DNA of 64,000 nucleotides from Nostocales cyanobacterium LEGE 12452 (lineage in GTDB: Bacteria > Cyanobacteriota > Cyanobacteriia > Cyanobacteriales > Nostocaceae). Position 1 is the first letter of the stretch, and the number at the start of each line of letters is the position of its first letter. This document shows positions 1 through 64,000 of the stretch, piece after piece. The position numbers and the translations under genes are program-made. The notes beneath the pieces are model-generated. The model did not search any database, was not told where the DNA came from, and saw only the letters and a program-made list of their open reading frames with translations. Where the stretch lies: positions 1 through 64,000 of the forward strand of contig JADEXV010000010.1 of the NCBI GenBank assembly GCA_015206945.1. Reading direction: 5' to 3'.

Positions 1-75
1 GTGCAAAGGGGGGAAAACTGACTGCAACTTCTTTCTTGCTCCCTGCTCCCCTGCTCCCCTGCTCCCCTGCCTCCT
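1..75. repeat. 8-bp tandem repeat (CTGCTCCC) beside pepA
   Basis: From about position 40 the unit CTGCTCCC is repeated about four times with slight decay, ending just before the pepA stop codon. This is a short tandemly repeated sequence of the kind common in Nostocales spacers. The same octamer appears inside the 3' end of trmD near position 59200. No gene is visible in these first 75 bases. Confidence 0.6.
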
Positions 76-1557
76 CTACTCTCCAATCCCCAGCACCCAA
101 TCAACTAACGTCCGAACGCCGTAGCCAGTTGCCCCGGCGCTGTTGTAACCATTTTCTTTATCTGTCCATACTGGGCCAGCAATATCTATGTGTGCCCAAG
201 GGGTTTGTTTGACGAATTGCTTGAGGAAAAGGGCAGCGGTGATTGCACCACCTGGACGCGGCCCTGTATTTTTCATGTCCGCTATACCAGACTTTAACCC
301 TTCAAAATATTTTTCTTCCATTGGCATCCGCCAAATCTTTTCCCCTGAAGCTTGGGCAGCTTTTTCGATTTGGGAAGCGACAGCTTCATCAGGAGTGTAC
401 AAACCAGCAATATCTTCACCCAAGGCAATTACATTGGCACCAGTCAGGGTGGCTAAATCCACGATCGCATCTAATCCCAATTTGTCGGTATAAACTAAGG
501 CATCTGCTAAGGTCAAACGTCCTTCAGCGTCGGTGTTGTTTACTTCGATTGTTTTGCCGTTTGATGCTGTGAGAATGTCTCCTGGACGCATGGCACGACC
601 GCTAATCATGTTTTCGGTTACAGCGGAGATGAAGTGAACTTCCGAATCTGGCTTAATTTGAGCAATTGCTTTGGCTGCGCCAAAGGTAGCAGCTGCACCA
701 CCCATATCAATTTTCATGGTTTCGATGCCGCTACCAGCACCTTTGATGTTGAGTCCGCCGGAGTCGAAGGTTAAACCTTTACCAATAATTGCTAATTTCT
801 TTTTGGGTGTACCTTCTGGCTTGTAAGTTAGGTGAATGAATTTCGGTGGCAAATCGGAAGCTTGGGCTACTCCTAAAAATGCACCCATGCCTAACTTTTC
901 GCAGTCTTCTCGTTCCAGAATTTCTAGTTGTAAACCATAATCCTTGGCGATCGCTTGAGCAGTTTCAGCTAACGTAATTGGTGTGACTGCGTTGGCTGGT
1001 GCTGCCACTAATTGCCGTGCCAAATTTACCCCAGAAACAATTTGATTGGCGCGGGTGATAGCGGCTTCTTGTCCACCGAAACCCAGTAAATCTATACTTT
1101 CTATTTGTGAACCTTTATCTTCTGGTTCGGATTTAAAGCGAATATCTTGGTAAAGTGCCAATTCCACACCTTCTGCGATCGCTTGGGCACTGGCTGCTGG
1201 ATCGTTGTTCCACAATGGAAAACTAAATCCGAGAATTTTGCTTTTTTGCTTTTTTCCTACCCTGGCTACAGCCGCAGCAGCGCGGCGCAGAGTATCTAGT
1301 TTTAGTGCATCTGGTTTACCTAAACCGACCAAAATCAATTTCCGCACTGGGCTACCAGCATTTACACGGGTGAAGATTGTACTGTTGGCTTTACCTTTAA
1401 ATTCTTCTTCAGTAATCAGTTCTTTTAAGACCCCAGAAAACTTTTGATCTAAAGTAGCTAGTTCTCCGGTTAACTCCACTGCATCTTCAAATAATCCAAT
1501 TGCCAAACTATCGCCTGCCCACTCTAGCAAAGGCTTATCACTAGGTTGAATTGTCAT
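76..1557 (-). CDS. pepA: Leucyl aminopeptidase (M17 family)
   Basis: This is a cytosolic M17 metallo-aminopeptidase that removes N-terminal residues from peptides, using two metal ions. Its 493 residues match the family length. An N-terminal regulatory domain covers about residues 1-170. The catalytic domain carries the [10 protein letters not shown] segment at 259-268 (a metal and substrate ligand region) and the family signature NTDAEGRL at 341-348. The ATG start at 1557 gives the expected N-terminus. The gene is followed by an octamer repeat and preceded by a 430-bp spacer full of hairpin repeats, so it is probably transcribed alone. The assignment is secure; the physiological substrate cannot be read from the sequence. 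Confidence 0.95.
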
Positions 1558-1696
1558 TTTGGGATTTTGCGTAAATATTCCTTCTTGTACCAGTATTGCT
1601 CAAAATTCTGGTTTCATGGTGAGGCGAGTAGGTATTGGGCATGGGTAAGCAGGGGTCAGTAGCTATAATTTAGCAAGTTGGTATAAATAGCACTCA

Positions 1697-1889
1697 TTAA
1701 CGAGTCTTTGATACTCGTCAATCCACCTCAGAACTCCGTTAACGAGTCTTTGATACTCGTTAATCCATCTCAGAACTCCATTAATGAGTCTTTGATACTC
1801 GTTAATCCACCTCAGAACTCCGTTAATGAGTCTTTGATACTCGTTAATCCACCTCAGAACTCCGTTAACGAGTCTTTGATACTCGTTAA
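1697..1889. repeat. Five-copy array of a 42-bp hairpin repeat
   Basis: Five copies start at 1697, 1739, 1781, 1823 and 1865, an exact 42-bp period. Each copy begins with TTAACGAGT, a 7-base loop CTTTGAT, then ACTCGTTAA, and four are followed by a 17-bp linker containing CCTCAGAAC. Differences between copies are single bases and some are compensated within the stem. Because 42 is a multiple of three, both strands read open as 14-residue peptide repeats. This explains the apparent short reading frames here, which I do not regard as genes. Confidence 0.9.
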
Positions 1890-1940
1890 TAAAGCTATGC
1901 ACTTTACTCTTTATATTTCCTACCCCATGCCCACTTGCCC

Positions 1941-1980
1941 TGAGCGTTCGCGTAGCGTAGCGTCTCGCAGAGAAGCCGAA
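1941..1980. repeat. Dispersed GCGTAGCG/CTCGCAGAG palindromic repeat
   Basis: The stretch contains GCGTAGCGTAGCGTCTC followed by GCAGAGAAG, with CTC-GCA-GAG forming a small hairpin. Related versions occur near 18525 and 52545 in this window. It looks like one of the short REP-like elements scattered through Nostoc spacers. It lies at the 3' end of the EcsC-like gene and has no coding value. Confidence 0.5.
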
Positions 1981-1988
1981 GAGATGCC

Positions 1989-3155
1989 CTATCCCTCAAT
2001 CTTATTTGTATCAATGTTAAATTTTCTGGCGATCGCTGCTATTATTTCTTGCTCAAGTGGTGTAGTCTTATTGTCAAGCTGGGCAATTTTTTCACACTGA
2101 ACGAGCAAGGGTATAGCAAAATCACGATTCAGCTGATTGAGCAGTATATCTAAAGACTTAGGTGATTTGATATTTTGGGCAATGGCATCCAACGAGGTAG
2201 GACTGAGTTTTACAGCTTGTAATTCTGGCAAAATTTCTTCCAAAGTCTTATCTGGATGGCTAGCCAGAATCATGTGAACTAAGATTTGATCCATGATGGC
2301 TTCTTGAGCGATCGCACTTTCTAAATACTTTTCACTTTCGGCTTTTAATGTTGCTAATGTCTGTGGTGATGCCAGAGAAGTAGATTCATCTAGCTTGGTT
2401 TCGTAAAATCTACAAGCAGCATAGCCCAATGAATAGATCATCGTTGCATTTGAACTAGCTCCAATAACTGCACCCGCCAAAGGTACATTTCGCAGCAAGC
2501 CTAATCCGGCAGCTTTCAATAAACGCCCTCCACCCAAAGCCAACCCAAAAATTGCTAAAATTTCACCTTTACGGGCAGGATCTTTTAAATCTAGCCCGTA
2601 GACAGATGCAATTTGATAAAGCATTTCTGACTGCAATTTTGTTGTGGCTGTTAAATCAATTGCTAACAATGCCACTGCTATTCCTGGCAAAAAACTAGTG
2701 GCTAGTCCAACTGTCCCTGCTTGAGTTGCTTTTTCCACCATGATTCGGTGAGCAAGCTGGCTGGGTGATTCATTTGGATACTGTTTCTTCAGCTTGTTTA
2801 CCGCCGCTTCTGCTTTTTCCAAATCAACAAGGTTATTATCACTAATTAGCCAATTGAGATTTAATACTCCAGATAGTTTTCTAATCAGCCAATTTTCGCT
2901 GAGGCGATTCACAACCTGACCGCTGGTTTGAGTTGTTTGCTCAATTAACTTGTGTGTTTCTTTTGCCGTTGCTTCTCCTACCCCTAATGCTGTGTTTAAA
3001 ACTGCTTTGCCAGTCTGAGCAACAGTTTCAACAAAAGACTCTAATACAGACGGTTCCTTTTCTACTGATGATTGAGCCTGGATTTTTACTTCTGAAGTTT
3101 CTCTGGGTGAATTAACTAATTTATTCACTTCTATCTTTTGGGGTTTGTCTGACAT
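1989..3155 (-). CDS. EcsC/DUF697-like membrane-associated protein
   Basis: This 388-residue protein has a polar, acidic N-terminal 60 residues followed by an amphipathic stretch. A central hydrophobic, Gly/Ala-rich region covers about residues 150-265 and includes the pattern IDLTATTKLQSEMLYQIA followed by YGLDLKDPARK. That pattern resembles the EcsC and DUF697 families, in which an Asp-containing hydrophobic helix precedes IA..YG.D. The C-terminal 120 residues look helical and soluble. Function is unknown; EcsC-type proteins are linked to membranes. The ATG at 3155 is a natural start. There is no obvious operon partner, since the next gene upstream is over 360 bp away. The family assignment is by pattern only. 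Confidence 0.6.
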   Translation of the reverse strand: MSDKPQKIEVNKLVNSPRETSEVKIQAQSSVEKEPSVLESFVETVAQTGKAVLNTALGVGEATAKETHKLIEQTTQTSGQVVNRLSENWLIRKLSGVLNLNWLISDNNLVDLEKAEAAVNKLKKQYPNESPSQLAHRIMVEKATQAGTVGLATSFLPGIAVALLAIDLTATTKLQSEMLYQIASVYGLDLKDPARKGEILAIFGLALGGGRLLKAAGLGLLRNVPLAGAVIGASSNATMIYSLGYAACRFYETKLDESTSLASPQTLATLKAESEKYLESAIAQEAIMDQILVHMILASHPDKTLEEILPELQAVKLSPTSLDAIAQNIKSPKSLDILLNQLNRDFAIPLLVQCEKIAQLDNKTTPLEQEIIAAIARKFNIDTNKIEG

Positions 3156-3520
3156 TGCTTGACACCATCTTGTAAAGCCTCTCTATTTTTGTTTTAGCGA
3201 AGTTTGAGGGGCTTTGACATCTCTCGATAAGCACAATTCGTCAGAGCAAATAGGAATGATTCGGAGCCTTAACTATAAACATACAGGATGACAGAGGTTC
3301 TGATTTTAAAGATGATAACATAATGCCAACAACACTTTACCTTTTCAGTGAGTATTTCTAGAGTCAGAAAGCTCACTTTTACTTGCAATCTTGTTTTATG
3401 AATTACCCGCAATTAGTGGCAAAGACCAACTGAATCTCGTTCTAATCCACCTTCACCACTTTGAATTAATAAACAAGTTAGCGAAGATACACGACGTAAA
3501 TTTATTGAAAGGAATGGTGA
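3156..3520. other. Spacer without recognised gene
   Basis: These 365 bp are AT-rich, with stop codons in all frames, and contain no convincing RNA gene. They must hold the promoter of the EcsC-like gene and the 3' end of the hydrolase transcript. I see no terminator with a clear T-run. Confidence 0.5.
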
Positions 3521-4339
3521 TTAGTTTTTAACTTTATCCATGTCAGCTTTACTTTCTAAAAAGTCGTTATCTTTAAGAATTTCATAGAGATTAGTATCTT
3601 GCTCTAGCAAACAAGCGTGTCCGCAATTGGGCAACACTACAATCTTGTTATTTGGTAAGATTTTCCCTATCCGGTTCACTTCGCTTACAGAAGGCAAAAG
3701 GCGATCGCTAGCACCAGCAATCAACAAAACTGGTTGAGTTAAACGCCTTAACTTTTCCTCATCGATATCAAACTCTCGAAGTAAAGACAACCGCCAAAGA
3801 ACGGTTTCTGCCGGGACAGAACGCATCGTTTTTAGCAAATCGTGGCGATCGCTCCGAGAAAGACGTGGCAAAGATGCTAAAAATGGCAACAAGCCTAGTG
3901 CGCCAATATCATATAATCCTTCTGGCACTAAGTAAGTTAGTTGGGATGCCCAACTTAACCAAGGGCGAAGATGAAAGGACGAAGCTGGGTTAATTAGGAT
4001 AATTCGCTTAAATAAATGGGGTGCTTGGATTGCGACTTTCATTGCCAAGCAACCACCAAAGGACTCACCACACAAATAAACTGACCTCTGAGAGCTTTTT
4101 TCTAATTCGGCATCGATCAAGTTCAATACACTCTTAGTTAGAGCATCCCAAGTGTTAAGGTCTTTCCGGGGGAGCGCCAAAGAGCGCACATCAAAGCCAG
4201 TTTCTAACCCAGCGGTTTGCGATCGCAATAGTTGACCAGTTCCATCCATTCCTGGCAAATATACCAAAAGCGGATACTCTGGCTGCACTCGTTTAGGAGT
4301 CAGAAAACAAGGGTTTAACTCAACTTCTGTGATAGTCAT
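3521..4339 (-). CDS. Alpha/beta hydrolase, similar to the hydrolase domain of plant phytyl ester synthase
   Basis: This is a 272-residue alpha/beta-hydrolase. The oxyanion-side motif YLPGMDGTG is at about 27-35, the nucleophile elbow GESFGG has Ser93, an acid is in GASDRLLPS, and the catalytic His is in NCGHACL near the C-terminus. The YLPG-DGTG and GES-G pattern recalls the N-terminal hydrolase half of plastid PES/ELT esterase-acyltransferases. The next gene upstream is a PlsC-like acyltransferase, which fits a role in acyl transfer or lipid recycling, but this is inference. The ATG at 4339 lies inside a heptamer repeat and I see no Shine-Dalgarno sequence in front of it. Other esterase or lipase functions remain possible. 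Confidence 0.75.
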   Translation of the reverse strand: MTITEVELNPCFLTPKRVQPEYPLLVYLPGMDGTGQLLRSQTAGLETGFDVRSLALPRKDLNTWDALTKSVLNLIDAELEKSSQRSVYLCGESFGGCLAMKVAIQAPHLFKRIILINPASSFHLRPWLSWASQLTYLVPEGLYDIGALGLLPFLASLPRLSRSDRHDLLKTMRSVPAETVLWRLSLLREFDIDEEKLRRLTQPVLLIAGASDRLLPSVSEVNRIGKILPNNKIVVLPNCGHACLLEQDTNLYEILKDNDFLESKADMDKVKN

Positions 4340-4378
4340 TGGTCATTAGTCATTGGTCATTGGTCATTGGTCAATGGT
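4335..4378. repeat. Heptamer tandem repeat (CATTGGT)
   Basis: About six units of CATTGGT, or the variant CATTAGT, follow each other exactly every 7 bp. The start codon of the adjacent hydrolase is contributed by the repeat itself. Heptanucleotide STRRs are a hallmark of heterocystous cyanobacterial genomes. Confidence 0.8.
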
Positions 4379-4489
4379 ATAAAACTTTTGGACTGTGAAT
4401 TGTTGCTTTTATGAGCTTAGGTACTTTTGAGCAAAAACAAAAAAGTCTCGGAACAAGCTACTCAAGGTTGTGCAGACAATCCAAAATTG

Positions 4490-4523
4490 TTCGACTGAGC
4501 GGCTTGCCTTGAGCGGAGTCGAA
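4490..4523. repeat. Palindromic repeat TTCGACT...AGTCGAA
   Basis: The 7-bp arms TTCGACT (4490-4496) and AGTCGAA (4517-4523) enclose GAGCGG-rich sequence that itself pairs partly. This is a REP-like element in the 211-bp gap between the acyltransferase and the hydrolase. It may form a stem-loop in a shared transcript. Confidence 0.55.
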
Positions 4524-4550
4524 AGGAGCCGAAGTCCAAATCGAATGGCT

Positions 4551-5276
4551 CTAATAGCAACCTTGACGCAGTAAATTGCTAATTTCGCCCTGACAGTGTT
4601 CTGTCAGTTCAGCCACAACAGTTCTGGCGTGTTTGCCATGATATTTTTTATGATGTTGGGGCGTAATCCAATAAGGACGACCGATTAACACTGCAACTCG
4701 ACGATAAATTACCAAGGGATGCCAACCATTTTGCTTAAATAAAGGTTCTGAAGGGTCGAATACACTTAAAAGTCTTAATGGGAAGCCATTGGTGTTTACT
4801 TCTTCTAAGGAAGCGATCGCGATCGGCAAAATAGCTAAATCCTGCACATTCGCTCGCAAAGCCAAATGGGCAAATCCCCTCTGAAACTCACCTACCTGGC
4901 TTGGCTGAGTAAATTTCACCATTGGTGCAGTCCCTTCTGGAAATACTCCCACCATCTGCTTGGACTGCAATAGCAATTGTGACTGCGAAAAAAAGCTTTG
5001 CTGGCGGTTTTGAGTTTCTTCCAAGGGAAAACACCCCAATTGACCGGTGACAATCTCCCGCATGACTGGAACTTGTCCCATATAGTGATGGCAAGCAAAG
5101 CGAATCGGACTTGATAACGCTGCCATTAAAATCAGTGCATCCATAAAGCTGCGGTGATTGCTGACTACCAAGACGCTCGCATCCTGGGGAATGCGGTCTT
5201 CGTAATAGCGGAACATTTGCGTTGAGAATGCCGCCACCAAAGCGCGAGAAATCTCTAGGGGGCTATTTCCACTCAT
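4551..5276 (-). CDS. PlsC-like 1-acyl-glycerol-3-phosphate acyltransferase family protein
   Basis: This 241-residue LPLAT-family acyltransferase carries the catalytic HX4D motif as NHRSFMD (His41, Asp46) and the substrate-binding motif FPEGT at 112-116. Both have the usual spacing. The family transfers fatty acyl groups to lysophosphatidate or other lyso-lipids at the membrane. A long N-terminal transmembrane segment is not evident, so the protein may be a peripheral membrane protein. It is divergent from metG across a 379-bp AT-rich spacer and lies upstream of the PES-like hydrolase on the same strand. The exact acceptor (lysophosphatidate, diacylglycerol, phytol) cannot be deduced. Confidence 0.85.
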   Translation of the reverse strand: MSGNSPLEISRALVAAFSTQMFRYYEDRIPQDASVLVVSNHRSFMDALILMAALSSPIRFACHHYMGQVPVMREIVTGQLGCFPLEETQNRQQSFFSQSQLLLQSKQMVGVFPEGTAPMVKFTQPSQVGEFQRGFAHLALRANVQDLAILPIAIASLEEVNTNGFPLRLLSVFDPSEPLFKQNGWHPLVIYRRVAVLIGRPYWITPQHHKKYHGKHARTVVAELTEHCQGEISNLLRQGCY

Positions 5277-5655
5277 ACCTAATCAATATATTTTCCGGTA
5301 AATATGGCAATTTGTCTTAATTTAATTTTTACATTTCTTTACTATTGCCATGACCGTCTTAAGATAGAAATATCTAATCTACAAAAGCAACTAAATTTTC
5401 TGTATTCTCGATTATGTATTCTCGATCACAATAATATCTAATAGAAACTATTCGAAAAAATTATGATTAGTTAATTGCCATTTTTTAGGTAAAAATGAGT
5501 TTAATTGATGCATATTAAAAAACAATTCTGGACTTGATAAATTTGCTAGTATGAACATGTTATTGGAAAAAATAGTAATAATATTGTATAATTGCCTGGC
5601 TTTGCCGATAAAAGGTAAGAGATAAAACGTTTTAATAAGTTAATTTTTATTTTGC
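5277..5655. promoter_or_regulatory. Divergent promoter region, acyltransferase / metG
   Basis: This is a very AT-rich 379-bp spacer between divergent start codons, so both promoters must lie here. A 12-bp direct repeat TGTATTCTCGAT occurs at 5401-5412 and 5415-5426. I see no riboswitch or T-box structure ahead of metG. Confidence 0.5.
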
Positions 5656-7260
5656 ATGAATCTAGTGAATAAAACAAAAAAGGCATTTGCACTGACCACA
5701 CCCCTATATTATGTAAACGATGTCCCTCATATAGGTAGTGCTTACACGACGATCGCAGCCGATGTAGTAGCGCGATTTCAGAGGCTACTGGGTTATCAAG
5801 TATTACTAATTACAGGTACAGATGAACATGGGCAAAAAATTCAGCGCTCGGCAGAAAGTTTAGGAAAAGCGCCACAAGAATTTTGTGATGAAATTGTCCC
5901 TAGTTTCGTCAGTTTATGGCAATTATTAGACATTCAATACGATCGCTTTAGTCGGACTACTGCGCCTCATCATCAAGCGATCGTGAAAGAATTCTTTGAG
6001 CGAGTCTGGGAATCTGGTGATATTTACCAAGGACAACAACAAGGCTGGTACTGCGTATCCTGCGAAGAATTCAAAGAAGAACGGGATCTGCTAGAAGGAC
6101 ACCGTTGCCCAATTCATACTAACAAAGAAGTGGAGTGGCGAGACGAACAAAACTATTTTTTCCGCTTATCCAAATATCAAATTAAGCTGACAGAATTTTA
6201 TCAATCTAAACCGGATTTTATTCAACCAGAAAGTCGGCGCAACGAAGTCCTCAGCTTTGTCAATCAAGGATTGCAAGACTTTTCCATTTCACGAGTGAAT
6301 TTAGATTGGGGTTTTCCCGTACCAGTTGATCCCAAGCACACTCTCTATGTCTGGTTTGATGCGCTGCTAGGTTATGTCACAGCATTACTAGAACCAGATG
6401 CAGAACCGACTTTAGCAAATGCGTTAGAAACATGGTGGCCAATCAACCTGCACCTAATTGGTAAAGATATTCTGCGCTTCCATGCAGTTTACTGGCCAGC
6501 AATGTTGTTGTCGGCTGGCTTACCCTTGCCAGAGAAAGTCTTTGGGCATGGCTTTTTGACTAAAGACGGGCAGAAGATGGGCAAAAGTCTGGGTAATACC
6601 CTTGATCCTATAGCGTTAGTTCAGCGCTATGGTAGTGATGCCGTTCGTTATTACTTCCTTAAGGAAATCGAATTTGGCAAAGATGGAGATTTTAATGAAG
6701 TTAGGTTCATTAATGTTCTGAATGCAGATTTGGCAAATGATTTAGGTAATTTGCTCAATCGCACTTTGAGCATGGTGAAAAAGTACTGTGCTGAGAATAA
6801 TGTCCCATCAATCGGCAATGAAGGGATTCCTGACGAAAATCCTTTGAAAGCAATTGGTTTACGTCTAGGGGAACAGGTAAAACAAGCATACCAAGAGCTA
6901 GCTTTCAGTCAAGCCTGCGTGGCCATACTTTCATTGGCGCAAGCCAGTAATAAGTTTATTGATGAACAGGCTCCTTGGTCATTATATAAACAAGGACAGC
7001 AGGAGTCGGTGGAAAAGGTTCTCTACGCAGTTCTAGAATCGGTTAGACTGGCAGCTTATCTGCTATCCCCAATTATTCCGAACATCAGTAGCGATATTTA
7101 TCAGCAACTGGGTTTTGGAATAAACTTTAACGATCGAATAGAAAGTTCAGTTAATGCTCCTTTTGCCACCCATGCTACATGGGGACTACTATCGAGCAAA
7201 CAACAGTTGGGTAAACACCAACCTGTTTTTCAACGAATAGAACCCCCGAAAAACGATTAG
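5656..7260 (+). CDS. metG: Methionyl-tRNA synthetase
   Basis: This class I synthetase charges tRNA-Met with methionine. Its 534 residues match the short form without the C-terminal EMAP-type tRNA-binding domain. The HIGH motif is PHIGSAY at about residues 24-30 and the KMSKS motif appears as KMGKS at about 307. A zinc-knuckle insertion with CVSCEEF and CPIH lies at about 131-152. The anticodon-binding helical domain occupies the C-terminal third. The ATG at 5656 begins five residues or so before the usual cyanobacterial start but is the first good start after the AT-rich spacer. Function is secure. Confidence 0.96.
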   Translation: MNLVNKTKKAFALTTPLYYVNDVPHIGSAYTTIAADVVARFQRLLGYQVLLITGTDEHGQKIQRSAESLGKAPQEFCDEIVPSFVSLWQLLDIQYDRFSRTTAPHHQAIVKEFFERVWESGDIYQGQQQGWYCVSCEEFKEERDLLEGHRCPIHTNKEVEWRDEQNYFFRLSKYQIKLTEFYQSKPDFIQPESRRNEVLSFVNQGLQDFSISRVNLDWGFPVPVDPKHTLYVWFDALLGYVTALLEPDAEPTLANALETWWPINLHLIGKDILRFHAVYWPAMLLSAGLPLPEKVFGHGFLTKDGQKMGKSLGNTLDPIALVQRYGSDAVRYYFLKEIEFGKDGDFNEVRFINVLNADLANDLGNLLNRTLSMVKKYCAENNVPSIGNEGIPDENPLKAIGLRLGEQVKQAYQELAFSQACVAILSLAQASNKFIDEQAPWSLYKQGQQESVEKVLYAVLESVRLAAYLLSPIIPNISSDIYQQLGFGINFNDRIESSVNAPFATHATWGLLSSKQQLGKHQPVFQRIEPPKND

Positions 7261-7424
7261 TCCTTATCAAACTCTGATTTTGTTCAATTTTTTTATTTTC
7301 TCACAAAATTTATCGTGGCTCAATTTAAATTAGCCGCAGAACATTATCATAAGCCGCTGTGACTAGCATCTAAAAGTTGGTAATTTGTATCAAAAATAAC
7401 AGGGATAAAAACTGAGGTATCACA

Positions 7425-8057
7425 ATGATGTTGAATAATTTGGAAAACGATTCAATATTTACGCCAGAACAAGTTTTGGAGAATCGAGGTAGGGTGGCCA
7501 TATTTATTGATGGCTCAAATTTATTTTACGCTGCACTGCAACTAGGTATTGAAATAGATTACACGAAACTATTATGTCGATTAACAGGAGGTTCTAGATT
7601 ACTGCGTTCTTTTTTCTACACTGGTGTAGATCGGACAAACGAGAAGCAACAAGGGTTTTTGCTGTGGATGCGTCGCAATGGCTATCGGGTGATTGCTAAA
7701 GATTTAGTCCAGCTACCAGATGGCTCTAAAAAAGCTAACCTGGATGTAGAAATAGCAGTAGACATGATGGCGTTAGTAGATTCTTATGATACCGCAGTTT
7801 TAGTCAGCGGTGATGGAGATTTAGCTTATGCGGTCAATTCAGTCAGCTATCGTGGCGTGCGGGTAGAAGTTGTGAGCTTGCGTTCGATGACCAGCGACAG
7901 CTTAATTAATGTAAGCGATCGCTACATTGATTTAGAAGCGATCAAAGAAGATATTCAAAAAACTCCTCGCCAAAGCTATCCATACCGGCCTTTATCCGGC
8001 ATCGGTTTTTTGGAAGACCCCAGAACTAGTGATGGACACCTAGAAATCCAAGAATAA
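7425..8057 (+). CDS. NYN-domain protein, LabA/DUF88 family
   Basis: This 210-residue protein has a PIN-like NYN fold. RVAIFIDGSNLFYAAL at about 23-38 carries the first acidic metal site, and VSGDGDL at about residue 126-132 carries the second. Another Asp cluster (VEIAVDMMALVDS) lies between them. In Synechococcus, the relative LabA affects circadian output; NYN proteins are predicted nucleases, but LabA activity is not well defined. The ATG-ATG start at 7425 follows a purine-rich stretch. Its TAA stop overlaps the ATG of the LptC-like gene by one base, so the two are translationally coupled. Confidence 0.85.
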   Translation: MMLNNLENDSIFTPEQVLENRGRVAIFIDGSNLFYAALQLGIEIDYTKLLCRLTGGSRLLRSFFYTGVDRTNEKQQGFLLWMRRNGYRVIAKDLVQLPDGSKKANLDVEIAVDMMALVDSYDTAVLVSGDGDLAYAVNSVSYRGVRVEVVSLRSMTSDSLINVSDRYIDLEAIKEDIQKTPRQSYPYRPLSGIGFLEDPRTSDGHLEIQE

Positions 8058-9265
8058 TGGCGTATCAATTTCATAAAAGAGGGAGATGGGAAAAGAGAAA
8101 AATTCAAAATTTCTCCCCCACTCCCTCCTTTCTTATTTTACCTTTGACCTTTTTCTTGGTATTTGGTTTAGCCGCCTGCGGGAGCAAATCCCCGCCAACT
8201 TCGCAACAAAATACTGCGGATTCATCTAATAAAGATAGCAATTTGACTTTCTTTGATGTCACCCTAGAACAAGCAGATGAAGTGGGAAGGCCAATTTGGA
8301 AAGTCAGGGCTAAAACCGCAAAATACACCAAAGAAAAACAAATTGGTCAGGCTGAAAGTCCTTATGGTGAACTATATCAAGATGGAAAAATTGTTTACCA
8401 AATCAAGGCAGATGTAGCAGACATTGAACAAGATGGGAAACAGTTGTTTCTTAAAGGTAAAATATTTGCCACAGATCCTAGTAATGGGATTGTGTTGCAA
8501 GGGAATGAATTAGAATGGCGTCCCAAAGAAGATTTGTTGATTGTTCGTAAGAAAATTAACGGTACCCATAAAAAACTACAAGCAGTAGCGCAGGAAGTAC
8601 GAGTAAAAACCCGCGAACAACGGATGGAATTTTCTGGAGGAGTAGTAGCAAATTCTATCGATCCCCAGATGCAAGTGAGAACTGAACATTTAATCTGGAA
8701 TATTAAAGAAGAAAAACTGATTGGCGATCGCCCCCTAGAAATCGACCGCTACAAAGATAATAAAATTAGCGATCGCGGTAAGGGAAATTCTGCCGAAGTC
8801 AACTTAAAAACAAAAATTGCCATTGTCCAAAAGAATGCTCAACTAGAATTACTAGACCCACCATTGCAAATAGCTAGTAACTCTATGACCTGGAACATGA
8901 ACGCAGAAACTGTCACTACAAACTCACCTACACGAATGTTCCATCGTGCTGAAAATGTCACAGTGACAGCCAATCAAGGTGAAATGAAAATACCGCAAAA
9001 AACCGTTTACTTAAAAGGTAACGTCAACGCCGTTGGTCAGCGTCGCCAGTCTCTAAGAGCCAATACACTAACTTGGTATTTAGATAATAAGTTAGTTGAA
9101 GCTCAGGGAAATGTTGTTTACCGACAAATTGACCCACCATTAAATTTTGTGGGTGAGACAGCAGTTGGTAATCTGCAAACAGAAAATATTGTTGTCAAAG
9201 GTGGCAGTTCTAGCGGTAGGGTAGTAACGGAGATTATTCCTCAAGAAAAAGCCAATCGTCAGTAG
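8057..9265 (+). CDS. lptC: LptC-like LPS export lipoprotein
   Basis: This 402-residue predicted lipoprotein has a polar N-tail of about 23 residues, a hydrophobic segment and a lipobox LAAC with Cys41. The rest is beta-rich with repeats typical of the OstA/LptC fold: alternating short strands with 'G...AD', 'KGKIFATD', 'LKGNVNAVG' and 'AQGNVVY' patterns. LptC links the inner-membrane LptBFG ABC transporter to the periplasmic bridge that carries lipopolysaccharide. Cyanobacterial versions are about twice the length of E. coli LptC. The 1-nt overlap with the upstream LabA-like gene shows co-translation. The domain call is good; the exact partner proteins are not in this window. Confidence 0.8.
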   Translation: MAYQFHKRGRWEKRKIQNFSPTPSFLILPLTFFLVFGLAACGSKSPPTSQQNTADSSNKDSNLTFFDVTLEQADEVGRPIWKVRAKTAKYTKEKQIGQAESPYGELYQDGKIVYQIKADVADIEQDGKQLFLKGKIFATDPSNGIVLQGNELEWRPKEDLLIVRKKINGTHKKLQAVAQEVRVKTREQRMEFSGGVVANSIDPQMQVRTEHLIWNIKEEKLIGDRPLEIDRYKDNKISDRGKGNSAEVNLKTKIAIVQKNAQLELLDPPLQIASNSMTWNMNAETVTTNSPTRMFHRAENVTVTANQGEMKIPQKTVYLKGNVNAVGQRRQSLRANTLTWYLDNKLVEAQGNVVYRQIDPPLNFVGETAVGNLQTENIVVKGGSSSGRVVTEIIPQEKANRQ

Positions 9266-9273
9266 TAAAGTTA

Positions 9274-9298
9274 GGGTGAATGGGACTCACCTTCACCC
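9274..9298 (+). terminator. Stem-loop after lptC
   Basis: The perfect 7-bp inverted repeat GGGTGAA / TTCACCC lies 9 bases after the lptC stop codon. There is no strong T-run after it, so it may be a transcript-end stabiliser rather than an efficient intrinsic terminator. Confidence 0.4.
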
Positions 9299-9361
9299 AG
9301 AAATTTTGGGTTGGTCGAGTACTAAACTAGGATCTTAGTAATACAAGCCTTTTGATAGCCC

Positions 9362-9763
9362 ATGAATGGATCAAATCGATTAGGTAAGGAATCCTTGCCA
9401 ACATCCCAGCAAGTAGAACATTCCCACTATCACGATACAGACTACGAGCATATAGATCGTACTCATGGAACTGGAGAGTTGACTCATCCTCACGTCCATA
9501 GCGAAGAGTCTTTACGGCGAATTGTCAATCGATTATCGCGTATAGAAGGGCATGTTCGTGGTATTAAAGCAATGGTGCAGCAAAGTACCCCTTGTCCTGA
9601 TGTTCTACTGCAAATTGCCGCAGTGCGGGGCGCATTGGATCGAGTCGCGCGAATTGTTTTGGATGAACATTTAACTGAGTGTATTGGTAGAGCCGCACAA
9701 GAGGGTAATATTGATGTTGAAATTAAACAATTAAAAGCAGCTTTAGATCGATTTTTGCCTTAA
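9362..9763 (+). CDS. CsoR/RcnR-family metal-sensing repressor, InrS-like
   Basis: This 133-residue all-helical DUF156 repressor follows the CsoR fold. Cys78, His103 and Cys107 keep the 25- and 4-residue spacing of the CsoR and InrS metal site. His46, in a His-rich N-terminal tail, lies exactly where InrS His21 would fall with an offset of 25. The tail (residues 20-46) has many His residues, a nickel-sensor-like feature. In Synechocystis, InrS binds Ni(II) and derepresses the nrsD exporter. No exporter gene is adjacent here, so the target is unknown. The ATG at 9362 is the first start; an internal ATG at residue 71 would remove the fold and is rejected. Confidence 0.85.
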   Translation: MNGSNRLGKESLPTSQQVEHSHYHDTDYEHIDRTHGTGELTHPHVHSEESLRRIVNRLSRIEGHVRGIKAMVQQSTPCPDVLLQIAAVRGALDRVARIVLDEHLTECIGRAAQEGNIDVEIKQLKAALDRFLP

Positions 9764-10089
9764 GAATTAGAAAAATAATCTAAAATGCATCCGCAAAATT
9801 AGTGATGCACTAGCAGCCATGCATCAAAACTCAATAGTGCATCCTGACATTCACTCCAACGACATCATATTGCCAACTGGTAGACAATCTATTTTTATAG
9901 ACTTTCCTTTATTCACTTTTTCTAAGAGGCAACGAGGGAAAACTTATTCCATCAGATAAGTAGGTAGACATAATTAAATATAAAATAAACTCCTAGTTTG
10001 TAGTGAGCGATTTATCGCTCAGAGCAAGGACTATCAGGACTAAAGTCCTTACTACAAACTTTAAATTTAGTTATGCCTAGATACTTAAT
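9764..10089. other. Spacer with structured repeat
   Basis: These 326 bp carry no gene. The first half has several ATGCATC/GATGCA-like short inverted motifs. The second half contains the cruciform-type repeat listed separately at 9995-10060. Confidence 0.5.
9995..10060. repeat. Three-way-junction palindromic repeat
   Basis: The outer arms AGTTTGTAGT (9995-10004) and ACTACAAACT (10051-10060) are perfectly complementary. They enclose two further perfect hairpins, GAGCGATTTATCGCTC (10005-10020) and AGGACTAAAGTCCT (10036-10049). The whole unit would fold as a three-way junction in RNA or as a cruciform. It ends 29 bp before menH, so it may be in the leader of that gene. Confidence 0.8.
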
Positions 10090-10932
10090 ATGCTGTGCAA
10101 TGATGATTTTTACCTAGACTATGATCCTAATCAATTTCATTATTCTTTAATTGGCACTCTAGATAAACCACTAATTCTTTTTTTGCATGGCTTCATGGGC
10201 AACATTAATGAATTTGATGAAGCCTTAAAATTACTGTTTAACGAATTTTCTTATTTAACACTTGACCTTCCCGGACATGGCAAAACCCAAGTTTTGGGTG
10301 AGGACAAATTCTATACAATGGCCAACACTGCTCATGCTTTAATCAACTTACTAGATGAGTTAAAAATTGCCAAATGCTTTTTAGTTGGTTATTCAATGGG
10401 TGGAAGATTAGCTTTATACCTAACCCTGCATTTTCCAGAACGCTTTCATAAAGTTGTTCTAGAGTCAGCTTCGCCAGGTTTGCCAACAGAAGCAGAACGA
10501 TTAGAACGCATTAAACTTGATACTCAAATAGGCAGGAAATTAACAAGAATTTTTGAAAAAAGCGATTTTGCCACTTTTATATCAAATTGGTATAATCAAC
10601 CGATTTTTGGTTATATAAAAAATCATCCAGAATACGATCGCATGGTTGAAAGTCGGTTGCAAAACAATCCACAAGAATTAGATAAATCACTGCGCTTTAT
10701 GGGCACTGGATGTCAACCTTCTTTATGGGAAAAGCTACAGTTCAATAAAATTCCTATGCTTTTACTAGTGGGTGAATACGATCAAAAATTTATATCTATT
10801 AATACAGAAATGGTTAGAATATGTGAATTTGCTCAGATAAAAATAATTAGCAATGCTGCACACAATATCCACTTTGAAAATACTTTGGCGTTTGTGGAAA
10901 ATATCAAAACTTTTTTATCCGCAGCAAGCTAA
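10090..10932 (+). CDS. menH: 2-succinyl-6-hydroxy-2,4-cyclohexadiene-1-carboxylate synthase (MenH-like)
   Basis: This 280-residue alpha/beta-hydrolase fold enzyme has the elbow GYSMGG at about residues 101-106. The acid motif GEYDQKF corresponds to E. coli MenH GECDSKF, and the His motif AAHNIHFEN corresponds to AGHNAHREN. MenH eliminates pyruvate from SEPHCHC in the menaquinone/phylloquinone pathway, which cyanobacteria need for photosystem I. The oxyanion motif HGFMGN near residue 34 also agrees. The ATG at 10090 was taken as the start; a Shine-Dalgarno sequence is not obvious. Other men genes are not nearby. A different C-C hydrolase function is possible but less likely. Confidence 0.8.
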   Translation: MLCNDDFYLDYDPNQFHYSLIGTLDKPLILFLHGFMGNINEFDEALKLLFNEFSYLTLDLPGHGKTQVLGEDKFYTMANTAHALINLLDELKIAKCFLVGYSMGGRLALYLTLHFPERFHKVVLESASPGLPTEAERLERIKLDTQIGRKLTRIFEKSDFATFISNWYNQPIFGYIKNHPEYDRMVESRLQNNPQELDKSLRFMGTGCQPSLWEKLQFNKIPMLLLVGEYDQKFISINTEMVRICEFAQIKIISNAAHNIHFENTLAFVENIKTFLSAAS

Positions 10933-10949
10933 AAATTAGGATAACTTCA

Positions 10950-11660
10950 CTACTTCTTTACTGCCTTGCTAGAAGGAGTTGGGGATGGTGGCATCGGGGC
11001 TGTCGGTTGTTTAGCTGCGGTTAATTCCTCTTGTAACATTTTCTGATAAATCTTAGGCAAAGAGCTACTAACAGAATTAGTTTCTATACCATATCCTAGA
11101 CTTGTCCAAGTGGGAGAGAGTCGCCGTAAAACATCATTTAACTTTCCCTGACGCAACAGTTGAGGAATATTAGTTCCCCAAACTTTAGAATCATTTAACC
11201 AACGGTAAACTACTACATCTTGATATTCTGCTTCAAAACTATAAGCAGTCCAAAACATCATCTGCATTGGCTTTGGGTGATAACGAGGAGCTAAACGATA
11301 CCAAGTAATGTTGATAATTTGATATCTGCCAGCAGCAGTAGAACAATTACCTGTGTTGGGGCCTGTGACAATTGTGACGCATATCTCAGGATGTCGGCTA
11401 AGGTCGTTGACTTGCTGTCCACCGTATAACAGCGAATAGGGACGGTTTCCACTAGCCTCACTTGCCGAGATGGTTCGCATTAAAGCGCGGATATAAGGGT
11501 CGCCCTCTTTCATCACTAAAGGCGGCTGTTTATTTTCAAAGATGGGATCGGAAGGCGATCGCAAGTCTCCAATATACCATTGCAACAAATACACAAAGCC
11601 GAGAAGCGCGGCTATTGGGCCAATAAGTTTTTCAACACCTTTGAATTCAAAGCCTTTCAG
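10950..11660 (-). CDS. Membrane-anchored lambda-endolysin-like lysozyme (GH104 type)
   Basis: The globular part matches the phage-lambda R (GH104) lytic transglycosylase pattern: a catalytic Glu in RTISASEASG, the YGG/DLSRHP segment, then STAAGRYQI and a C-terminal SPTWTSLGYG. It likely cleaves peptidoglycan on the outer side of the inner membrane. A GTG at 11594 would cut a transmembrane helix in half. The open frame extends upstream to a TGA and includes KLIGPIAALLGFVYLLQWYI, a full helix. The best start is CTG at 11660 with AAGGAG seven bases ahead, giving 236 residues. The C-terminal tail is Pro/Ser-rich. Similar lysozyme-like proteins are chromosomal in many cyanobacteria, so this is not evidence of a prophage. 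Confidence 0.75.
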   Translation of the reverse strand: MKGFEFKGVEKLIGPIAALLGFVYLLQWYIGDLRSPSDPIFENKQPPLVMKEGDPYIRALMRTISASEASGNRPYSLLYGGQQVNDLSRHPEICVTIVTGPNTGNCSTAAGRYQIINITWYRLAPRYHPKPMQMMFWTAYSFEAEYQDVVVYRWLNDSKVWGTNIPQLLRQGKLNDVLRRLSPTWTSLGYGIETNSVSSSLPKIYQKMLQEELTAAKQPTAPMPPSPTPSSKAVKK

Positions 11661-11667
11661 AGTCTGA

Positions 11668-11673
11668 CTCCTT
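11668..11673 (-). promoter_or_regulatory. Shine-Dalgarno sequence that points to a CTG start
   Basis: On the minus strand AAGGAG is followed by seven bases and then CTG at 11660. No equally good ribosome binding site precedes the GTG at 11594. This favours the longer, membrane-anchored protein. Confidence 0.55.
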
Positions 11674-12084
11674 CAAATTCACTCTTTTTGCTAACAAAAA
11701 TCACCGACGAACTGATTCCAGTAAAGTTCACACCTGATGGTTAGTTATTATTTCCGATTTGCTCATTTTTTTAGGAATTAGCAAAAAAGAGTATAAATAC
11801 AGGAGTTTATAAGTAACTGAGATACAAAATGCCGGACTCACGCATCAGATATAAGGAGTTTCTACGTCTTGCCTCAAAACCGATAGCTTTCTACTTCATG
11901 CAAAAGAAAACTACTGTAAGTATAGCAAGTGAGATACTCCCAAAAAATTACGCCAAAGTATAAACTCAATTGCTTATAGTAGCATCTGATCTCAGTAATC
12001 ATTGCTTCCTTGCTCAAATCGGGCGATAAGTCTATACAACCTCATTGCAAAGGTTTTTATTTCAGTTGATACCGATGCACATCT

Positions 12085-12276
12085 ATGAACCTTTATAAAA
12101 GTTCTGCATTACGACTGATTGAGAACTGCAATCAGGGAGATTGGGTAATTAATGAGTCTATTCCTCTAGCCCTGCATCAACTTCGTATATTAAAATACCA
12201 GGAATTTTCTGAAGACACTGTAGATAACAAATGTTACTGTGGGCTAGTTGAAAACCAAGAGGCAGATAGCCTTTAG
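12085..12276 (+). CDS. Doubtful small reading frame (63 codons)
   Basis: The 63-residue frame starts with ATG but has no visible Shine-Dalgarno sequence. It has average composition (three Cys, no membrane segment) and matches no family I know. It lies 110 bp ahead of the HpsJ-like gene on the same strand. I list it only because the stretch is otherwise empty; it may well be non-coding. Confidence 0.2.
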   Translation: MNLYKSSALRLIENCNQGDWVINESIPLALHQLRILKYQEFSEDTVDNKCYCGLVENQEADSL

Positions 12277-12386
12277 CAATATTGAATCTGCTTTGTGTTT
12301 TTACACAATAGTCATAGTCATGGGCACAATATTCAAGTAGCTTGAAATATGAAAATCACTCGTATTCACCGCCAGTTTGAAAAACT

Positions 12387-13229
12387 ATGGTTAACCGTTT
12401 TACTTCCGTGACTACTGCTCTCACACTTAAGGTAGTTGGAATAATCTGCATTTTGTCCTTTTTCGTTGACTTTTTGATTCTGTTATTACCCTTTCAACCC
12501 ACCGATCGGGTATGGCAAATCAATTTGGGAACAGCGCTCGTCGATCGCGGAATTGTCCCTCTAGTCGGTTTGGGGCTTCTGTTTGCTGCCTATTGGATTG
12601 AGAATGCCGATCCAGCAAGCGATCGCCCCCAAGGTATCGATTTAAGATTTCCCGCCGCGATTATCTCCAGTATTTTAGGGTTGATGTTCTTGCTGATTTT
12701 TCCCCTGCACCTAAATAATGTCAATCAAGCGAAGGCTCAAACAGTCAACCGAATCACCCAAGAAGCAGCTCAAGCAGAAACTCAACTGGACACTCGGTTA
12801 TCGCAATTGCAAGCACAACTGAATACTGAGCAAGGAAAAGCGCAACTAGACCAACTGCGAAATCAAACCAAAGCTCAGTTTAGTGAAATCCTCAAAGATG
12901 ACCAAAAATATAAGCAAGCAATTGAAAGCCCTCAAATTCCCGCAAATATAAAAGAGTTACTGAAGAAGGCTAAAACAAATCCCCAAGTACTTGACAAAGC
13001 TATCGAACAACAAACAGATATTCAAACGCTGCAAACTCAACAACTGAGCCAAGTTCGGCAGCGCCGAGACGACGCACTGCAACAAGCTAAAGATACTGCT
13101 TGGAAATCTGGACTGCGGATTGGTATTAGCAGTTTGCTATTGTCCATTGGTTACATTATCATCGGCTGGACAAGCCTAAGAGGTAGTGGTGCTGTACAAG
13201 GTGGTAAACCTAGAACTGCCGCACGTTAA
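12387..13229 (+). CDS. HpsJ-family membrane protein
   Basis: This 280-residue protein has two N-terminal membrane helices (about residues 12-36 and 50-68), a third at about 86-108, a long Gln/Ala-rich helical region at about 112-230 that should form a coiled coil, and a final helix at about 244-264. The layout and the opening sequence fit the HpsJ family, named from the hormogonium polysaccharide system of Nostoc punctiforme. It may be a scaffold or assembly protein at the plasma membrane; its biochemical role is unknown. A family 2 glycosyltransferase follows 127 bp downstream on the same strand, which supports a surface polysaccharide role. Confidence 0.65.
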   Translation: MVNRFTSVTTALTLKVVGIICILSFFVDFLILLLPFQPTDRVWQINLGTALVDRGIVPLVGLGLLFAAYWIENADPASDRPQGIDLRFPAAIISSILGLMFLLIFPLHLNNVNQAKAQTVNRITQEAAQAETQLDTRLSQLQAQLNTEQGKAQLDQLRNQTKAQFSEILKDDQKYKQAIESPQIPANIKELLKKAKTNPQVLDKAIEQQTDIQTLQTQQLSQVRQRRDDALQQAKDTAWKSGLRIGISSLLLSIGYIIIGWTSLRGSGAVQGGKPRTAAR

Positions 13230-13356
13230 TCTACTATTGGCATGGCAGTAAGAAGTATCCAAAAATTATTGACGGCTGATACTGCCATGCATCTAATAGC
13301 TAATAACTAATAACAAGAAAATTATCACTGAGTAAAATCTCTATAAAACTTGAGTA

Positions 13357-14265
13357 ATGTTCTCAATTTACATACTGACATATAACGAAGAACTAGATAT
13401 TGCTGCTTGTATCGAATCGGCGATGTTATCAGATGACATCATTGTTGTGGATTCATGCAGTAGCGATCGCACTGTGGAAATCGCCAGTCGCTATTCCATC
13501 CGCGTTGTCCAACACGCTTTTGAAAGCCACGGACGCCAACGCACCTGGATGTTAGAGTCTATCCCCCCGAAGCATCAATGGGTTTACATTCTCGAAGCTG
13601 ACGAGCGTATGACACCAGAACTATTTGCGGAATGCGAAAAGGCAAGCCAGAATCCAGACTACATCGGTTACTACGTGGCTGAACGCGTCATGTTCATGAA
13701 TCATTGGATTCGCTACAGCACACAGTATCCCCGTTACCAAATGCGACTCTTCCGCCACGGTAAAGTGTGGTTTACAGACTACGGCCATACTGAGCGAGAA
13801 GTTTGTGAGGGTGCAACTAGCTTTTTAAAAGAAACATACCCACACTACACTTGTAGCAAAGGTTTGAGCCGCTGGATTGACAAGCACAACCGTTATTCTA
13901 CGGATGAAGCTCAAGAAACATTGTATCAACTAGAAGAGGGAAAGGTTAACTGGCAAGATTTATTCTTTGGCAAATCGGAAGTCGAAAGACGGCGTGCCCT
14001 GAAAGATTTGTCTTTACGTTTGCCCGCCAGACCGTTGCTACGGTTTATATATATGTATTTTATCTTAGGCGGATGTTTGGATGGACGCGCCGGAGTGGCT
14101 TGGTGTACATTACAGGCATTCTACGAATACCTGATTTTGCTCAAAGTCTGGGAAATGAAGTATCTACCAAAACCTAATTTAGATACAACAGCAATTTTGG
14201 TACAAGAGAGTACGCAACAGTTGCAGGGCGCGGATTCTGAAACTACACAGGTTGATGCGGCGTGA
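13357..14265 (+). CDS. Family 2 glycosyltransferase, WaaE/KdtX-like
   Basis: This 302-residue GT-A enzyme opens with SIYILTYNEELDIAACIESA. The first Asp motif is IIVVDSCSSDRT at about residues 28-39, and EADER at about 80-84 stands where the DXD metal motif is expected. The C-terminal third has hydrophobic segments (FIYMYFILGGCLDG and the following helix) that suggest membrane association. WaaE-like enzymes add sugars to lipopolysaccharide core; in cyanobacteria relatives act in exopolysaccharide synthesis. Its place after the HpsJ-like gene suggests hormogonium or other surface polysaccharide. A strong intrinsic terminator follows at 14355. The sugar donor and acceptor are unknown. Confidence 0.8.
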   Translation: MFSIYILTYNEELDIAACIESAMLSDDIIVVDSCSSDRTVEIASRYSIRVVQHAFESHGRQRTWMLESIPPKHQWVYILEADERMTPELFAECEKASQNPDYIGYYVAERVMFMNHWIRYSTQYPRYQMRLFRHGKVWFTDYGHTEREVCEGATSFLKETYPHYTCSKGLSRWIDKHNRYSTDEAQETLYQLEEGKVNWQDLFFGKSEVERRRALKDLSLRLPARPLLRFIYMYFILGGCLDGRAGVAWCTLQAFYEYLILLKVWEMKYLPKPNLDTTAILVQESTQQLQGADSETTQVDAA

Positions 14266-14642
14266 AGAGGGCTGGAGATTAGAAGGATTTCCTGTATAGC
14301 GATGCCTACGGCGGTAAACTACGCAAAATCATAGAGCGCACAGATGTGCTACACAGATCCCTGACTTCGTAAAAGTTGTCGGGGATCTTGTTTTTCATAA
14401 TTCAAGACTAGATAAAACAGACTTCCAACGTAAGAACTTGCAACAATCATTTACAAGTCTTATAAAGAAAAGTAACATCCTCTAAGAATAATCAGTCGTC
14501 ATCAGATTGGTTAATGTCTATGTGTATGCTTATAGGAAAATAGCTGATTTCCAGCAGCAGGAAACTTGCTAGCGTTTTAGACAGTTACTTGCGGCAGAAT
14601 CTGCCAAATTTAAAGCCTTCGGAATTTGACGAATCTGCTGGT
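14266..14642. other. Spacer between glycosyltransferase and DUF502 gene
   Basis: Apart from the terminator at 14355-14396 this 377-bp spacer has no recognisable feature. It must contain the promoter of the DUF502 gene. Confidence 0.4.
14355..14396 (+). terminator. Intrinsic terminator after the glycosyltransferase; AGATCCC/GGGATCT repeat family
   Basis: AGATCCCTGAC pairs with GTCGGGGATCT across a short loop and is followed by TGTTTTTC. It lies 90 bases after the stop codon and fits a Rho-independent terminator. The same palindrome recurs near 37849 and 41363, so a dispersed repeat has been co-opted here. Confidence 0.7.
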
Positions 14643-15407
14643 ATGGATACCAATAACAAAAGTTCCTCTAGCTTAAAACAGGAGAATCGGGGCTTGGTAA
14701 TCAATCGCCTAAAACAGGACTTAAAAAATGACCTGATTGCTGGTTTGTTGGTAATAATTCCTCTAGCAACCACTATCTGGCTGACAATTACCATCGCTAC
14801 TTGGGTAATCAACTTCCTCACCCAAATTCCTAAACAATTGAATCCCTTTGATGGGTTAAACCCAATTTTAGTAAATATACTTAATTTATTGGTAGGCTTG
14901 GCTGTACCATTACTAAGTATATTGCTAATGGGGTTGATGGCTCGGAATATAGCTGGGCGTTGGTTGTTAGATTTTGGTGAGCGATTATTACAGGCAATTC
15001 CTTTAGCGGGACAGGTATACAAAACTCTCAAACAGCTTTTAGAAACAATACTGAAAGATTCTAATGGCAAGTTTCGCCGGGTGATTTTGGTAGAGTATCC
15101 TCGCCGAGGAATTTGGGCGATCGCTTTTGTTACTGGTGCAATCAGCAGTGATATTCAAGCCCAGATGTCTCGCCCCGTGCTAAGTGTTTTTATCCCCACC
15201 ACGCCAAATCCGACTACCGGATGGTACGCAGTCGTTCCTGAAGACGAGGTGGTGAACCTTTCCATGTCGATTGAAGACGCCTTTAAAATAGTTGTATCAG
15301 GTGGCATTGTCGCCCCCAATACGCCTTTGGTTTTTTCCAACGAGTCCACATTGGAAGTGAAACACGAAGAAATCAAGCAGCAGGTTATTCCCGTTGAAGA
15401 AACGTGA
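14643..15407 (+). CDS. DUF502 family membrane protein
   Basis: This protein of unknown function is widespread in cyanobacteria and plants. Two strong membrane helices (GLLVIIPLATTIWLTITIAT and a second Leu-rich stretch with ILLMGLMA) are joined by a short loop holding NPFDG. They are followed by a soluble beta-rich domain with VLVEYPRRGIWAIAFVTG and VFIPTTPNPTTGWYAVVPED. Those signatures are typical of DUF502. I chose the ATG at 14643 (254 residues); the frame also runs open to a TTG at 14589, but that has no suitable ribosome binding site. Plant DUF502 proteins include COV-like membrane proteins; the bacterial role is not established. Confidence 0.85.
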   Translation: MDTNNKSSSSLKQENRGLVINRLKQDLKNDLIAGLLVIIPLATTIWLTITIATWVINFLTQIPKQLNPFDGLNPILVNILNLLVGLAVPLLSILLMGLMARNIAGRWLLDFGERLLQAIPLAGQVYKTLKQLLETILKDSNGKFRRVILVEYPRRGIWAIAFVTGAISSDIQAQMSRPVLSVFIPTTPNPTTGWYAVVPEDEVVNLSMSIEDAFKIVVSGGIVAPNTPLVFSNESTLEVKHEEIKQQVIPVEET

Positions 15408-15860
15408 AGAAGGCAGGAGGCAGGAGGTTGGAATAAAGAATAGCAAATCGCACCCCATCTAATTCCAAGGCACCAACTCAGAGATTTTAGCGATCTTGAC
15501 TTAAACTCCAAGAAAAACTCTGGTTGCGGCAAGAGATATAGAAGTTAAGCTAAAGCGCCTACATATTGCACTATTTTCCGTGTATACCGTCATTTAGTCA
15601 TTTGTGTTTACCAAGGACAAATGACAAAGGACAACCTCACCTGTTGATGTGCAATCTTATTTGCGTAACAGCTTATTTCTCCTGCCGACGCTCGCAGACT
15701 CGCTAACGCTGCGCTATCCTGCCCTCTGCCTCTCTGGAATCAATCTGGCATAGTCACAAGCAAATGCGTAATGTTGTTGTTTAACTGTGCCAAAATTGAT
15801 AGGCTTATAAGTTTGTCTTGCCTAGTTAATTCAGTTCTCGCACAATCACCCCTCAGTTTT
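15408..15860. other. Spacer between DUF502 gene and nusB, with degenerate repeats
   Basis: This roughly 450-bp spacer has short purine repeats (AGGAGGC) just after the DUF502 stop, an ATTTAGTCATTTGTG/GGACAAATGAC block near 15590-15630 and a GCTCGCAGACTCGCTAACGC element near 15690. All are typical Nostoc spacer repeats. The nusB reading frame is open from 15771 but I place its start at 15861. Confidence 0.45.
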
Positions 15861-16502
15861 ATGCAACCTCGTAAACCCCAGCAAATTGCTCGTGAATTGG
15901 CGCTTTTAAGCCTTAGCCAATTGCCAGTCAACCCAAAGAAATTAGATAAATTGGAAGACGATCAACTAGTATCCAAGTTGGTACTAGGTGCAGTACGCAC
16001 TCTGACCTCAGAAGTACAAGATACCCTCGATAATGCCGCAGGTGAACTGCAACGCAGTAACGATCGCCTCTTAAGTAGCCAAACTCGGGCCTCCGACCTC
16101 AATACTGCCAGAACAATGCTTCAAGAAGCGATCGCCTGCACCCAGACAGCAATCAATCAGTTGGGCACAGCAGTTGATTTCCCAGTATTGATTCAGTTAG
16201 CCAATCAGGACAAGGGAGTTCGGAATTACGCTAAAGAGCTTGTGATTACCGTCAATGAAAATCGACAAATTATAGATGAACTCATTTCTGCTGCCTTAGT
16301 AGATTGGCAAGTAACTCGCCTCGCCCAAATTGACCGCGATATCTTGCAAATCGCCGTGGCAGAAATGAAGTTCTTAGGAGTTCCAGACAGTATCGCCATC
16401 AACGAAGCTGTGGAGCTAGCCAAACGCTACAGTGGAGACGATGGTCATCGCTTTATTAACGGTGTTTTGCGCCGAGTCACTGAGCAGAAAAAAACTGCGT
16501 AG
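15861..16502 (+). CDS. nusB: Transcription antitermination factor NusB
   Basis: NusB, with NusE/S10, binds boxA RNA and supports rRNA transcription. The chosen start gives 213 residues beginning [20 protein letters not shown], the expected N-terminus. The conserved C-terminal half has [36 protein letters not shown] and [10 protein letters not shown] middle segment (about residues 50-110) is longer than in E. coli NusB (139 residues), as is usual in cyanobacteria. An upstream ATG at 15771 would add 30 residues that do not look like NusB. It precedes ftsY on the same strand with a 263-bp spacer. Confidence 0.93.
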
Positions 16503-16552
16503 TACCGCTGCGGAGTTCATAATTTCTTTACTGCCGTGGAGAAAAGCCTGTA

Positions 16553-16566
16553 GCCGCTTCTGCGGC
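16553..16566 (+). repeat. GCCGC/GCGGC hairpin in repeat-rich spacer
   Basis: GCCGC and GCGGC pair around a TTCT loop, within 60 bases after nusB. It is followed by CTCCCTTTGGGAG and a GCGATCGC site. The stretch 16503-16765 is a mosaic of short palindromes and may reduce read-through from nusB into ftsY. Confidence 0.45.
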
Positions 16567-16765
16567 TTCCTCCAAGCGAAACTTCTCCCTTTGGGAGTAA
16601 GAGTAAACGCTGCGCGATCGCAAAAAACTCTCTGTTGTCACGATTCTCCTCAAACTGGCGTTGAAAGGTGAGGATAACCCGGAAGTTTTCACCCCAAGAA
16701 AAAGTACAAAGTTAAATTAAACTCATAACTTATAACTTATAACTCATATAACTAATACTGCTGCA

Positions 16766-18442
16766 ATGGTTTTTAATTGGTTCCGTCGTCAACATAACGA
16801 TTCCTCTAACATTCGCTCTGATAAGAAACAGGAAGAAACTCCTCCTGCAAAAGAACCCCAACCAGAGCCAGCCGAAACCTCAACACCAACTGCTGAAACT
16901 GCGCCAGACACAACGGCAGACTTGTTAGCATTTGCCAAAGCTGCCTACAAAAATATTCAGCAAAAACAGCAAGTTGAGGTAGTAGAAACCCCACCTGATT
17001 CAGCAGATACCTTAGCATCATCAATACAACCTGAAACCGCAGAAACGGTAACTGCGGAAATAGCTGAACCAGAAGCAACTGAGGAACCTGCTAGTACAAC
17101 CGTAGAAACAGCACAGCCAGAAGTTATCCAAGCTGCTAGTGAGGAAGAAATTACAGAAGATTCCTCAGTGGCAGCAATAATTGCTGAACAGCCAGATGTT
17201 TCCAGCCCAGAACTTACGGCAAGTGAAGTTGAACTAACACCCACCGAACCACTAGCTACGCCAGAGGCAACACAGCCAACAGCACCAGCTAACTTATCCT
17301 TTTTAGAACGAGCGGCGGCAGAACGGCAAGCCAAGCTAGAACAATTAATAGCCACCGCCATTGAAGTTCCAGAACCGGAGGTAGTACAGCCAGTAGCTAC
17401 AACCTCAGAAACAGAAGAGGAAATTCCTGGACTGCTATTTGATGATGGGTTTGTCTGGTCAGCGAAAGTTCTAGCGGCTCAAGGTAGAAGTGCAGAAGAC
17501 GTTTCTATTGAAGAAATTACCTGGCTGAAAAAGCTCCGGCAAGGATTAGACAAAACTCGCCGTAGTATTCTTAACCAACTGAAGGCGATCGTTGGTCAAG
17601 GACCGCTAAACCAAGCTGCTGTGACGGAAATTGAGGCATTGCTTTTGCAAGCTGATGTGGGTGTAGAAGCGACAGACTTTATTATCAATGCCCTACAGAC
17701 AAAACTGCGAGAAGAAGTTACCGCACCTGAAGAAGCGATCGCTTTCCTGAAAAAAATCCTTCGAGATATGCTGGATGCACCGAGCAAAACATCCCACAAA
17801 ACTACCTTTACCCCAGAAAAAGAAACCTTAAATATTTGGTTAATCACTGGGGTGAATGGTGCCGGTAAAACCACCACCATCGGCAAAATCGCCCATCTGG
17901 GACAAAAATCTGGCTATAAATGCTTGATTGGGGCAGCAGACACCTTTCGCGCCGCCGCCGTGGAACAGGTGAAGGTTTGGGGTAGTAGAAGTGGCGTGGA
18001 TGTAATTGCCAATCCGGGAAAAAATACAGATCCGGCAGCAGTTGTATTTGATGCGATCGCAGCCGCTCAAGCGCGTCAAACCGAATTACTTTTGGTAGAT
18101 ACAGCTGGGCGACTGCAAAACAAGAAAAATTTAATGGACGAACTCGGTAAAATCCGGCGAATTATCGACAAAAAAGCCCCAAATGCCAAAGTAGAATCTC
18201 TTTTGGTTCTAGATGCAACTTTAGGTCAAAATGGACTGCGGCAAGCCGAAGTTTTTTCCCAAGCTGCCCAACTCAGTGGTGTTGTCTTAACCAAGCTAGA
18301 TGGCACTGCCAAAGGCGGCGTTGCCCTAGCTGTTGTACAGCAGCTAGGTTTACCCATTCGCTTTATTGGTGCTGGCGAAGGAATTGAAGACCTACGCCCC
18401 TTTTCGAGCTATGAGTTTGTCGAAGCTCTCTTGAGTGGTTAG
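16766..18442 (+). CDS. ftsY: Signal recognition particle receptor FtsY
   Basis: FtsY is the GTPase that docks SRP-ribosome complexes at the membrane. Its 558 residues comprise an acidic, low-complexity A domain (about 1-210, rich in Glu, Thr, Ala, Pro), a helical N domain and a GTPase G domain. The P-loop GVNGAGKTTTIGK is at about residue 361-373, DTFRAAA follows, VDTAGRLQNK is the G3 region and TKLDGTAKGG the G4 region. The C-terminus has GAGEGIEDLRPF. The long A domain is variable in the family. The ATG at 16766 is preceded by AT-rich sequence. Function is secure. Confidence 0.96.
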   Translation: MVFNWFRRQHNDSSNIRSDKKQEETPPAKEPQPEPAETSTPTAETAPDTTADLLAFAKAAYKNIQQKQQVEVVETPPDSADTLASSIQPETAETVTAEIAEPEATEEPASTTVETAQPEVIQAASEEEITEDSSVAAIIAEQPDVSSPELTASEVELTPTEPLATPEATQPTAPANLSFLERAAAERQAKLEQLIATAIEVPEPEVVQPVATTSETEEEIPGLLFDDGFVWSAKVLAAQGRSAEDVSIEEITWLKKLRQGLDKTRRSILNQLKAIVGQGPLNQAAVTEIEALLLQADVGVEATDFIINALQTKLREEVTAPEEAIAFLKKILRDMLDAPSKTSHKTTFTPEKETLNIWLITGVNGAGKTTTIGKIAHLGQKSGYKCLIGAADTFRAAAVEQVKVWGSRSGVDVIANPGKNTDPAAVVFDAIAAAQARQTELLLVDTAGRLQNKKNLMDELGKIRRIIDKKAPNAKVESLLVLDATLGQNGLRQAEVFSQAAQLSGVVLTKLDGTAKGGVALAVVQQLGLPIRFIGAGEGIEDLRPFSSYEFVEALLSG

Positions 18443-18480
18443 TTAAAAAATTTCGAGTTAAAAATTTTTCTCAACAGATT

Positions 18481-18599
18481 TAGGACTTACGCAATACTGT
18501 ATGATTCTTCTCTGAGAGATACTGCGCGTTGGCGTCAGCCTCTGAAAGAGAAGGAGGTTCGATAAATTAGGCTTTTTAGCTATTTTTGCGTAAGTCTTA
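18481..18599. mobile_element. MITE-like element with GGACTTACGCAA inverted ends
   Basis: TAGGACTTACGCAA at 18481-18494 and its inverted copy TTGCGTAAGTCTTA at 18586-18599 match at 13 of 14 positions. The 119-bp interior has no gene but contains a GCGTTGGCGTCAGCCTCTGAAAGAGAAGG repeat core (18524-18552). Such ends resemble those of cyanobacterial insertion sequences, so this is probably a non-autonomous copy. No clear target-site duplication is visible. Confidence 0.65.
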
Positions 18600-18724
18600 A
18601 AACTGATAAATTTAGGGATGACTGATCTGGTATTATCACTTGAACTAACTAGAAACAGCTCAAGTCCTAAAATTATGAATTTGTCACAATAAATAGGTGA
18701 CTTTTGCTAAAGTTTCTAGCTAAT

Positions 18725-18754
18725 GCCCTTTTTGAAGTCTGAAATGGGCTTTTT
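18725..18754 (+). terminator. Intrinsic terminator in the ftsY spacer
   Basis: GCCCTTTTTG pairs with GAAATGGGC and is directly followed by a run of five T. It lies about 280 bases after ftsY and fits a Rho-independent terminator for that transcript or for a short RNA. Confidence 0.6.
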
Positions 18755-18865
18755 AAATGTAGCCTCAAGGTATTTAGTTGCGACATACAAAAGCCTCTAG
18801 ACTTTACATCTTGCAGTAATTGAAAAGGGAATCGAGATGCTCACGCCCATAAAACTTTATTGTGG

Positions 18866-18976
18866 GATAGACAGCAGTCTCAGTGGTGAGAAGTTCATTG
18901 GTAAACCAGCGCAGGAGTTTTTCCCTCCATAGGTGCCTGGTGTTGCCTATGGCGACTTACTCGTGCAACGTCTATC
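18866..18976. ncRNA. Candidate structured RNA or multi-hairpin element
   Basis: A closing stem GATAGAC (18866-18872) / GTCTATC (18970-18976) encloses at least three hairpins: TCTCA-GTGG-TGAGA at 18878-18891, TGG-TAAA-CCA at 18899-18908 and CCATAGG/CCTATGG at 18927-18952. I do not recognise it as 6S RNA, SRP RNA, RNase P, tmRNA, a tRNA or a common riboswitch. There is no coding frame of note. It could be an RNA, a palindromic mobile remnant or chance folding. Confidence 0.3.
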
Positions 18977-19782
18977 GAGAGGTTGGAATTTTGATAGTTA
19001 AATGAAAACACTCTTTCTGATTTTTGACTTAAAGTTCTTAGAAGATATTTCTTCTATTTTTAGTGTCATCTCTTCTATTCATATCTTACACTTACCAAAT
19101 TACTCACCCCTAGAATAAATTACAGGCTAATGGTTTAACTCTCTTACCTCTGACTAAGAAGATAGAGTTACTTCACTTTTATCCAGTTTTGATAGGTTTA
19201 AATTTTGCGTATTCAGCAACTCAAAATTCACAAAACGAGAAATTAAAAATGGAAAAGCTAAATCTTGGCGATTATCCCAGCAATTATGGTATACAAATTA
19301 AGTATTTGAAAACTTATTTACATATTCTCAGGTTTGTGAACGAGTTTAGTTCTGTTTTTGAGCAAATCAAGCTCGATTTGAGCGCTTATAGAGGTTTTTA
19401 CTCAAAAGACTTTTAGTCTCCTAGTTTCTTCTGCCCAAACACTCCCTCTGAAAGCGTTATAAATTATTCTTTGAATAAAGTATTTCTATGACTTTAGAGA
19501 TATGCTTTGGTAATTAAGTTATGGAAAAATGAAAAGCTTTCTGATATATCAAGCAAAAGTAGTAATTTTACGGTTAGAATTTGGGCTAAAAATACATGAT
19601 TTGAAATTACTAATATTCCATCATAAATGCAATAAGCAAATAAAATACTTATAAAATTTGCCTGTTACGTCTTTATACTCTTGCTAAAATGGCAAGTCTT
19701 GCCTAAATATGGTTTAGCAATGCCAAAGCCAAAAGATTTATAAGTAATCTAAAATCTGCCAATATAAAGTGCAATAATACCC

Positions 19783-21174
19783 GTGCCTGTGTCTCAACTG
19801 CCCTCTCAACCCACTGATAATAGTAGTAGTGCCGCGACGGATGTCACACCAGTCGTGGCACTCAAAGAACTCGTGGCAAGGTTGCACCGGGAACAGAACA
19901 AAATTCAAGATTTGCTAAGTTCTTTAGGATTTGCCCTGAGAAGTTTCAATAATCTGAATCAGTTTTTGGAACTGATTCCGCTGATGGCAACAAGAGTGAC
20001 AGATGCAGACGGTAGCGCCCTGTTTCTCTACAAACCTAATGGTCAAGTCAGGTTAGAACAGTTACATTGGCAAGATAGTGGCCAGCGCAAGAATATCCGC
20101 AAAGCGCTAGAAATAGCCAGTAGTCAAATCACGCTTTTGCCCAATACTGCCCCCCTAGCCAATGCCACAGGGATTTTGGATGACCAGATGCATCGCTATT
20201 TGGGACCAGATGTGCAAATATTTGGTACGGCGATTTTGGTAAAGCATACAGAACGGGGATGGCTCTACGTGTTGAGTCGCGATCCAGAATATAGTTGGAC
20301 AGAAACCAGACAAAAGTTAGTTAGGTTAGTGGCAGACCAAACAGCAGTAGCGATCGAAAACGATGAACTAGCTGTAGAACTAAGAAAAAAAGAACGCCTA
20401 GACCAAGAACTAGAAATTGGCGCAGAAATTCAACGGCGACTTCTACCACGTCAATGCCCTACAATCCCTGGTGCAGTCCTAGCAGCACGCTGTAAACCTG
20501 CCAATCGCGTCGGCGGAGACTACTACGACTTTATTGCTACCAATCACAATAAGATTCAGCCCAAGATCAAAGGTGGCAGCGAAACTAGTCGCTGGGGTTT
20601 GGTTATTGGAGATGTCATGGGCAAAGGTGTCCCCGCTGGGCTGATTATGACGATGATGCGGGGAATGCTACGAGGAGAAGTGCTACATGGTAATTCCCCA
20701 GCCGGAATTCTACAAAACTTAAATAGAGTTATGTATGCGGATTTGGAAAATTCCCACCGCTTTGTAACGCTATTTTACTCAGAATATAATCCTCACAGCC
20801 GAATTCTGTCTTATAGCAATGCGGCACACAATCCTCCCTTGTGGTGGCACGCAGCGACAAAAACTGTCACCCGTTTAGATACTTTGGGAATGTTAATCGG
20901 TTTGGATGCTAACAGCCAATATGAAGATGCCCAGGCACAGTTAGAGCCTGGGGATACAATTATCTACTATACAGATGGCTTGACCGATGCCGCTGCTGCT
21001 GGTGGCGATCGCTTCGATGAAGACAATTTTGTTGCTGGCTTCAATACGGCTTGTAAATACTGCAATGGCCCAGAGGAGATTGTGGATTACCTATTTGACC
21101 AAGTTCAGCAATTCATCGGTGCTGATAAACAAAACACTGATGATATGACACTAGTTGTTCTGCAAATTTTATAA
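19783..21174 (+). CDS. GAF-domain PP2C (RsbU/SpoIIE-type) serine/threonine phosphatase
   Basis: This 463-residue protein has an N-terminal coil, a GAF-like sensor domain at about 45-195 and a short helical linker. A SpoIIE-type PP2C domain runs from about 225 to the end. Metal-binding and catalytic motifs are visible: GGDYYDF, GDVMGKGVPAGLIM, YSNAAHNPPLWW, YTDGLTDA and the final DDMTLVVL. RsbU-type phosphatases dephosphorylate anti-sigma-factor antagonists; in cyanobacteria they often act in stress or second-messenger signalling. The start is GTG at 19783. No anti-sigma partner is adjacent, and the ligand of the GAF domain is unknown. Confidence 0.9.
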   Translation: MPVSQLPSQPTDNSSSAATDVTPVVALKELVARLHREQNKIQDLLSSLGFALRSFNNLNQFLELIPLMATRVTDADGSALFLYKPNGQVRLEQLHWQDSGQRKNIRKALEIASSQITLLPNTAPLANATGILDDQMHRYLGPDVQIFGTAILVKHTERGWLYVLSRDPEYSWTETRQKLVRLVADQTAVAIENDELAVELRKKERLDQELEIGAEIQRRLLPRQCPTIPGAVLAARCKPANRVGGDYYDFIATNHNKIQPKIKGGSETSRWGLVIGDVMGKGVPAGLIMTMMRGMLRGEVLHGNSPAGILQNLNRVMYADLENSHRFVTLFYSEYNPHSRILSYSNAAHNPPLWWHAATKTVTRLDTLGMLIGLDANSQYEDAQAQLEPGDTIIYYTDGLTDAAAAGGDRFDEDNFVAGFNTACKYCNGPEEIVDYLFDQVQQFIGADKQNTDDMTLVVLQIL

Positions 21175-21744
21175 TCATTGGGCATTTATGCTTGGTCAAG
21201 TCATGAGTCAATGCTTGAGTTATGGTGACAGAGGATTCACCACAGTGATTTCACTAAATTTAATTTTTTATTTATTTTTCTTTGAATTTCTGTAGCGATC
21301 GCCCAAATGGTTATATCTCAACCTTTTTTGGGAACTTGTTTGATTTAGCTTTTAGGATAATACATAAAAAATGATCGTTAGAATACTTTTCTGTTCAATT
21401 AAAAACTATATATTTTGCACATCTAGCACAGTAGGAAACGCCAAGGGGGAGAGCAGGTAAAAGGTAAAATGTACAAGGTAAAAAGTAAAAGGTAAATTTA
21501 CTTCTTCATTTTTGCTTTCTTTCTATCCTTGTGACGCAAGCATTTGGTCTGCTCCCTTTTGGCGTTTTAATTTTTTCTTTCTCCGCCGTAGCAAGTTCAC
21601 AACAGCTACGACGGAGTTTTGCTTTCTTTATTTCTTCAGCATAGATTTGGTTTTTTAAACTTTCTTAGTATTGAAGCATTTAGCCTTCATTTAATGATTG
21701 GTCAAGATATTTCTGAAAATATTTTAGATGAAGAATTTAGATGG
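21175..21744. other. Convergent spacer, PP2C gene / ankyrin gene
   Basis: This 570-bp spacer has a purine repeat block (AAGGTAAAA units, about 21455-21500) and one clear terminator at 21581-21620. Otherwise it is AT-rich without a plausible gene. Confidence 0.5.
21581..21620 (+). terminator. Intrinsic terminator
   Basis: CTCCGCCGTAGC (21581-21592) pairs with GCTACGACGGAG (21605-21616) with one mismatch and is followed by TTTT. It is oriented to stop plus-strand transcription, about 400 bases after the phosphatase gene. Confidence 0.65.
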
Positions 21745-23028
21745 CTATTCTTGCGCCCCAGCTTTTTGCAGACTCTGCACCACATTCTTATAACCATTAA
21801 ATTCTGCAATCATCAAAGCAGTATAACCGCCCCGGTTTTTCAAATTTACATCTGCCCCAGCTTTGAGTAATAACTGCACAATTTCGCCATAACCTGCTGA
21901 AGCAGCCCACATTAATGATGTGGCCCTCGCTGAGTCTTGAAAATTCACATCTGCCCCCTTTGCTAGCAGCAAATGTACGATCTCTTTGTGTTTGCGTTCA
22001 GTTGCCTTAATTAAAGCAGTTTTGCCATCATCCCCTGAAATGTTGACATCAGCACCATAGTCTAACAACACTTGCACCGTTTGGGTGTGTCCTTGCGATG
22101 CAGCCAACGTCAAAGGAACTTCACCAAGATTTTTCCCATTTATATCTCCGCCAGAACGTAGTAGTGCCTCGACAATTTGGCTATGTCCCTGCAATGCTGC
22201 TACAAGCAGTGGTGTATCGCCTAGATGGTTCCTTATTTGGACATCTGCACCCCTGTTAAGTAATATTTGTACGACATCAATGTAGCCTTCCACAACGGCA
22301 AGGTGTAAGGCAGTTTCACCATCTTGATCTTGAAGATTAATCTGGGCACCTCGATCTAGTAAAGCTGCTGCGATCGCACTGTGTCCAGCCGCTGCTGCTG
22401 CCGATATGGCAGTTCCACCATCAGCGTTTTTCACATTCACATCAGCCCCTGCTGCTAGCAGTGCTTCCACAATCTCCAGATGTCCCAAATCTGCCGCTAG
22501 CATTAAAAGTGTCTCACCCTCCTCGTCTGGGATATTGACATCGACACTAGTTTGGAGAATTGCTTGTAAAACTTCTATTTTTCCCTGCTTAACGGCAAGT
22601 TTCAACGCCGTATCATCATCTTTATCAGCGATATTAACTTGGGCACCAGCAGCCAATAAAACTCGCACTACATCGCTATGACCTTTGAGTACTGCTGCCA
22701 TTAAAGCTGTACTACCATCTTCATTAGTGGCATTGACATCTGCACCTTTAGATAGTAAAAGTTGCACAATATCAAGCTTTTTGGCACTAGCCGCCAACAT
22801 CAAAGCCGTCAAACCATAGGTTTTTCTGGGTAAGTTGATATTTGCCCCAGCATCCAGCAGCGATCGCACAATTTCGGTATAGCCTAAATTGGCAGCAAAC
22901 ATTAACGCCGTGGTGCCTTGGCGATCGCACGCGTCTACCCTCGCACCAGCAGCCAATAGCGCACACAGACCCTTAATATCGCCACTTTTAGCAGCTTTTA
23001 GCAGTAAAGTATCGTTGTTTTCAGTCAT
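21745..23028 (-). CDS. Ankyrin-repeat protein
   Basis: Nearly the entire protein is built of about twelve 33-residue ankyrin repeats with the consensus DG.TALM.AA..GH..IV..LL..GADVN. Such solenoids bind other proteins; the partner is unknown. I chose the ATG at 23028 (427 residues, starting MTENNDTLLLKAAKSGD), which begins directly with a capping repeat. The frame is open to a TTG at 23070. There is no signal peptide, so it is probably cytosolic. Similar all-ankyrin proteins of this size are common in filamentous cyanobacteria. It is divergent from the DUF4079 gene. Confidence 0.9.
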   Translation of the reverse strand: MTENNDTLLLKAAKSGDIKGLCALLAAGARVDACDRQGTTALMFAANLGYTEIVRSLLDAGANINLPRKTYGLTALMLAASAKKLDIVQLLLSKGADVNATNEDGSTALMAAVLKGHSDVVRVLLAAGAQVNIADKDDDTALKLAVKQGKIEVLQAILQTSVDVNIPDEEGETLLMLAADLGHLEIVEALLAAGADVNVKNADGGTAISAAAAAGHSAIAAALLDRGAQINLQDQDGETALHLAVVEGYIDVVQILLNRGADVQIRNHLGDTPLLVAALQGHSQIVEALLRSGGDINGKNLGEVPLTLAASQGHTQTVQVLLDYGADVNISGDDGKTALIKATERKHKEIVHLLLAKGADVNFQDSARATSLMWAASAGYGEIVQLLLKAGADVNLKNRGGYTALMIAEFNGYKNVVQSLQKAGAQE

Positions 23029-23226
23029 GGATGAGATCCCACACAGGGGGTTTTGTTCGTCTACCCTCAAAATTTAGTCTGAGATTGTTTATCGACTTTG
23101 GCAAGAGGCCGAAGGAAAATAGTCGGAGAAGATGAAGAGAGTCTCTTTATTATTTGTGCAACTTTAAGCACAGAAAATAGAGTTATGCTAATTTTTATGA
23201 AGATTTAATAATTAGGCGAGAACACA

Positions 23227-23697
23227 ATGAGTCTAGAACTTTCTACGTCGGTGAAATATTGGCTGAACTTCTTCCATCCGGTGTTCATGTGGGCGCTATT
23301 AGTACTCTCAATTTATGCTGCCTATTTAGGACTGCAATTACAGCGTACCAGAAATGCTCAGGGAGAAGAAAAGAAAGAATTGATTAAAGGTAGATATAAC
23401 GTCAGACACTACCAAATCGGGTCTATACTCCTAGCTTTGATGGTGGCAGGTGCGATTGGAGGGATGGCCGTCACTTACATCAATAATGGTAAGTTGTTTG
23501 TCGGTCCTCACCTGTTAGCAGGACTAGGTATGACAAGTCTAATAGCGTTTTCTGCTGCTTTGTCCCCTTATATGCAGAAAGGGGCAAATTGGGCGCGTGC
23601 AACTCACATTTTGATAAATTTCACCCTTTTGGGACTTTTTGCTTGGCAGGCTGTTACTGGGGTGCAAATTGTCCAAAGAATTCTCACTAAAGCATAG
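23227..23697 (+). CDS. DUF4079 family membrane protein
   Basis: This 156-residue protein has four predicted membrane helices: FHPVFMWALLVLSIYAAYLG, a second around SILLALMVAGAIGGMAV, a third around LLAGLGMTSLIAFSAAL and a fourth around ILINFTLLGLFAWQAVTG. The conserved HP in helix 1, H..Q in the loop and H in helix 3/4 recall small b-type cytochrome-like membrane proteins, but heme binding is only a guess. The family is cyanobacterial and of unknown function. A Shine-Dalgarno-like GGCGAGAAC precedes the ATG. It is likely a single gene convergent with the DUF1997 gene. Confidence 0.8.
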   Translation: MSLELSTSVKYWLNFFHPVFMWALLVLSIYAAYLGLQLQRTRNAQGEEKKELIKGRYNVRHYQIGSILLALMVAGAIGGMAVTYINNGKLFVGPHLLAGLGMTSLIAFSAALSPYMQKGANWARATHILINFTLLGLFAWQAVTGVQIVQRILTKA

Positions 23698-23750
23698 TCT
23701 GTAAGTTATTTGTCAGTTAACAGACTGATAACTGTTAACTGACTGTTGAC

Positions 23751-24422
23751 TCAACGCTTTTGCTTAAAATTAGCAGGAAATGGTATTTCTAAAGATTTAT
23801 GAAAATCTTCCTGAACTTTGCGAGTTAAACGGCGGGAGACTTGGCGGACAATTTGATTAAGTAAGCGATCGCCAGTAGATTGAATTATAGACTTGGGTAA
23901 TCGCTGAATAAATCGGGGAAAGTGAAGGTAAACGATCAAATCCAATTCCCATTCAACTTTTGTAACTTCGCCAATACTACTGCAAGCATCGTTTCCGATT
24001 AACTGTAGAGATGCCCGATAATCTACGTCATAACCAGGCGGCTGGTAGTCAGGAATGGGAATTGTACGGATGCGGTAAATACCCTCCTCTGGGGGCAACA
24101 ATTCCAAACCTATTTTTGGTTCTACTTCATAACCGAAAGAACCAAAACGACCAATTGTTAAAGCATAGCCATTTTCCCCCAGTGATTGTACCTTCATGGG
24201 TTCAGCACAGCGCGAAAACCATGAGGAGTGAGCATTGAGATACTCAGCAACCTTCTCTACTGGAGCAGCCATTTCCATAAAATCTTGATAACGACCGTAA
24301 AATTTTGTGAGCGTCGCTACATTTGGTTCTGTTAATGTATCCTCAGCCTCTTGGGTGGACACTACAGGTAAAACAGCTTCTGTTATTTCCCAGGATTTAT
24401 ATTCGCCTTTTCTTGAAAGCAT
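23751..24422 (-). CDS. DUF1997 family protein
   Basis: This 223-residue soluble protein belongs to a family conserved in cyanobacteria and plastids. Visible features are WFSRCAEPMKVQSLGENGYALTIGRFG-like strands and IPDYQPPGYDVDY at about residues 125-137. A C-terminal basic helix has RLTRKVQEDFHKSL. It has the look of a START/polyketide-cyclase type sandwich, but that is inference. Function is unknown. It is convergent with DUF4079 and divergent from the NAD(P)-binding protein at 24601. Confidence 0.75.
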   Translation of the reverse strand: MLSRKGEYKSWEITEAVLPVVSTQEAEDTLTEPNVATLTKFYGRYQDFMEMAAPVEKVAEYLNAHSSWFSRCAEPMKVQSLGENGYALTIGRFGSFGYEVEPKIGLELLPPEEGIYRIRTIPIPDYQPPGYDVDYRASLQLIGNDACSSIGEVTKVEWELDLIVYLHFPRFIQRLPKSIIQSTGDRLLNQIVRQVSRRLTRKVQEDFHKSLEIPFPANFKQKR

Positions 24423-24600
24423 AAATGCATTACTGTATATTTTGGCGTTGGTCTATATTAATGATTCCCCACATACCTGGATCATTTCGCATTCAGATCC
24501 CATTTTGACCGAAACCTCATTAATCTGCGAGCGACTCCATAGAATTACTAAAATAAAGAACTAAACAAGCACACAATAGTTTCCCAGGATAGCATTTATT

Positions 24601-25257
24601 ATGAAAGCATTTGTAGCAGGGGCAACAGGTGAAACAGGTCGCCGGATTGTGCAAGAGTTGATAGCGCGGAATATTCCCGTCCGAGCCTTGGTGCGGGATA
24701 TAGAGAAAGCTAGGGGTATTCTGTCTCCTGAAGCTGAATTAGTGGTAGGCGATGTGTTACAACCAGAAAGTTTAACTGCTGCCTTGGGAGATAGCACAGT
24801 TCTGTTGGTTGCGACTGGGGCAAAACCTAGCTTTGACCCCACTGGCCCCTATAAAGTGGATTTTGAAGGGACTAAAAATTTAGTAGATGCTGCTAAGGCA
24901 AAGGGAATTGAGCATTTTATCTTAGTTTCTTCTTTGTGTACTTCCCGGCTTTTCCATCCGCTGAACTTGTTTTGGCTAATTTTGTTGTGGAAAAAACAAG
25001 CTGAAGAGTATATTCAAAAAAGTGGTCTTACTTATACGATTGTCCGGCCTGGTGGGTTGAAGAATGAAGACAACTCCGACCGCATCGTGATGCAGAGTGC
25101 AGATACGCTGTTTGATGGTAGTATTCCCAGACAGAAAGTCGCCCAAGTCGCTGTTGAGGCGCTGTTTGAAGCAGATGCACGCAATAAAATTGTCGAAATA
25201 ATTGCTAAACCTGAAGCAGCCTCAAAAAGCTTTAAGGAGCTATTTCAGCAGTGCTGA
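24601..25257 (+). CDS. NAD(P)-binding SDR-family protein (NmrA/atypical SDR)
   Basis: This 218-residue Rossmann protein has the dinucleotide motif GATGETG at residues 7-13 and the NADP-favouring VRALVRD after strand 2. DVLQPESL and LVATGAKPSF follow, and later YTIVRPGGLKNE. It lacks a clear catalytic YxxxK, as in atypical SDRs of the TIC62/NmrA-like and Ycf39-like type. These act as flavin reductase-like or regulatory and assembly proteins in cyanobacteria and chloroplasts. The ATG at 24601 is the natural start. Substrate unknown. Confidence 0.85.
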   Translation: MKAFVAGATGETGRRIVQELIARNIPVRALVRDIEKARGILSPEAELVVGDVLQPESLTAALGDSTVLLVATGAKPSFDPTGPYKVDFEGTKNLVDAAKAKGIEHFILVSSLCTSRLFHPLNLFWLILLWKKQAEEYIQKSGLTYTIVRPGGLKNEDNSDRIVMQSADTLFDGSIPRQKVAQVAVEALFEADARNKIVEIIAKPEAASKSFKELFQQC

Positions 25258-25387
25258 TATTTCACAGGATTTTATTGCTTCTGTCTCTTAATTCTCATCT
25301 CAAGATCATCGGCTCACATCTTTATGGAAAAGTGATTCCTATGGCTCTACCTCCGCACTTTTTCAATTTGCCCCTTGATTTTGCTCC

Positions 25388-26041
25388 TTAAAGCGATCGC
25401 TCTATCTCCCCTGCAAGGGCTTGTTCCCAAATTGGCAGATCCTCTGGTCGGTCAACATCAGCTAAGGGCAACAAGTCCACGTATGATAAATTAAGTTTCT
25501 GGGCAATATCCACGGTTTTCTGGAATACTTGAGCAGTTCCCCACTCGATGTTAACGAATAGCTCCGGGATGGGTTTGCGCAAACCAAGTAAGTAATATCC
25601 ACCATCGATCGCAGGCCCAAGTACGAGGTCAAAGGCGTGTAACTTCTCAAAGGCTATTGCTAAAATCTGGGCATTCACTCCAGGACAATCTGTACCAATG
25701 ACAATTACTTTTTCTGCACCAGATTGAAAAGCATCAAAAAGCGATCGCGCCATCCGCAAACCTAGATCCCCTTCACCTTGAGACTGGTAAACCAAATCCA
25801 ACCCCAGCCAGTCTTGCATAAGTTGTGAATCACCACCTGCAAAACGCACTTCCACAGATATGTCAATGGCTTTTTGCAATTCTTGAACCTGAAATATTGT
25901 ATGCTCAGTCATTTCCCGTTGAAGATTAGCAGCACCAACATTTCCCAAAGCAGGTATCAATCGGGTTTTTGTCTTACCTGGTTCTGGATAGCGAGTGAAA
26001 ATAATCAGGTGCTGTTTTGAGTTTGCTGGTAAATTCAGCAC
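25388..26041 (-). CDS. DUF2064 / TIGR04282 family glycosyltransferase-like protein
   Basis: This 217-residue GT-A-like nucleotidyl/glycosyl transferase has the pattern IIFTRYPEPGKTKTRL near the N-terminus. VIGTDCPG (about residues 115-122) and GPAIDGGYYLLGL follow. These are the hallmarks of DUF2064, annotated elsewhere as an arsenosugar biosynthesis glycosyltransferase (TIGR04282). No ars or radical-SAM partner is adjacent, so the arsenosugar role is unproven. The ATG at 26041 is followed by a plausible N-terminus. It is the last minus-strand gene downstream of the hps block but separated from it by 149 bp. Confidence 0.8.
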   Translation of the reverse strand: MLNLPANSKQHLIIFTRYPEPGKTKTRLIPALGNVGAANLQREMTEHTIFQVQELQKAIDISVEVRFAGGDSQLMQDWLGLDLVYQSQGEGDLGLRMARSLFDAFQSGAEKVIVIGTDCPGVNAQILAIAFEKLHAFDLVLGPAIDGGYYLLGLRKPIPELFVNIEWGTAQVFQKTVDIAQKLNLSYVDLLPLADVDRPEDLPIWEQALAGEIERSL

Positions 26042-26190
26042 ACAATACCTTCTTTTAATTGAATAAAAAATATCTTAAATCACATTTACTTTGAGAACCA
26101 TAGTTTTTAAAAGTAGTAGAAGCATGTTGCTACCTGCTGGTAGTATTGTTCAAGATGCCCGCACTACTCAAGATTTCAAAATAGACGAGG

Positions 26191-26757
26191 TTAATAGCAA
26201 TACTTGCCGTTATCGGCTATTGTATGTTCTTTTGCCATTCGCATTGCCCCTAAAAGCGTTGAAACAATAACACAACGTTTAGCTTTACTACCAGATTTGC
26301 TGGATAACGTGATCCTTCCTAAATCTTTAGCGTTACCTTTGTAGTCAAATGGGACTTTTTGTATACTACTTAGCGACGGTTGGAAGTTTGTCTCAGAGTC
26401 AAGGCGTATATTAGCATCTAAATTATTCCAGTTAGCGTTAGATGGATTTACTGTAGCAGGATGAACTGCCCATTGAACAATATTGTTTTGTTCACGAAAG
26501 CTGGCTTGCCAAGTCAATTTTTCCCTGGTAGCTTGCCTTTGGGCTTGAAGCATAGCATAGTAAACCTCGTTTTGAGCAGTGTTAAGGCGGCGAGTCTCCA
26601 TAAAAGCTAGCCAATTGGCTATTCCTAACGTAGCCAATATACCAATTAATACAATAACTACTAACATCTCTGGTAAAGTAAAACCACTGTTAGAGTGTTT
26701 ATTTTTCAAGAGTGTTTTTGCATGAGCTAGAGATAGTAGATGCACCAGGCTATCCAT
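26191..26757 (-). CDS. Type IV prepilin-like protein at the end of the hps operon (possibly HpsH)
   Basis: This 188-residue protein has a class III signal: a 25-residue basic leader ending SG, then FTLPEMLVVIVLIGILATLG with Glu at mature position 5. This is the PilD cleavage and methylation site followed by the hydrophobic helix typical of pseudopilins. The rest is a short globular domain with a Cys pair (KRCVIV and GKYC) shared in part with HpsD. It starts 27 bp after the preceding glycosyltransferase gene, so it is almost surely co-transcribed with the hps genes. In Nostoc punctiforme an additional prepilin gene is known as hpsH; I infer but cannot prove equivalence. Confidence 0.75.
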   Translation of the reverse strand: MDSLVHLLSLAHAKTLLKNKHSNSGFTLPEMLVVIVLIGILATLGIANWLAFMETRRLNTAQNEVYYAMLQAQRQATREKLTWQASFREQNNIVQWAVHPATVNPSNANWNNLDANIRLDSETNFQPSLSSIQKVPFDYKGNAKDLGRITLSSKSGSKAKRCVIVSTLLGAMRMAKEHTIADNGKYCY

Positions 26758-26784
26758 TTTTGCTTCTGGTCGTTTTTCAGTTAC

Positions 26785-27777
26785 CTAGGTGTTGAACAAT
26801 GTTTCAGCTTTTTGACTTCTTACTTTGCGCTGGTTAGTAATACTGTCGAGCAACGTAGGCATTAAAAGGATTATGAGAATTTTTAATAATAGTTTTAAAT
26901 TGAAAATTATATGCTGAAGCCTTGAAGAGTCATTCAGAACATAATTCCATAAAAATTTAGCCGCAGTTAAACCTTTTTGTCGATTAAACGGCTTTTGTAG
27001 GGCTTTACATGTTAAATATTTGTATAAATTCGCCAAACTTAGATTTCGAATATTATTAAGCGCTAAAGACCTTTCCTTACATGCTCTCTCAAGCACCTGC
27101 AAGCAAGCTTTCTCTTGCCTAACAAGATTGGAAGAAACTGAATTAGGACTTATACGATATAGAATTTGTGGACATGGTACGCATATAAAATCAAATTTAC
27201 AGGCTAATCGTAGCCACATATCCCAATCTTGAGCAGCACATAGATATTCATCAAATCCACCTAACTCGATTAAAGCTTCTCTACGAATTAAAGGATTGGA
27301 GCCATTCTCTAAAAAGTTTGTCACCAATAGCTTTTCATAAACGTCTCCATTGGCTGTAACGTGTGTACCAGAGAGTACTATTTCACCATTTTCATCGATA
27401 TAATCAGTCCAACTGTAAGCAACTGTCACAGTAGCATTTTCTTGCAGAGCCTTTAACTGAGACTGAAGCTTATCAGATGTCCAAAGATCATCTGCATCTA
27501 AGAAACTAACAAATTCTCCAACTGCAAGGTTTAGCCCTCGGTTACGACTAACGTTTCCGCCAGCGTTGGGATAAGAAAATACTTTTATTCTAGGATCTTT
27601 AATTTGTGTAATAATATCTAAAGTTGAGTCTTGCGAACCATCATTTATTATAATTAATTCAAAGTTAGCAGAAGTTTGATTTAAAACAGATTGAATTGTT
27701 TCTTTAATAGTTTTTTCGCTATTATAAGCTGGGATAATTACAGAAATAATTGTTACATCCAAAGTTGATTTAATCAT
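26785..27777 (-). CDS. hpsG: Family 2 glycosyltransferase (HpsG-like)
   Basis: This GT-A glycosyltransferase carries ISVIIPAYNSEKTIKETI near the N-terminus, IIINDGSQDST, and the DXD motif in FVSFLDADDLW. I chose the ATG at 27777, which forms an ATGA overlap with the stop of the upstream gene and gives 330 residues; a longer frame opens at 27813. A C-terminal hydrophobic stretch (LLLKILIILLMPTLL) may touch the membrane. Together with the two preceding enzymes it fits the hpsE-F-G glycosyltransferase trio that builds hormogonium polysaccharide. The letter G is by order only. Confidence 0.75.
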   Translation of the reverse strand: MIKSTLDVTIISVIIPAYNSEKTIKETIQSVLNQTSANFELIIINDGSQDSTLDIITQIKDPRIKVFSYPNAGGNVSRNRGLNLAVGEFVSFLDADDLWTSDKLQSQLKALQENATVTVAYSWTDYIDENGEIVLSGTHVTANGDVYEKLLVTNFLENGSNPLIRREALIELGGFDEYLCAAQDWDMWLRLACKFDFICVPCPQILYRISPNSVSSNLVRQEKACLQVLERACKERSLALNNIRNLSLANLYKYLTCKALQKPFNRQKGLTAAKFLWNYVLNDSSRLQHIIFNLKLLLKILIILLMPTLLDSITNQRKVRSQKAETLFNT

Positions 27778-28754
27778 TTCGTTGTATTTACTAAAATCCT
27801 GTCTAATTTCCATTTCAGAGAATAAAAAGGACTAATCATACTAGCAAAGTAAAAATTAATTTCAAAAATTACAATTAAATTAGTTTTTAATTGACCTCTA
27901 TACTTAATAAGATGCTGTAATAGTCGGTGTAGATTTCCTAAGATAGTTTTAACTAAAACTATTGGTTTTTGCCAGGTTTTAGCATTGATCAAACGTAGCT
28001 GGAAAATACACAGACCACAACCACGCGCTAGCACTAGTAAGTAATCTTTTTCTAATCTCCAATGTGGAATTTGATGATTGATATGCATCGCGGGATTATA
28101 CCAGATTTCCCAACCTGCTTTGTGTAAATATAAGAGAGCTTCTGTATCATCCCCGCCAACCATCAATTTATTCAGTCTACCCTTAAAAACCAATTCTTCA
28201 GGAACACTTTTACACCAAGCTTGCTTACGAACAACCAACGCAGCTCCGGGAGGAAGTCTTAAATTATTTGCATCAAATAAATATGGTTGCAGTCCGTGTT
28301 CTCGGACAGCTAAAAAGGCTTGAATTCTTGTAAAATCTTTTGGGGGGCTTACTTCAAAATCACCGTGGATTTGACCACTCCAGGCACCAGCTTGAGGATG
28401 CTCTTTCCCAAAAGTATAAGACTGAAAAACCCAATCAGATGCTGGGAGATTATCATCATCTATGAATGCAATAAACTCACCTTTAGCCTCATTGATAGCC
28501 CGCATTCTTGCAAATGCTATTCCCTGTTGTTTTTCTTGAAAATACCTCAATTTAAAATTTTGATTAAATTTTTTTTGGTAATAGTCAGCTACTTGATTCG
28601 TCTCATCTTTACTATTATTATCAATAATAATAACTTCCCAGTTTAGGCTTTCTATACCTGTCTGATTGAGTAGCAAATCTAAAACTTTAGGTAAACGTTT
28701 TGCACCATTGTATGTAGGAATAGCTACCGTAAAATCTAATTTGTCAATATTCAT
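27774..28754 (-). CDS. hpsF: Family 2 glycosyltransferase (HpsF-like)
   Basis: This 326-residue GT2 opens with LDFTVAIPTYNGAKRLPKVL. IIIDNNSKDET and FIDDDNLPASDW (DXD-type motif) follow, and later a HINHQIPHWRL segment. It is clearly a paralogue of the next gene (28774-29742), suggesting tandem duplication. Its TGA stop overlaps the ATG of the downstream glycosyltransferase and it lies 19 bp after the upstream one, so translation is coupled. By order it corresponds to HpsF of the hormogonium polysaccharide locus. Sugar specificity is unknown. Confidence 0.75.
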   Translation of the reverse strand: MNIDKLDFTVAIPTYNGAKRLPKVLDLLLNQTGIESLNWEVIIIDNNSKDETNQVADYYQKKFNQNFKLRYFQEKQQGIAFARMRAINEAKGEFIAFIDDDNLPASDWVFQSYTFGKEHPQAGAWSGQIHGDFEVSPPKDFTRIQAFLAVREHGLQPYLFDANNLRLPPGAALVVRKQAWCKSVPEELVFKGRLNKLMVGGDDTEALLYLHKAGWEIWYNPAMHINHQIPHWRLEKDYLLVLARGCGLCIFQLRLINAKTWQKPIVLVKTILGNLHRLLQHLIKYRGQLKTNLIVIFEINFYFASMISPFYSLKWKLDRILVNTTK

Positions 28755-28773
28755 ATAAATAAAATATTAATTT

Positions 28774-29742
28774 CTAATTATATTTTTTAGTTAAATAGCC
28801 ATTTTTCCAAAGATAAAAAGGACTAATAAAACTGCTTAAAAATAGTTGCATTTCGCAAGCAGCTACTAAATCAGTTTTCAACATGGTTCTATATTTAAGT
28901 AAGTGTAAAATAATTTTACGCAGGTCATTTATCAGATAAGCTAAAAAAGCAAATGGTCTATATATCTGTTTGACATTAACCATTCTAGTTACATATCGGC
29001 TAAGCCCAATACCTCGAAAGAATGGAATTAAATAATCTTTTTGCAAACGAAATTTTGGTATTTTATGAGAAATTTCCATTTCTGGGTTATACCAAATTTC
29101 CCATCCTGCTTTTTGGATATAAGACAACATTTCTAAGTCTTCACTGGTAAGCATACTGCCTTTAACTCTCCCAGTTAAAATAGGCTTATCTGGTACACCT
29201 TCTAACCATGCTTGTTTACGGACAACAAGTCCGGCAGATGGTGGTAACAATTTTTTAGCTGCTTCATATAATAGTGGTAAATTACCTCGCTCTGTAATTG
29301 CCAGAAATGGAGCAATTCGCTGAAAATTTTCAGGTGGTTCTACTTCCCAGTCAGGATGAATTTGGCTGCCATAAGCTCCCGCTTTCGGATATTTCTCTCC
29401 AAAAGTATAAGCTGCTGATACCCAATTTGATACTGGGTAGTTGTCATCATCTAGAAAACCTATGAGTCTACCTTTAGCTTCTGCAACTGCTCTTTTTCGC
29501 GCATAAGCTGCACCTTGTTTTTCTTCAAAGCAATACTTTAAAGGGTAAGGAGACTGCCAACTTTTTTGATAGTTCTGAACAACTTTAGCTGTATTATCAG
29601 TGCTGTTATTGTCTACAACTATAATTTCCCAAGATAAATTTTCGGTGTGAACTTGGTTTTGTAGTCGTTCTAGTAGTTCAGGCAAACGACTTTCACCGTT
29701 ATAAGTTGGGATAGCTACAGTAAAGTCAAGGTTCTCAGTCAT
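28774..29742 (-). CDS. hpsE: Hormogonium polysaccharide glycosyltransferase HpsE-like (GT2)
   Basis: This 322-residue GT2 has LDFTVAIPTYNGESRLPELL, IIVVDNNSTDNT, GFLDDDNYPVSNW as the acidic metal motif, and ISHKIPKFRL near residue 230. It is about as long as, and colinear with, its neighbour HpsF. A strong stem-loop (29836-29880) lies between it and hpsD, so hpsE-G may be partly uncoupled from hpsA-D. By analogy with Nostoc punctiforme it contributes to synthesis of the polysaccharide that hormogonia secrete for gliding motility. The assignment rests on locus order and family. Confidence 0.8.
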   Translation of the reverse strand: MTENLDFTVAIPTYNGESRLPELLERLQNQVHTENLSWEIIVVDNNSTDNTAKVVQNYQKSWQSPYPLKYCFEEKQGAAYARKRAVAEAKGRLIGFLDDDNYPVSNWVSAAYTFGEKYPKAGAYGSQIHPDWEVEPPENFQRIAPFLAITERGNLPLLYEAAKKLLPPSAGLVVRKQAWLEGVPDKPILTGRVKGSMLTSEDLEMLSYIQKAGWEIWYNPEMEISHKIPKFRLQKDYLIPFFRGIGLSRYVTRMVNVKQIYRPFAFLAYLINDLRKIILHLLKYRTMLKTDLVAACEMQLFLSSFISPFYLWKNGYLTKKYN

Positions 29743-29835
29743 TTTCCGAAAAGTATATTTTGATAATGACGCTTTTTATTATGGTCAGGCAATGGCTAAT
29801 TTATCAATGGCTCTTAAATAAATCTATTAAATATT

Positions 29836-29880
29836 AAAACTGCACATGATGTTTCAATTTTGCTATCAACGTGCAGTTTT
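29836..29880. terminator. Stem-loop between hpsD and hpsE
   Basis: AAAACTGCAC (29836-29845) and GTGCAGTTTT (29871-29880) form a perfect 10-bp inverted repeat with a 25-base loop. In both directions the stem ends in TTTT, and on the minus strand it continues TTTTAATATTT. It could act as an attenuator or processing site within the hps operon. Confidence 0.6.
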
Positions 29881-29930
29881 ATGTTCAGCAATATTACGTA
29901 TTTTTAAGCAAATATTGCTATTTAAATTAC

Positions 29931-30632
29931 TTAACTGCATTTATCATCTTTTGCTGTCAGCATTGAGCCTAAGAGAGTTTTTACAATGACGCATCGCTTT
30001 ACGCTACTAGCCGATGCAGGATTTGCAGAGCTTGGTACAGCTACCACTATTTTTAATCCAGGTGGCTCTGTCGAAGGGGCTACAGGTGTTCCAAAGCTTG
30101 CATTGGGTAAAGTCCCCATATAGTCAAAAGTAATTTTTGCTGATGCATTTAAAGAATAGGATACAGTAGAATCGGCAGTGTTTTCAGCAGTGCTATTTAG
30201 ATTTGTACCTAGCAAAAATTTATCAGAGCTAACGCCTACATCCGTTCCTAAAGGTTTCCATGTGCTGATTCCAATATCGGTACGATAAATAGCAACCTCT
30301 TGGGTTGTGCTATTTTTCCGAAAACTGACACTGTAGCTAAGTTTTTTGTTTTTCGCTTCGCGCTGTGCTTCTTGCAGTGCTGCGAAAACGGAGTCGTTAA
30401 ACTTATTTATCCGTTGCCGATTTACGAAGGCAGCCCAGCCAGGAGCTGCGATCGCTGCTAAAATTCCTACTAACAGCAGTACTACTATTAACTCTATAAG
30501 ACTAAATCCAGCATCTTGTTGCTTGTAGCCATTAGTAGAGGGTCTATTTGCTAAATATTGTTGCTTTAGCTTTGTTTTTTGGCTGTGCAACTGGAAAAAA
30601 CCTAATAGTTTTAAACTAAGAATATTCGGCAT
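29931..30632 (-). CDS. hpsD: Pseudopilin HpsD
   Basis: This 233-residue prepilin-like protein has a long basic leader of 42 residues ending AG, then FSLIELIVVLLLVGILAAIA with Glu at mature position 5. The globular C-terminal domain ends with KRCVIVKTLLGSM...KC, similar to the smaller prepilin at 26191, including the Cys. Pseudopilins of the hps system are thought to work with the type IV pilus machinery to help secrete polysaccharide. It starts 38 bp after hpsC. The long leader is unusual; an internal start closer to the cleavage site was looked for but there is no ATG. Confidence 0.8.
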   Translation of the reverse strand: MPNILSLKLLGFFQLHSQKTKLKQQYLANRPSTNGYKQQDAGFSLIELIVVLLLVGILAAIAAPGWAAFVNRQRINKFNDSVFAALQEAQREAKNKKLSYSVSFRKNSTTQEVAIYRTDIGISTWKPLGTDVGVSSDKFLLGTNLNSTAENTADSTVSYSLNASAKITFDYMGTLPNASFGTPVAPSTEPPGLKIVVAVPSSANPASASSVKRCVIVKTLLGSMLTAKDDKCS

Positions 30633-30670
30633 ACTATCCTGCTTTTATTAATATTTATCAAAGATAGAAG

Positions 30671-31681
30671 CTATTTGGTAAAAATGAAGCTGCTTCCTTG
30701 AACTTTAATGTTTCCACTTGGAAAATAACTAGATTTGCTCTGCGCGTAACGTACTTTAGTCTCATCATTTTGTATGAGACGAGCTTGTGCATTACCTCTT
30801 AAGTAAACTTCCGCAGTACTTCTATTATCTGTGCCAACCGAATTTATACAAGCATAGAATCCTGTTCTAACAATAGTTGCTGCTAATGGAACTTGATTAA
30901 AGCCAGTAGAGCATGTTACTGCTGGTGCCCCCTGTGCTATTGTTGTTTGATCTATAAAATCAACCAACACAACGGGAACTTGATTGTAAGTCCCCCCTCC
31001 TGCCCAACTATTCATTTTTGCTTGTAATGTTATGCCTTTTTGTGACAAGTCAAATGGTTTAAAACCTTTATCTGGACATGGGAGATATTTTTCGGTGGTA
31101 AATCCATCGCAAGCACCTAGTGTAGCAGCACTATTTGGAACGCCATCTTTAATTTCCCATCTGGCGATGCGTGCAGCGTTAGACCAAGTAGTACTAGTGT
31201 CTTTAATTAAATAGTAGGCAACTAATGAGTAAACAAAAGTATCATCTTTTTCAGCGACTGAAGGTATTGTAATTGCTTGATTAACTAATTCTCGTTTCCA
31301 AAAGACAAGCACAGGAACTCTATCTGTTGTAGTTGGTAGTTGATTTCCAGTTGTACTTGCATTTGGGCAAGTGTTAGCGGTACTAGTATCAACAGTACCG
31401 CTGAGACAAGCAATTCCAGTAGCATTATATATATATATTGCTTGTTGGAGATCGCGAGTAATATAATCTAGTGCAGCTTTAATTTCTTGCTCAGACGTTG
31501 CTTTGGCTTGTTCCTGACCATCAGTGTTTAAAATACTGATCATAAAACTTAGTAACGGCGTAATTACTAAAAATGCAATGAGCATAGCCACCAATAATTC
31601 AATCAGGGTAAAACCACTATTTTTGTTTTGCTTGTGAGAGGGTTTTAGCTGAGTACTTAACAGCCACCTCAATATATTCAT
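30671..31681 (-). CDS. hpsC: Pseudopilin HpsC
   Basis: From the ATG at 31681 this is 336 residues, with a 23-residue leader ending SG and mature start FTLIELLVAMLIAFLVITPL, Glu at position 5. The globular domain is large for a pseudopilin (PilW/PulJ-like) and contains several Cys residues. An AAGGAGA sequence lies 12-13 bases ahead of this ATG. The frame extends to a GTG at 31777, which would overlap hpsB and make an implausibly long leader. It belongs to the minor pseudopilin set that accompanies HpsA. Function by analogy with Nostoc punctiforme. Confidence 0.8.
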   Translation of the reverse strand: MNILRWLLSTQLKPSHKQNKNSGFTLIELLVAMLIAFLVITPLLSFMISILNTDGQEQAKATSEQEIKAALDYITRDLQQAIYIYNATGIACLSGTVDTSTANTCPNASTTGNQLPTTTDRVPVLVFWKRELVNQAITIPSVAEKDDTFVYSLVAYYLIKDTSTTWSNAARIARWEIKDGVPNSAATLGACDGFTTEKYLPCPDKGFKPFDLSQKGITLQAKMNSWAGGGTYNQVPVVLVDFIDQTTIAQGAPAVTCSTGFNQVPLAATIVRTGFYACINSVGTDNRSTAEVYLRGNAQARLIQNDETKVRYAQSKSSYFPSGNIKVQGSSFIFTK

Positions 31682-31746
31682 TTTGCTACAGGTTCTCCTT
31701 AGTGACCGATACTGAGTTATGAAATTATTTATGTTTACTGAGTTAA

Positions 31747-32400
31747 TTATGGTTGACAACCACCAAGGCGATCGCACAAAGCGCTATACGAACTTTGACC
31801 CCTGACAATTTCAGTTGTCATTTCTACTAGTGGTGCTTTGCGATCGCCTAGTCCCCCAGTAAATGTTGCTGCTGTTTTTCCACTGCTACCCGCAGTTAAG
31901 GTACCAAATTCAGCATCTGAGCGATATACCCGAACTCCCAAACGATAGCCTTGACCTTTATCAGCGTCGCTATCTGTGACAGCAACGCGAATAGCCTGGA
32001 TATAAAACAAATCGCTAGTACAGTTGGGATTAGCAAGGCTGCCATTTTTGTTAAAGCAATACAAACCAGTGCTAGCAGTAGGGGCTGATGTACTACTCAA
32101 TAAATAGTCACTGCTTGAACTAGATACATTTCTAGTTGTGCTAGCAGCCAGTGTAACGGTGATTGTCGGATCTGAGATTGTTTTAGACTTAATAGCATCA
32201 ATAAAGGCTTTAGCTGCTCCTGTTGCCAATTCCACTCGTTTAGCTTGAACACGGGTTGCAGTTGACATGACTAGGACAGGTGCGATCGCTACTAGCAAAA
32301 TGGCAACTACGAGGATCGCTACAAGCGACTCAATAATCGTAAAACCAGAATCGTTAGACTGAGCAGATAATTCTTGTAGTTGGCGTGGGTTCATACTCAA
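31747..32400 (-). CDS. hpsB: Pseudopilin HpsB
   Basis: This 217-residue PilV/GspI-like prepilin has a 19-residue leader ending SG, then FTIIESLVAILVVAILLVAI with Glu at mature position 5. The C-terminal part has a Cys pair (CFNKNG...NPNC) and ends in CDRLGGCQP. It lies directly after the large hpsA gene, separated by 186 bp that contain a perfect hairpin. Minor pseudopilins of this type prime pseudopilus assembly. Assigned HpsB by position and type. Confidence 0.8.
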   Translation of the reverse strand: MSMNPRQLQELSAQSNDSGFTIIESLVAILVVAILLVAIAPVLVMSTATRVQAKRVELATGAAKAFIDAIKSKTISDPTITVTLAASTTRNVSSSSSDYLLSSTSAPTASTGLYCFNKNGSLANPNCTSDLFYIQAIRVAVTDSDADKGQGYRLGVRVYRSDAEFGTLTAGSSGKTAATFTGGLGDRKAPLVEMTTEIVRGQSSYSALCDRLGGCQP

Positions 32401-32469
32401 TTTCTTAATAAGGCTATGTTTTAAAGTAATTTGCGATCGGGTGTAATATACTCGTAACCTCTCTCCAAA

Positions 32470-32492
32470 CCTCTCCCCTTGTAGGGGAGAGG
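32470..32492. repeat. Hairpin repeat CCTCTCCCC/GGGGAGAGG between hpsA and hpsB
   Basis: Perfect 9-bp arms surround the loop TTGTA. It sits in the 186-bp gap between hpsA and hpsB. Without a following T-run on the minus strand it looks more like an RNA-stabilising or processing stem, or a dispersed repeat, than a terminator. Confidence 0.6.
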
Positions 32493-32586
32493 CTTTGAAT
32501 TTAATAGGGAAGGGGGCTAGGGGGTTAGGTCTGTTAACATGGTCTATTCACCCGAAAAGTGATGTAAAAACTCTCATTCAAACACT

Positions 32587-35500
32587 TTAGGATGGTTGGA
32601 GTTGGCAGCTAGTAGGACGTTCAGTTGCTGGTAGTGCAAATTTGAAACCGTTACCAAAGTAACTAGTGTCCGCATCCTCAAACCCATCCGATGTTTGAGT
32701 TTGTACACCACACAGCAGAGTTTTCACCCAAAGGTCATCGCGGCCTACTTCTCTAAAGTATTCATTCGGAGGATCTGTTGCTGGAATTACAAAGCGCTGG
32801 GCAAACAAATCAGGATTTTGCGCCAGTAAAGCCACATCAAAACCCCAGTTCCGGTTAGGAGGCGTATAATAAGGCGCTTCCCCAGCACCATTAGTAGTGA
32901 AAGTACTATCTGATGTGTAACCAGGTCTTGTAGAAAAGAGAGTTCTGAAAAATATACTGTCAATATTGGCAGTAGAAGAAAGAGAACTAGGGGTAGAAGA
33001 GGTTGCAGCAACAGTTGTTGGCCCTGGCCTGACGAGAACTTGGAATGGTGCGCTAGCATAGATACTGCGTTTAAATTGGATGAATGAACCGTTGATATTG
33101 GCATTAATCCCATTCCAGTTTTCTAAGAAGCGCACAAAGTTATGCAAACCCCCGTTGATTTCGTAAGTAGTTGGAGTTGAACCCCCGGTAATTGAATTCA
33201 CACGAGCAGGAGTGTCACCAGAAGCAATTACTAGATTAAAAGTTGTTTCACTTGCCTGAGACAACCATCTAGTATTTTTAACAAAACTAGACGATGATGC
33301 TATGGCTGTGTAAGTCTTTTCAGTATCGTCAGGATCTGTGGTTGTTACCTGTAATTGCAATACAGGCTCTAATAGTGGTTGAAAAGATCCATCTCTTGTG
33401 AATGTTGTTGTGCTTCCAGGAAAATCCCTAAGCGAAGAAAGCGAAGCAGCTGGTACTTGGGGATACCTGTAGAATAGACGAATATTATTTTTGTAAATTA
33501 TATCGCTGCCGCTGAATGCTGGTGCTTTACTAGTATTAGGATCTTTCGTGGTTGCAAACCAGAGAGCATTATTTGCTGGTTCGGGTAGGATACCATCATT
33601 AAATTGAGCTACTACTTTAGCTCCCCCTACTGTTGTTATGCCTAGTGCAACGGGAGTAAAGTTAGTCTGGGCAAGATTTGTACTAGTTATGACAACATTA
33701 GTGCTAGTAAGCAGCCTACCAAAACTATTTCTTTTGAACGCAACCCGACGGGCAAATCTTCTAAAATCAGCCTGTGCCGATTTGGCAGTAGTACCAGCTA
33801 AGAGTTTGTCACGCTCTGCATTTGCTGGAAGATTATGAGACTGTATTGATCTATCGCCGTCGTAACCAATATACCAATCAGTTTCTCTACATTCCGAAAC
33901 TGGTATTTTGAAGCACATTTCCATTACATACTCTGGGAAACTTCCTCGTCGTTGAATGGGTGTGACGAAATTGTTCAAGTAAGAACTGTTAAAGTCTACT
34001 GAGTCAGTACTAATGGGAGTCCCTTTGTAGTACGTATCATCATTAGATGAAGTGAAGAAATTAGATGAAGTAACAAAGTTGTTATTCCAAAAACCTGCCT
34101 TCAATCGATTCAATACGGTGTCAGCATCACTCACTTGGTGGTTATTTCGCAAGTCGTAATCACCCTCGTTGCGGAAACCTTGGCGGAAGTTATCAGACAG
34201 CAAGGTGACAGCATCGGCAAGTACTGATGCTGGTCGCCAAGTTTCGCCTGTTCCGCAATTAGGTAGTCTAGAGTCATTAGGTCGACAAGCAAAGTTAGGA
34301 TCGCGATTTGCCGCAGTACGAGTATAAAATTTAGTATCGTAGTTAGCATCACTAGGAGCTAAAAGATCCCCACCTAGAAATTCTTGTTGAGTGTGCAGAT
34401 TAAAATTGCCTTTAACATACGCTGGTAGCTCGGTTGCTAAAATCAAGCCTTTTTCTTCCGGTCTGTAATCATTCAGACGACTCAAGTTACTGCCATTAAT
34501 CAACATAATGGCGTTGGGTCGGCGTTCAGGATCGAGTTTGTAGTCACTGGCGCTGACATTATCACTTGTTGAGTCACTGCGATCTTTTTGAGCATCATCA
34601 CGAGAGGCATAGATAATGCCGCTATTGGGCAATAGATATTCCTTATCCGATACAAGGCCGATTGCTTTTGTGCGAAGCAGACTTAAATCTATGGTAGTAG
34701 CACGAATTTCTAGTGGCTGACGCTGTTCAACTTCCAGATTGTATTTTCCAGTTAATGCAGCACCTTTATCTATAGCTTTAATTTGTCGGGCATCAAGAAA
34801 TGCAGTTTCTTTGATTGCGCCATCAGGAACGTAGGTAGTACTCCGAGTCAAAGTGCCATCAGCAATTTGAATTGCACAGATGGTAGAGTCAATTGCTGAT
34901 TGCTCAGAGAGAGTGAGTTTGCTGTCTATTGCTTTAGCCAGCGCTTGCCGCAGTAATGGATTGACAAGACGACCATTGGGAAATACCAAGTTAGCTTGAT
35001 GTTTCAAGCGAGCTAGCAAAGTTACGCTAGTGTTAGTAACATCATCATCGTTAGTCACAGCTGCAAAAAAACCATTGCCATCTACTGCCTGTCCTCTAGT
35101 TACACCAGCGGCCGTAGTCGCGGGAGCAGCGTAAACAATCCCATTGTTAGATGCAGCTACTGTTGTCAAATCACTTGCATTGTAGGTGTTTGTAGTTGCT
35201 GTTGCCTGATTGGTAGGGTTGTAGTAACTACTTACACAAGCCATAGGTGTCTGATAATCGTCTGGTGTAGCCGCCTGAGGATTGTAGGAATCAAAATTGT
35301 AGTGATACACTGCCGTGGCACGCATTACCAAATCACCACGTTTTTGTTTACTCGCATCAAGAGGATCGGTTGGATCGGGTACAAGCATAGGCATACTATC
35401 AGGCCAGACTACTGTGCCAGCATTTTCGTTGACACCCGACGTACTTGGATCATTTGGCACTGTTGTTGGACGAGTAGGTAGCCCAGAACCTGTCGGTCTG

Positions 35501-37452
35501 TATACTCCAGCGCCTGTAATTACCCTCAGCCCACCGACCACATCAAGGATATTAGTTCGGGGTGAAGCGGCTGAAATCTCCCAAAAACCATCACGTCCTG
35601 TCACACCTAAATCTGATAACTGTCTGACGCGAGTGCTACGAGTACGATCTTTGGTAGCGCTACCTGTCCACTTCACCCCAGCAGAGATGAGTTGGGGATC
35701 ATTCTCTCCTACAAAGTCTCCTTTTGTGTTGTCCCATATAAGTTCAGGCAGGTTGTTGCCTACTACGATGCGATCGCCTAACTGTGTTTCTATTACGGGA
35801 GTATTGTCTACAACGTCTGGATCTCCAGTAGGTAGTTGCGCTGTATTTAGTGTTAGTGTTGTATTAGCATCTGTTGGATAAATCCAGGCGTTCATTGGAC
35901 GTAGCGTATTAACAGAACCTTTCATAAAAGTTGCTGCATCTGCTGTGGTATAATCGACACCAGCAGATTGTTCAATAGCAGAAGTACCATAAGGAACTTC
36001 TCTAAATGGTACACGCCTAGTACGCTTACGGAACCAGTTTTCTAATTCTTCCTTACGTACTTTAGTTGCATCTAAACTTGGATCGTTTAGAGTCCGGTTA
36101 GTTATATTAGTTCTGATTTCTTGGGGGTCAGTAGTAGCAGCATTGTTAAGTTGTGCCTTCACTAATAAGTCTATGCGTTGAGCATAAGCCTGAGTGTTAT
36201 AGGCAATGTCATTCGAGTTATTTGAGGTGGTTTTATTAGTATCTGCTAAAGATTTACTTGTATCAGGTGCATTATTTTCTCGAAATAAATCTATGCGTGT
36301 TCCACCTAGATTAGTTGTACTGATTGGGTTACTAGTTGCAATATTACCGCCAACAACTATCTTGCCATTTTCTCGTTCGTAATAACATGAATATCTACTA
36401 CTGACCTGAAAGAAGGTTATATCTTCACTAGTTTCACCAGTAAATAAGTTACTGTTAGTAAAAATACGTCCATTGAGACGGAATCTAGGTCCTGGTGTAA
36501 TATCTAAGTCATCTTCATAGACAACAGCATTATTAGTAATAGAAACTTGACTACGATCTTGTTGCATTTCTAAAGCCGAGAAGCCCTTATTACCTCGATA
36601 CTTCTCATATTTGCTTGTATCAAGAGAAGTAGCTTGAGCAATATCACTAATGGGAACAGTTACTGCATAAACGAAAAAGCTTTTTTTCAATTCGCCATTT
36701 GGTAGCTTATACCAACCCGAACTACCTACTAAGCTGGCACTAGTATCACCAGCTATGTCACAAGCTCCACCGGCTTTAGCTGGTAGCATAGGAGGGGTTC
36801 TAGCATCTAGTGGGCTTCTACTTCTGGTTTGGGTTATACCAGTTTGGGGGGGAGTACGGAAGTAGATACCATAGAGAATAAAGCTATCAAATTTACCGTT
36901 ATTATCTGTATCGGCAGGAAATTTCCAGGCTGTTTGTATGTTTTCTTGATTTTCTAAAGGCATACTACTAGTTGCTTCAATCATCGGAGTTGAAGTACTT
37001 TTATTAAGGTTATAAGCCAGGGTTACAGGAGTTTCATCACCAAATGTATAGACAGAAAGTTTATTAACTAAGGTACTGTATAGGGTTAGATTTGATGGTA
37101 CAGAACGTGGTAAAGTCGGGTCGGCAAACAGTGCACTTATTTTGGCTTTAGCCCTGTCTAAAGCAGGGGTGGCGGCTTGCATTGTTGCTTCATTCACGCG
37201 GACATTGCTAGCATTTTTAGAACGCTCAAAGGACCGAAATAAAATTGCAGTTGTTAATAGTACGACTACCAAAACTACCATCGCCACTGTTGGCAATACA
37301 AAGCCAGAATTAACCGAGCCGCGTCTTCTTTGAGTACCAGAAATAGTTCGCAAAAGCCAAATAATTTGCCTATTAATTGCAGATAAAAGCTGCTTGCTAA
37401 TTTGTCTGAAGGTTTTTTGAATTACCTTAAATAGCTGACGTTTTCTAGACAT
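32587..37452 (-). CDS. hpsA: Hormogonium polysaccharide biosynthesis protein HpsA
   Basis: This very large protein (1,621 residues) has a basic N-terminal tail of 50 residues and then a prepilin-like junction SG/FVLPTVAMVVLVVVLLTTAIL. The position-5 Glu of normal prepilins is replaced by Thr. The rest is a huge extracytoplasmic, Asn/Thr/Ser-rich beta-type region without enzymatic motifs that I recognise. In Nostoc punctiforme HpsA, a protein of similar size, heads the hps operon and is needed for polysaccharide secretion and motility of hormogonia. It is the first gene of the minus-strand block and lies downstream of a 778-bp spacer with palindromes. Confidence 0.85.
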   Translation of the reverse strand: MSRKRQLFKVIQKTFRQISKQLLSAINRQIIWLLRTISGTQRRRGSVNSGFVLPTVAMVVLVVVLLTTAILFRSFERSKNASNVRVNEATMQAATPALDRAKAKISALFADPTLPRSVPSNLTLYSTLVNKLSVYTFGDETPVTLAYNLNKSTSTPMIEATSSMPLENQENIQTAWKFPADTDNNGKFDSFILYGIYFRTPPQTGITQTRSRSPLDARTPPMLPAKAGGACDIAGDTSASLVGSSGWYKLPNGELKKSFFVYAVTVPISDIAQATSLDTSKYEKYRGNKGFSALEMQQDRSQVSITNNAVVYEDDLDITPGPRFRLNGRIFTNSNLFTGETSEDITFFQVSSRYSCYYERENGKIVVGGNIATSNPISTTNLGGTRIDLFRENNAPDTSKSLADTNKTTSNNSNDIAYNTQAYAQRIDLLVKAQLNNAATTDPQEIRTNITNRTLNDPSLDATKVRKEELENWFRKRTRRVPFREVPYGTSAIEQSAGVDYTTADAATFMKGSVNTLRPMNAWIYPTDANTTLTLNTAQLPTGDPDVVDNTPVIETQLGDRIVVGNNLPELIWDNTKGDFVGENDPQLISAGVKWTGSATKDRTRSTRVRQLSDLGVTGRDGFWEISAASPRTNILDVVGGLRVITGAGVYRPTGSGLPTRPTTVPNDPSTSGVNENAGTVVWPDSMPMLVPDPTDPLDASKQKRGDLVMRATAVYHYNFDSYNPQAATPDDYQTPMACVSSYYNPTNQATATTNTYNASDLTTVAASNNGIVYAAPATTAAGVTRGQAVDGNGFFAAVTNDDDVTNTSVTLLARLKHQANLVFPNGRLVNPLLRQALAKAIDSKLTLSEQSAIDSTICAIQIADGTLTRSTTYVPDGAIKETAFLDARQIKAIDKGAALTGKYNLEVEQRQPLEIRATTIDLSLLRTKAIGLVSDKEYLLPNSGIIYASRDDAQKDRSDSTSDNVSASDYKLDPERRPNAIMLINGSNLSRLNDYRPEEKGLILATELPAYVKGNFNLHTQQEFLGGDLLAPSDANYDTKFYTRTAANRDPNFACRPNDSRLPNCGTGETWRPASVLADAVTLLSDNFRQGFRNEGDYDLRNNHQVSDADTVLNRLKAGFWNNNFVTSSNFFTSSNDDTYYKGTPISTDSVDFNSSYLNNFVTPIQRRGSFPEYVMEMCFKIPVSECRETDWYIGYDGDRSIQSHNLPANAERDKLLAGTTAKSAQADFRRFARRVAFKRNSFGRLLTSTNVVITSTNLAQTNFTPVALGITTVGGAKVVAQFNDGILPEPANNALWFATTKDPNTSKAPAFSGSDIIYKNNIRLFYRYPQVPAASLSSLRDFPGSTTTFTRDGSFQPLLEPVLQLQVTTTDPDDTEKTYTAIASSSSFVKNTRWLSQASETTFNLVIASGDTPARVNSITGGSTPTTYEINGGLHNFVRFLENWNGINANINGSFIQFKRSIYASAPFQVLVRPGPTTVAATSSTPSSLSSTANIDSIFFRTLFSTRPGYTSDSTFTTNGAGEAPYYTPPNRNWGFDVALLAQNPDLFAQRFVIPATDPPNEYFREVGRDDLWVKTLLCGVQTQTSDGFEDADTSYFGNGFKFALPATERPTSCQLQPS

Positions 37453-37848
37453 ATCTGCTTCCTGGTCAAGTGGATTATAGCGAATTTTCTATTTATTCAA
37501 AGTTTTTAGTCATGCCTATTAAGTATTGTTACAGGCATGAGATGATATTGATATAACTACTTTATTTGGCTTGAATAACTTTCAAATAAAGTAGTTATAA
37601 AAAAAGATAATTTATTAAAGTTATATCATTTATGAATTGTTCATTTTATCCGGGAAACACTGATTTTTTTAGAATTATTTAGTTCGAGTCTGATAAATAA
37701 TAAGAGCATTACCTCACAGTAAATTTGCGTAAATGTGTTTTATTTGAAGACAAATTTATGAAGATGTTATTAGCAGAGTAGACTTATAATACCCATCTGT
37801 TAAAGGAAAGATATCAGTTAGGTGCAAAATAATCAGATGTGCAGCTTA

Positions 37849-37885
37849 GATTCCCGACTTCTTTAATTAAGAAGTCGGGAATCTT
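37849..37885. repeat. AGATTCCCGACTTCTT palindrome (dispersed Nostoc repeat)
   Basis: Arms of 16 bp, AGATTCCCGACTTCTT and AAGAAGTCGGGAATCT, pair perfectly across TAATT. The element shares sequence with the palindromes at 14355 and 41363 and the flanking TGCAGCTTAG/TGCTACAC context is similar. On the plus strand it is followed by TGTTGTTC. Confidence 0.75.
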
Positions 37886-38055
37886 GTTGTTCACATTGCT
37901 TTGATTAATTACTAATTACTCACTAGTACGACTTGGCGTAAATCCCATTACTACCTTTAAAGGCAAGAAAGTCTCTGCCACAGGGTACTAATTTTTCGTA
38001 CCCTGTAGCATAAGCTACTATGTATCATAGATACAACCACAGTCAAATTAACATT

Positions 38056-38076
38056 AAAAAAGACGGTTAGAAACCG
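38056..38076 (-). terminator. Probable clpB intrinsic terminator
   Basis: Read on the minus strand, CGGTTTCTAACCG is followed by TCTTTTTT. It lies about 155 bases after the clpB stop codon and has the classical stem plus T-run layout. Confidence 0.6.
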
Positions 38077-38230
38077 CAACTACACGGGGTTTACCCATCT
38101 CCGTAGGTTCAAACCCTCAATTCTTCTTAGACTTTGTTTGTGAAGCCAGTGTAGTCTTTCCCTACAGCTTTTTGGGTATCATATGGCAGGTGTTAGCATC
38201 TCCCGTTGAGCGAAGGGAAGACTTTAGGTG

Positions 38231-40873
38231 CTATGTAGCAATCTGTGGTACTGACACCTTCACAAGCACTTTTTTGCTAAAAGACAGACCGTTTTCATTT
38301 TTGTCAATGATAATCGTGTCTCCAGAGATAAAAGTATTTTCCAATAATTTGGTGGCGAGGGGGTTTTCTACTTCTCGCTGAATTGCCCGTTTGAGTGGAC
38401 GCGCACCGTAAACTGGGTCATAGCCTGATTCGACAAGATAATCACAAGCAGATTGGGATATCTCAAAGAAGATTTTTTGCTCGCGGAGGAGATTTTCTAC
38501 TCGTTTGAGTTGAATGCGGATGATCTGCCGCATTTCTGTGCGATTTAGGGTATGGAAAAGAATAATATCATCGACGCGGTTGAGAAATTCCGGGCGGAAA
38601 TGCGATCGCAATGCTTCCATTACCCTAACCCGCATCGTCTCATACTTGGAATCATCACCAGATATATCCAAAATATGTTCGCTACCAATGTTACTGGTCA
38701 TCACAATAACGCTGTTACGAAAATCTACCGTTCTTCCCTGAGAATCAGTAATTCTCCCATCATCCAACACCTGTAACAAAATATTGAATACATCGGGGTG
38801 CGCTTTTTCCACTTCATCCAACAGCACCACTGAGTAAGGACGGCGGCGAATTGCCTCGGAAAGTTGACCGCCTTCTTCATAGCCTACATATCCTGGAGGC
38901 GCTCCCACAAGGCGAGAAACTGAGTGTTTTTCCATATACTCAGACATATCTAAGCGCACCAATGCGTCATCAGAATCAAAGAGAAACTGAGCTAAAGCAC
39001 GGGCGAGTTCGGTTTTGCCCACACCTGTGGGGCCCATGAACAAAAATGAACCAATAGGACGAGAGGGATCTTTCATCCCCGCACGGGCGCGGCGAATTGC
39101 GGCTGCTACTGCTTCTACAGCCTCTTCTTGCCCAATGACTCGTTGATGCAAATGACTTTCTAATTGCAGCAATTTTTGTCGTTCCGATTCCAACAGGCGA
39201 TTGACGGGGATTCCTGTCCATTTAGCGACGATTTCGGCAATATCGGATTCAGTAACTTGTTCTCTTAGCAACGTGGAACCTTGGTTTTGAATTTCTAAAA
39301 GGCTCGCTTCTTTGGCTTCGCGCTCGTGCTGCACTCCCTCCAATTTGCCATACTTCAGTTGGGCGGCTTTATTTAGATCGTAGGCGCGTTCTGCTTGTTC
39401 AATTTGCACTCGCAGCGCATCTTCTTCTTTCTTTAAGGCGCTTATAGCCTCCAATATCTGCTTTTCACCTTGCCATTGCTCATTAAATATTTGCTGTTTT
39501 ACCGTTAAATTGGCGATTTCTTGTTCAATGCGCTCTAAACGTTCTTTTGTTTGGGGAGTACCCTTTTCCTCGCCAGCTAATGACAGCTTTTCCATTTCTA
39601 ACTGCATGAGGCGGCGATCAATGGTTTCCAATTCGGCTGGTTTGGAGGTAATCTCCATTTTCAACTGTGCTGCTGCTTCATCTACTAAGTCAATAGCTTT
39701 ATCTGGCAAGAAGCGATCGCTAATATAACGCGCTGACAAGGTTGCTGCTGCTACCAAAGCCGAATCAGAAATTTTGACGTTGTGATGCACTTCATAGCGT
39801 TCTTTCAACCCCCGCAGAATGGAAATAGTATTTTCCACACTTGGCTGATCGACAAATACTTGCTGAAAACGGCGTTCTAGGGCAGCGTCTTTCTCAATGT
39901 GTTTGCGGAACTCGTCGAGGGTAGTCGCGCCAATACAACGCAATTCTCCTCGTGCCAGCATTGGTTTGAGCAGATTTCCCGCATCCATTGCCCCTTGTTG
40001 GCTGGAACCTGTACCGACTACGGTATGTAGTTCGTCAATAAACAAGACAATTTGACCGTTAGATTCCGTAACTTCTTTGAGGACAGCTTTCAAGCGTTCT
40101 TCAAATTCTCCTCGCAATTTTGCCCCAGCAATTAAACTACCGATGTCTAAAGAGATGAGTTGGCGGTTTTTCAGAGATTCAGGAACATCACCGTTTACCA
40201 TCCGTTGTGCTAATGCTTCGGCGATCGCTGTTTTACCTACCCCAGGTTCACCAATGAGTACGGGGTTATTTTTACTACGACGAGACAATACCTGAATTAC
40301 CCGGCGAATTTCGTCATCTCGTCCAATCACTGGGTCGAGTTTTCCAGCTTTTGCCTGTTCTGTCAAATCTCTGCCAAATTTTTGTAAGGCTTCATAGCGC
40401 GATTCTGGGGTTTGATCTATCACCTTTTGGCTACCGCGAACGGCTTTGATAGCAATTTCTAGTTTAGCTGCATCCGCACTAAAGCCTTTGAGTATTTTTC
40501 GTCCAATGCGATCGTCTTCAGCAAAGGCCAAAAGTATGTGTTCCACGGAAATGTAGGAATCTTTCATCCTAGCTCTAGCTTCCTCGGCTCGGTCTAGTAA
40601 AATATCTAAATTGCGGCTAAGGTAAAGCTGATCGCTTTTACCAACTTTGGGCTGGCGTTGGGTAAAGGCTTCTAGCTGCTGCTGCAAGCGGATTGGATCG
40701 ACCTCAGATCGAGCCAGTATACGTATTGCTAGACTAGTGGGTTCTTCTAACAGGGCAATAATCAAATGTTCAACATCTAGTTGCTGTTGTTGATAAGCAC
40801 GGACTATATCCTGAGATTTAACAATTGCTTCCCAGGCTTTATCAGTAAATTTATTGGGATCTGTAGGTTGCAT
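38231..40873 (-). CDS. clpB: ATP-dependent disaggregase ClpB
   Basis: ClpB (880 residues) is an AAA+ hexamer that dissolves protein aggregates with DnaK. In order it has the ClpN double repeat (1-145), NBD1 with GEPGVGKT at about 207-214, and a long coiled-coil middle domain (about 410-540, rich in Glu, Lys, Gln). NBD2 follows with GPTGVGKT at about 615 and the sensor segment [21 protein letters not shown]. There is no IGF/L loop for ClpP, so it is a ClpB, not a ClpC. The C-terminus has a short extra tail. No CIRCE operator is visible upstream. Cyanobacteria often carry two ClpB copies; I cannot tell which this is. Confidence 0.95.
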
Positions 40874-40926
40874 CTTTAAAATTTTGGAATTTGGATTTTT
40901 AGTTTAAGGATTGGGGATTATTAAAG

Positions 40927-40955
40927 GGAGTAGGGAGTGGTTGTAACCCTACTCC
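40927..40955 (-). promoter_or_regulatory. Hairpin in the clpB upstream region
   Basis: The perfect 9-bp inverted repeat has an 11-base loop. If it is transcribed as part of the clpB leader it could affect translation or stability under heat; this is conjecture from position only. Confidence 0.3.
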
Positions 40956-41362
40956 TTAATACCCAGATAATTATCCAAACATTCTTAGCGGATATCCGCG
41001 TGTATCTCCAGTGGCAATTTTGGATTGGCAATTGATGATAGTTTAATCCATTGCCTATTTCCTAATTTAAAACGAAAATACTGTTATGAGCAGACTTTCC
41101 CTAATGGTGTTATTGGAGCGATATCTACGACGGGCAATTCGGCGTCCCTATTAGTGTTGCTCATCAATGGCAGTATTGGGGTAATCCTAATAGGATTTAC
41201 GTAGAGGAGATCCCCTAACCCACCTAAAAAGGCAAAAGTCTGGCGCCTCTGGGTTTACTGACACGAGACGACAGTGTACGGGAAGAATCAATCTCTCTCT
41301 AGCTCAACTTTTTAAGACATCAGTGTGGAGTTTTCTATAGCTCTTAAGCACAAATTGCTGCT

Positions 41363-41397
41363 CAGATCCCCGAATTCGTGCAGAAGTCGAGGATCTG
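41363..41397. repeat. CAGATCCCCGA palindrome (third copy of the family)
   Basis: CAGATCCCCGAATTC and GAAGTCGAGGATCTG pair with two mismatches. The sequence belongs to the same family as the elements at 14355 and 37849 but is more decayed. It is 69 bases after the gloA stop, which is read on the minus strand. Confidence 0.65.
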
Positions 41398-41465
41398 AAT
41401 CTAGCTTAAATAAATGACATTCCACCGTACCGGATAATTAATTTTTCGGAAATCCCTGATAAAAA

Positions 41466-41900
41466 TTACTGACTCACAAGTTGCTCTTGTGATTCCTGTT
41501 TGGCTCTTGATCCTTGAGTTCCCAGTTGAATCAGTTCAATTTTATACCCATCTGGATCTTCCACAAAGGCAATTACCGTCGAACCATGTTTCATCGCCCC
41601 TGGTTCGCGCACGACTTTACCGCCCTGATTGCGAATTTCTTCACACGTAGCGTAAATGTCATCAACGCCAAGGGCAATGTGACCATAAGCATTACCCAAT
41701 TCGTACTTTTCTACCCCCCAGTTGTAGGTTAGTTCGATTACCGAGTTGTCGCTTTCGTCGCCATAGCCAACAAAAGCCAGGGTAAATTCTCCCCCTGGAA
41801 AATCTTTTCGGCGCAGCAGTTTCATTCCTAGAACTTCACAGTAGAACTTTAAGGATTCTTCAAGGTTGCCCACCCGCAGCATTGTGTGTAGTAATCGCAT
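41466..41900 (-). CDS. gloA: Lactoylglutathione lyase (glyoxalase I)
   Basis: This 144-residue glyoxalase I isomerises the methylglyoxal-glutathione hemithioacetal, detoxifying methylglyoxal in the cytosol. Motifs include [20 protein letters not shown] with the metal-ligand His5, VIELTYNWG with a Glu ligand, GHIALGVDD with His, and YKIELIQL with the final Glu. Length and metal-ligand spacing fit the Ni-type bacterial enzyme, with about 17 extra Gln-rich residues at the C-terminus. ATG at 41900. It is divergent from eno. Confidence 0.93.
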
Positions 41901-42142
41901 ATTGACCTTTTCTCTGTAATTGATTTAGTGTTATTCTCTGCAAACATTTTACCTAGCTCAAAGTCTTAAGGTAAAAATGCTGTCACAGAAAGAATTAAAA
42001 GCCGAAAGGACAGGATAAACAATTACCCATTCTGGGCATTGCTCCCTATCCCTATAATGGAAATCTTCTTTAATCTCAGCCGAGAAAGTCTCTTAACCGC
42101 CTATGCTAGCGATTGGGTTAGGCAACTGGACTGGATGCGTAA

Positions 42143-43459
<1,317 letters not shown>

Positions 43460-43466
43460 AGTTGGG

Positions 43467-43526
43467 AGTTAGGAGTTAAGAGTTAGGAGTTTTTAATTCA
43501 TAATTCATCACTTTTAACTCCTAACT
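43467..43526. terminator. Bidirectional stem-loop between eno and argC
   Basis: AGTTAGGAGTTAA (43467-43479) and TTAACTCCTAACT (43514-43526) are perfectly complementary over 13 bp. They are made from AGTTAGG-type heptamer repeats in opposite orientations. Lying between convergent genes with 7 and 3 bases of margin, the structure may end both transcripts. Confidence 0.55.
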
Positions 43527-43529
43527 AAT

Positions 43530-44588
43530 TTACGGATAAAACCCCAACTTGGGCAACCCCAAGGTTTCATCCCAGCCCATCATCAGGTTTAGACACTGAA
43601 TCGCTTGGCCCGCCTGTCCTTTAATTAGATTGTCAATTGCTGACATGACAATTACGCGACCTGTGCGTGGGTCAACTTCCACACCGATGTAGCAAAGATT
43701 ACTGCCGTTAGCCCACTTGGTTTGCGGGTAAACGCCGCTACCGCAGACTCTTACCCAAGGAGAGTTGCGGTAGAAGGCTGAGAAAATTGTGATTAAGTCA
43801 TCTCGCACTAAACCGGGGTCGCTCATCGTGGCATATACCGTTGCCAAAATACCGCGTACCATTGGGACAAGGTGCGGTGTAAATTGGATCATGAGTTCGT
43901 GACCGGCTAATTCACTGCAAATTTGCTCAATTTCTGGGGTATGACGGTGACGACCAATATTGAAAGCGGCTATGGAGTTGTCGGCTTCAGCTAGTAATAA
44001 GTTGGTTTGAGCCTGCCGTCCACTGCTAGATGTACCAGACTTGGCATCGATAATAGCTGTTTCTGGTCTGATTAAACCTTGCTTTAAAAGTGGCGAAAGT
44101 GCAAGGAGACTGGCAGTGGGATAGGAACCAGGACAGCCAATGAGTTGAGCTTCAGAAATGCGATCACGATAAAGTTCTGGTAATCCATAAACTGCTGTAG
44201 CTGCGATTGTGCGATCGCTTCTCTCTGTACCATACCAATTTGTATAAGTTGTCAAATCACTGAACCGATAGTCTGCACTCAAATCTAGTACTTTACATCC
44301 TTTTTCCAAAAGTTTGGGTGCGATTTGACAAGCCAAACCATTTGGTAAAGACAGGAAAACGACTTCACAGCGGTGAGCAATTATTTCTGGTTCTACTGCT
44401 TCTATTAGCAGGTTAGTTGCATGAGCTAAATGTGGATAGAGATCCCCAAAGGATTTCCCGATACTAATCTCACCTCCTAAATAAACCATTTCGACTTCTG
44501 GGTGATCCATCAGTAGTCGTACTAATTGCACTCCACCATAGCCCGACGCGCCAACAATCCCAACGGGTACGCGTCTAAATTTGCCCAT
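43530..44588 (-). CDS. argC: N-acetyl-gamma-glutamyl-phosphate reductase with Cys-to-Ser at the active site
   Basis: ArgC (352 residues) makes N-acetylglutamate semialdehyde in arginine synthesis. The Rossmann motif [10 protein letters not shown] is at about 10-19, the active-site segment at 151-159, [11 protein letters not shown] with the conserved His at about residue 217, and a C-terminal [19 protein letters not shown]. The active-site segment reads GCPGSYPTA. In the family it is PGCYPT, and the nucleophilic Cys would be residue 155, here Ser (codon TCC). A Cys sits three residues earlier (152). The enzyme might be inactive, weakly active or an error in the sequence. The rest of the protein looks intact. 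Confidence 0.9.
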
Positions 44589-44902
44589 GATCTGAAATCC
44601 TTATCCCATGAATGGTTAATTCGTTCTCAGCTATCAACAATATCAGCGACCAGACGCACAGCGCACAAAACGTCTTAAACCCCTCTACTTTGTTCTGAGA
44701 AGGTAAAGGAGCAAACAAATGATTATTATTCCTCATCCCCTTCATACTTTACTGTCGCTGCACTTTATCGCCACTTTTAATGGCAAAAATTTTTGCCCCG
44801 TTATCAAATCATTGCTAGTCTACTTCTCTGCCTTATAAAGGAGCTACAATCTAAAAGAAGAAATTGTTAAAAAAATTTACGTTTATAGCTGGAAATCTTT
44901 CT

Positions 44903-46576
44903 GTGTCACAGCCTAATCCTACCCAAGCTTTTAAATTTGATTCGATTGATGCCGCTTTAGCAGACCTAAAAGCTGGTCGCGTCATTGTAGTGGTAGATGA
45001 TGAAAATAGAGAAAATGAAGGCGACTTAATTTGTGCTGCCCAATTTGCCACACCGGACATGATTAATTTCATGGCGGTGGAAGCAAGAGGACTAATTTGT
45101 TTGGCAATGACAGGCGATCGCCTAGACGAGCTAGACTTACCCTTGATGGTAAGCAACATTACAGATACTAACCAAACTGCTTTCACTGTCAGTATTGATG
45201 CCGGGCCAGAATTAGGTGTCACCACAGGCATCTCAGCAGAAGACCGCGCCCGAACTATCCAGGTTACTCTCAACCCAGCCACAAAACCCACCGATTTACG
45301 CCGTCCTGGTCATATTTTTCCCATTCGCGCTAAGGCTGGAGGCGTACTCAAACGTGCAGGACATACGGAAGCTGCTGTGGACTTAGCTAGATTAGCAGGG
45401 CTATACCCAGCAGGGGTGATTTGTGAAATTCAAAACTCCGATGGTTCAATGGCGCGGTTGCAGCAGTTAGTTGAATACGCTAAACGTCACAATTTAAAAA
45501 TTATTAGTATTGCTGATTTAATAAGTTATCGCTTACAGCACGATCGCTTAGTGTATCGTGAGGTGATTACTAAACTGCCTAGTCAATTCGGTCAGTTTGA
45601 AATTTATGCCTATCGCCATACTCTGGATAATACAGAACACGTTGCAATTGTCAAGGGCGATCCAGCTAACTTCAAAGATGAGCCAGTGATGGTGCGGATG
45701 CACTCAGAATGCTTAACTGGTGACGCTTTGGGGTCTTTGCGCTGCGATTGTCGGATGCAGCTTGAAGCTGCACTGAAAATGATTGAGGCTGCTGGTCAAG
45801 GTGTAGTTGTATACCTGCGTCAAGAAGGGCGGGGAATCGGCTTGATTAATAAGCTGAAAGCCTACTCGTTGCAGGATATGGGACTGGATACAGTAGAGGC
45901 AAATGAGCGTTTAGGATTTCCTGCTGACTTGCGAGACTACGGGATGGGGGCACAAATGCTCATGGACTTGGGCATCAAAAAGATTCGTTTGATTACCAAT
46001 AACCCGCGTAAAATTGCTGGAGTTAAGGGTTATGGGTTGGAAGTAGTCGATCGCGTGCCATTGTTGATTGAGGCAACCGATTACAATTCCTATTATCTAG
46101 CGACAAAGGCGAAAAAGCTGGGTCACATGCTGTTACAGACTTATCTGGTGACAGTAGCAATCCACTGGCAAGATGACCCGGAAGCTGTAACGGAACGTTA
46201 TGAACGCTTAGAAAAACTGCGACACTTAGCGAAAACTAACGATCTATTGTTGCAGGAAGAAGCGCGTCCCTTAGCGATCGCTATATTTGACGAGCCATCT
46301 TTAACAGTACACTTGGGTTTCGATCAGGCAAAAGTTGCTAGCTGTGATTGGTATCGCCAGGATGGTCATCCTTATATACAGGCAATCTTCCAAATTTTGG
46401 ACAACCTAGCAACTTTGCCATACATCCAGAAATTAGAATTTCTAATTTCCTCTGGTTGCGATCCTTTAAGTAATTTACAAGTCCAACTAGATCGGCAGAC
46501 ATTCGCGGATGGTACATTGCCTTCATCAATTAGCGATCGCTTGGAGACGCAACAAATTTACAGCTTTAGCAAATAG
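44903..46576 (+). CDS. ribBA: Bifunctional riboflavin biosynthesis protein RibBA
   Basis: The N-terminal domain is 3,4-dihydroxy-2-butanone 4-phosphate synthase: [14 protein letters not shown] at about residue 31-44, [28 protein letters not shown]. The central domain is GTP cyclohydrolase [27 protein letters not shown] with the zinc Cys cluster, and [15 protein letters not shown]. The C-terminal 130 residues are an additional domain usual in cyanobacterial RibBA, without known activity. I chose the GTG at 44903 (557 residues); the frame also opens at a TTG at 44864. No FMN riboswitch signature is present upstream. Confidence 0.94.
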
Positions 46577-46964
46577 TCACAACCCTAAAAGCCAACTTTT
46601 TAAGGAGTTGGAGGAGTTATTGTGTATCACCAGTCCTAAAAGCTTTTGTGGCAGATTCATCTGTAGGTGGCAGGGTGTGTCTTCGCAATACCGATTAAAT
46701 TTGTAGCTAAACCCTTCGGCTTTGAGTTTGGCTGAAGTTTTGGTTGGAGCAATCGCTCTCCAAACTTCTACTGTTTACCTCACAACGCGAAACATCGAGT
46801 TCGGAACTCGACACTTGAGCCTCAGAACACGAAACACCGAGTTCGGAACTCGAAGTGTCGAGATAAAAACGCCAGAGTTGAGTTCTTTAAAGAAGAGTGA
46901 GGAAGTGAGGGAGAAGAATTAATAACCAATGCCCCATGCCCCATACCCCATTTCCCATTCCCAA
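46577..46964. other. Spacer between ribBA and the flavodiiron genes
   Basis: This 388-bp convergent spacer contains the 42-bp hairpin repeat pair at 46796-46852 and a block of CCCCATGCCCCATACCCCATTTCCC-like repeats (46929-46955). Apparent short reading frames here come from the repeats. Confidence 0.5.
46796..46852. repeat. Two-copy 42-bp hairpin repeat
   Basis: The palindrome CGAGTTCGGAACTCG occurs at 46796-46810 and again at 46838-46852, exactly 42 bp apart. The linker contains CCTCAGAAC, the same word found in the array at 1697-1889. The two loci therefore share period, hairpin placement and linker, and belong to one repeat family. Confidence 0.75.
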
Positions 46965-48677
46965 TTAATAATGAGTTGCCGACTTGCGATGATGGACGGC
47001 TGTAACGCCATCAGTATCTAACAATTTGCCACTCTCGACAGTTGCATAAACCAGCCAGTGGTCGCCAGATTCCATCCGGTTTTGTACGGAACATTCGAGA
47101 TATGCTAGAGCATCGGTAAGTATGGGAGAACCGCTTTCAGTTTCTTGGGCGGCAACATCAGCAAATCGGTCTTGTCCTGGGCCGAATGGTTTGAGGAAGT
47201 GCTTCATCAATCCCAAATGATTGCCTTCTTTAAGAATATTGAGGACAAATTTGTTTCCTGTATGCGTCAGTGTTTCTACTGCGCGATCTTTGGCAACGGC
47301 GATGGTTAAACCAGGTGGACTAAAGCTGGCTTGAGATACCCAAGAAGCTAACATGGCACTGGAACGATCGCCTTCTTTGGCTGTAAGAACGCAAAGAGAA
47401 CCGACAATCCGACCAACTGCTTGTTCTACATTTGTTGCAGGTTGACTTGGCGATCGCACTTTTCTCGCTTTCTTCAGTGCTTGGGCAAAGTCGGTTCCAG
47501 CTTCTTCACACAATTGTAATGTGGCATCGTCGGGTTTGAATTTTACGCGGATTGTATCAAAACCAAACCGATAGCCAGCATCTTTTAATTTACCCTCAAT
47601 TAAATCAACCGCTTCCCCACTCCAGCCAAAGGAACCAAAAGCACCGGCGAGTTTATTGTTAGTGGCGGTGGATAAGACAATTCCTAAAGTTGTTTGTACG
47701 GGTGTCGGTGCATGACCGCCAAGGGTAGGAGAACCGATAATGAAACCCCCGGCTTTTTCCACAGCCGCCCGGATTTCTTCTGGTTCAGTAAACTCGCAGT
47801 TAATCGATTCTACAGCTACACCAGCTTTTGTGATCCCACGAGCGATCGCTTGGGCTAATGTGGCTGTATTTCCATAAGCCGATGCATAAATCAAAGCTAC
47901 TGTCAAGTCAGCAGAAGTTTGCTGTTGACTCCATTCCCGATAAGCTTTGGTCAGGTCGATTAAGCCATAGCGTACCAAAGGCCCGTGTCCATTGGCATAC
48001 ATTCGCACGGGAAAATCAGCAAGTTTATCTAACGCTGTTTCAACTTGACGGGCGTGGGGAGCCATGAGGCAATCAAAATAATAGCGCCGATCCTCGTTAT
48101 ATACTTCCCAACCTTCATCAAATACCTGATCTCCACAAACGTGCGCCCCAAATAACTTATCTGTGTACAGAATTTCTGTTTGTGGATCGTAGGTGCAGAG
48201 TTGATCTGCATAGCGGGGATTGGGAGTGGGAATAAATTGTAAATTATGCCCATTACCCAAATCTAGAGTTTCTTCGCCGCGCATGACAAGAATTTGCAAA
48301 TCTGGATTTTCCAGCGCCGCACGTAAATTTATCGCTCCTGGATTAGAACACACAAAGGTGATTTGCGGGGCAATTTCTAACAAAGCTTTTAAAGTTGCAG
48401 CTCGATTAGGATTTACGTGTCCCAAAATTACATAATCTAAATCTTCGAGATGGAAACGTTGTTGCAAAGCTTCTAAATAAATTTGCGTAAACGTTTCTCC
48501 CGGAGGATCGATAATTGCGGTTTTCTCGCTTTCGATTAAATAAGAATTAGCAGTTGTACCCTTAGCAAGAGCATATTCAATTTCAAATCTCAGCCTTGAC
48601 CAACTGCGCGATCGCAGTATTCTCGTATTTGTAGCAATGGGGAAAACTTGAACGTCACGGGGTTTATTTTTTGACAT
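46965..48677 (-). CDS. flv1B: Flavodiiron protein, Flv1 type (probably Flv1B)
   Basis: This 570-residue three-domain flavodiiron protein has a metallo-beta-lactamase-like domain (about 1-250), a flavodoxin domain (about 260-400, ASAYGNTATLAQAIARGI) and a C-terminal NAD(P)H:flavin reductase domain (about 420-570). The di-iron motif HxExDH is replaced by HVNPNR, the feature that separates Flv1 and Flv2 from Flv3 and Flv4. Flv1 pairs with Flv3 to reduce oxygen with electrons from photosystem I. It lies 164 bp downstream of the Flv3-type gene. In Anabaena the adjacent flv1B-flv3B genes are heterocyst-specific, so the B call is by synteny. Confidence 0.85.
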   Translation of the reverse strand: MSKNKPRDVQVFPIATNTRILRSRSWSRLRFEIEYALAKGTTANSYLIESEKTAIIDPPGETFTQIYLEALQQRFHLEDLDYVILGHVNPNRAATLKALLEIAPQITFVCSNPGAINLRAALENPDLQILVMRGEETLDLGNGHNLQFIPTPNPRYADQLCTYDPQTEILYTDKLFGAHVCGDQVFDEGWEVYNEDRRYYFDCLMAPHARQVETALDKLADFPVRMYANGHGPLVRYGLIDLTKAYREWSQQQTSADLTVALIYASAYGNTATLAQAIARGITKAGVAVESINCEFTEPEEIRAAVEKAGGFIIGSPTLGGHAPTPVQTTLGIVLSTATNNKLAGAFGSFGWSGEAVDLIEGKLKDAGYRFGFDTIRVKFKPDDATLQLCEEAGTDFAQALKKARKVRSPSQPATNVEQAVGRIVGSLCVLTAKEGDRSSAMLASWVSQASFSPPGLTIAVAKDRAVETLTHTGNKFVLNILKEGNHLGLMKHFLKPFGPGQDRFADVAAQETESGSPILTDALAYLECSVQNRMESGDHWLVYATVESGKLLDTDGVTAVHHRKSATHY

Positions 48678-48841
48678 GGCTAAAACAGGAGTTATGAGTT
48701 GTGAATTATGAGTTATGAGTTGAAGAAAGTTGTTAATCTAGATTTTTTAACTTGCGTTGTAGGGACGATATTTTTTGTCCATCTCGTTCCTACAACTCCT
48801 AATTTTTAACTTCTAACTCCTAACTCCTAACTCCTAACTTT

Positions 48842-50569
48842 TTAGTAGTGGTTGCCGACTTTACGATGATGCACAGCAGTCAAACTTTCTGGTTTAGAAA
48901 CCCGTCCAGCATAGACGGTGCTATATACTGCCCAATGGTCGCCGCAATCCATTCTACTAATAACTTCGCACTCCATATAGGCGAGGGCATCGTTGAGTAT
49001 GGGCGCACCATTTTCGGCTGGCTGAGTTCTCACACCTTCAAAGCGATCTGCACCAGGGGCGAACCGTTTCAAAAAGTGTTTCATTAATGGTTGGAAATTG
49101 CCTTCTTCTAAAACGTTGAGAACAAAGCGATCGCCTACTTGCATAAGTGATTCAATAGCCCGATCTTTGGCGACTGCAATGGAGAATCCCAAAGGTTTGA
49201 AGCTAGCTTGAGCAACCCAGGAGGCTAACATCGCACTGGATACATCGCCTTTTTTGGCAGTAATAATATATAATCCGCCGCTGATTCTACCTAATGCTTT
49301 ATCTAAGTCAGCACCAAGAGATTTCATGGCTTTGATGTTGCGATCGCGTGTTACCCATTGAGCTAAGTCTGTACCCGCTTCTTCACACAGTTTGTAGGTA
49401 TTTTCTGTAGGCGTTTGTTTAATCCGAATTGGTGGAAAAACTGTTGTCAAACCCAAATTGCGGAATTTACTCACCAAAGGATCTATCGGCTCATCATCGC
49501 CACCACCACTTTCAAACACACCGATAGCTTGCTTTTCTTTGGCAGATCCTAAAACTGTGCTGATTGCTGCTTGGATGCTCGCAGCACTCGACGAAGCCGG
49601 AGGTAATCCAACGATTAGCCCAGCACAGCGGCTAACGAGTTCCCGCAGTTCTTGTAAATCGACTTCCGATCCCAAATCGACAATTTCCACTGCGACACCG
49701 GTTTTACCGATACCGTTGGCAATTGCTTGGGCGAGGCGATCGCTATATCCGTATTCGGAAACGTAAAATATCCCAACTGCTGTTTCTGGCTTGGCTTGGC
49801 TTTGGCTCCAAGTACGGTAACGTCCAACTAATTCCTCAACATTGTGAGATAATAATGGCCCGTGTCCTGTGGCAATCATACTGATGGTTTTCAGTTCTCC
49901 CATGCGCTTCAGGGCAGACAGAACCGATCGGGCATTCGGACCCATCAAACAATCGTAGTAGTAATGAAAGTCTTCTTCGATCGCTGCCAGGTTTTCATCA
50001 AAGGTGCTATCTGAGCAATAGTGCAGCCCAAAGGCATCGCAGGTGTAGAGAGTTTTGGTTTTGTGGTCGAAGCTGAAAATTGTATCGGGCCAATGTAAAT
50101 TTGGAGCAATCACAAATTCAAATTCATGACCATTGCCCAAATCCAAGCGATCGCCATTTTTCACAATCCGCCGCTTAAATGGCTGATGTACCAAATCCTC
50201 AAGAAACTGAATCGCCACTTTAGAACCGACAACGGTTATTTCTGGAGCCATTTGCAGCAAATCTTTAACTAAACCGCTGTGGTCTGGCTCAGTGTGACTG
50301 ATAATTAAATAATCAATCTCTGTTGGGTTGAGTAGTCCAGTAAGCGTATCAAAGTATAGTTGACGAAACTTTTCGTGGGAGGTATCAACTAAGGCAGTCT
50401 GCTCTCCACGGATGAGAAACGAGTTATAAGTAGTACCGTTTTGCAGACCAAACTCAATATCGAAGCGATCGCGATCCCAATCCAAAGAACGAATTGCCGT
50501 CGTCTCTTGAGCAATCTCTACAGTCTGTATGGTGAGCCGTTTTTCAGTTTTTTCGGTGAGCGCTACCAT
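48842..50569 (-). CDS. flv3B: Flavodiiron protein, Flv3 type (probably Flv3B)
   Basis: This 575-residue flavodiiron protein has the same domain order as its neighbour. It keeps the canonical di-iron motif in ISHTEPDHSG, with further ligands in the beta-lactamase-like domain. The flavodoxin domain contains VSEYGYSDRLAQAIANGI, and the C-terminal flavin-reductase domain contains SAMLASWVAQASFKPLG. A strong Shine-Dalgarno AAGGAGG is five bases or so ahead of the ATG. It is the first gene of the flv pair. Flv3/Flv1 heteromers reduce O2 to water; the heterocyst pair protects nitrogenase. No clear NtcA site (GTAN8TAC) is visible upstream. Confidence 0.87.
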   Translation of the reverse strand: MVALTEKTEKRLTIQTVEIAQETTAIRSLDWDRDRFDIEFGLQNGTTYNSFLIRGEQTALVDTSHEKFRQLYFDTLTGLLNPTEIDYLIISHTEPDHSGLVKDLLQMAPEITVVGSKVAIQFLEDLVHQPFKRRIVKNGDRLDLGNGHEFEFVIAPNLHWPDTIFSFDHKTKTLYTCDAFGLHYCSDSTFDENLAAIEEDFHYYYDCLMGPNARSVLSALKRMGELKTISMIATGHGPLLSHNVEELVGRYRTWSQSQAKPETAVGIFYVSEYGYSDRLAQAIANGIGKTGVAVEIVDLGSEVDLQELRELVSRCAGLIVGLPPASSSAASIQAAISTVLGSAKEKQAIGVFESGGGDDEPIDPLVSKFRNLGLTTVFPPIRIKQTPTENTYKLCEEAGTDLAQWVTRDRNIKAMKSLGADLDKALGRISGGLYIITAKKGDVSSAMLASWVAQASFKPLGFSIAVAKDRAIESLMQVGDRFVLNVLEEGNFQPLMKHFLKRFAPGADRFEGVRTQPAENGAPILNDALAYMECEVISRMDCGDHWAVYSTVYAGRVSKPESLTAVHHRKVGNHY

Positions 50570-50574
50570 AACTC

Positions 50575-50581
50575 CCTCCTT
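50575..50581 (-). promoter_or_regulatory. Strong Shine-Dalgarno of flv3
   Basis: AAGGAGG on the minus strand lies five bases before the ATG at 50569. It is among the best ribosome binding sites in this window and fixes the start. Confidence 0.7.
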
Positions 50582-50678
50582 GACACAATGAGTATTTGTT
50601 CCTCTTCTTTTATTGTGACACGGCTTGAATGTTAATTTTTATTAAAAAACCTATAGTTGACTTAAAAAAGTTAAAAGT

Positions 50679-51521
50679 GTGAAACCGCAGAGCCACAGAG
50701 AGGAAATTTGGCTAGCCTTGGAAATTGGTAATTCGCAGCTGCATTGGGCATTGTTTATTGGCGATACACTTTACTCAGCTTGGGATACCGACTATTTACC
50801 TGAGTCTGTCATACAACATTTAGCTGAATGTCAAACCCTAGATGATTTATTACTGGCAATTTCTCCACCCCATCAACAAAGTAATTTTCTCACAAATACT
50901 TCACCCCTTTGCGCTTTTGTCTCTCTGCCCCCGTGCCCTCTACTCCTCGCCTCGGTAGTTCCCAGCCAAACTGCTATTTGGCAAACTTACCCAAATGTTC
51001 GCATTATTACCTTAGACCAAATACCACTAACAAGTGTGTATCCCACACTAGGTATTGACCGCGCTTTAGCTTTGTGGGGTGCGGGAAAAACTTGGGGTTT
51101 TCCGATGTTGGTAATTGATGCTGGGACAGCACTGACTTTTACGGCTGCGGATGCTAATAATTCTCTAGTTGGAGGTGCAATCTTGCCGGGATTAGGCTTG
51201 CAATTTGCAACTCTCGGTCAACAAACAGGACAATTACCATTAGTAGAAATGCAAAGTTTTCCGTCTCTACCACCACGTTTTGCTCTCAATACTAAAGAAG
51301 CAATCAAAAGTGGAGTAATTTACACATTATTAGCTGGGATCAAAGATTTTATTCAGGCGTGGTGGGATTTATATCCTGATGGTAAGATTGCGATTAAAGG
51401 AGGCGATCGCACTTTATTGATTAACTATTTACAAGCTTTATATCCTGAAATTGCAGTACGTTTAATTGTGGAACCAAATTTGATTTTTTTGGGAATGCGC
51501 GAAATATTGATAGGGTCATAG
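50679..51521 (+). CDS. coaX: Type III pantothenate kinase
   Basis: CoaX (280 residues) phosphorylates pantothenate, the first step of coenzyme A synthesis. The N-terminal phosphate loop is [15 protein letters not shown], with Glu where most enzymes have Asp. [11 protein letters not shown] is near residue 127, and [10 protein letters not shown] near 150 carries the second acidic motif. A stretch at about residues 74-90 is rich in Pro, Cys and Leu and is encoded by pyrimidine-rich spacer-like DNA, so it looks like a repeat-derived insertion. GTG at 50679 is the only useful start. It diverges from the flv operon. Confidence 0.87.
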
Positions 51522-51604
51522 TTGTGACAACAAACTTGAAACACATATCGCGGTTTCAAAGGGAAGGAATATGTGTTATGGATTGGCAACAAACCTTGAA
51601 TGAG

Positions 51605-52447
51605 CTAGTTTAATTCGTTGAAATTATGGTTTTTTAAAATACCTTGAATAAACTCCCGAATTTCGCTCGCCACAACCTCAGCACAAGATTCTGGCAAGTC
51701 ATTACCGGCATGGGCAATCATTTTCAACTCGACTTTCGGCATCAGTTGAGCATAAACACGGCTTCTGGCTAAAGCATCTGGGGTATCTTGGCCACCTTGT
51801 AAAATAAAAACTGGGATATCTATCATGTAAAGCTGCTTTTGCAGTAATTCCGCCTCAATTTCTACTTGTCGCCGTTTGAAAAGTAACTGGCAACCTATAG
51901 GATACGGCAATAGCGATTGACGCAACTGCAAGTCTTGCGCAATTTTTTCATGCCAACCCAAGATTTTAGTCAAAGGACTGAGCGATCGCAACAACTTAAC
52001 TACTAGTGGTGGATAATTCAATAATCGCCGCATCTTCTGGCAATACTCTTCTTGTCCTGCTATCTCTACGCCCTCTGGTGCTAGCAGTACCAAACCATCA
52101 ACTTTCTCTGGATATTTTAAAGCATAGCTAGCAGCAATCCAACCCCCAAGAGAATGCCCCACTAAATATACTTTTTCTAGCTTCACAGCTTGCAAAAATT
52201 CAGCTAGACACTCAACTTGTAAATCTATCGAATGGTGGATATTAGGGTTTTCTGATTCACCAAACCCTAACAAATCAGGTGCAAAACAATGGAAATCTTG
52301 TGCAAGGGATTCCATCACAGATAACCATTGACTGCTCTCATTCCAAGCACCATGTAAAAAAATTATAGGAGTTTTTTCACCGACTTCACGCCAGAATAGT
52401 AACCCTTGAGAGAGCTTTCTCCGGGAGTTACGGAATAGTGTATCCAT
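51605..52447 (-). CDS. Alpha/beta-fold hydrolase
   Basis: This 280-residue alpha/beta hydrolase has the oxyanion motif FLHGAW, nucleophile elbow GHSLGGW, acid in LQGGQDTPDA and His in AHAGNDLPES near the C-terminus (the motif is AHAGND rather than the usual GH). Its substrate is unknown; the family includes esterases, haloperoxidase-like and ring-cleavage product hydrolases. The ATG at 52447 begins directly with a basic tail. It has no obvious operon partner. Confidence 0.8.
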   Translation of the reverse strand: MDTLFRNSRRKLSQGLLFWREVGEKTPIIFLHGAWNESSQWLSVMESLAQDFHCFAPDLLGFGESENPNIHHSIDLQVECLAEFLQAVKLEKVYLVGHSLGGWIAASYALKYPEKVDGLVLLAPEGVEIAGQEEYCQKMRRLLNYPPLVVKLLRSLSPLTKILGWHEKIAQDLQLRQSLLPYPIGCQLLFKRRQVEIEAELLQKQLYMIDIPVFILQGGQDTPDALARSRVYAQLMPKVELKMIAHAGNDLPESCAEVVASEIREFIQGILKNHNFNELN

Positions 52448-52544
52448 TTTATTTAGTAGTTAACTTTTAGCATCATAATAAATAGTCATTAGTTATTAGT
52501 CATTAGTCAAATTACAAACACAAAGATGTGGTGCGATTCGTTTA

Positions 52545-52576
52545 GCGTCTCTTTGGGAGAGCCTCTCGTAGAGAAG
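52545..52576. repeat. GCGTCTCTTTGGGAGAG/CTCTCGTAGAG repeat
   Basis: Two nested hairpins, CTCTTTGGGAGAG and CTCTCGTAGAG, follow a TTTAGCGT. This is the same repeat class as at 1941 and 18524. It is in the spacer between the hydrolase and the NUDIX gene. Confidence 0.55.
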
Positions 52577-52639
52577 ATTCCTTAAATCATAACTTTGGTG
52601 GCAAATGACCAATGACAAATGACAAATAACAAAATATTC

Positions 52640-53134
52640 TTATGCCAATGTTGTCAAGCCATTCAAGTAGTCTTGCAACTGCCGAGTATGGTCGTGAGAC
52701 ATCTTTCCTGAAGGTAGTAAACTGGGAGAAAAAGCTTGGATTTCCATGACTTCTAAAGTGTCTTGAATCTCCATTGTCCCATGCACCTCGGCTTCAACCA
52801 CAATACAAATTGAATGGATTCTGGGATCGCGGTCTGGTGCAGAGTAAACTCCTACTAAACGGTTAATTTTCACCAATTCTAGCCCGGTTTCCTCCATTAA
52901 TTCCCGGCGCACTGTATTGGGAATATCTTCTCCCCAATCTACAATCCCTCCAGGCAATGACCAAAGACCATTGTCGCGCCGCCGGATCAGTACAATCCGA
53001 CCATCGGGTAAAATTGGGATGATACTAGTGCCAGTAATGGGATGACGAAATATTATACCCAATACTGTTTGTCCAATACGCCATAAGCTACGTGTGGACT
53101 CTACAGCTGCCGGAAAGAAAGCAATAACGTTCAA
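52640..53134 (-). CDS. NUDIX hydrolase
   Basis: This 164-residue NUDIX protein carries the complete box G-x5-E-x7-R-E-x-x-E-E-x-G as GIVDWGEDIPNTVRRELMEE plus TGL. It cleaves a nucleoside diphosphate linked to an unknown group, using Mg ions held by the Glu cluster. The start is TTG at 53134; there is no ATG in frame before the NUDIX box, so this is likely the true start. A preceding 700-bp spacer contains no gene until the small basic protein on the other strand. Confidence 0.87.
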   Translation of the reverse strand: MNVIAFFPAAVESTRSLWRIGQTVLGIIFRHPITGTSIIPILPDGRIVLIRRRDNGLWSLPGGIVDWGEDIPNTVRRELMEETGLELVKINRLVGVYSAPDRDPRIHSICIVVEAEVHGTMEIQDTLEVMEIQAFSPSLLPSGKMSHDHTRQLQDYLNGLTTLA

Positions 53135-53842
53135 TCTTCAAAATTTATGTGTTGTATTCTGTAGTTCCCTACCACTTACATCTGCTCAACTAATAAAGTT
53201 TTTGTTGAGTTTTGTTTTATACAAAAATGTTTGTGGATTGAGATTTTATTCTCACGATTTACGTAGAATATTATCAATTCTAACATCAAGTTTAAATAGA
53301 AGCACTGTATTTATCTATACATGATATTTCTTGAATCAGGTAAATTTTCAGTTTATAGCTAGTATTGCCGTTGCTGAAACTAGCTGTTACTAATAGATTT
53401 TTAGAACACATTAAAAATAATAATATGAATAATAAGTCAAAATTCAAAATTCTGAATTTATAAGAGGCAATTAAGTAGGCTTTAAAACCTAGAATTAATT
53501 AAAGTTCACTAAATCAAATAATTAGACTCTATGTTTAAACCCACCTATGCCTTATGAATTATTTTTTGATAATATTGGTTTGTTTTAAGAACAAAAACTA
53601 ATGAGCTAACTTACAATCTATTTGATAGATTGGAATCTAAGAAAAGATATTTTTCGTCTTGGTGGCAGGGATCATTTATAATTTTTATTGACAAAGTTAG
53701 GTATAATGCGATAGACTAGTACACTGTTTAAAGCGTATTTATTGCTGCACTAGGCTAAAAGTATATCAATAACATTGGTAGCTAATATTGCCTACGTGAT
53801 GCCTAGTTACTACTTTTTTGTTGTTTATTAATAGAGGTGAAC
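53135..53842. other. Long AT-rich spacer between NUDIX gene and small basic protein gene
   Basis: This 708-bp AT-rich spacer lies between divergent genes. A TTGACA is present at about 53688 and a TATAAT at about 53702, but their spacing is too short for a single sigma-70 promoter, so only one box can belong to the promoter of the small gene. No RNA gene or repeat array is visible. Confidence 0.4.
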
Positions 53843-54010
53843 ATGGCCAAGCGCCGTAACCCGAAAAAAGAAAAGGCGCTACGTAACCAGGCGTATGCCA
53901 GAAAGTTTCGTAAACGGACTACGACAGGAAGAATGCAGAGAAGGTTCCAACAAAGACCACCAAAGAGTGAAGAAGAAGAAGGCGCAGCAACAGCAGCTGA
54001 CACTGACTAA
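53843..54010 (+). CDS. Small conserved basic protein (55 residues)
   Basis: This 55-residue frame, too short for most ORF lists, begins MAKRRNPKKEKALRNQAYAR. It is extremely basic for 40 residues and then has an acidic tail, SEEEEGAAT. A good Shine-Dalgarno GAGGTG lies five bases before the ATG, and a strong terminator follows 43 bases after the stop. This makes it a convincing monocistronic gene. The layout resembles small ribosome- or RNA-associated proteins; I believe similar proteins are conserved in Nostocales but I know no function for them. Confidence 0.8.
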   Translation: MAKRRNPKKEKALRNQAYARKFRKRTTTGRMQRRFQQRPPKSEEEEGAATAADTD

Positions 54011-54052
54011 GCTGCTTGCCTAAATCCTTATTGTTTGGGTTATTTACCTTTT

Positions 54053-54089
54053 GGGGCGCACATTTATTTGTACGCCCTTATTTATTTTT
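54053..54089 (+). terminator. Terminator of the small basic protein gene
   Basis: GGGCGCACA pairs with TGTACGCCC with one bulged base, and is followed by TTATTTATTTTT. Position and orientation fit termination just after the small gene. Confidence 0.7.
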
Positions 54090-54163
54090 GGGGATTGGGA
54101 ATGGGGCATTAGTTATTCCCCTTGTCTCCCTTGTCTCCCTTATTCCCTCACTCCCCAATTCCT

Positions 54164-55549
54164 CTATTGAGCAATTTGAGCACGGGCGGCTGTAAGTGCT
54201 TTGTTTACTTGTACAAAGCCAGTGCCACCGTAACTGTTGCGGGCAGCAACAACTTGACGGGGGGATATCGCCTCATAAATATCTGCTGAAAATGCTGGGT
54301 GTAGTTGTTGCCACTCTTCCAATTTCAAATCTTTTAGAAGTTTACCTGCGGCAATACTAGTTTTTACTACCTTACCCACAAGGTTGTAAGCTTCTCGAAA
54401 AGGAACACCCCGTGCTGCCAGATAGTCTGCGACATCGGTAGCATTAGAAAAATCTTCCGCCACCGCTGATGCTAACCGCAGGGTACGAAATTCTAAGCCT
54501 TCCCTGAGCAAAATCGTCATCGCTTCTAGAGACGCTTTGACTGTGTTAACGCTATCAAATAGACCTTCTTTATCTTCTTGTAAGTCTTTGTTATATGCCA
54601 GAGGTAGCCCCTTCATAATCACTAACATCGCCTGGAGATGACCGAATACACGTCCTGTTTTCCCCCGTACTAATTCTGGTACATCGGGGTTTTTCTTTTG
54701 GGGCATGATACTAGAACCTGTTGCACAGCTATCTTTGAGAGTAACAAAGCGAAATTCTTCAGATGACCAAAGAATGACTTCTTCTGCAAGGCGGCTGAGG
54801 TGAACCATAATCAAGCTAGCAGCACACAAAAATTCGATCGCAAAATCGCGATCGCTCACTCCATCGAGGCTGTTAGCATAAATATCGTCAAAATTCAAGA
54901 GTTTGGCTGTGTAGTGGCGATCGATAGGGAAAGTAGTTCCCGCTAAAGCACCACACCCCAAAGGTGAGATATTCACGCGGCGAGAAACATCTCCTAAGCG
55001 TTCCCAGTCACGTTGCGCCATTTGAAAGTATGCCAAGAGGTGATGAGCTAAACTCACGGGTTGGGCGCGTTGGAGGTGGGTATAACCAGGAATTAGAGTT
55101 TCAACGTGCTTTTCGGCTATATCCAGTAAAACGCCTTGAAATTCTCGCAATTCGCTTTTGATTTGTTGGATTTGGTCGCGGAGGTAGAGTCTGGTATCGG
55201 TTCCAACTTGGTCATTGCGCGATCGCGCTGTATGCACCTTTTTACCCACATCGCCAACAATTTCTGTCAGTCGGCGTTCAACTGCAAAATGTACATCTTC
55301 AGCATCGATACCAGGCTGAAATTTCCCCTGGCGGTACTCTTGGCGAATTTGTTCTAAACCGGCAACCAGTTGCTCTCCTTCTTCTGGGGAGATGATACCC
55401 GTGTGAGCAAGCATTTTGGCATGAGCTTGAGAACCAGTGAGGTCATATTCGATTAATTCAATATCAAAACTTATACTGGCATTAAAACGAGCGATCGCTG
55501 GATGCAACGCTGATTCAAACCGCTGGCTCCAAGTTTCTTTTTTGGTCAT
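54164..55549 (-). CDS. argH: Argininosuccinate lyase
   Basis: ArgH (461 residues) splits argininosuccinate into arginine and fumarate, the last step of arginine synthesis. The superfamily signature [12 protein letters not shown] is at about residue 279-290. TARSRNDQV is near residue 108 and [13 protein letters not shown]-like sequence near residue 158. Length is standard. ATG at 55549. The gene is a minus-strand unit of its own or trails the small membrane protein gene, from which it is separated by a 104-bp repeat-rich spacer. Function secure. Confidence 0.96.
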
Positions 55550-55569
55550 AAATTATCAAAAGAGTGGGC

Positions 55570-55645
55570 GATAGTTAAGAGTTAAGAGTGAGGAGTTATG
55601 AGTTTTTGACTCCTAACTTCTCACTCCTCACTTTCAACTCCTAAC
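55570..55645. repeat. Inverted heptamer repeats upstream of argH
   Basis: AGTTAAG/AGTGAGG/AGTTATG units are followed after GTTTTTG by ACTCCTAAC/ACTCCTCAC units in the opposite orientation, so the stretch can fold back on itself. It is an STRR pair of the same kind as between eno and argC. Confidence 0.6.
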
Positions 55646-55653
55646 TTTTAAAT

Positions 55654-55860
55654 TTAACCGTAGCTAGTTAGATTCCGAATCATATAGCCAATGACTAAAC
55701 CAATCAACAATGCCCACACTTGACCTGTTTGTATAAAGTGGCTCCAAGCTTTTTGCATTTGACCCATAAGGTTTGGATCGGTGATTGTTTGTGCTAATGC
55801 TGTCAAATTTACAGGCAAATGCCAAAGTAACTGAGATGTCAAATCGCTGTAATTGCTCAT
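55654..55860 (-). CDS. Small membrane protein of unknown function
   Basis: This 68-residue protein has a soluble N-terminal half (MSNYSDLTSQLLWHLPVN) and one membrane helix at about residues 48-62 (VWALLIGLVIGYMIR). It has good coding look and an ATG start with neighbouring genes on the same strand. I do not recognise a family. It sits between larB and argH. Possibly a small membrane-complex subunit; this is only a guess. Confidence 0.6.
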   Translation of the reverse strand: MSNYSDLTSQLLWHLPVNLTALAQTITDPNLMGQMQKAWSHFIQTGQVWALLIGLVIGYMIRNLTSYG

Positions 55861-55966
55861 CTTTGGTGATTAAGAAGTTAGGGGTGGCAAATTTCAGCAT
55901 CAGTATATGATTTACATTAATTACTGATATTTACTGAAATATTGGATGTAACTTCAATGTCTTAAC

Positions 55967-56755
55967 TCAAGATGCAGCCGATGCCAACCGCAATTTCTCG
56001 GCAGTCCGCAAAATCTGCCCCGCCAAAACTGCTGCACCAAAACCATTATCGATATTTACTACGCCTACTCCCGCAGCACAAGAGTTAAGCATTGTCAATA
56101 GAGGTGCTAAACCACCAAAACTTGCGCCATAACCAATGCTGGTTGGTACGGCAATCACGGGACAACTCGCTAAACCTGCAACAACGCTGGGTAAAGCGCC
56201 TTCCATCCCCGCGACGACAATCAACACTGATGCTGATTCAATCAGATGGCGGTTACTTAATAAGCGGTGAATCCCAGCAACGCCAACATCCCAGAGACGC
56301 TGTACCTTAAAACCAGAAAGTTCAGCAGTGACAGCTGCTTCTTCAGCAACGGGTAAATCGGCGGTACCAGCAGAAAGAATGCCAATTTCACCCTGGAATT
56401 GTGGTTCGATGGAAGGGGGAGCGATCGCACAAATTCGCGCTGATTCGTAATATCGCAAACCATTAACTTTTGATTGCAGTGCGGTATAAACTGCTGGTTC
56501 AATGCGAGTTGCCATCACCACCGGGTTGCGGAGGCGCATCACTTCCATAATTTGAGCAATTTGCTCTGGAGTCTTACCAGGCCCCCAAATCACCTCTGGG
56601 AAACCTGTTCTTAGCTGGCGATGATGGTCAATTTTGGCAAACTCACCTACGGATTCATAAGTTAAGTCTTTGAGTGAGTCTAATGCCGTATCTGGCGTAA
56701 CTTTACCATTAGCAACCGCAACGAGTAGCGATCGCAAAGTTTTTTCATCGGTCAT
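55967..56755 (-). CDS. larB: Nickel-pincer cofactor biosynthesis protein LarB
   Basis: LarB (262 residues) carboxylates and hydrolyses nicotinic acid adenine dinucleotide to start synthesis of the nickel-pincer nucleotide cofactor. The C-terminal half is PurE-like: VVAGMEGALPSVVAGL, PVIAVPTSIGYGASFGGL and NIDNGFGAA. The N-terminal part has the DHHRQLRTGFPEVIWG-like segment conserved in the family. LarC and LarE are not in this window, although cyanobacteria often have them elsewhere. Start ATG at 56755 next to a CATTTGT heptamer repeat. Confidence 0.9.
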   Translation of the reverse strand: MTDEKTLRSLLVAVANGKVTPDTALDSLKDLTYESVGEFAKIDHHRQLRTGFPEVIWGPGKTPEQIAQIMEVMRLRNPVVMATRIEPAVYTALQSKVNGLRYYESARICAIAPPSIEPQFQGEIGILSAGTADLPVAEEAAVTAELSGFKVQRLWDVGVAGIHRLLSNRHLIESASVLIVVAGMEGALPSVVAGLASCPVIAVPTSIGYGASFGGLAPLLTMLNSCAAGVGVVNIDNGFGAAVLAGQILRTAEKLRLASAAS

Positions 56756-56790
56756 TTGTCATTTGTCCTTTGTCATTTGTCATTTATTTT
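56753..56790. repeat. Heptamer repeat CATTTGT
   Basis: Five units of CATTTGT, one with the variant CCTTTGT, follow directly on the larB start codon. It is another STRR with the start codon embedded at its edge, as at 4335. Confidence 0.7.
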
Positions 56791-56820
56791 TATCTACAAT
56801 TAATTACCAATGACTAATGA

Positions 56821-58602
56821 CTAATTTGTTATTTTTATTTCATGAATGTTCCAGAATGCGCCACCAAGTGCAGAGTATTGAATACCTTCAAAGCGATTAC
56901 GTACTGCTGACATTGATAAAGCATTAACTAGATAAATAAACGGTAAATTTTCTTGGGTAATTTTTTGGGTTTCGGCATAAATTTCTTTCCGCTTTGCTGG
57001 ATCTAATTCCCTTGCTCCTTGAATGTATAACTTAGCAATTTCTGCTTCCCAAGGAGCTACTTCCCAACCTTGAATTGGCTTTTGTCCTGCTTGGGGTTTT
57101 TGATTAAACATGTGTAATCCACCTTCAGGAGACCAGACATTAGCCCCATCATTTGGTTCTAAACCACCGGTCAAACCCAGCATAGAAACTTCCCAGTCTA
57201 ATGAATTTGATAGCTTATCTGTGTAAGTATTCCATGCCAGAGGAGTAAAATCAACTTGAATACCAATTTTACTCAAGTCTTGTTTAATCTGCGATCCAAT
57301 TGCTTCGCGGATTTTGTTACCAGCATTGGTGAGCAATGAGAAGCGGACGCGGTTTCCTCGATCATCAATTAGTTGGTTGTTGTTATATTTGAATCCTGCT
57401 TTTAGTAGCAGTTCCTTCGCCTTTTGTATATTGTAGTTATAAACTTTTAGACCTTCTTCTGGTGACAAATAATAAGGGCTTTGCACAGAAATTGGCGAAT
57501 TTTGTGGTTTACCTAAGCCACGAAAAGTGTTGTTAATCATTGTTTGTCGGTCAATTGCATAGGCTACTGCCTGCCGAAATTCTACAGTATTAAACCAACG
57601 CGACTTTACGGGATCAACCAGCGGTTTTCCATCCCTTTTACCTTTATTCAAATTGAACAAAATAAACGTCGTACCAGTAGCTGGGCCACCATTAAAAATT
57701 TGGAAATTTCCCTGATCTTCTTGCACCTTTAGCAAAGAAAAGTAATCTGGTGAGACTCCTACAGTATCTAACCCGCCAGAACGAAATTGCAGCAAGGATG
57801 TATCTGTCGATTCCACAATTTGCCAGACAACTCGTTCAATATAAGGCTGGGATTCGCCTTTTGGCCCTTTGCGCCAATAGTAGGGGTTGCGCCTGAAAAC
57901 TACACGCTGGCTTGTGTCGTAGCGCTCTAGCTTGTAAGGGCCATTAACGATAATTTGATCTGGAGGAGTATCAACACCCCACTTTGATAAAAATATGGGC
58001 TTACCCTCTTGGTCTTTTGTCTTGATAAACGGTTCTAGGGTATGTGCAGGTAAAATTGGTAGTCCTAAAGTTCCTAAGAATGGTGCGAATGGTTCTGGAG
58101 TCGTAAATTCAATCCGTTGATCATCGATTTTTCGTACCTTTGGCAATGCCCGACTTTCACCAATCCGTAGCACATCTCTAGCATCTGCGGGAATCGCTTC
58201 GTTAAGATAAATATCGTTGAAGGTAAATACTACATCATCGGCTGTTAAAGGCTTGCCATCAGACCATTTCAATCCCTGGCGTAGAGTAAAAACAAACCGT
58301 AATTTGTCATCCGAAATTTCCCAAGATTCCGCTAAAGAAGGTTCGATTTTCCCACTTATGGGGTTTTCAGTAGTTAATCCTTCATAAATCAAAGGAAAAA
58401 CATTCGGAGATTCCTGACTGAGAGGATAATTAAAAGTTTTGGGATCACTGAGAATAGCACTTACTAATTGTGGTACTTGAGCAGTTGCACTTTTGAAGTT
58501 AGCTGGGTTGCAGGCGGTAAGTGTAAGTGCTGTTGCTGAAGTTAGAATTATTGGCAACCAAAAACGTTTAATTACCAGAAATATTTTTCTAAAAACTTTC
58601 AT
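56821..58602 (-). CDS. Peptide/nickel-type ABC transporter substrate-binding lipoprotein (family 5)
   Basis: This 593-residue SBP_bac_5 protein has a signal peptide and lipobox LTAC with Cys31. The family motif 'W.fsDGkpLTADDVVFTF' appears near residue 112. FRQAVAYAIDRQTM, PISVQSPYYL and a C-terminal region of the DppA/OppA type follow. It binds an oligopeptide or a related solute in the periplasm for an ABC importer. No permease or ATPase genes are adjacent, so it is an orphan receptor here. It lies between ispF and larB, which have no functional link. Confidence 0.9.
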   Translation of the reverse strand: MKVFRKIFLVIKRFWLPIILTSATALTLTACNPANFKSATAQVPQLVSAILSDPKTFNYPLSQESPNVFPLIYEGLTTENPISGKIEPSLAESWEISDDKLRFVFTLRQGLKWSDGKPLTADDVVFTFNDIYLNEAIPADARDVLRIGESRALPKVRKIDDQRIEFTTPEPFAPFLGTLGLPILPAHTLEPFIKTKDQEGKPIFLSKWGVDTPPDQIIVNGPYKLERYDTSQRVVFRRNPYYWRKGPKGESQPYIERVVWQIVESTDTSLLQFRSGGLDTVGVSPDYFSLLKVQEDQGNFQIFNGGPATGTTFILFNLNKGKRDGKPLVDPVKSRWFNTVEFRQAVAYAIDRQTMINNTFRGLGKPQNSPISVQSPYYLSPEEGLKVYNYNIQKAKELLLKAGFKYNNNQLIDDRGNRVRFSLLTNAGNKIREAIGSQIKQDLSKIGIQVDFTPLAWNTYTDKLSNSLDWEVSMLGLTGGLEPNDGANVWSPEGGLHMFNQKPQAGQKPIQGWEVAPWEAEIAKLYIQGARELDPAKRKEIYAETQKITQENLPFIYLVNALSMSAVRNRFEGIQYSALGGAFWNIHEIKITN

Positions 58603-58663
58603 AGTTTCAAATTTATTTCCATCTTAATCAGTCTGAAATATCTTTATCAGAAGCTAAAAAAAG

Positions 58664-59149
58664 TTATTCTGAAGCAACTAGTAAGACAACTGCATAAGCA
58701 CATATACCTTCTTCCCGTCCAACGGGGCCTAATTTTTCGTTGGTGGTAGCTTTGATACCAATTTGATTTTGTTGTAATTCTAAAACTGCCGCTAGTTTGT
58801 CGCGCATGTTGTAAATATGCGGTTTTAACTTTGGACGTTCTGCTACTACTACCGAGTCAATATTTCCCACCTGCCAACCTTGATCCCGAATCAGTTGATG
58901 TACTTGATTTAATAGTACTAAACTATCTGCTCCTGCCCATTTGGGATCGCTAGGAGGAAAATAATGACCAATATCCCCCAAGGATAATGCCCCAAGCATG
59001 GCATCCATAATCGCATGGGTAAGTACATCAGCGTCACTATGCCCCAATAAACCCAGTTCATGGGGAATTTTAATTCCACCTAAAATCAAAGCGCGATCGC
59101 TCACCAGTTGGTGAATATCGTAGCCATTACCAATACGAATTTTTGTCAT
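58664..59149 (-). CDS. ispF: 2-C-methyl-D-erythritol 2,4-cyclodiphosphate synthase
   Basis: IspF (161 residues) makes MEcPP in the MEP isoprenoid pathway. The zinc and substrate motifs are [10 protein letters not shown] (with Asp and His), [15 protein letters not shown] near residue 36-50 and [13 protein letters not shown] near 60. The C-terminus is [15 protein letters not shown]. The start at 59149 is 32 bp after the trmD stop, so the two form an operon. Function secure. Confidence 0.96.
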
Positions 59150-59181
59150 TTGTTCAGTTGTCAGTTGTCATTTGTCAGGAG

Positions 59182-59916
59182 TTATAAATTATTCTCTTCT
59201 CCCTGCTCCCCTGCTCCTCTGCTCCTCTGCTCCCCCTGCTTCAATTTCTCCAAGAGATCGGGGCGGCGATCGCGGGTTTTTTGAATTTGTTGTTCGTAAC
59301 GCCACTTTGCGATCGCGGCATGATTCCCACTGAGCAAAACATCAGGCACTTTCAAACCGCGAAAATTCGCAGGGCGAGTATATTGGGGATAGTCCAATAA
59401 CCCTTCTTCAAAACTTTCTGCTATGAGGGACTCAGTTTTGGCAACGGTTCCTGGGAGCAGGCGCACGACGCCATTAATCAAAGCCATTGCTGGAATTTCC
59501 CCACCAGTCAGAATAAAATCGCCCAAAGATACTTCACGAGTTACCAAATGTAGCACCCTCTCATCAACTCCTTCGTAATGCCCACAAATAACTACTAACT
59601 GGTCATAATTTGTCACCAATTCTTTCAAAAGAGGTTGATTAATTGTTTGACCCTGTGGACTCATCAAAATTACTTCTCTTCGGGGTAGAATCGGCAGCGA
59701 CTCCACAGCGGAAAAAATAGGTTCTGGTTTCATTAGCATCCCAACACCGCCGCCGTAGGGTTCATCATCTACTTTTCGGTGCTTGTCAGTGGTAAAGTCC
59801 CGTGGATTAACCAGATGCACTTCGGCAATCTGTTTGGCTAAGGCTTTACCCAGCAGCCCAGAATTGAGAACAGAGTTAAAACAGTCAGGAAAAAGCGTAA
59901 CTATATCAAAGCGCAC
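59182..59916 (-). CDS. trmD: tRNA (guanine37-N1)-methyltransferase TrmD
   Basis: TrmD (244 residues) methylates G37 of tRNAs using SAM with a trefoil-knot fold. Conserved motifs include MRFDIVTLFPDCF, PYGGGVGMLMKPEP, ICGHYEGVDERV and GDFILTGGEIPAM. The last 20 residues (KQGEQRSRGAGEQGEENN) are coded by octamer tandem repeats and differ from typical TrmD ends, apparently a repeat-derived tail. First gene of the trmD-ispF pair. Function secure. Confidence 0.95.
   Translation of the reverse strand: MRFDIVTLFPDCFNSVLNSGLLGKALAKQIAEVHLVNPRDFTTDKHRKVDDEPYGGGVGMLMKPEPIFSAVESLPILPRREVILMSPQGQTINQPLLKELVTNYDQLVVICGHYEGVDERVLHLVTREVSLGDFILTGGEIPAMALINGVVRLLPGTVAKTESLIAESFEEGLLDYPQYTRPANFRGLKVPDVLLSGNHAAIAKWRYEQQIQKTRDRRPDLLEKLKQGEQRSRGAGEQGEENNL
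59202..59240. repeat. Octamer repeat (CTGCTCCC/CTGCTCCT) inside the trmD 3' end
   Basis: Five octamer units with slight variation lie inside the coding region and specify the TrmD tail on the minus strand. The same octamer occurs at the left edge of the window. Confidence 0.7.
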
Positions 59917-60454
59917 AGTTATTCGTATTCGAGGACACTAATCTTAAATTTGAATGTCTAGCAAACATCAGCAAGCCAAGGCCGGGTTAAACTCCAGTTA
60001 AACTTTATCAATAGTATCTAAAACTACCGGACCTCCAAGATTTTAGATGGGATCAAAAGTTTTTCTAATTACTTAATTTATGTTTAAATGTTGTCACAAC
60101 TACATTTAAATTAATAATCATATCAAGTTAACAACTTCCAGGATGCATCGAGCCAGCCTCAGAAAAAAGCGTAGTCTTAACTGCTCATCCCCAACCCTAA
60201 AGGGGGAATCTAGCCACATAAAGACTATTTTGCCCTGCTGCAAGTGGACAGGTGAAAAACAAGGCGCTGGCTTTGAGGAATGAGAACAAACACGTTTAGA
60301 CTGAGGCAACGCAAGCGTTAAGCGAGAATTTGGAGAGTGGCTTTCCCCAGTTCCAAACTTCCAAAAAGTGTCCTCTCAAAGAAGCAAAGCGCAAAAACTA
60401 TCAGGCAACTGAACCTTGTTAAATTCACCTGAAGTTGTTGACAGGAGAACCAAA
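59917..60454. other. Divergent spacer between trmD and cphB
   Basis: The spacer is about 540 bp and AT-rich near trmD. It includes a CCCCAACCCTAAAGGGGGAATCTAGC block near 60188, typical of Nostoc repeats. It must hold the promoter of the cphBA operon. I cannot identify a specific NtcA site. Confidence 0.4.
60443..60447 (+). promoter_or_regulatory. Shine-Dalgarno fixing the cphB start
   Basis: AGGAG, seven bases before the ATG at 60455, decides this start over the upstream TTG at 60416. Confidence 0.65.
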
Positions 60455-61318
60455 ATGCCGCAATTACAAGCTAAATCGCTAGAAATGAGGACACCCCAAG
60501 CAACTAAAACCGCCGTTCTGGTTATCGGAGGTGCAGAAGATAAAGTTCATGGGCGCGAAATCCTACGAACTTTTTTTGGACGCGCCGGTGCTAGTAAGGC
60601 TTATATTACAATTATTCCATCTGCCTCTCGCGAACCTGCCATCATTGGTGGTCGGTATATTCGCATTTTTGAAGAAATGGGTGCCCAGAAGGTAGAGATT
60701 TTAGACATCCGCGAACGAGAACAGTGTGAAGCCTCCCAGATCAAAGCATCCTTAGAAGCCTGTAGTGGGGTATTTTTGACAGGAGGAGACCAGCTGCGTC
60801 TTTGTGGCGTATTGGCAGATACGCCAGCAATGGAAATTATTCGCCAGCGGGTGAGGGCGGGGCAACTTACCTTAGCAGGCACCAGTGCAGGAGCGGCGGT
60901 GATGGGGCATCACATGATTGCTGGCGGCGGTAGTGGAGAGACGCCCAATCGTTCCCTAGTGGATATGGCAACGGGTTTGGGATTTATTCCGGAAGTAATC
61001 GTTGACCAACATTTTCACAACCGTAATCGAATGGGGCGACTGATTAGTGCGATCTCAGCTCATCCCGATCGCTTAGGTATTGGCATTGACGAAGATACAT
61101 GTGCTGTGTTTGAACGTGATGGTTGGCTACAAGTTATGGGTAAAGGCAGTGTCACCATTGTCGATCCCACTGAGTTGACCCATACCAACGAACCCCATGT
61201 CGGTGCTAATGAACCGTTAACCGTACATAATTTACGTCTCCATATCCTCAGCTACGGCGATCGCTTCCACTTGTACCAGCGGACTGTATTGCCTGCTGTA
61301 CACCGAATCTCCAGCTGA
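60455..61318 (+). CDS. cphB: Cyanophycinase
   Basis: CphB (287 residues from the ATG at 60455) is a serine peptidase of the S51 family that cuts cyanophycin to beta-Asp-Arg dipeptides. The nucleophile motif GTSAGAAVMG is at about residue 143-152. VFLTGGDQLRL precedes it, and DQHFHNRNRMGRL contains conserved His residues. AGGAG lies seven bases before the chosen ATG; an in-frame TTG at 60416 would add 13 residues without support. It is followed after 174 bp by cphA, the usual cyanobacterial order, so the stored nitrogen polymer is both made and degraded from one locus. Confidence 0.95.
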   Translation: MPQLQAKSLEMRTPQATKTAVLVIGGAEDKVHGREILRTFFGRAGASKAYITIIPSASREPAIIGGRYIRIFEEMGAQKVEILDIREREQCEASQIKASLEACSGVFLTGGDQLRLCGVLADTPAMEIIRQRVRAGQLTLAGTSAGAAVMGHHMIAGGGSGETPNRSLVDMATGLGFIPEVIVDQHFHNRNRMGRLISAISAHPDRLGIGIDEDTCAVFERDGWLQVMGKGSVTIVDPTELTHTNEPHVGANEPLTVHNLRLHILSYGDRFHLYQRTVLPAVHRISS

Positions 61319-61492
61319 CGGGATAGAGTATCTGAGGTTACACTGAGTTGACCGCACATTTATTATTTCTTACCGTAGAAAAATGATAAGAATACCATGT
61401 AAAAAGAAAAAACTGTTTCTAACGAACAGTTTAGCGGTCAATTCCAGTAAGAAACTAGAATTTTGGTTCCGAATCTCCATCTACCTATTCCC

Positions 61493-64000
61493 ATGAGAAT
61501 CCTCAAGATCCAGACATTACGCGGCCCAAACTATTGGAGCATTCGACGCCACAAACTGATCGTCATGCGCCTCGATTTAGAAACCCTTGGTGAGACGCCC
61601 TCGAATGAAATCCCTGGCTTTTATGAAGGATTAGTTGAGGCGCTGCCAAGTCTGGAGGGTCACTATTGTTCGCCTGGCTGTCGCGGTGGTTTTCTGATGC
61701 GAGTCAAAGAAGGCACTATGATCGGCCATATAGTAGAACACGTAGCCTTAGAACTCCAAGAATTAGCTGGTATGCATGTCGGCTTTGGTCGCACCCGCGA
61801 AACTGCCACACCCGGAATTTACCAAGTAGTAATCGAATATCTGAATGAGGAAGCGGGACGTTACGCTGGACGAGCCGCAGTACGGCTGTGCCAGAGTATC
61901 GTTGATCGAGGCCGTTATCCCAAAGCAGAACTAGAGCAAGATATCCAAGACCTGAAAGACTTCACCCGTGATGCTTCCTTAGGCCCTTCTACGGAAGCGA
62001 TCGTCAAAGAAGCAGAAAAAAGAGGTATTCCCTGGATGTCCTTGGAAGCCCGCTTTTTGATTCAGCTAGGCTACGGCGTCAACCAGAAGCGGATGCAGGC
62101 GACAATGACTGATAACACCAGCATTCTGGGCGTAGAACTAGCTTGCGATAAAGAAGCTACTAAACGCATCCTCGCTGCTGCTGGTGCGCCAGTACCCAGA
62201 GGTACAGTAATCAACTTTTTAGACGACTTAGAACAAGCCATTGAATTCGTTGGTGGCTATCCCATTGTGATCAAGCCTCTGGATGGTAATCACGGACGGG
62301 GGATTACCATTGATATCAGAACTTGGGAAGAAGCTGAAGCCGGATATGAAGCTGCCAGACAAGTTTCCCGGTCGATTATTGTCGAAAGATATTATGTTGG
62401 GCGCGACCACAGGGTACTGGTGGTAAATGGCAAAGTAGTAGCAGTAGCCGAACGTGTCCCGGCTCATGTCATTGGCAATGGCAGATCCACCATTGCCGAA
62501 CTGATTGAAGAAACAAACCTTGACCCGAATCGCGGTGAAGGACATGATAACGTCCTGACCAAAATTGAACTAGACCGCACTAGCTACCAGTTGCTAGAAA
62601 GGCAAGGTTACACCCTAAATAGCGTGCCACCCAAGGGCACTATTTGTTATCTCAGGGCAACAGCCAACTTGAGTACAGGTGGTAGTGCCGTTGACCGTAC
62701 CGATGAAATTCACCCAGAAAATCTTTGGTTGGCACAACGAGTAGTCAAAATAATCGGTTTGGATATCGCTGGACTCGATATCGTCACCACAGATATTAGC
62801 CGTCCTCTGCGGGAAGTAGATGGCGTGATTGTTGAAGTTAACGCTGCTCCCGGTTTTCGGATGCACGTTGCCCCAAGTGTGGGTATTCCCCGCAACGTCG
62901 CTGGTGCAGTAATGGATATGCTGTTTCCTAACGAGCAATCTAGCCAAATTCCCATCCTCAGCATCACGGGTACTAATGGTAAAACCACAACTACTCGACT
63001 ACTAGCACATATTTATAAACAGACTGGCAAAGTAGTAGGTTATACTACTACCGATGGAACATACATCGGTGATTACTTAGTAGAAGCTGGTGATAATACA
63101 GGTCCCCAAAGTGCTCACGTCATCCTCCAAGATCCTACAGTAGAAGTAGCAGTACTGGAAACAGCTCGCGGTGGCATTCTCCGCTCTGGATTGGGCTTTG
63201 AAGCCGCAAATGTGGGGGTGGTATTGAATGTAGCATCCGACCATTTAGGAATCGGCGATATAGATACCATTGAGCAGTTAGCTAATCTCAAGAGCGTAGT
63301 AGCGGAAGCTGTATTCCCTGATGGTTATGCGGTACTTAACGCCGACGATCGCCGCGTCGCTGCTATGTCAGAAAAAACTAAAGCTAATATTGCTTACTTC
63401 ACCATGAACCCCGATTCGGAATTAGTGCGGAAGCACATCCAAAAGGGTGGAGTAGCGGCAGTATATGAAAATGGCTATTTGTCAATTGTTAAAGGTGATT
63501 GGACACACCGCATAGAAAGAGCCGAAAATATACCTTTAACAATGGGCGGACGCGCGCCGTTTATGATTGCCAACGCTTTAGCAGCAAGTTTGGCAGCGTT
63601 TGTGCAAAACGTCACAATTGAGCAGATTCGTGCTGGTTTGAAGACCTTCCGGGCTTCAGTTAGCCAAACGCCAGGACGAATGAATCTATTTAATTTAGGC
63701 AACTACCACGCTTTGGTGGACTATGCCCACAATGCAGCTAGTTACGAAGCTGTAGGTTCCTTTGTACGGAACTGGACTACAGGACAACGGATTGGCGTAA
63801 TTGGTGGTCCAGGCGATCGCCGTGACGAAGACTTTGTTACTTTGGGCAAATTAGCAGCACAAATTTTTGATTACATCATCATCAAAGAAGACGATGACAC
63901 ACGGGGACGGGCACGGGGATCAGCCGCCCAATTGATTATTCAAGGCATCACGGAAGTTAAGCCTGATAGCCGCTATGAATCAATTTTGGATGAAACCCAA
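61493..64000 (+). CDS. cphA: Cyanophycin synthetase (3' end cut by window edge)
   Basis: 836 codons of CphA are present and the frame is open to the right edge, so the gene is partial; the usual length is about 900. CphA builds the Asp-Arg polymer cyanophycin. In order there is an N-terminal domain (about 1-160), an ATP-grasp domain (about 220-480, with IVIKPLDGNHGRGI and VEVNAAPGFRMH), and a Mur-ligase-like domain from about 490 with the P-loop ITGTNGKTTTTR. VDYAHNAASYEAV follows near residue 742. ATG at 61493. It forms an operon with cphB. Confidence 0.95.
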   Translation, partial: MRILKIQTLRGPNYWSIRRHKLIVMRLDLETLGETPSNEIPGFYEGLVEALPSLEGHYCSPGCRGGFLMRVKEGTMIGHIVEHVALELQELAGMHVGFGRTRETATPGIYQVVIEYLNEEAGRYAGRAAVRLCQSIVDRGRYPKAELEQDIQDLKDFTRDASLGPSTEAIVKEAEKRGIPWMSLEARFLIQLGYGVNQKRMQATMTDNTSILGVELACDKEATKRILAAAGAPVPRGTVINFLDDLEQAIEFVGGYPIVIKPLDGNHGRGITIDIRTWEEAEAGYEAARQVSRSIIVERYYVGRDHRVLVVNGKVVAVAERVPAHVIGNGRSTIAELIEETNLDPNRGEGHDNVLTKIELDRTSYQLLERQGYTLNSVPPKGTICYLRATANLSTGGSAVDRTDEIHPENLWLAQRVVKIIGLDIAGLDIVTTDISRPLREVDGVIVEVNAAPGFRMHVAPSVGIPRNVAGAVMDMLFPNEQSSQIPILSITGTNGKTTTTRLLAHIYKQTGKVVGYTTTDGTYIGDYLVEAGDNTGPQSAHVILQDPTVEVAVLETARGGILRSGLGFEAANVGVVLNVASDHLGIGDIDTIEQLANLKSVVAEAVFPDGYAVLNADDRRVAAMSEKTKANIAYFTMNPDSELVRKHIQKGGVAAVYENGYLSIVKGDWTHRIERAENIPLTMGGRAPFMIANALAASLAAFVQNVTIEQIRAGLKTFRASVSQTPGRMNLFNLGNYHALVDYAHNAASYEAVGSFVRNWTTGQRIGVIGGPGDRRDEDFVTLGKLAAQIFDYIIIKEDDDTRGRARGSAAQLIIQGITEVKPDSRYESILDETQ

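Follow-up and report, generated by a model that had tools for sequence, protein, structure and literature searches.

Does the argC gene of Nostocales cyanobacterium LEGE 12452, which encodes serine where the catalytic cysteine is expected, reflect a misread base, a dying gene or a protein that has been kept for something other than its chemistry? The window, that is, the whole 64,000-nucleotide stretch of contig JADEXV010000010.1 that was analysed, carries this gene at 43530–44588 on the minus strand. Its translation, a 352-residue type-1 ArgC with Ser155, is a candidate conserved pseudoenzyme. The protein scored 433 bits against TIGR01850, the NCBIfam model of type-1 ArgC, for which the cut-off is 233.6; its sequence matched ArgC structures, and its predicted fold matched the ArgC structure 1vkn with an E value of 2.3e-36. 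The predicted structure had a mean pLDDT of 76.9 and was poor at residues 184–216, so no distances were taken from the model. In sequence, length, domains, predicted fold and genomic locus, the protein is like classical ArgC (PDB 1vkn and 8afu), from which it differs by the replacement of the catalytic cysteine with serine and by changes at G188 and Y209.

The initial annotation had read the PGCYPT motif as PGSYPT, and we found this reading to be accurate: the motif is GCPGSYPT, and codon 155 (44124–44126, minus strand) is TCC, where intact relatives have TGY for the catalytic cysteine. The other changes seen here, all read on the same strand, do not agree with its statement that the remaining motifs are intact. 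Codon 188 (44025–44027) encodes serine in place of the glycine of the substrate-channel GAG motif, codon 209 (43962–43964) encodes phenylalanine in place of a substrate-site tyrosine and, by sequence comparison, codon 256 (43821–43823) encodes serine in place of arginine. Each of these changes (G188S, Y209F and R256S) falls at a site that is invariant in our reference set, which comprises 71 unique type-1 sequences whose genomes lack type 2, the second ArgC subfamily described below. By contrast, the HRH motif at residues 214–216 (H214, R215 and H216; 43941–43949) is intact, and it reads HRD in a sister branch. Also present (row L001 of the alignment) are G13, G16 and G19, which we take to be the NADPH-binding glycine motif.

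The initial annotation had further proposed that a cysteine had moved to position 152. Judged from the alignment, Cys152 (codon TGT, 44133–44135, minus strand) is ancestral in these cyanobacteria and was not relocated, as every one of the 209 type-1 rows has it, with or without Cys155, a count that includes repeat copies of the same gene. His214 is likewise kept in all 209 rows. In intact cyanobacterial ArgC, codons 152–155 (44124–44135) read CPGC, a CxxC pair, and the corresponding residues are NPGC in the Thermotoga maritima and plant enzymes; a redox role for the Cys152/Cys155 pair is possible.

A sequencing error or a private mutation of one strain could be entertained if this single-codon change were viewed alone, but we give either practically no chance, given that 34 of the 42 type-1 genes examined in the genus (own included) have Ser155, in three different codons. 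Of the 53 genomes of the genus, 52 yielded a type-1 gene and the remaining one is only 72% complete; the 42 genes examined come from those 52. Ser155 thus occurs in 33 other genomes of the genus, and named records that have it include Nostoc punctiforme NIES-2108 and Nostoc flagelliforme FACHB-838. The remaining eight genes keep Cys155 and have Asp in place of His216 (HRD). Among the loci compared, all relatives of at least 92% identity have Ser155, encoded by the synonymous codons TCC, TCA and TCT. Nostoc sp. WHI (L057) has Ser155 with G188, Y209 and R256 still intact, which suggests that in this lineage the cysteine probably went first.

If Ser155 is genuine, another gene might supply the reaction, and the initial annotation had raised the possibility of a second argC elsewhere. 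We found that the genome (8.38 Mb in 551 contigs, 99.97% complete) contains one further ArgC-like gene, on contig C28. Its 331-residue product scored 508.7 bits against TIGR01851 (argC_other; cut-off 229.85) and has an intact SNPGCYPT motif. The suggestion was thus right in that a second gene exists, although this gene belongs to another ArgC subfamily, type 2, and is no duplicate. All 53 genomes of the genus also gave a weak match of the type-2 kind to a type-1 query; the type-2 query itself was run on part of them. Type 2 kept PGCYPT at all 51 loci compared, and it has no shared genomic context: its surroundings vary between genera, with the commonest neighbour family present at 8 of the 51 loci. 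At five of the type-2 loci L179–L226, an aminotransferase-like gene nearby looks by eye like argD. Genome G145 has a second, partial type-2 match (C285, 27494–27934; residues 176–330) about 18 kb from the full gene.

The type-1 gene, by contrast, sits in a conserved setting. It is flanked by eno (enolase; 42170–43459, plus strand, from the open reading frame list) and by ribBA (44864–46576, plus strand), which was named by reading of its translation and which we used for a species-like tree. Both are usual neighbours of type-1 argC. In rows with type 2, the stretch around type-1 argC contained a near-full eno in 88 of 102 cases and ribBA in 101 of 102; for rows lacking type 2, the figure was 34 of 45 for each gene. 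Many of the stretches were short. Because this setting is common to relatives with and without type 2, we regard type 1 as the native gene.

We then asked how loss of the cysteine relates to the presence of type 2. Across 145 Nostocaceae genomes, a type-1 query matched in 144 and type 2, defined as matches above 400 bits, was present in 49, all of which keep type 1. Cys155 was lost in 14 of these 49 genomes but in none of the 95 with type 1 alone, all of which match the pattern with cysteine at 155 (Fisher's test, 7e-8, with kinship ignored). The 14 losses comprise serine in six genomes of the genus (own included) and in G030, G111, G132 and G157, and alanine in G067, G107, G130 and G155. Similarly, among 50 named genomes, type 2 was present in 16, and the genes without Cys155 (L033, L057 and L101) all fell within those 16. 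Type 2 is uncommon more widely: a search of 388 genomes of the order gave 27 carriers, all of them Nostocaceae, and a draw of 386 genomes across the phylum gave 16. A search of the phylum draw for non-cysteine codons, using a pattern that can miss cases because the flanking residues must match exactly and codons with a middle G are not covered, matched 12 of the 386 genomes; 11 were true non-cysteine genes, all in genomes with type 2. One apparent counter-example, G259, which had a non-cysteine match and no type 2 at an E value of 1e-50, was rejected because the matching stretch is not in the reading frame of the gene around it, which looks like one for a dTDP-sugar reductase. Absence of type 2 is less sure for G162, G092 and G110, which are less than 90% complete, and for 11 order-level rows (L019–L029) it was judged by a single type-1-query match rather than by a type-2 search. 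In the course of these searches, no ArgC match at an E value of 0.001 was obtained with the type-1 query in G041 (3.8 Mb, 99% complete), G018 and G868, possibly reflecting arginine auxotrophy or assembly gaps; G037 gave two type-1-query matches and no type 2.

The association extends beyond the cysteine. When 27 motif sites were compared after identical sequences had been merged, deviations were seen in 77 of the 88 unique type-1 sequences that come from genomes with type 2 and in 1 of the 71 that come from genomes without it; the other 11 of the 88 have no motif change. To account for kinship, changes were placed on a tree built from 83 ribBA genes (52 of them from genomes with type 2 and 31 from genomes without), after 4 of 87 rows with no usable ribBA (L149, L080, L091 and L107) had been dropped. 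This tree requires four changes at Cys155, six at Cys155 or His216 and 13 at any of nine motif residues, and the changed rows (14, 21 and 40, respectively) all come from genomes with type 2. A 59-row argC tree that includes another order requires five changes at Cys155. For Cys155, there are only four independent pairs, so that a sign test cannot reach 0.05. The chance that all changes fall on type-2 branches, given branch lengths, is 0.135 for Cys155, 0.05 for Cys155 or His216 and 0.0015 for the nine motif residues; these figures are cautious because the tree is rich in genomes with type 2.

The changes are also concentrated where catalysis and substrate binding take place. According to PMC10170137, the catalytic site of D. 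acetiphilus ArgC (DaArgC) consists of C149 and HRH at 208–210, the GAG motif at 182–184 is part of the substrate channel, and the residues targeted for engineering were S178, G182, A183, Y203 and L233. By alignment, these residues correspond to C155, 214–216, 188–190, S184, Y209 and L240 in our numbering, with G188 matching DaArgC G182 and Y209 matching Y203. Nine of the ten sites listed there are invariant in the set without type 2, and position 189, which is variable, was left out. On the ribBA tree, we counted 104 changes at 139 otherwise invariant sites, of which 30 fell at the nine catalytic and substrate sites against 6.7 expected, a number reached in 16 of 200,000 permutations; the site list is the paper's own and was consulted after the changes were known. 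A wider list of 26 invariant sites, drawn up partly post hoc, took 50 of the 104 changes, a number reached in 0 of 20,000 permutations. Other sites that changed recurrently were G16 of the NADPH-binding glycine motif, G39, G151 and Q325. In genus g18, Cys155 is kept both by the type-2 carriers G086 and G117 and by G033, which lacks type 2, and G086 and G117 are unchanged at all 139 sites; type 2 together with an unaltered type 1 is as expected if the gain of type 2 precedes the damage.

We had noted beforehand the prediction that type 1 would be damaged where type 2 is present, and two genomes from another order of the class, G690 and G772, both among the 16 type-2 genomes of the phylum draw, have Ser155 together with G188S. 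Their type-1 genes remain with their own family on one side of a branch with support of 92, whereas their type-2 genes group with those of Nostocaceae with support of 96. Because the two placements differ, these genomes probably acquired type 2 by transfer and lost Cys155 anew. Type 1 was present in 41 of 42 genomes of their family; among 30 type-1 genes compared there, the 27 from genomes without a type-2 match keep the motif, one of them with Phe156. A third type-2 carrier in that family, G855, keeps Cys155.

Despite these losses, the type-1 gene has been retained. No stop codon was found in the aligned stretches of the 209 type-1 rows. Pairwise summed dN/dS of type-1 argC, taken only from pairs with dS of 0.05–1.5, which are non-independent and among which closer pairs inflate the ratio, was 0.084 in the Ser clade (0.047 for ribBA), 0.105 in the Asp216 clade and 0.085 in the Ala clade. 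Four other groups with type 2 gave 0.082 to 0.168, and the four that lack type 2 gave 0.043 to 0.066; the ribBA values for all eleven groups ranged from 0.035 to 0.105. The ratio of argC to ribBA was 1.3 to 2.5 in groups with type 2 and 0.8 to 1.8 in those without. Type-1 argC is thus kept under purifying selection, with a mild relaxation in the type-2 groups, where its dN/dS exceeds that of ribBA. A recent pseudogene was rejected on the basis of the open frames and of dN/dS well under 1. Catalytic residues have been lost while purifying selection and an open frame persist, as in a conserved pseudoenzyme. Separately, in L177 (G096:C137), from a genome without type 2, type-1 argC is divided between two reading frames at about residue 270.

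Within the samples, then, the changes are restricted to genomes with type 2, have arisen repeatedly and have left open frames under purifying selection. The explanation that we favour, and consider probable, is that type 2 took over the reaction and that the native type 1 became, several times, a conserved and probably non-catalytic protein. On this account, a genome would first gain a type-2 ArgC able to reduce N-acetylglutamyl phosphate, and the native type 1 at eno–argC–ribBA would be freed from catalysis. Its active site would then be lost, in the present lineage probably at Cys155 first and later at G188, Y209 and R256, with parallel losses occurring separately in several lineages, while the protein itself would be retained under selection, most likely in a non-catalytic capacity. 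The loss of type-1 reductase activity and the takeover by type 2 are inferred. The initial annotation's option of an altered enzyme probably holds, if taken as an inactivated one; its relocated-cysteine idea was mistaken.

That altered type 1 remains well conserved suggests that it has another job. The part that was lost varies with the lineage (the nucleophile, His216 or an NADPH-motif glycine), so neither catalysis nor cofactor binding is likely to be the common ground for the retention of type 1. A scaffolding or regulatory role, such as holding ArgB, PII, ArgJ or the type-2 ArgC, would fit. More tentatively, at somewhat under an even chance, ArgC may have an indispensable second, non-catalytic job throughout, so that its chemistry is shed whenever type 2 supplies the reaction. 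As some lineages lost the nucleophile and others altered the NADPH-binding motif, only the folded scaffold would be needed for this job, for example as a partner of ArgB–PII or ArgJ that sets arginine and cyanophycin flux.

Among the rival explanations, a new catalytic activity ranks above slow decay, and slow decay above residual ArgC activity. In the first, type 1 has been neofunctionalised towards another acyl phosphate, hydrolysis, or chemistry based on the serine or on Cys152. The recurrence of G188S/T/I, S184A/G, C155S, Y209F and G16D with R215H on separate branches looks directional, and Cys152 and His214 are kept in 209 of 209 rows. In addition, PMC10170137 describes a shift towards formyl phosphate in DaArgC variants that carry G182V. 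However, the parts lost differ by lineage (the nucleophile to Ser or Ala, His216 or Gly16), so that no common chemistry is apparent, and we consider this reading unlikely.

Less likely still is that type 1 is a redundant gene in slow decay that will eventually be lost. The 1.3- to 2.5-fold excess of argC over ribBA dN/dS in the type-2 groups would fit such decay, as would the stepwise pile-up of substitutions seen from L057, in which Ser155 occurs with G188, Y209 and R256 intact. By contrast, dN/dS of 0.08–0.17 in seven type-2 groups is not near 1, the 209 rows are free of stops, and type 1 is kept in all 49 Nostocaceae genomes with type 2 and in all but the one incomplete genome of the genus. 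We find it harder yet to credit that the Ser155 protein is still a working ArgC, with Ser155 or Cys152 as its nucleophile and type 2 as an auxiliary isozyme. Cys152 lies three residues upstream and is invariant, and HRH and the NADPH-motif glycines are intact in this protein, but Cys152 is equally invariant where Cys155 is kept, Cys155 has become alanine in one clade, and G188 and Y209 are altered as well.

Conserved pseudoenzymes in general have lost catalytic residues and remain under purifying selection; the type-1 case differs in being repeated within one family beside a second, non-orthologous ArgC, the type-2 subfamily (TIGR01851) present in the same genome with PGCYPT intact. In the open-access literature that we searched, no report of ArgC as a pseudoenzyme was found. 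The closest engineered parallel is the formyl phosphate reductase DaArgC1-3 (PDB 8afv; PMC10170137), in which the same pocket residues were changed (G182 and S178, equivalent to G188 and S184) and the native reaction was lost; in the variants starting with G182V, native activity fell by almost three orders of magnitude. DaArgC1-3 differs in being laboratory-made, with Val and Ile substitutions, and the catalytic cysteine is not among the three changes listed for it.

These lineages, spread over two orders, constitute a natural experiment in which the catalysis of a housekeeping enzyme may be told apart from whatever else the protein does. A structural or regulatory function of ArgC in cyanobacterial arginine and cyanophycin synthesis thereby becomes testable. 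In practical terms, a standard family model labels the altered protein as ArgC with high confidence, and the wrong gene may as a result be credited with the reaction in metabolic models of Nostoc. The argL gene of Nostoc ellipsosporum presumably resembles argC. It is an arginine gene whose mutant forms akinetes without cyanophycin (Leganes 1998, as described in PMC4586427).

Finally, we inspected the surroundings of the gene. A consensus search found no NtcA-type box in the stretch upstream of argC, between it and ribBA, or in the type-2 locus (L002). The whole window contains 19 GTA-N8-TAC palindromes, compared with 9.9 expected from shuffles, and two of them lie inside argC. The adjacent long genes at 46965–48677 and 48842–50569 resemble, by eye, a flavodiiron protein pair.
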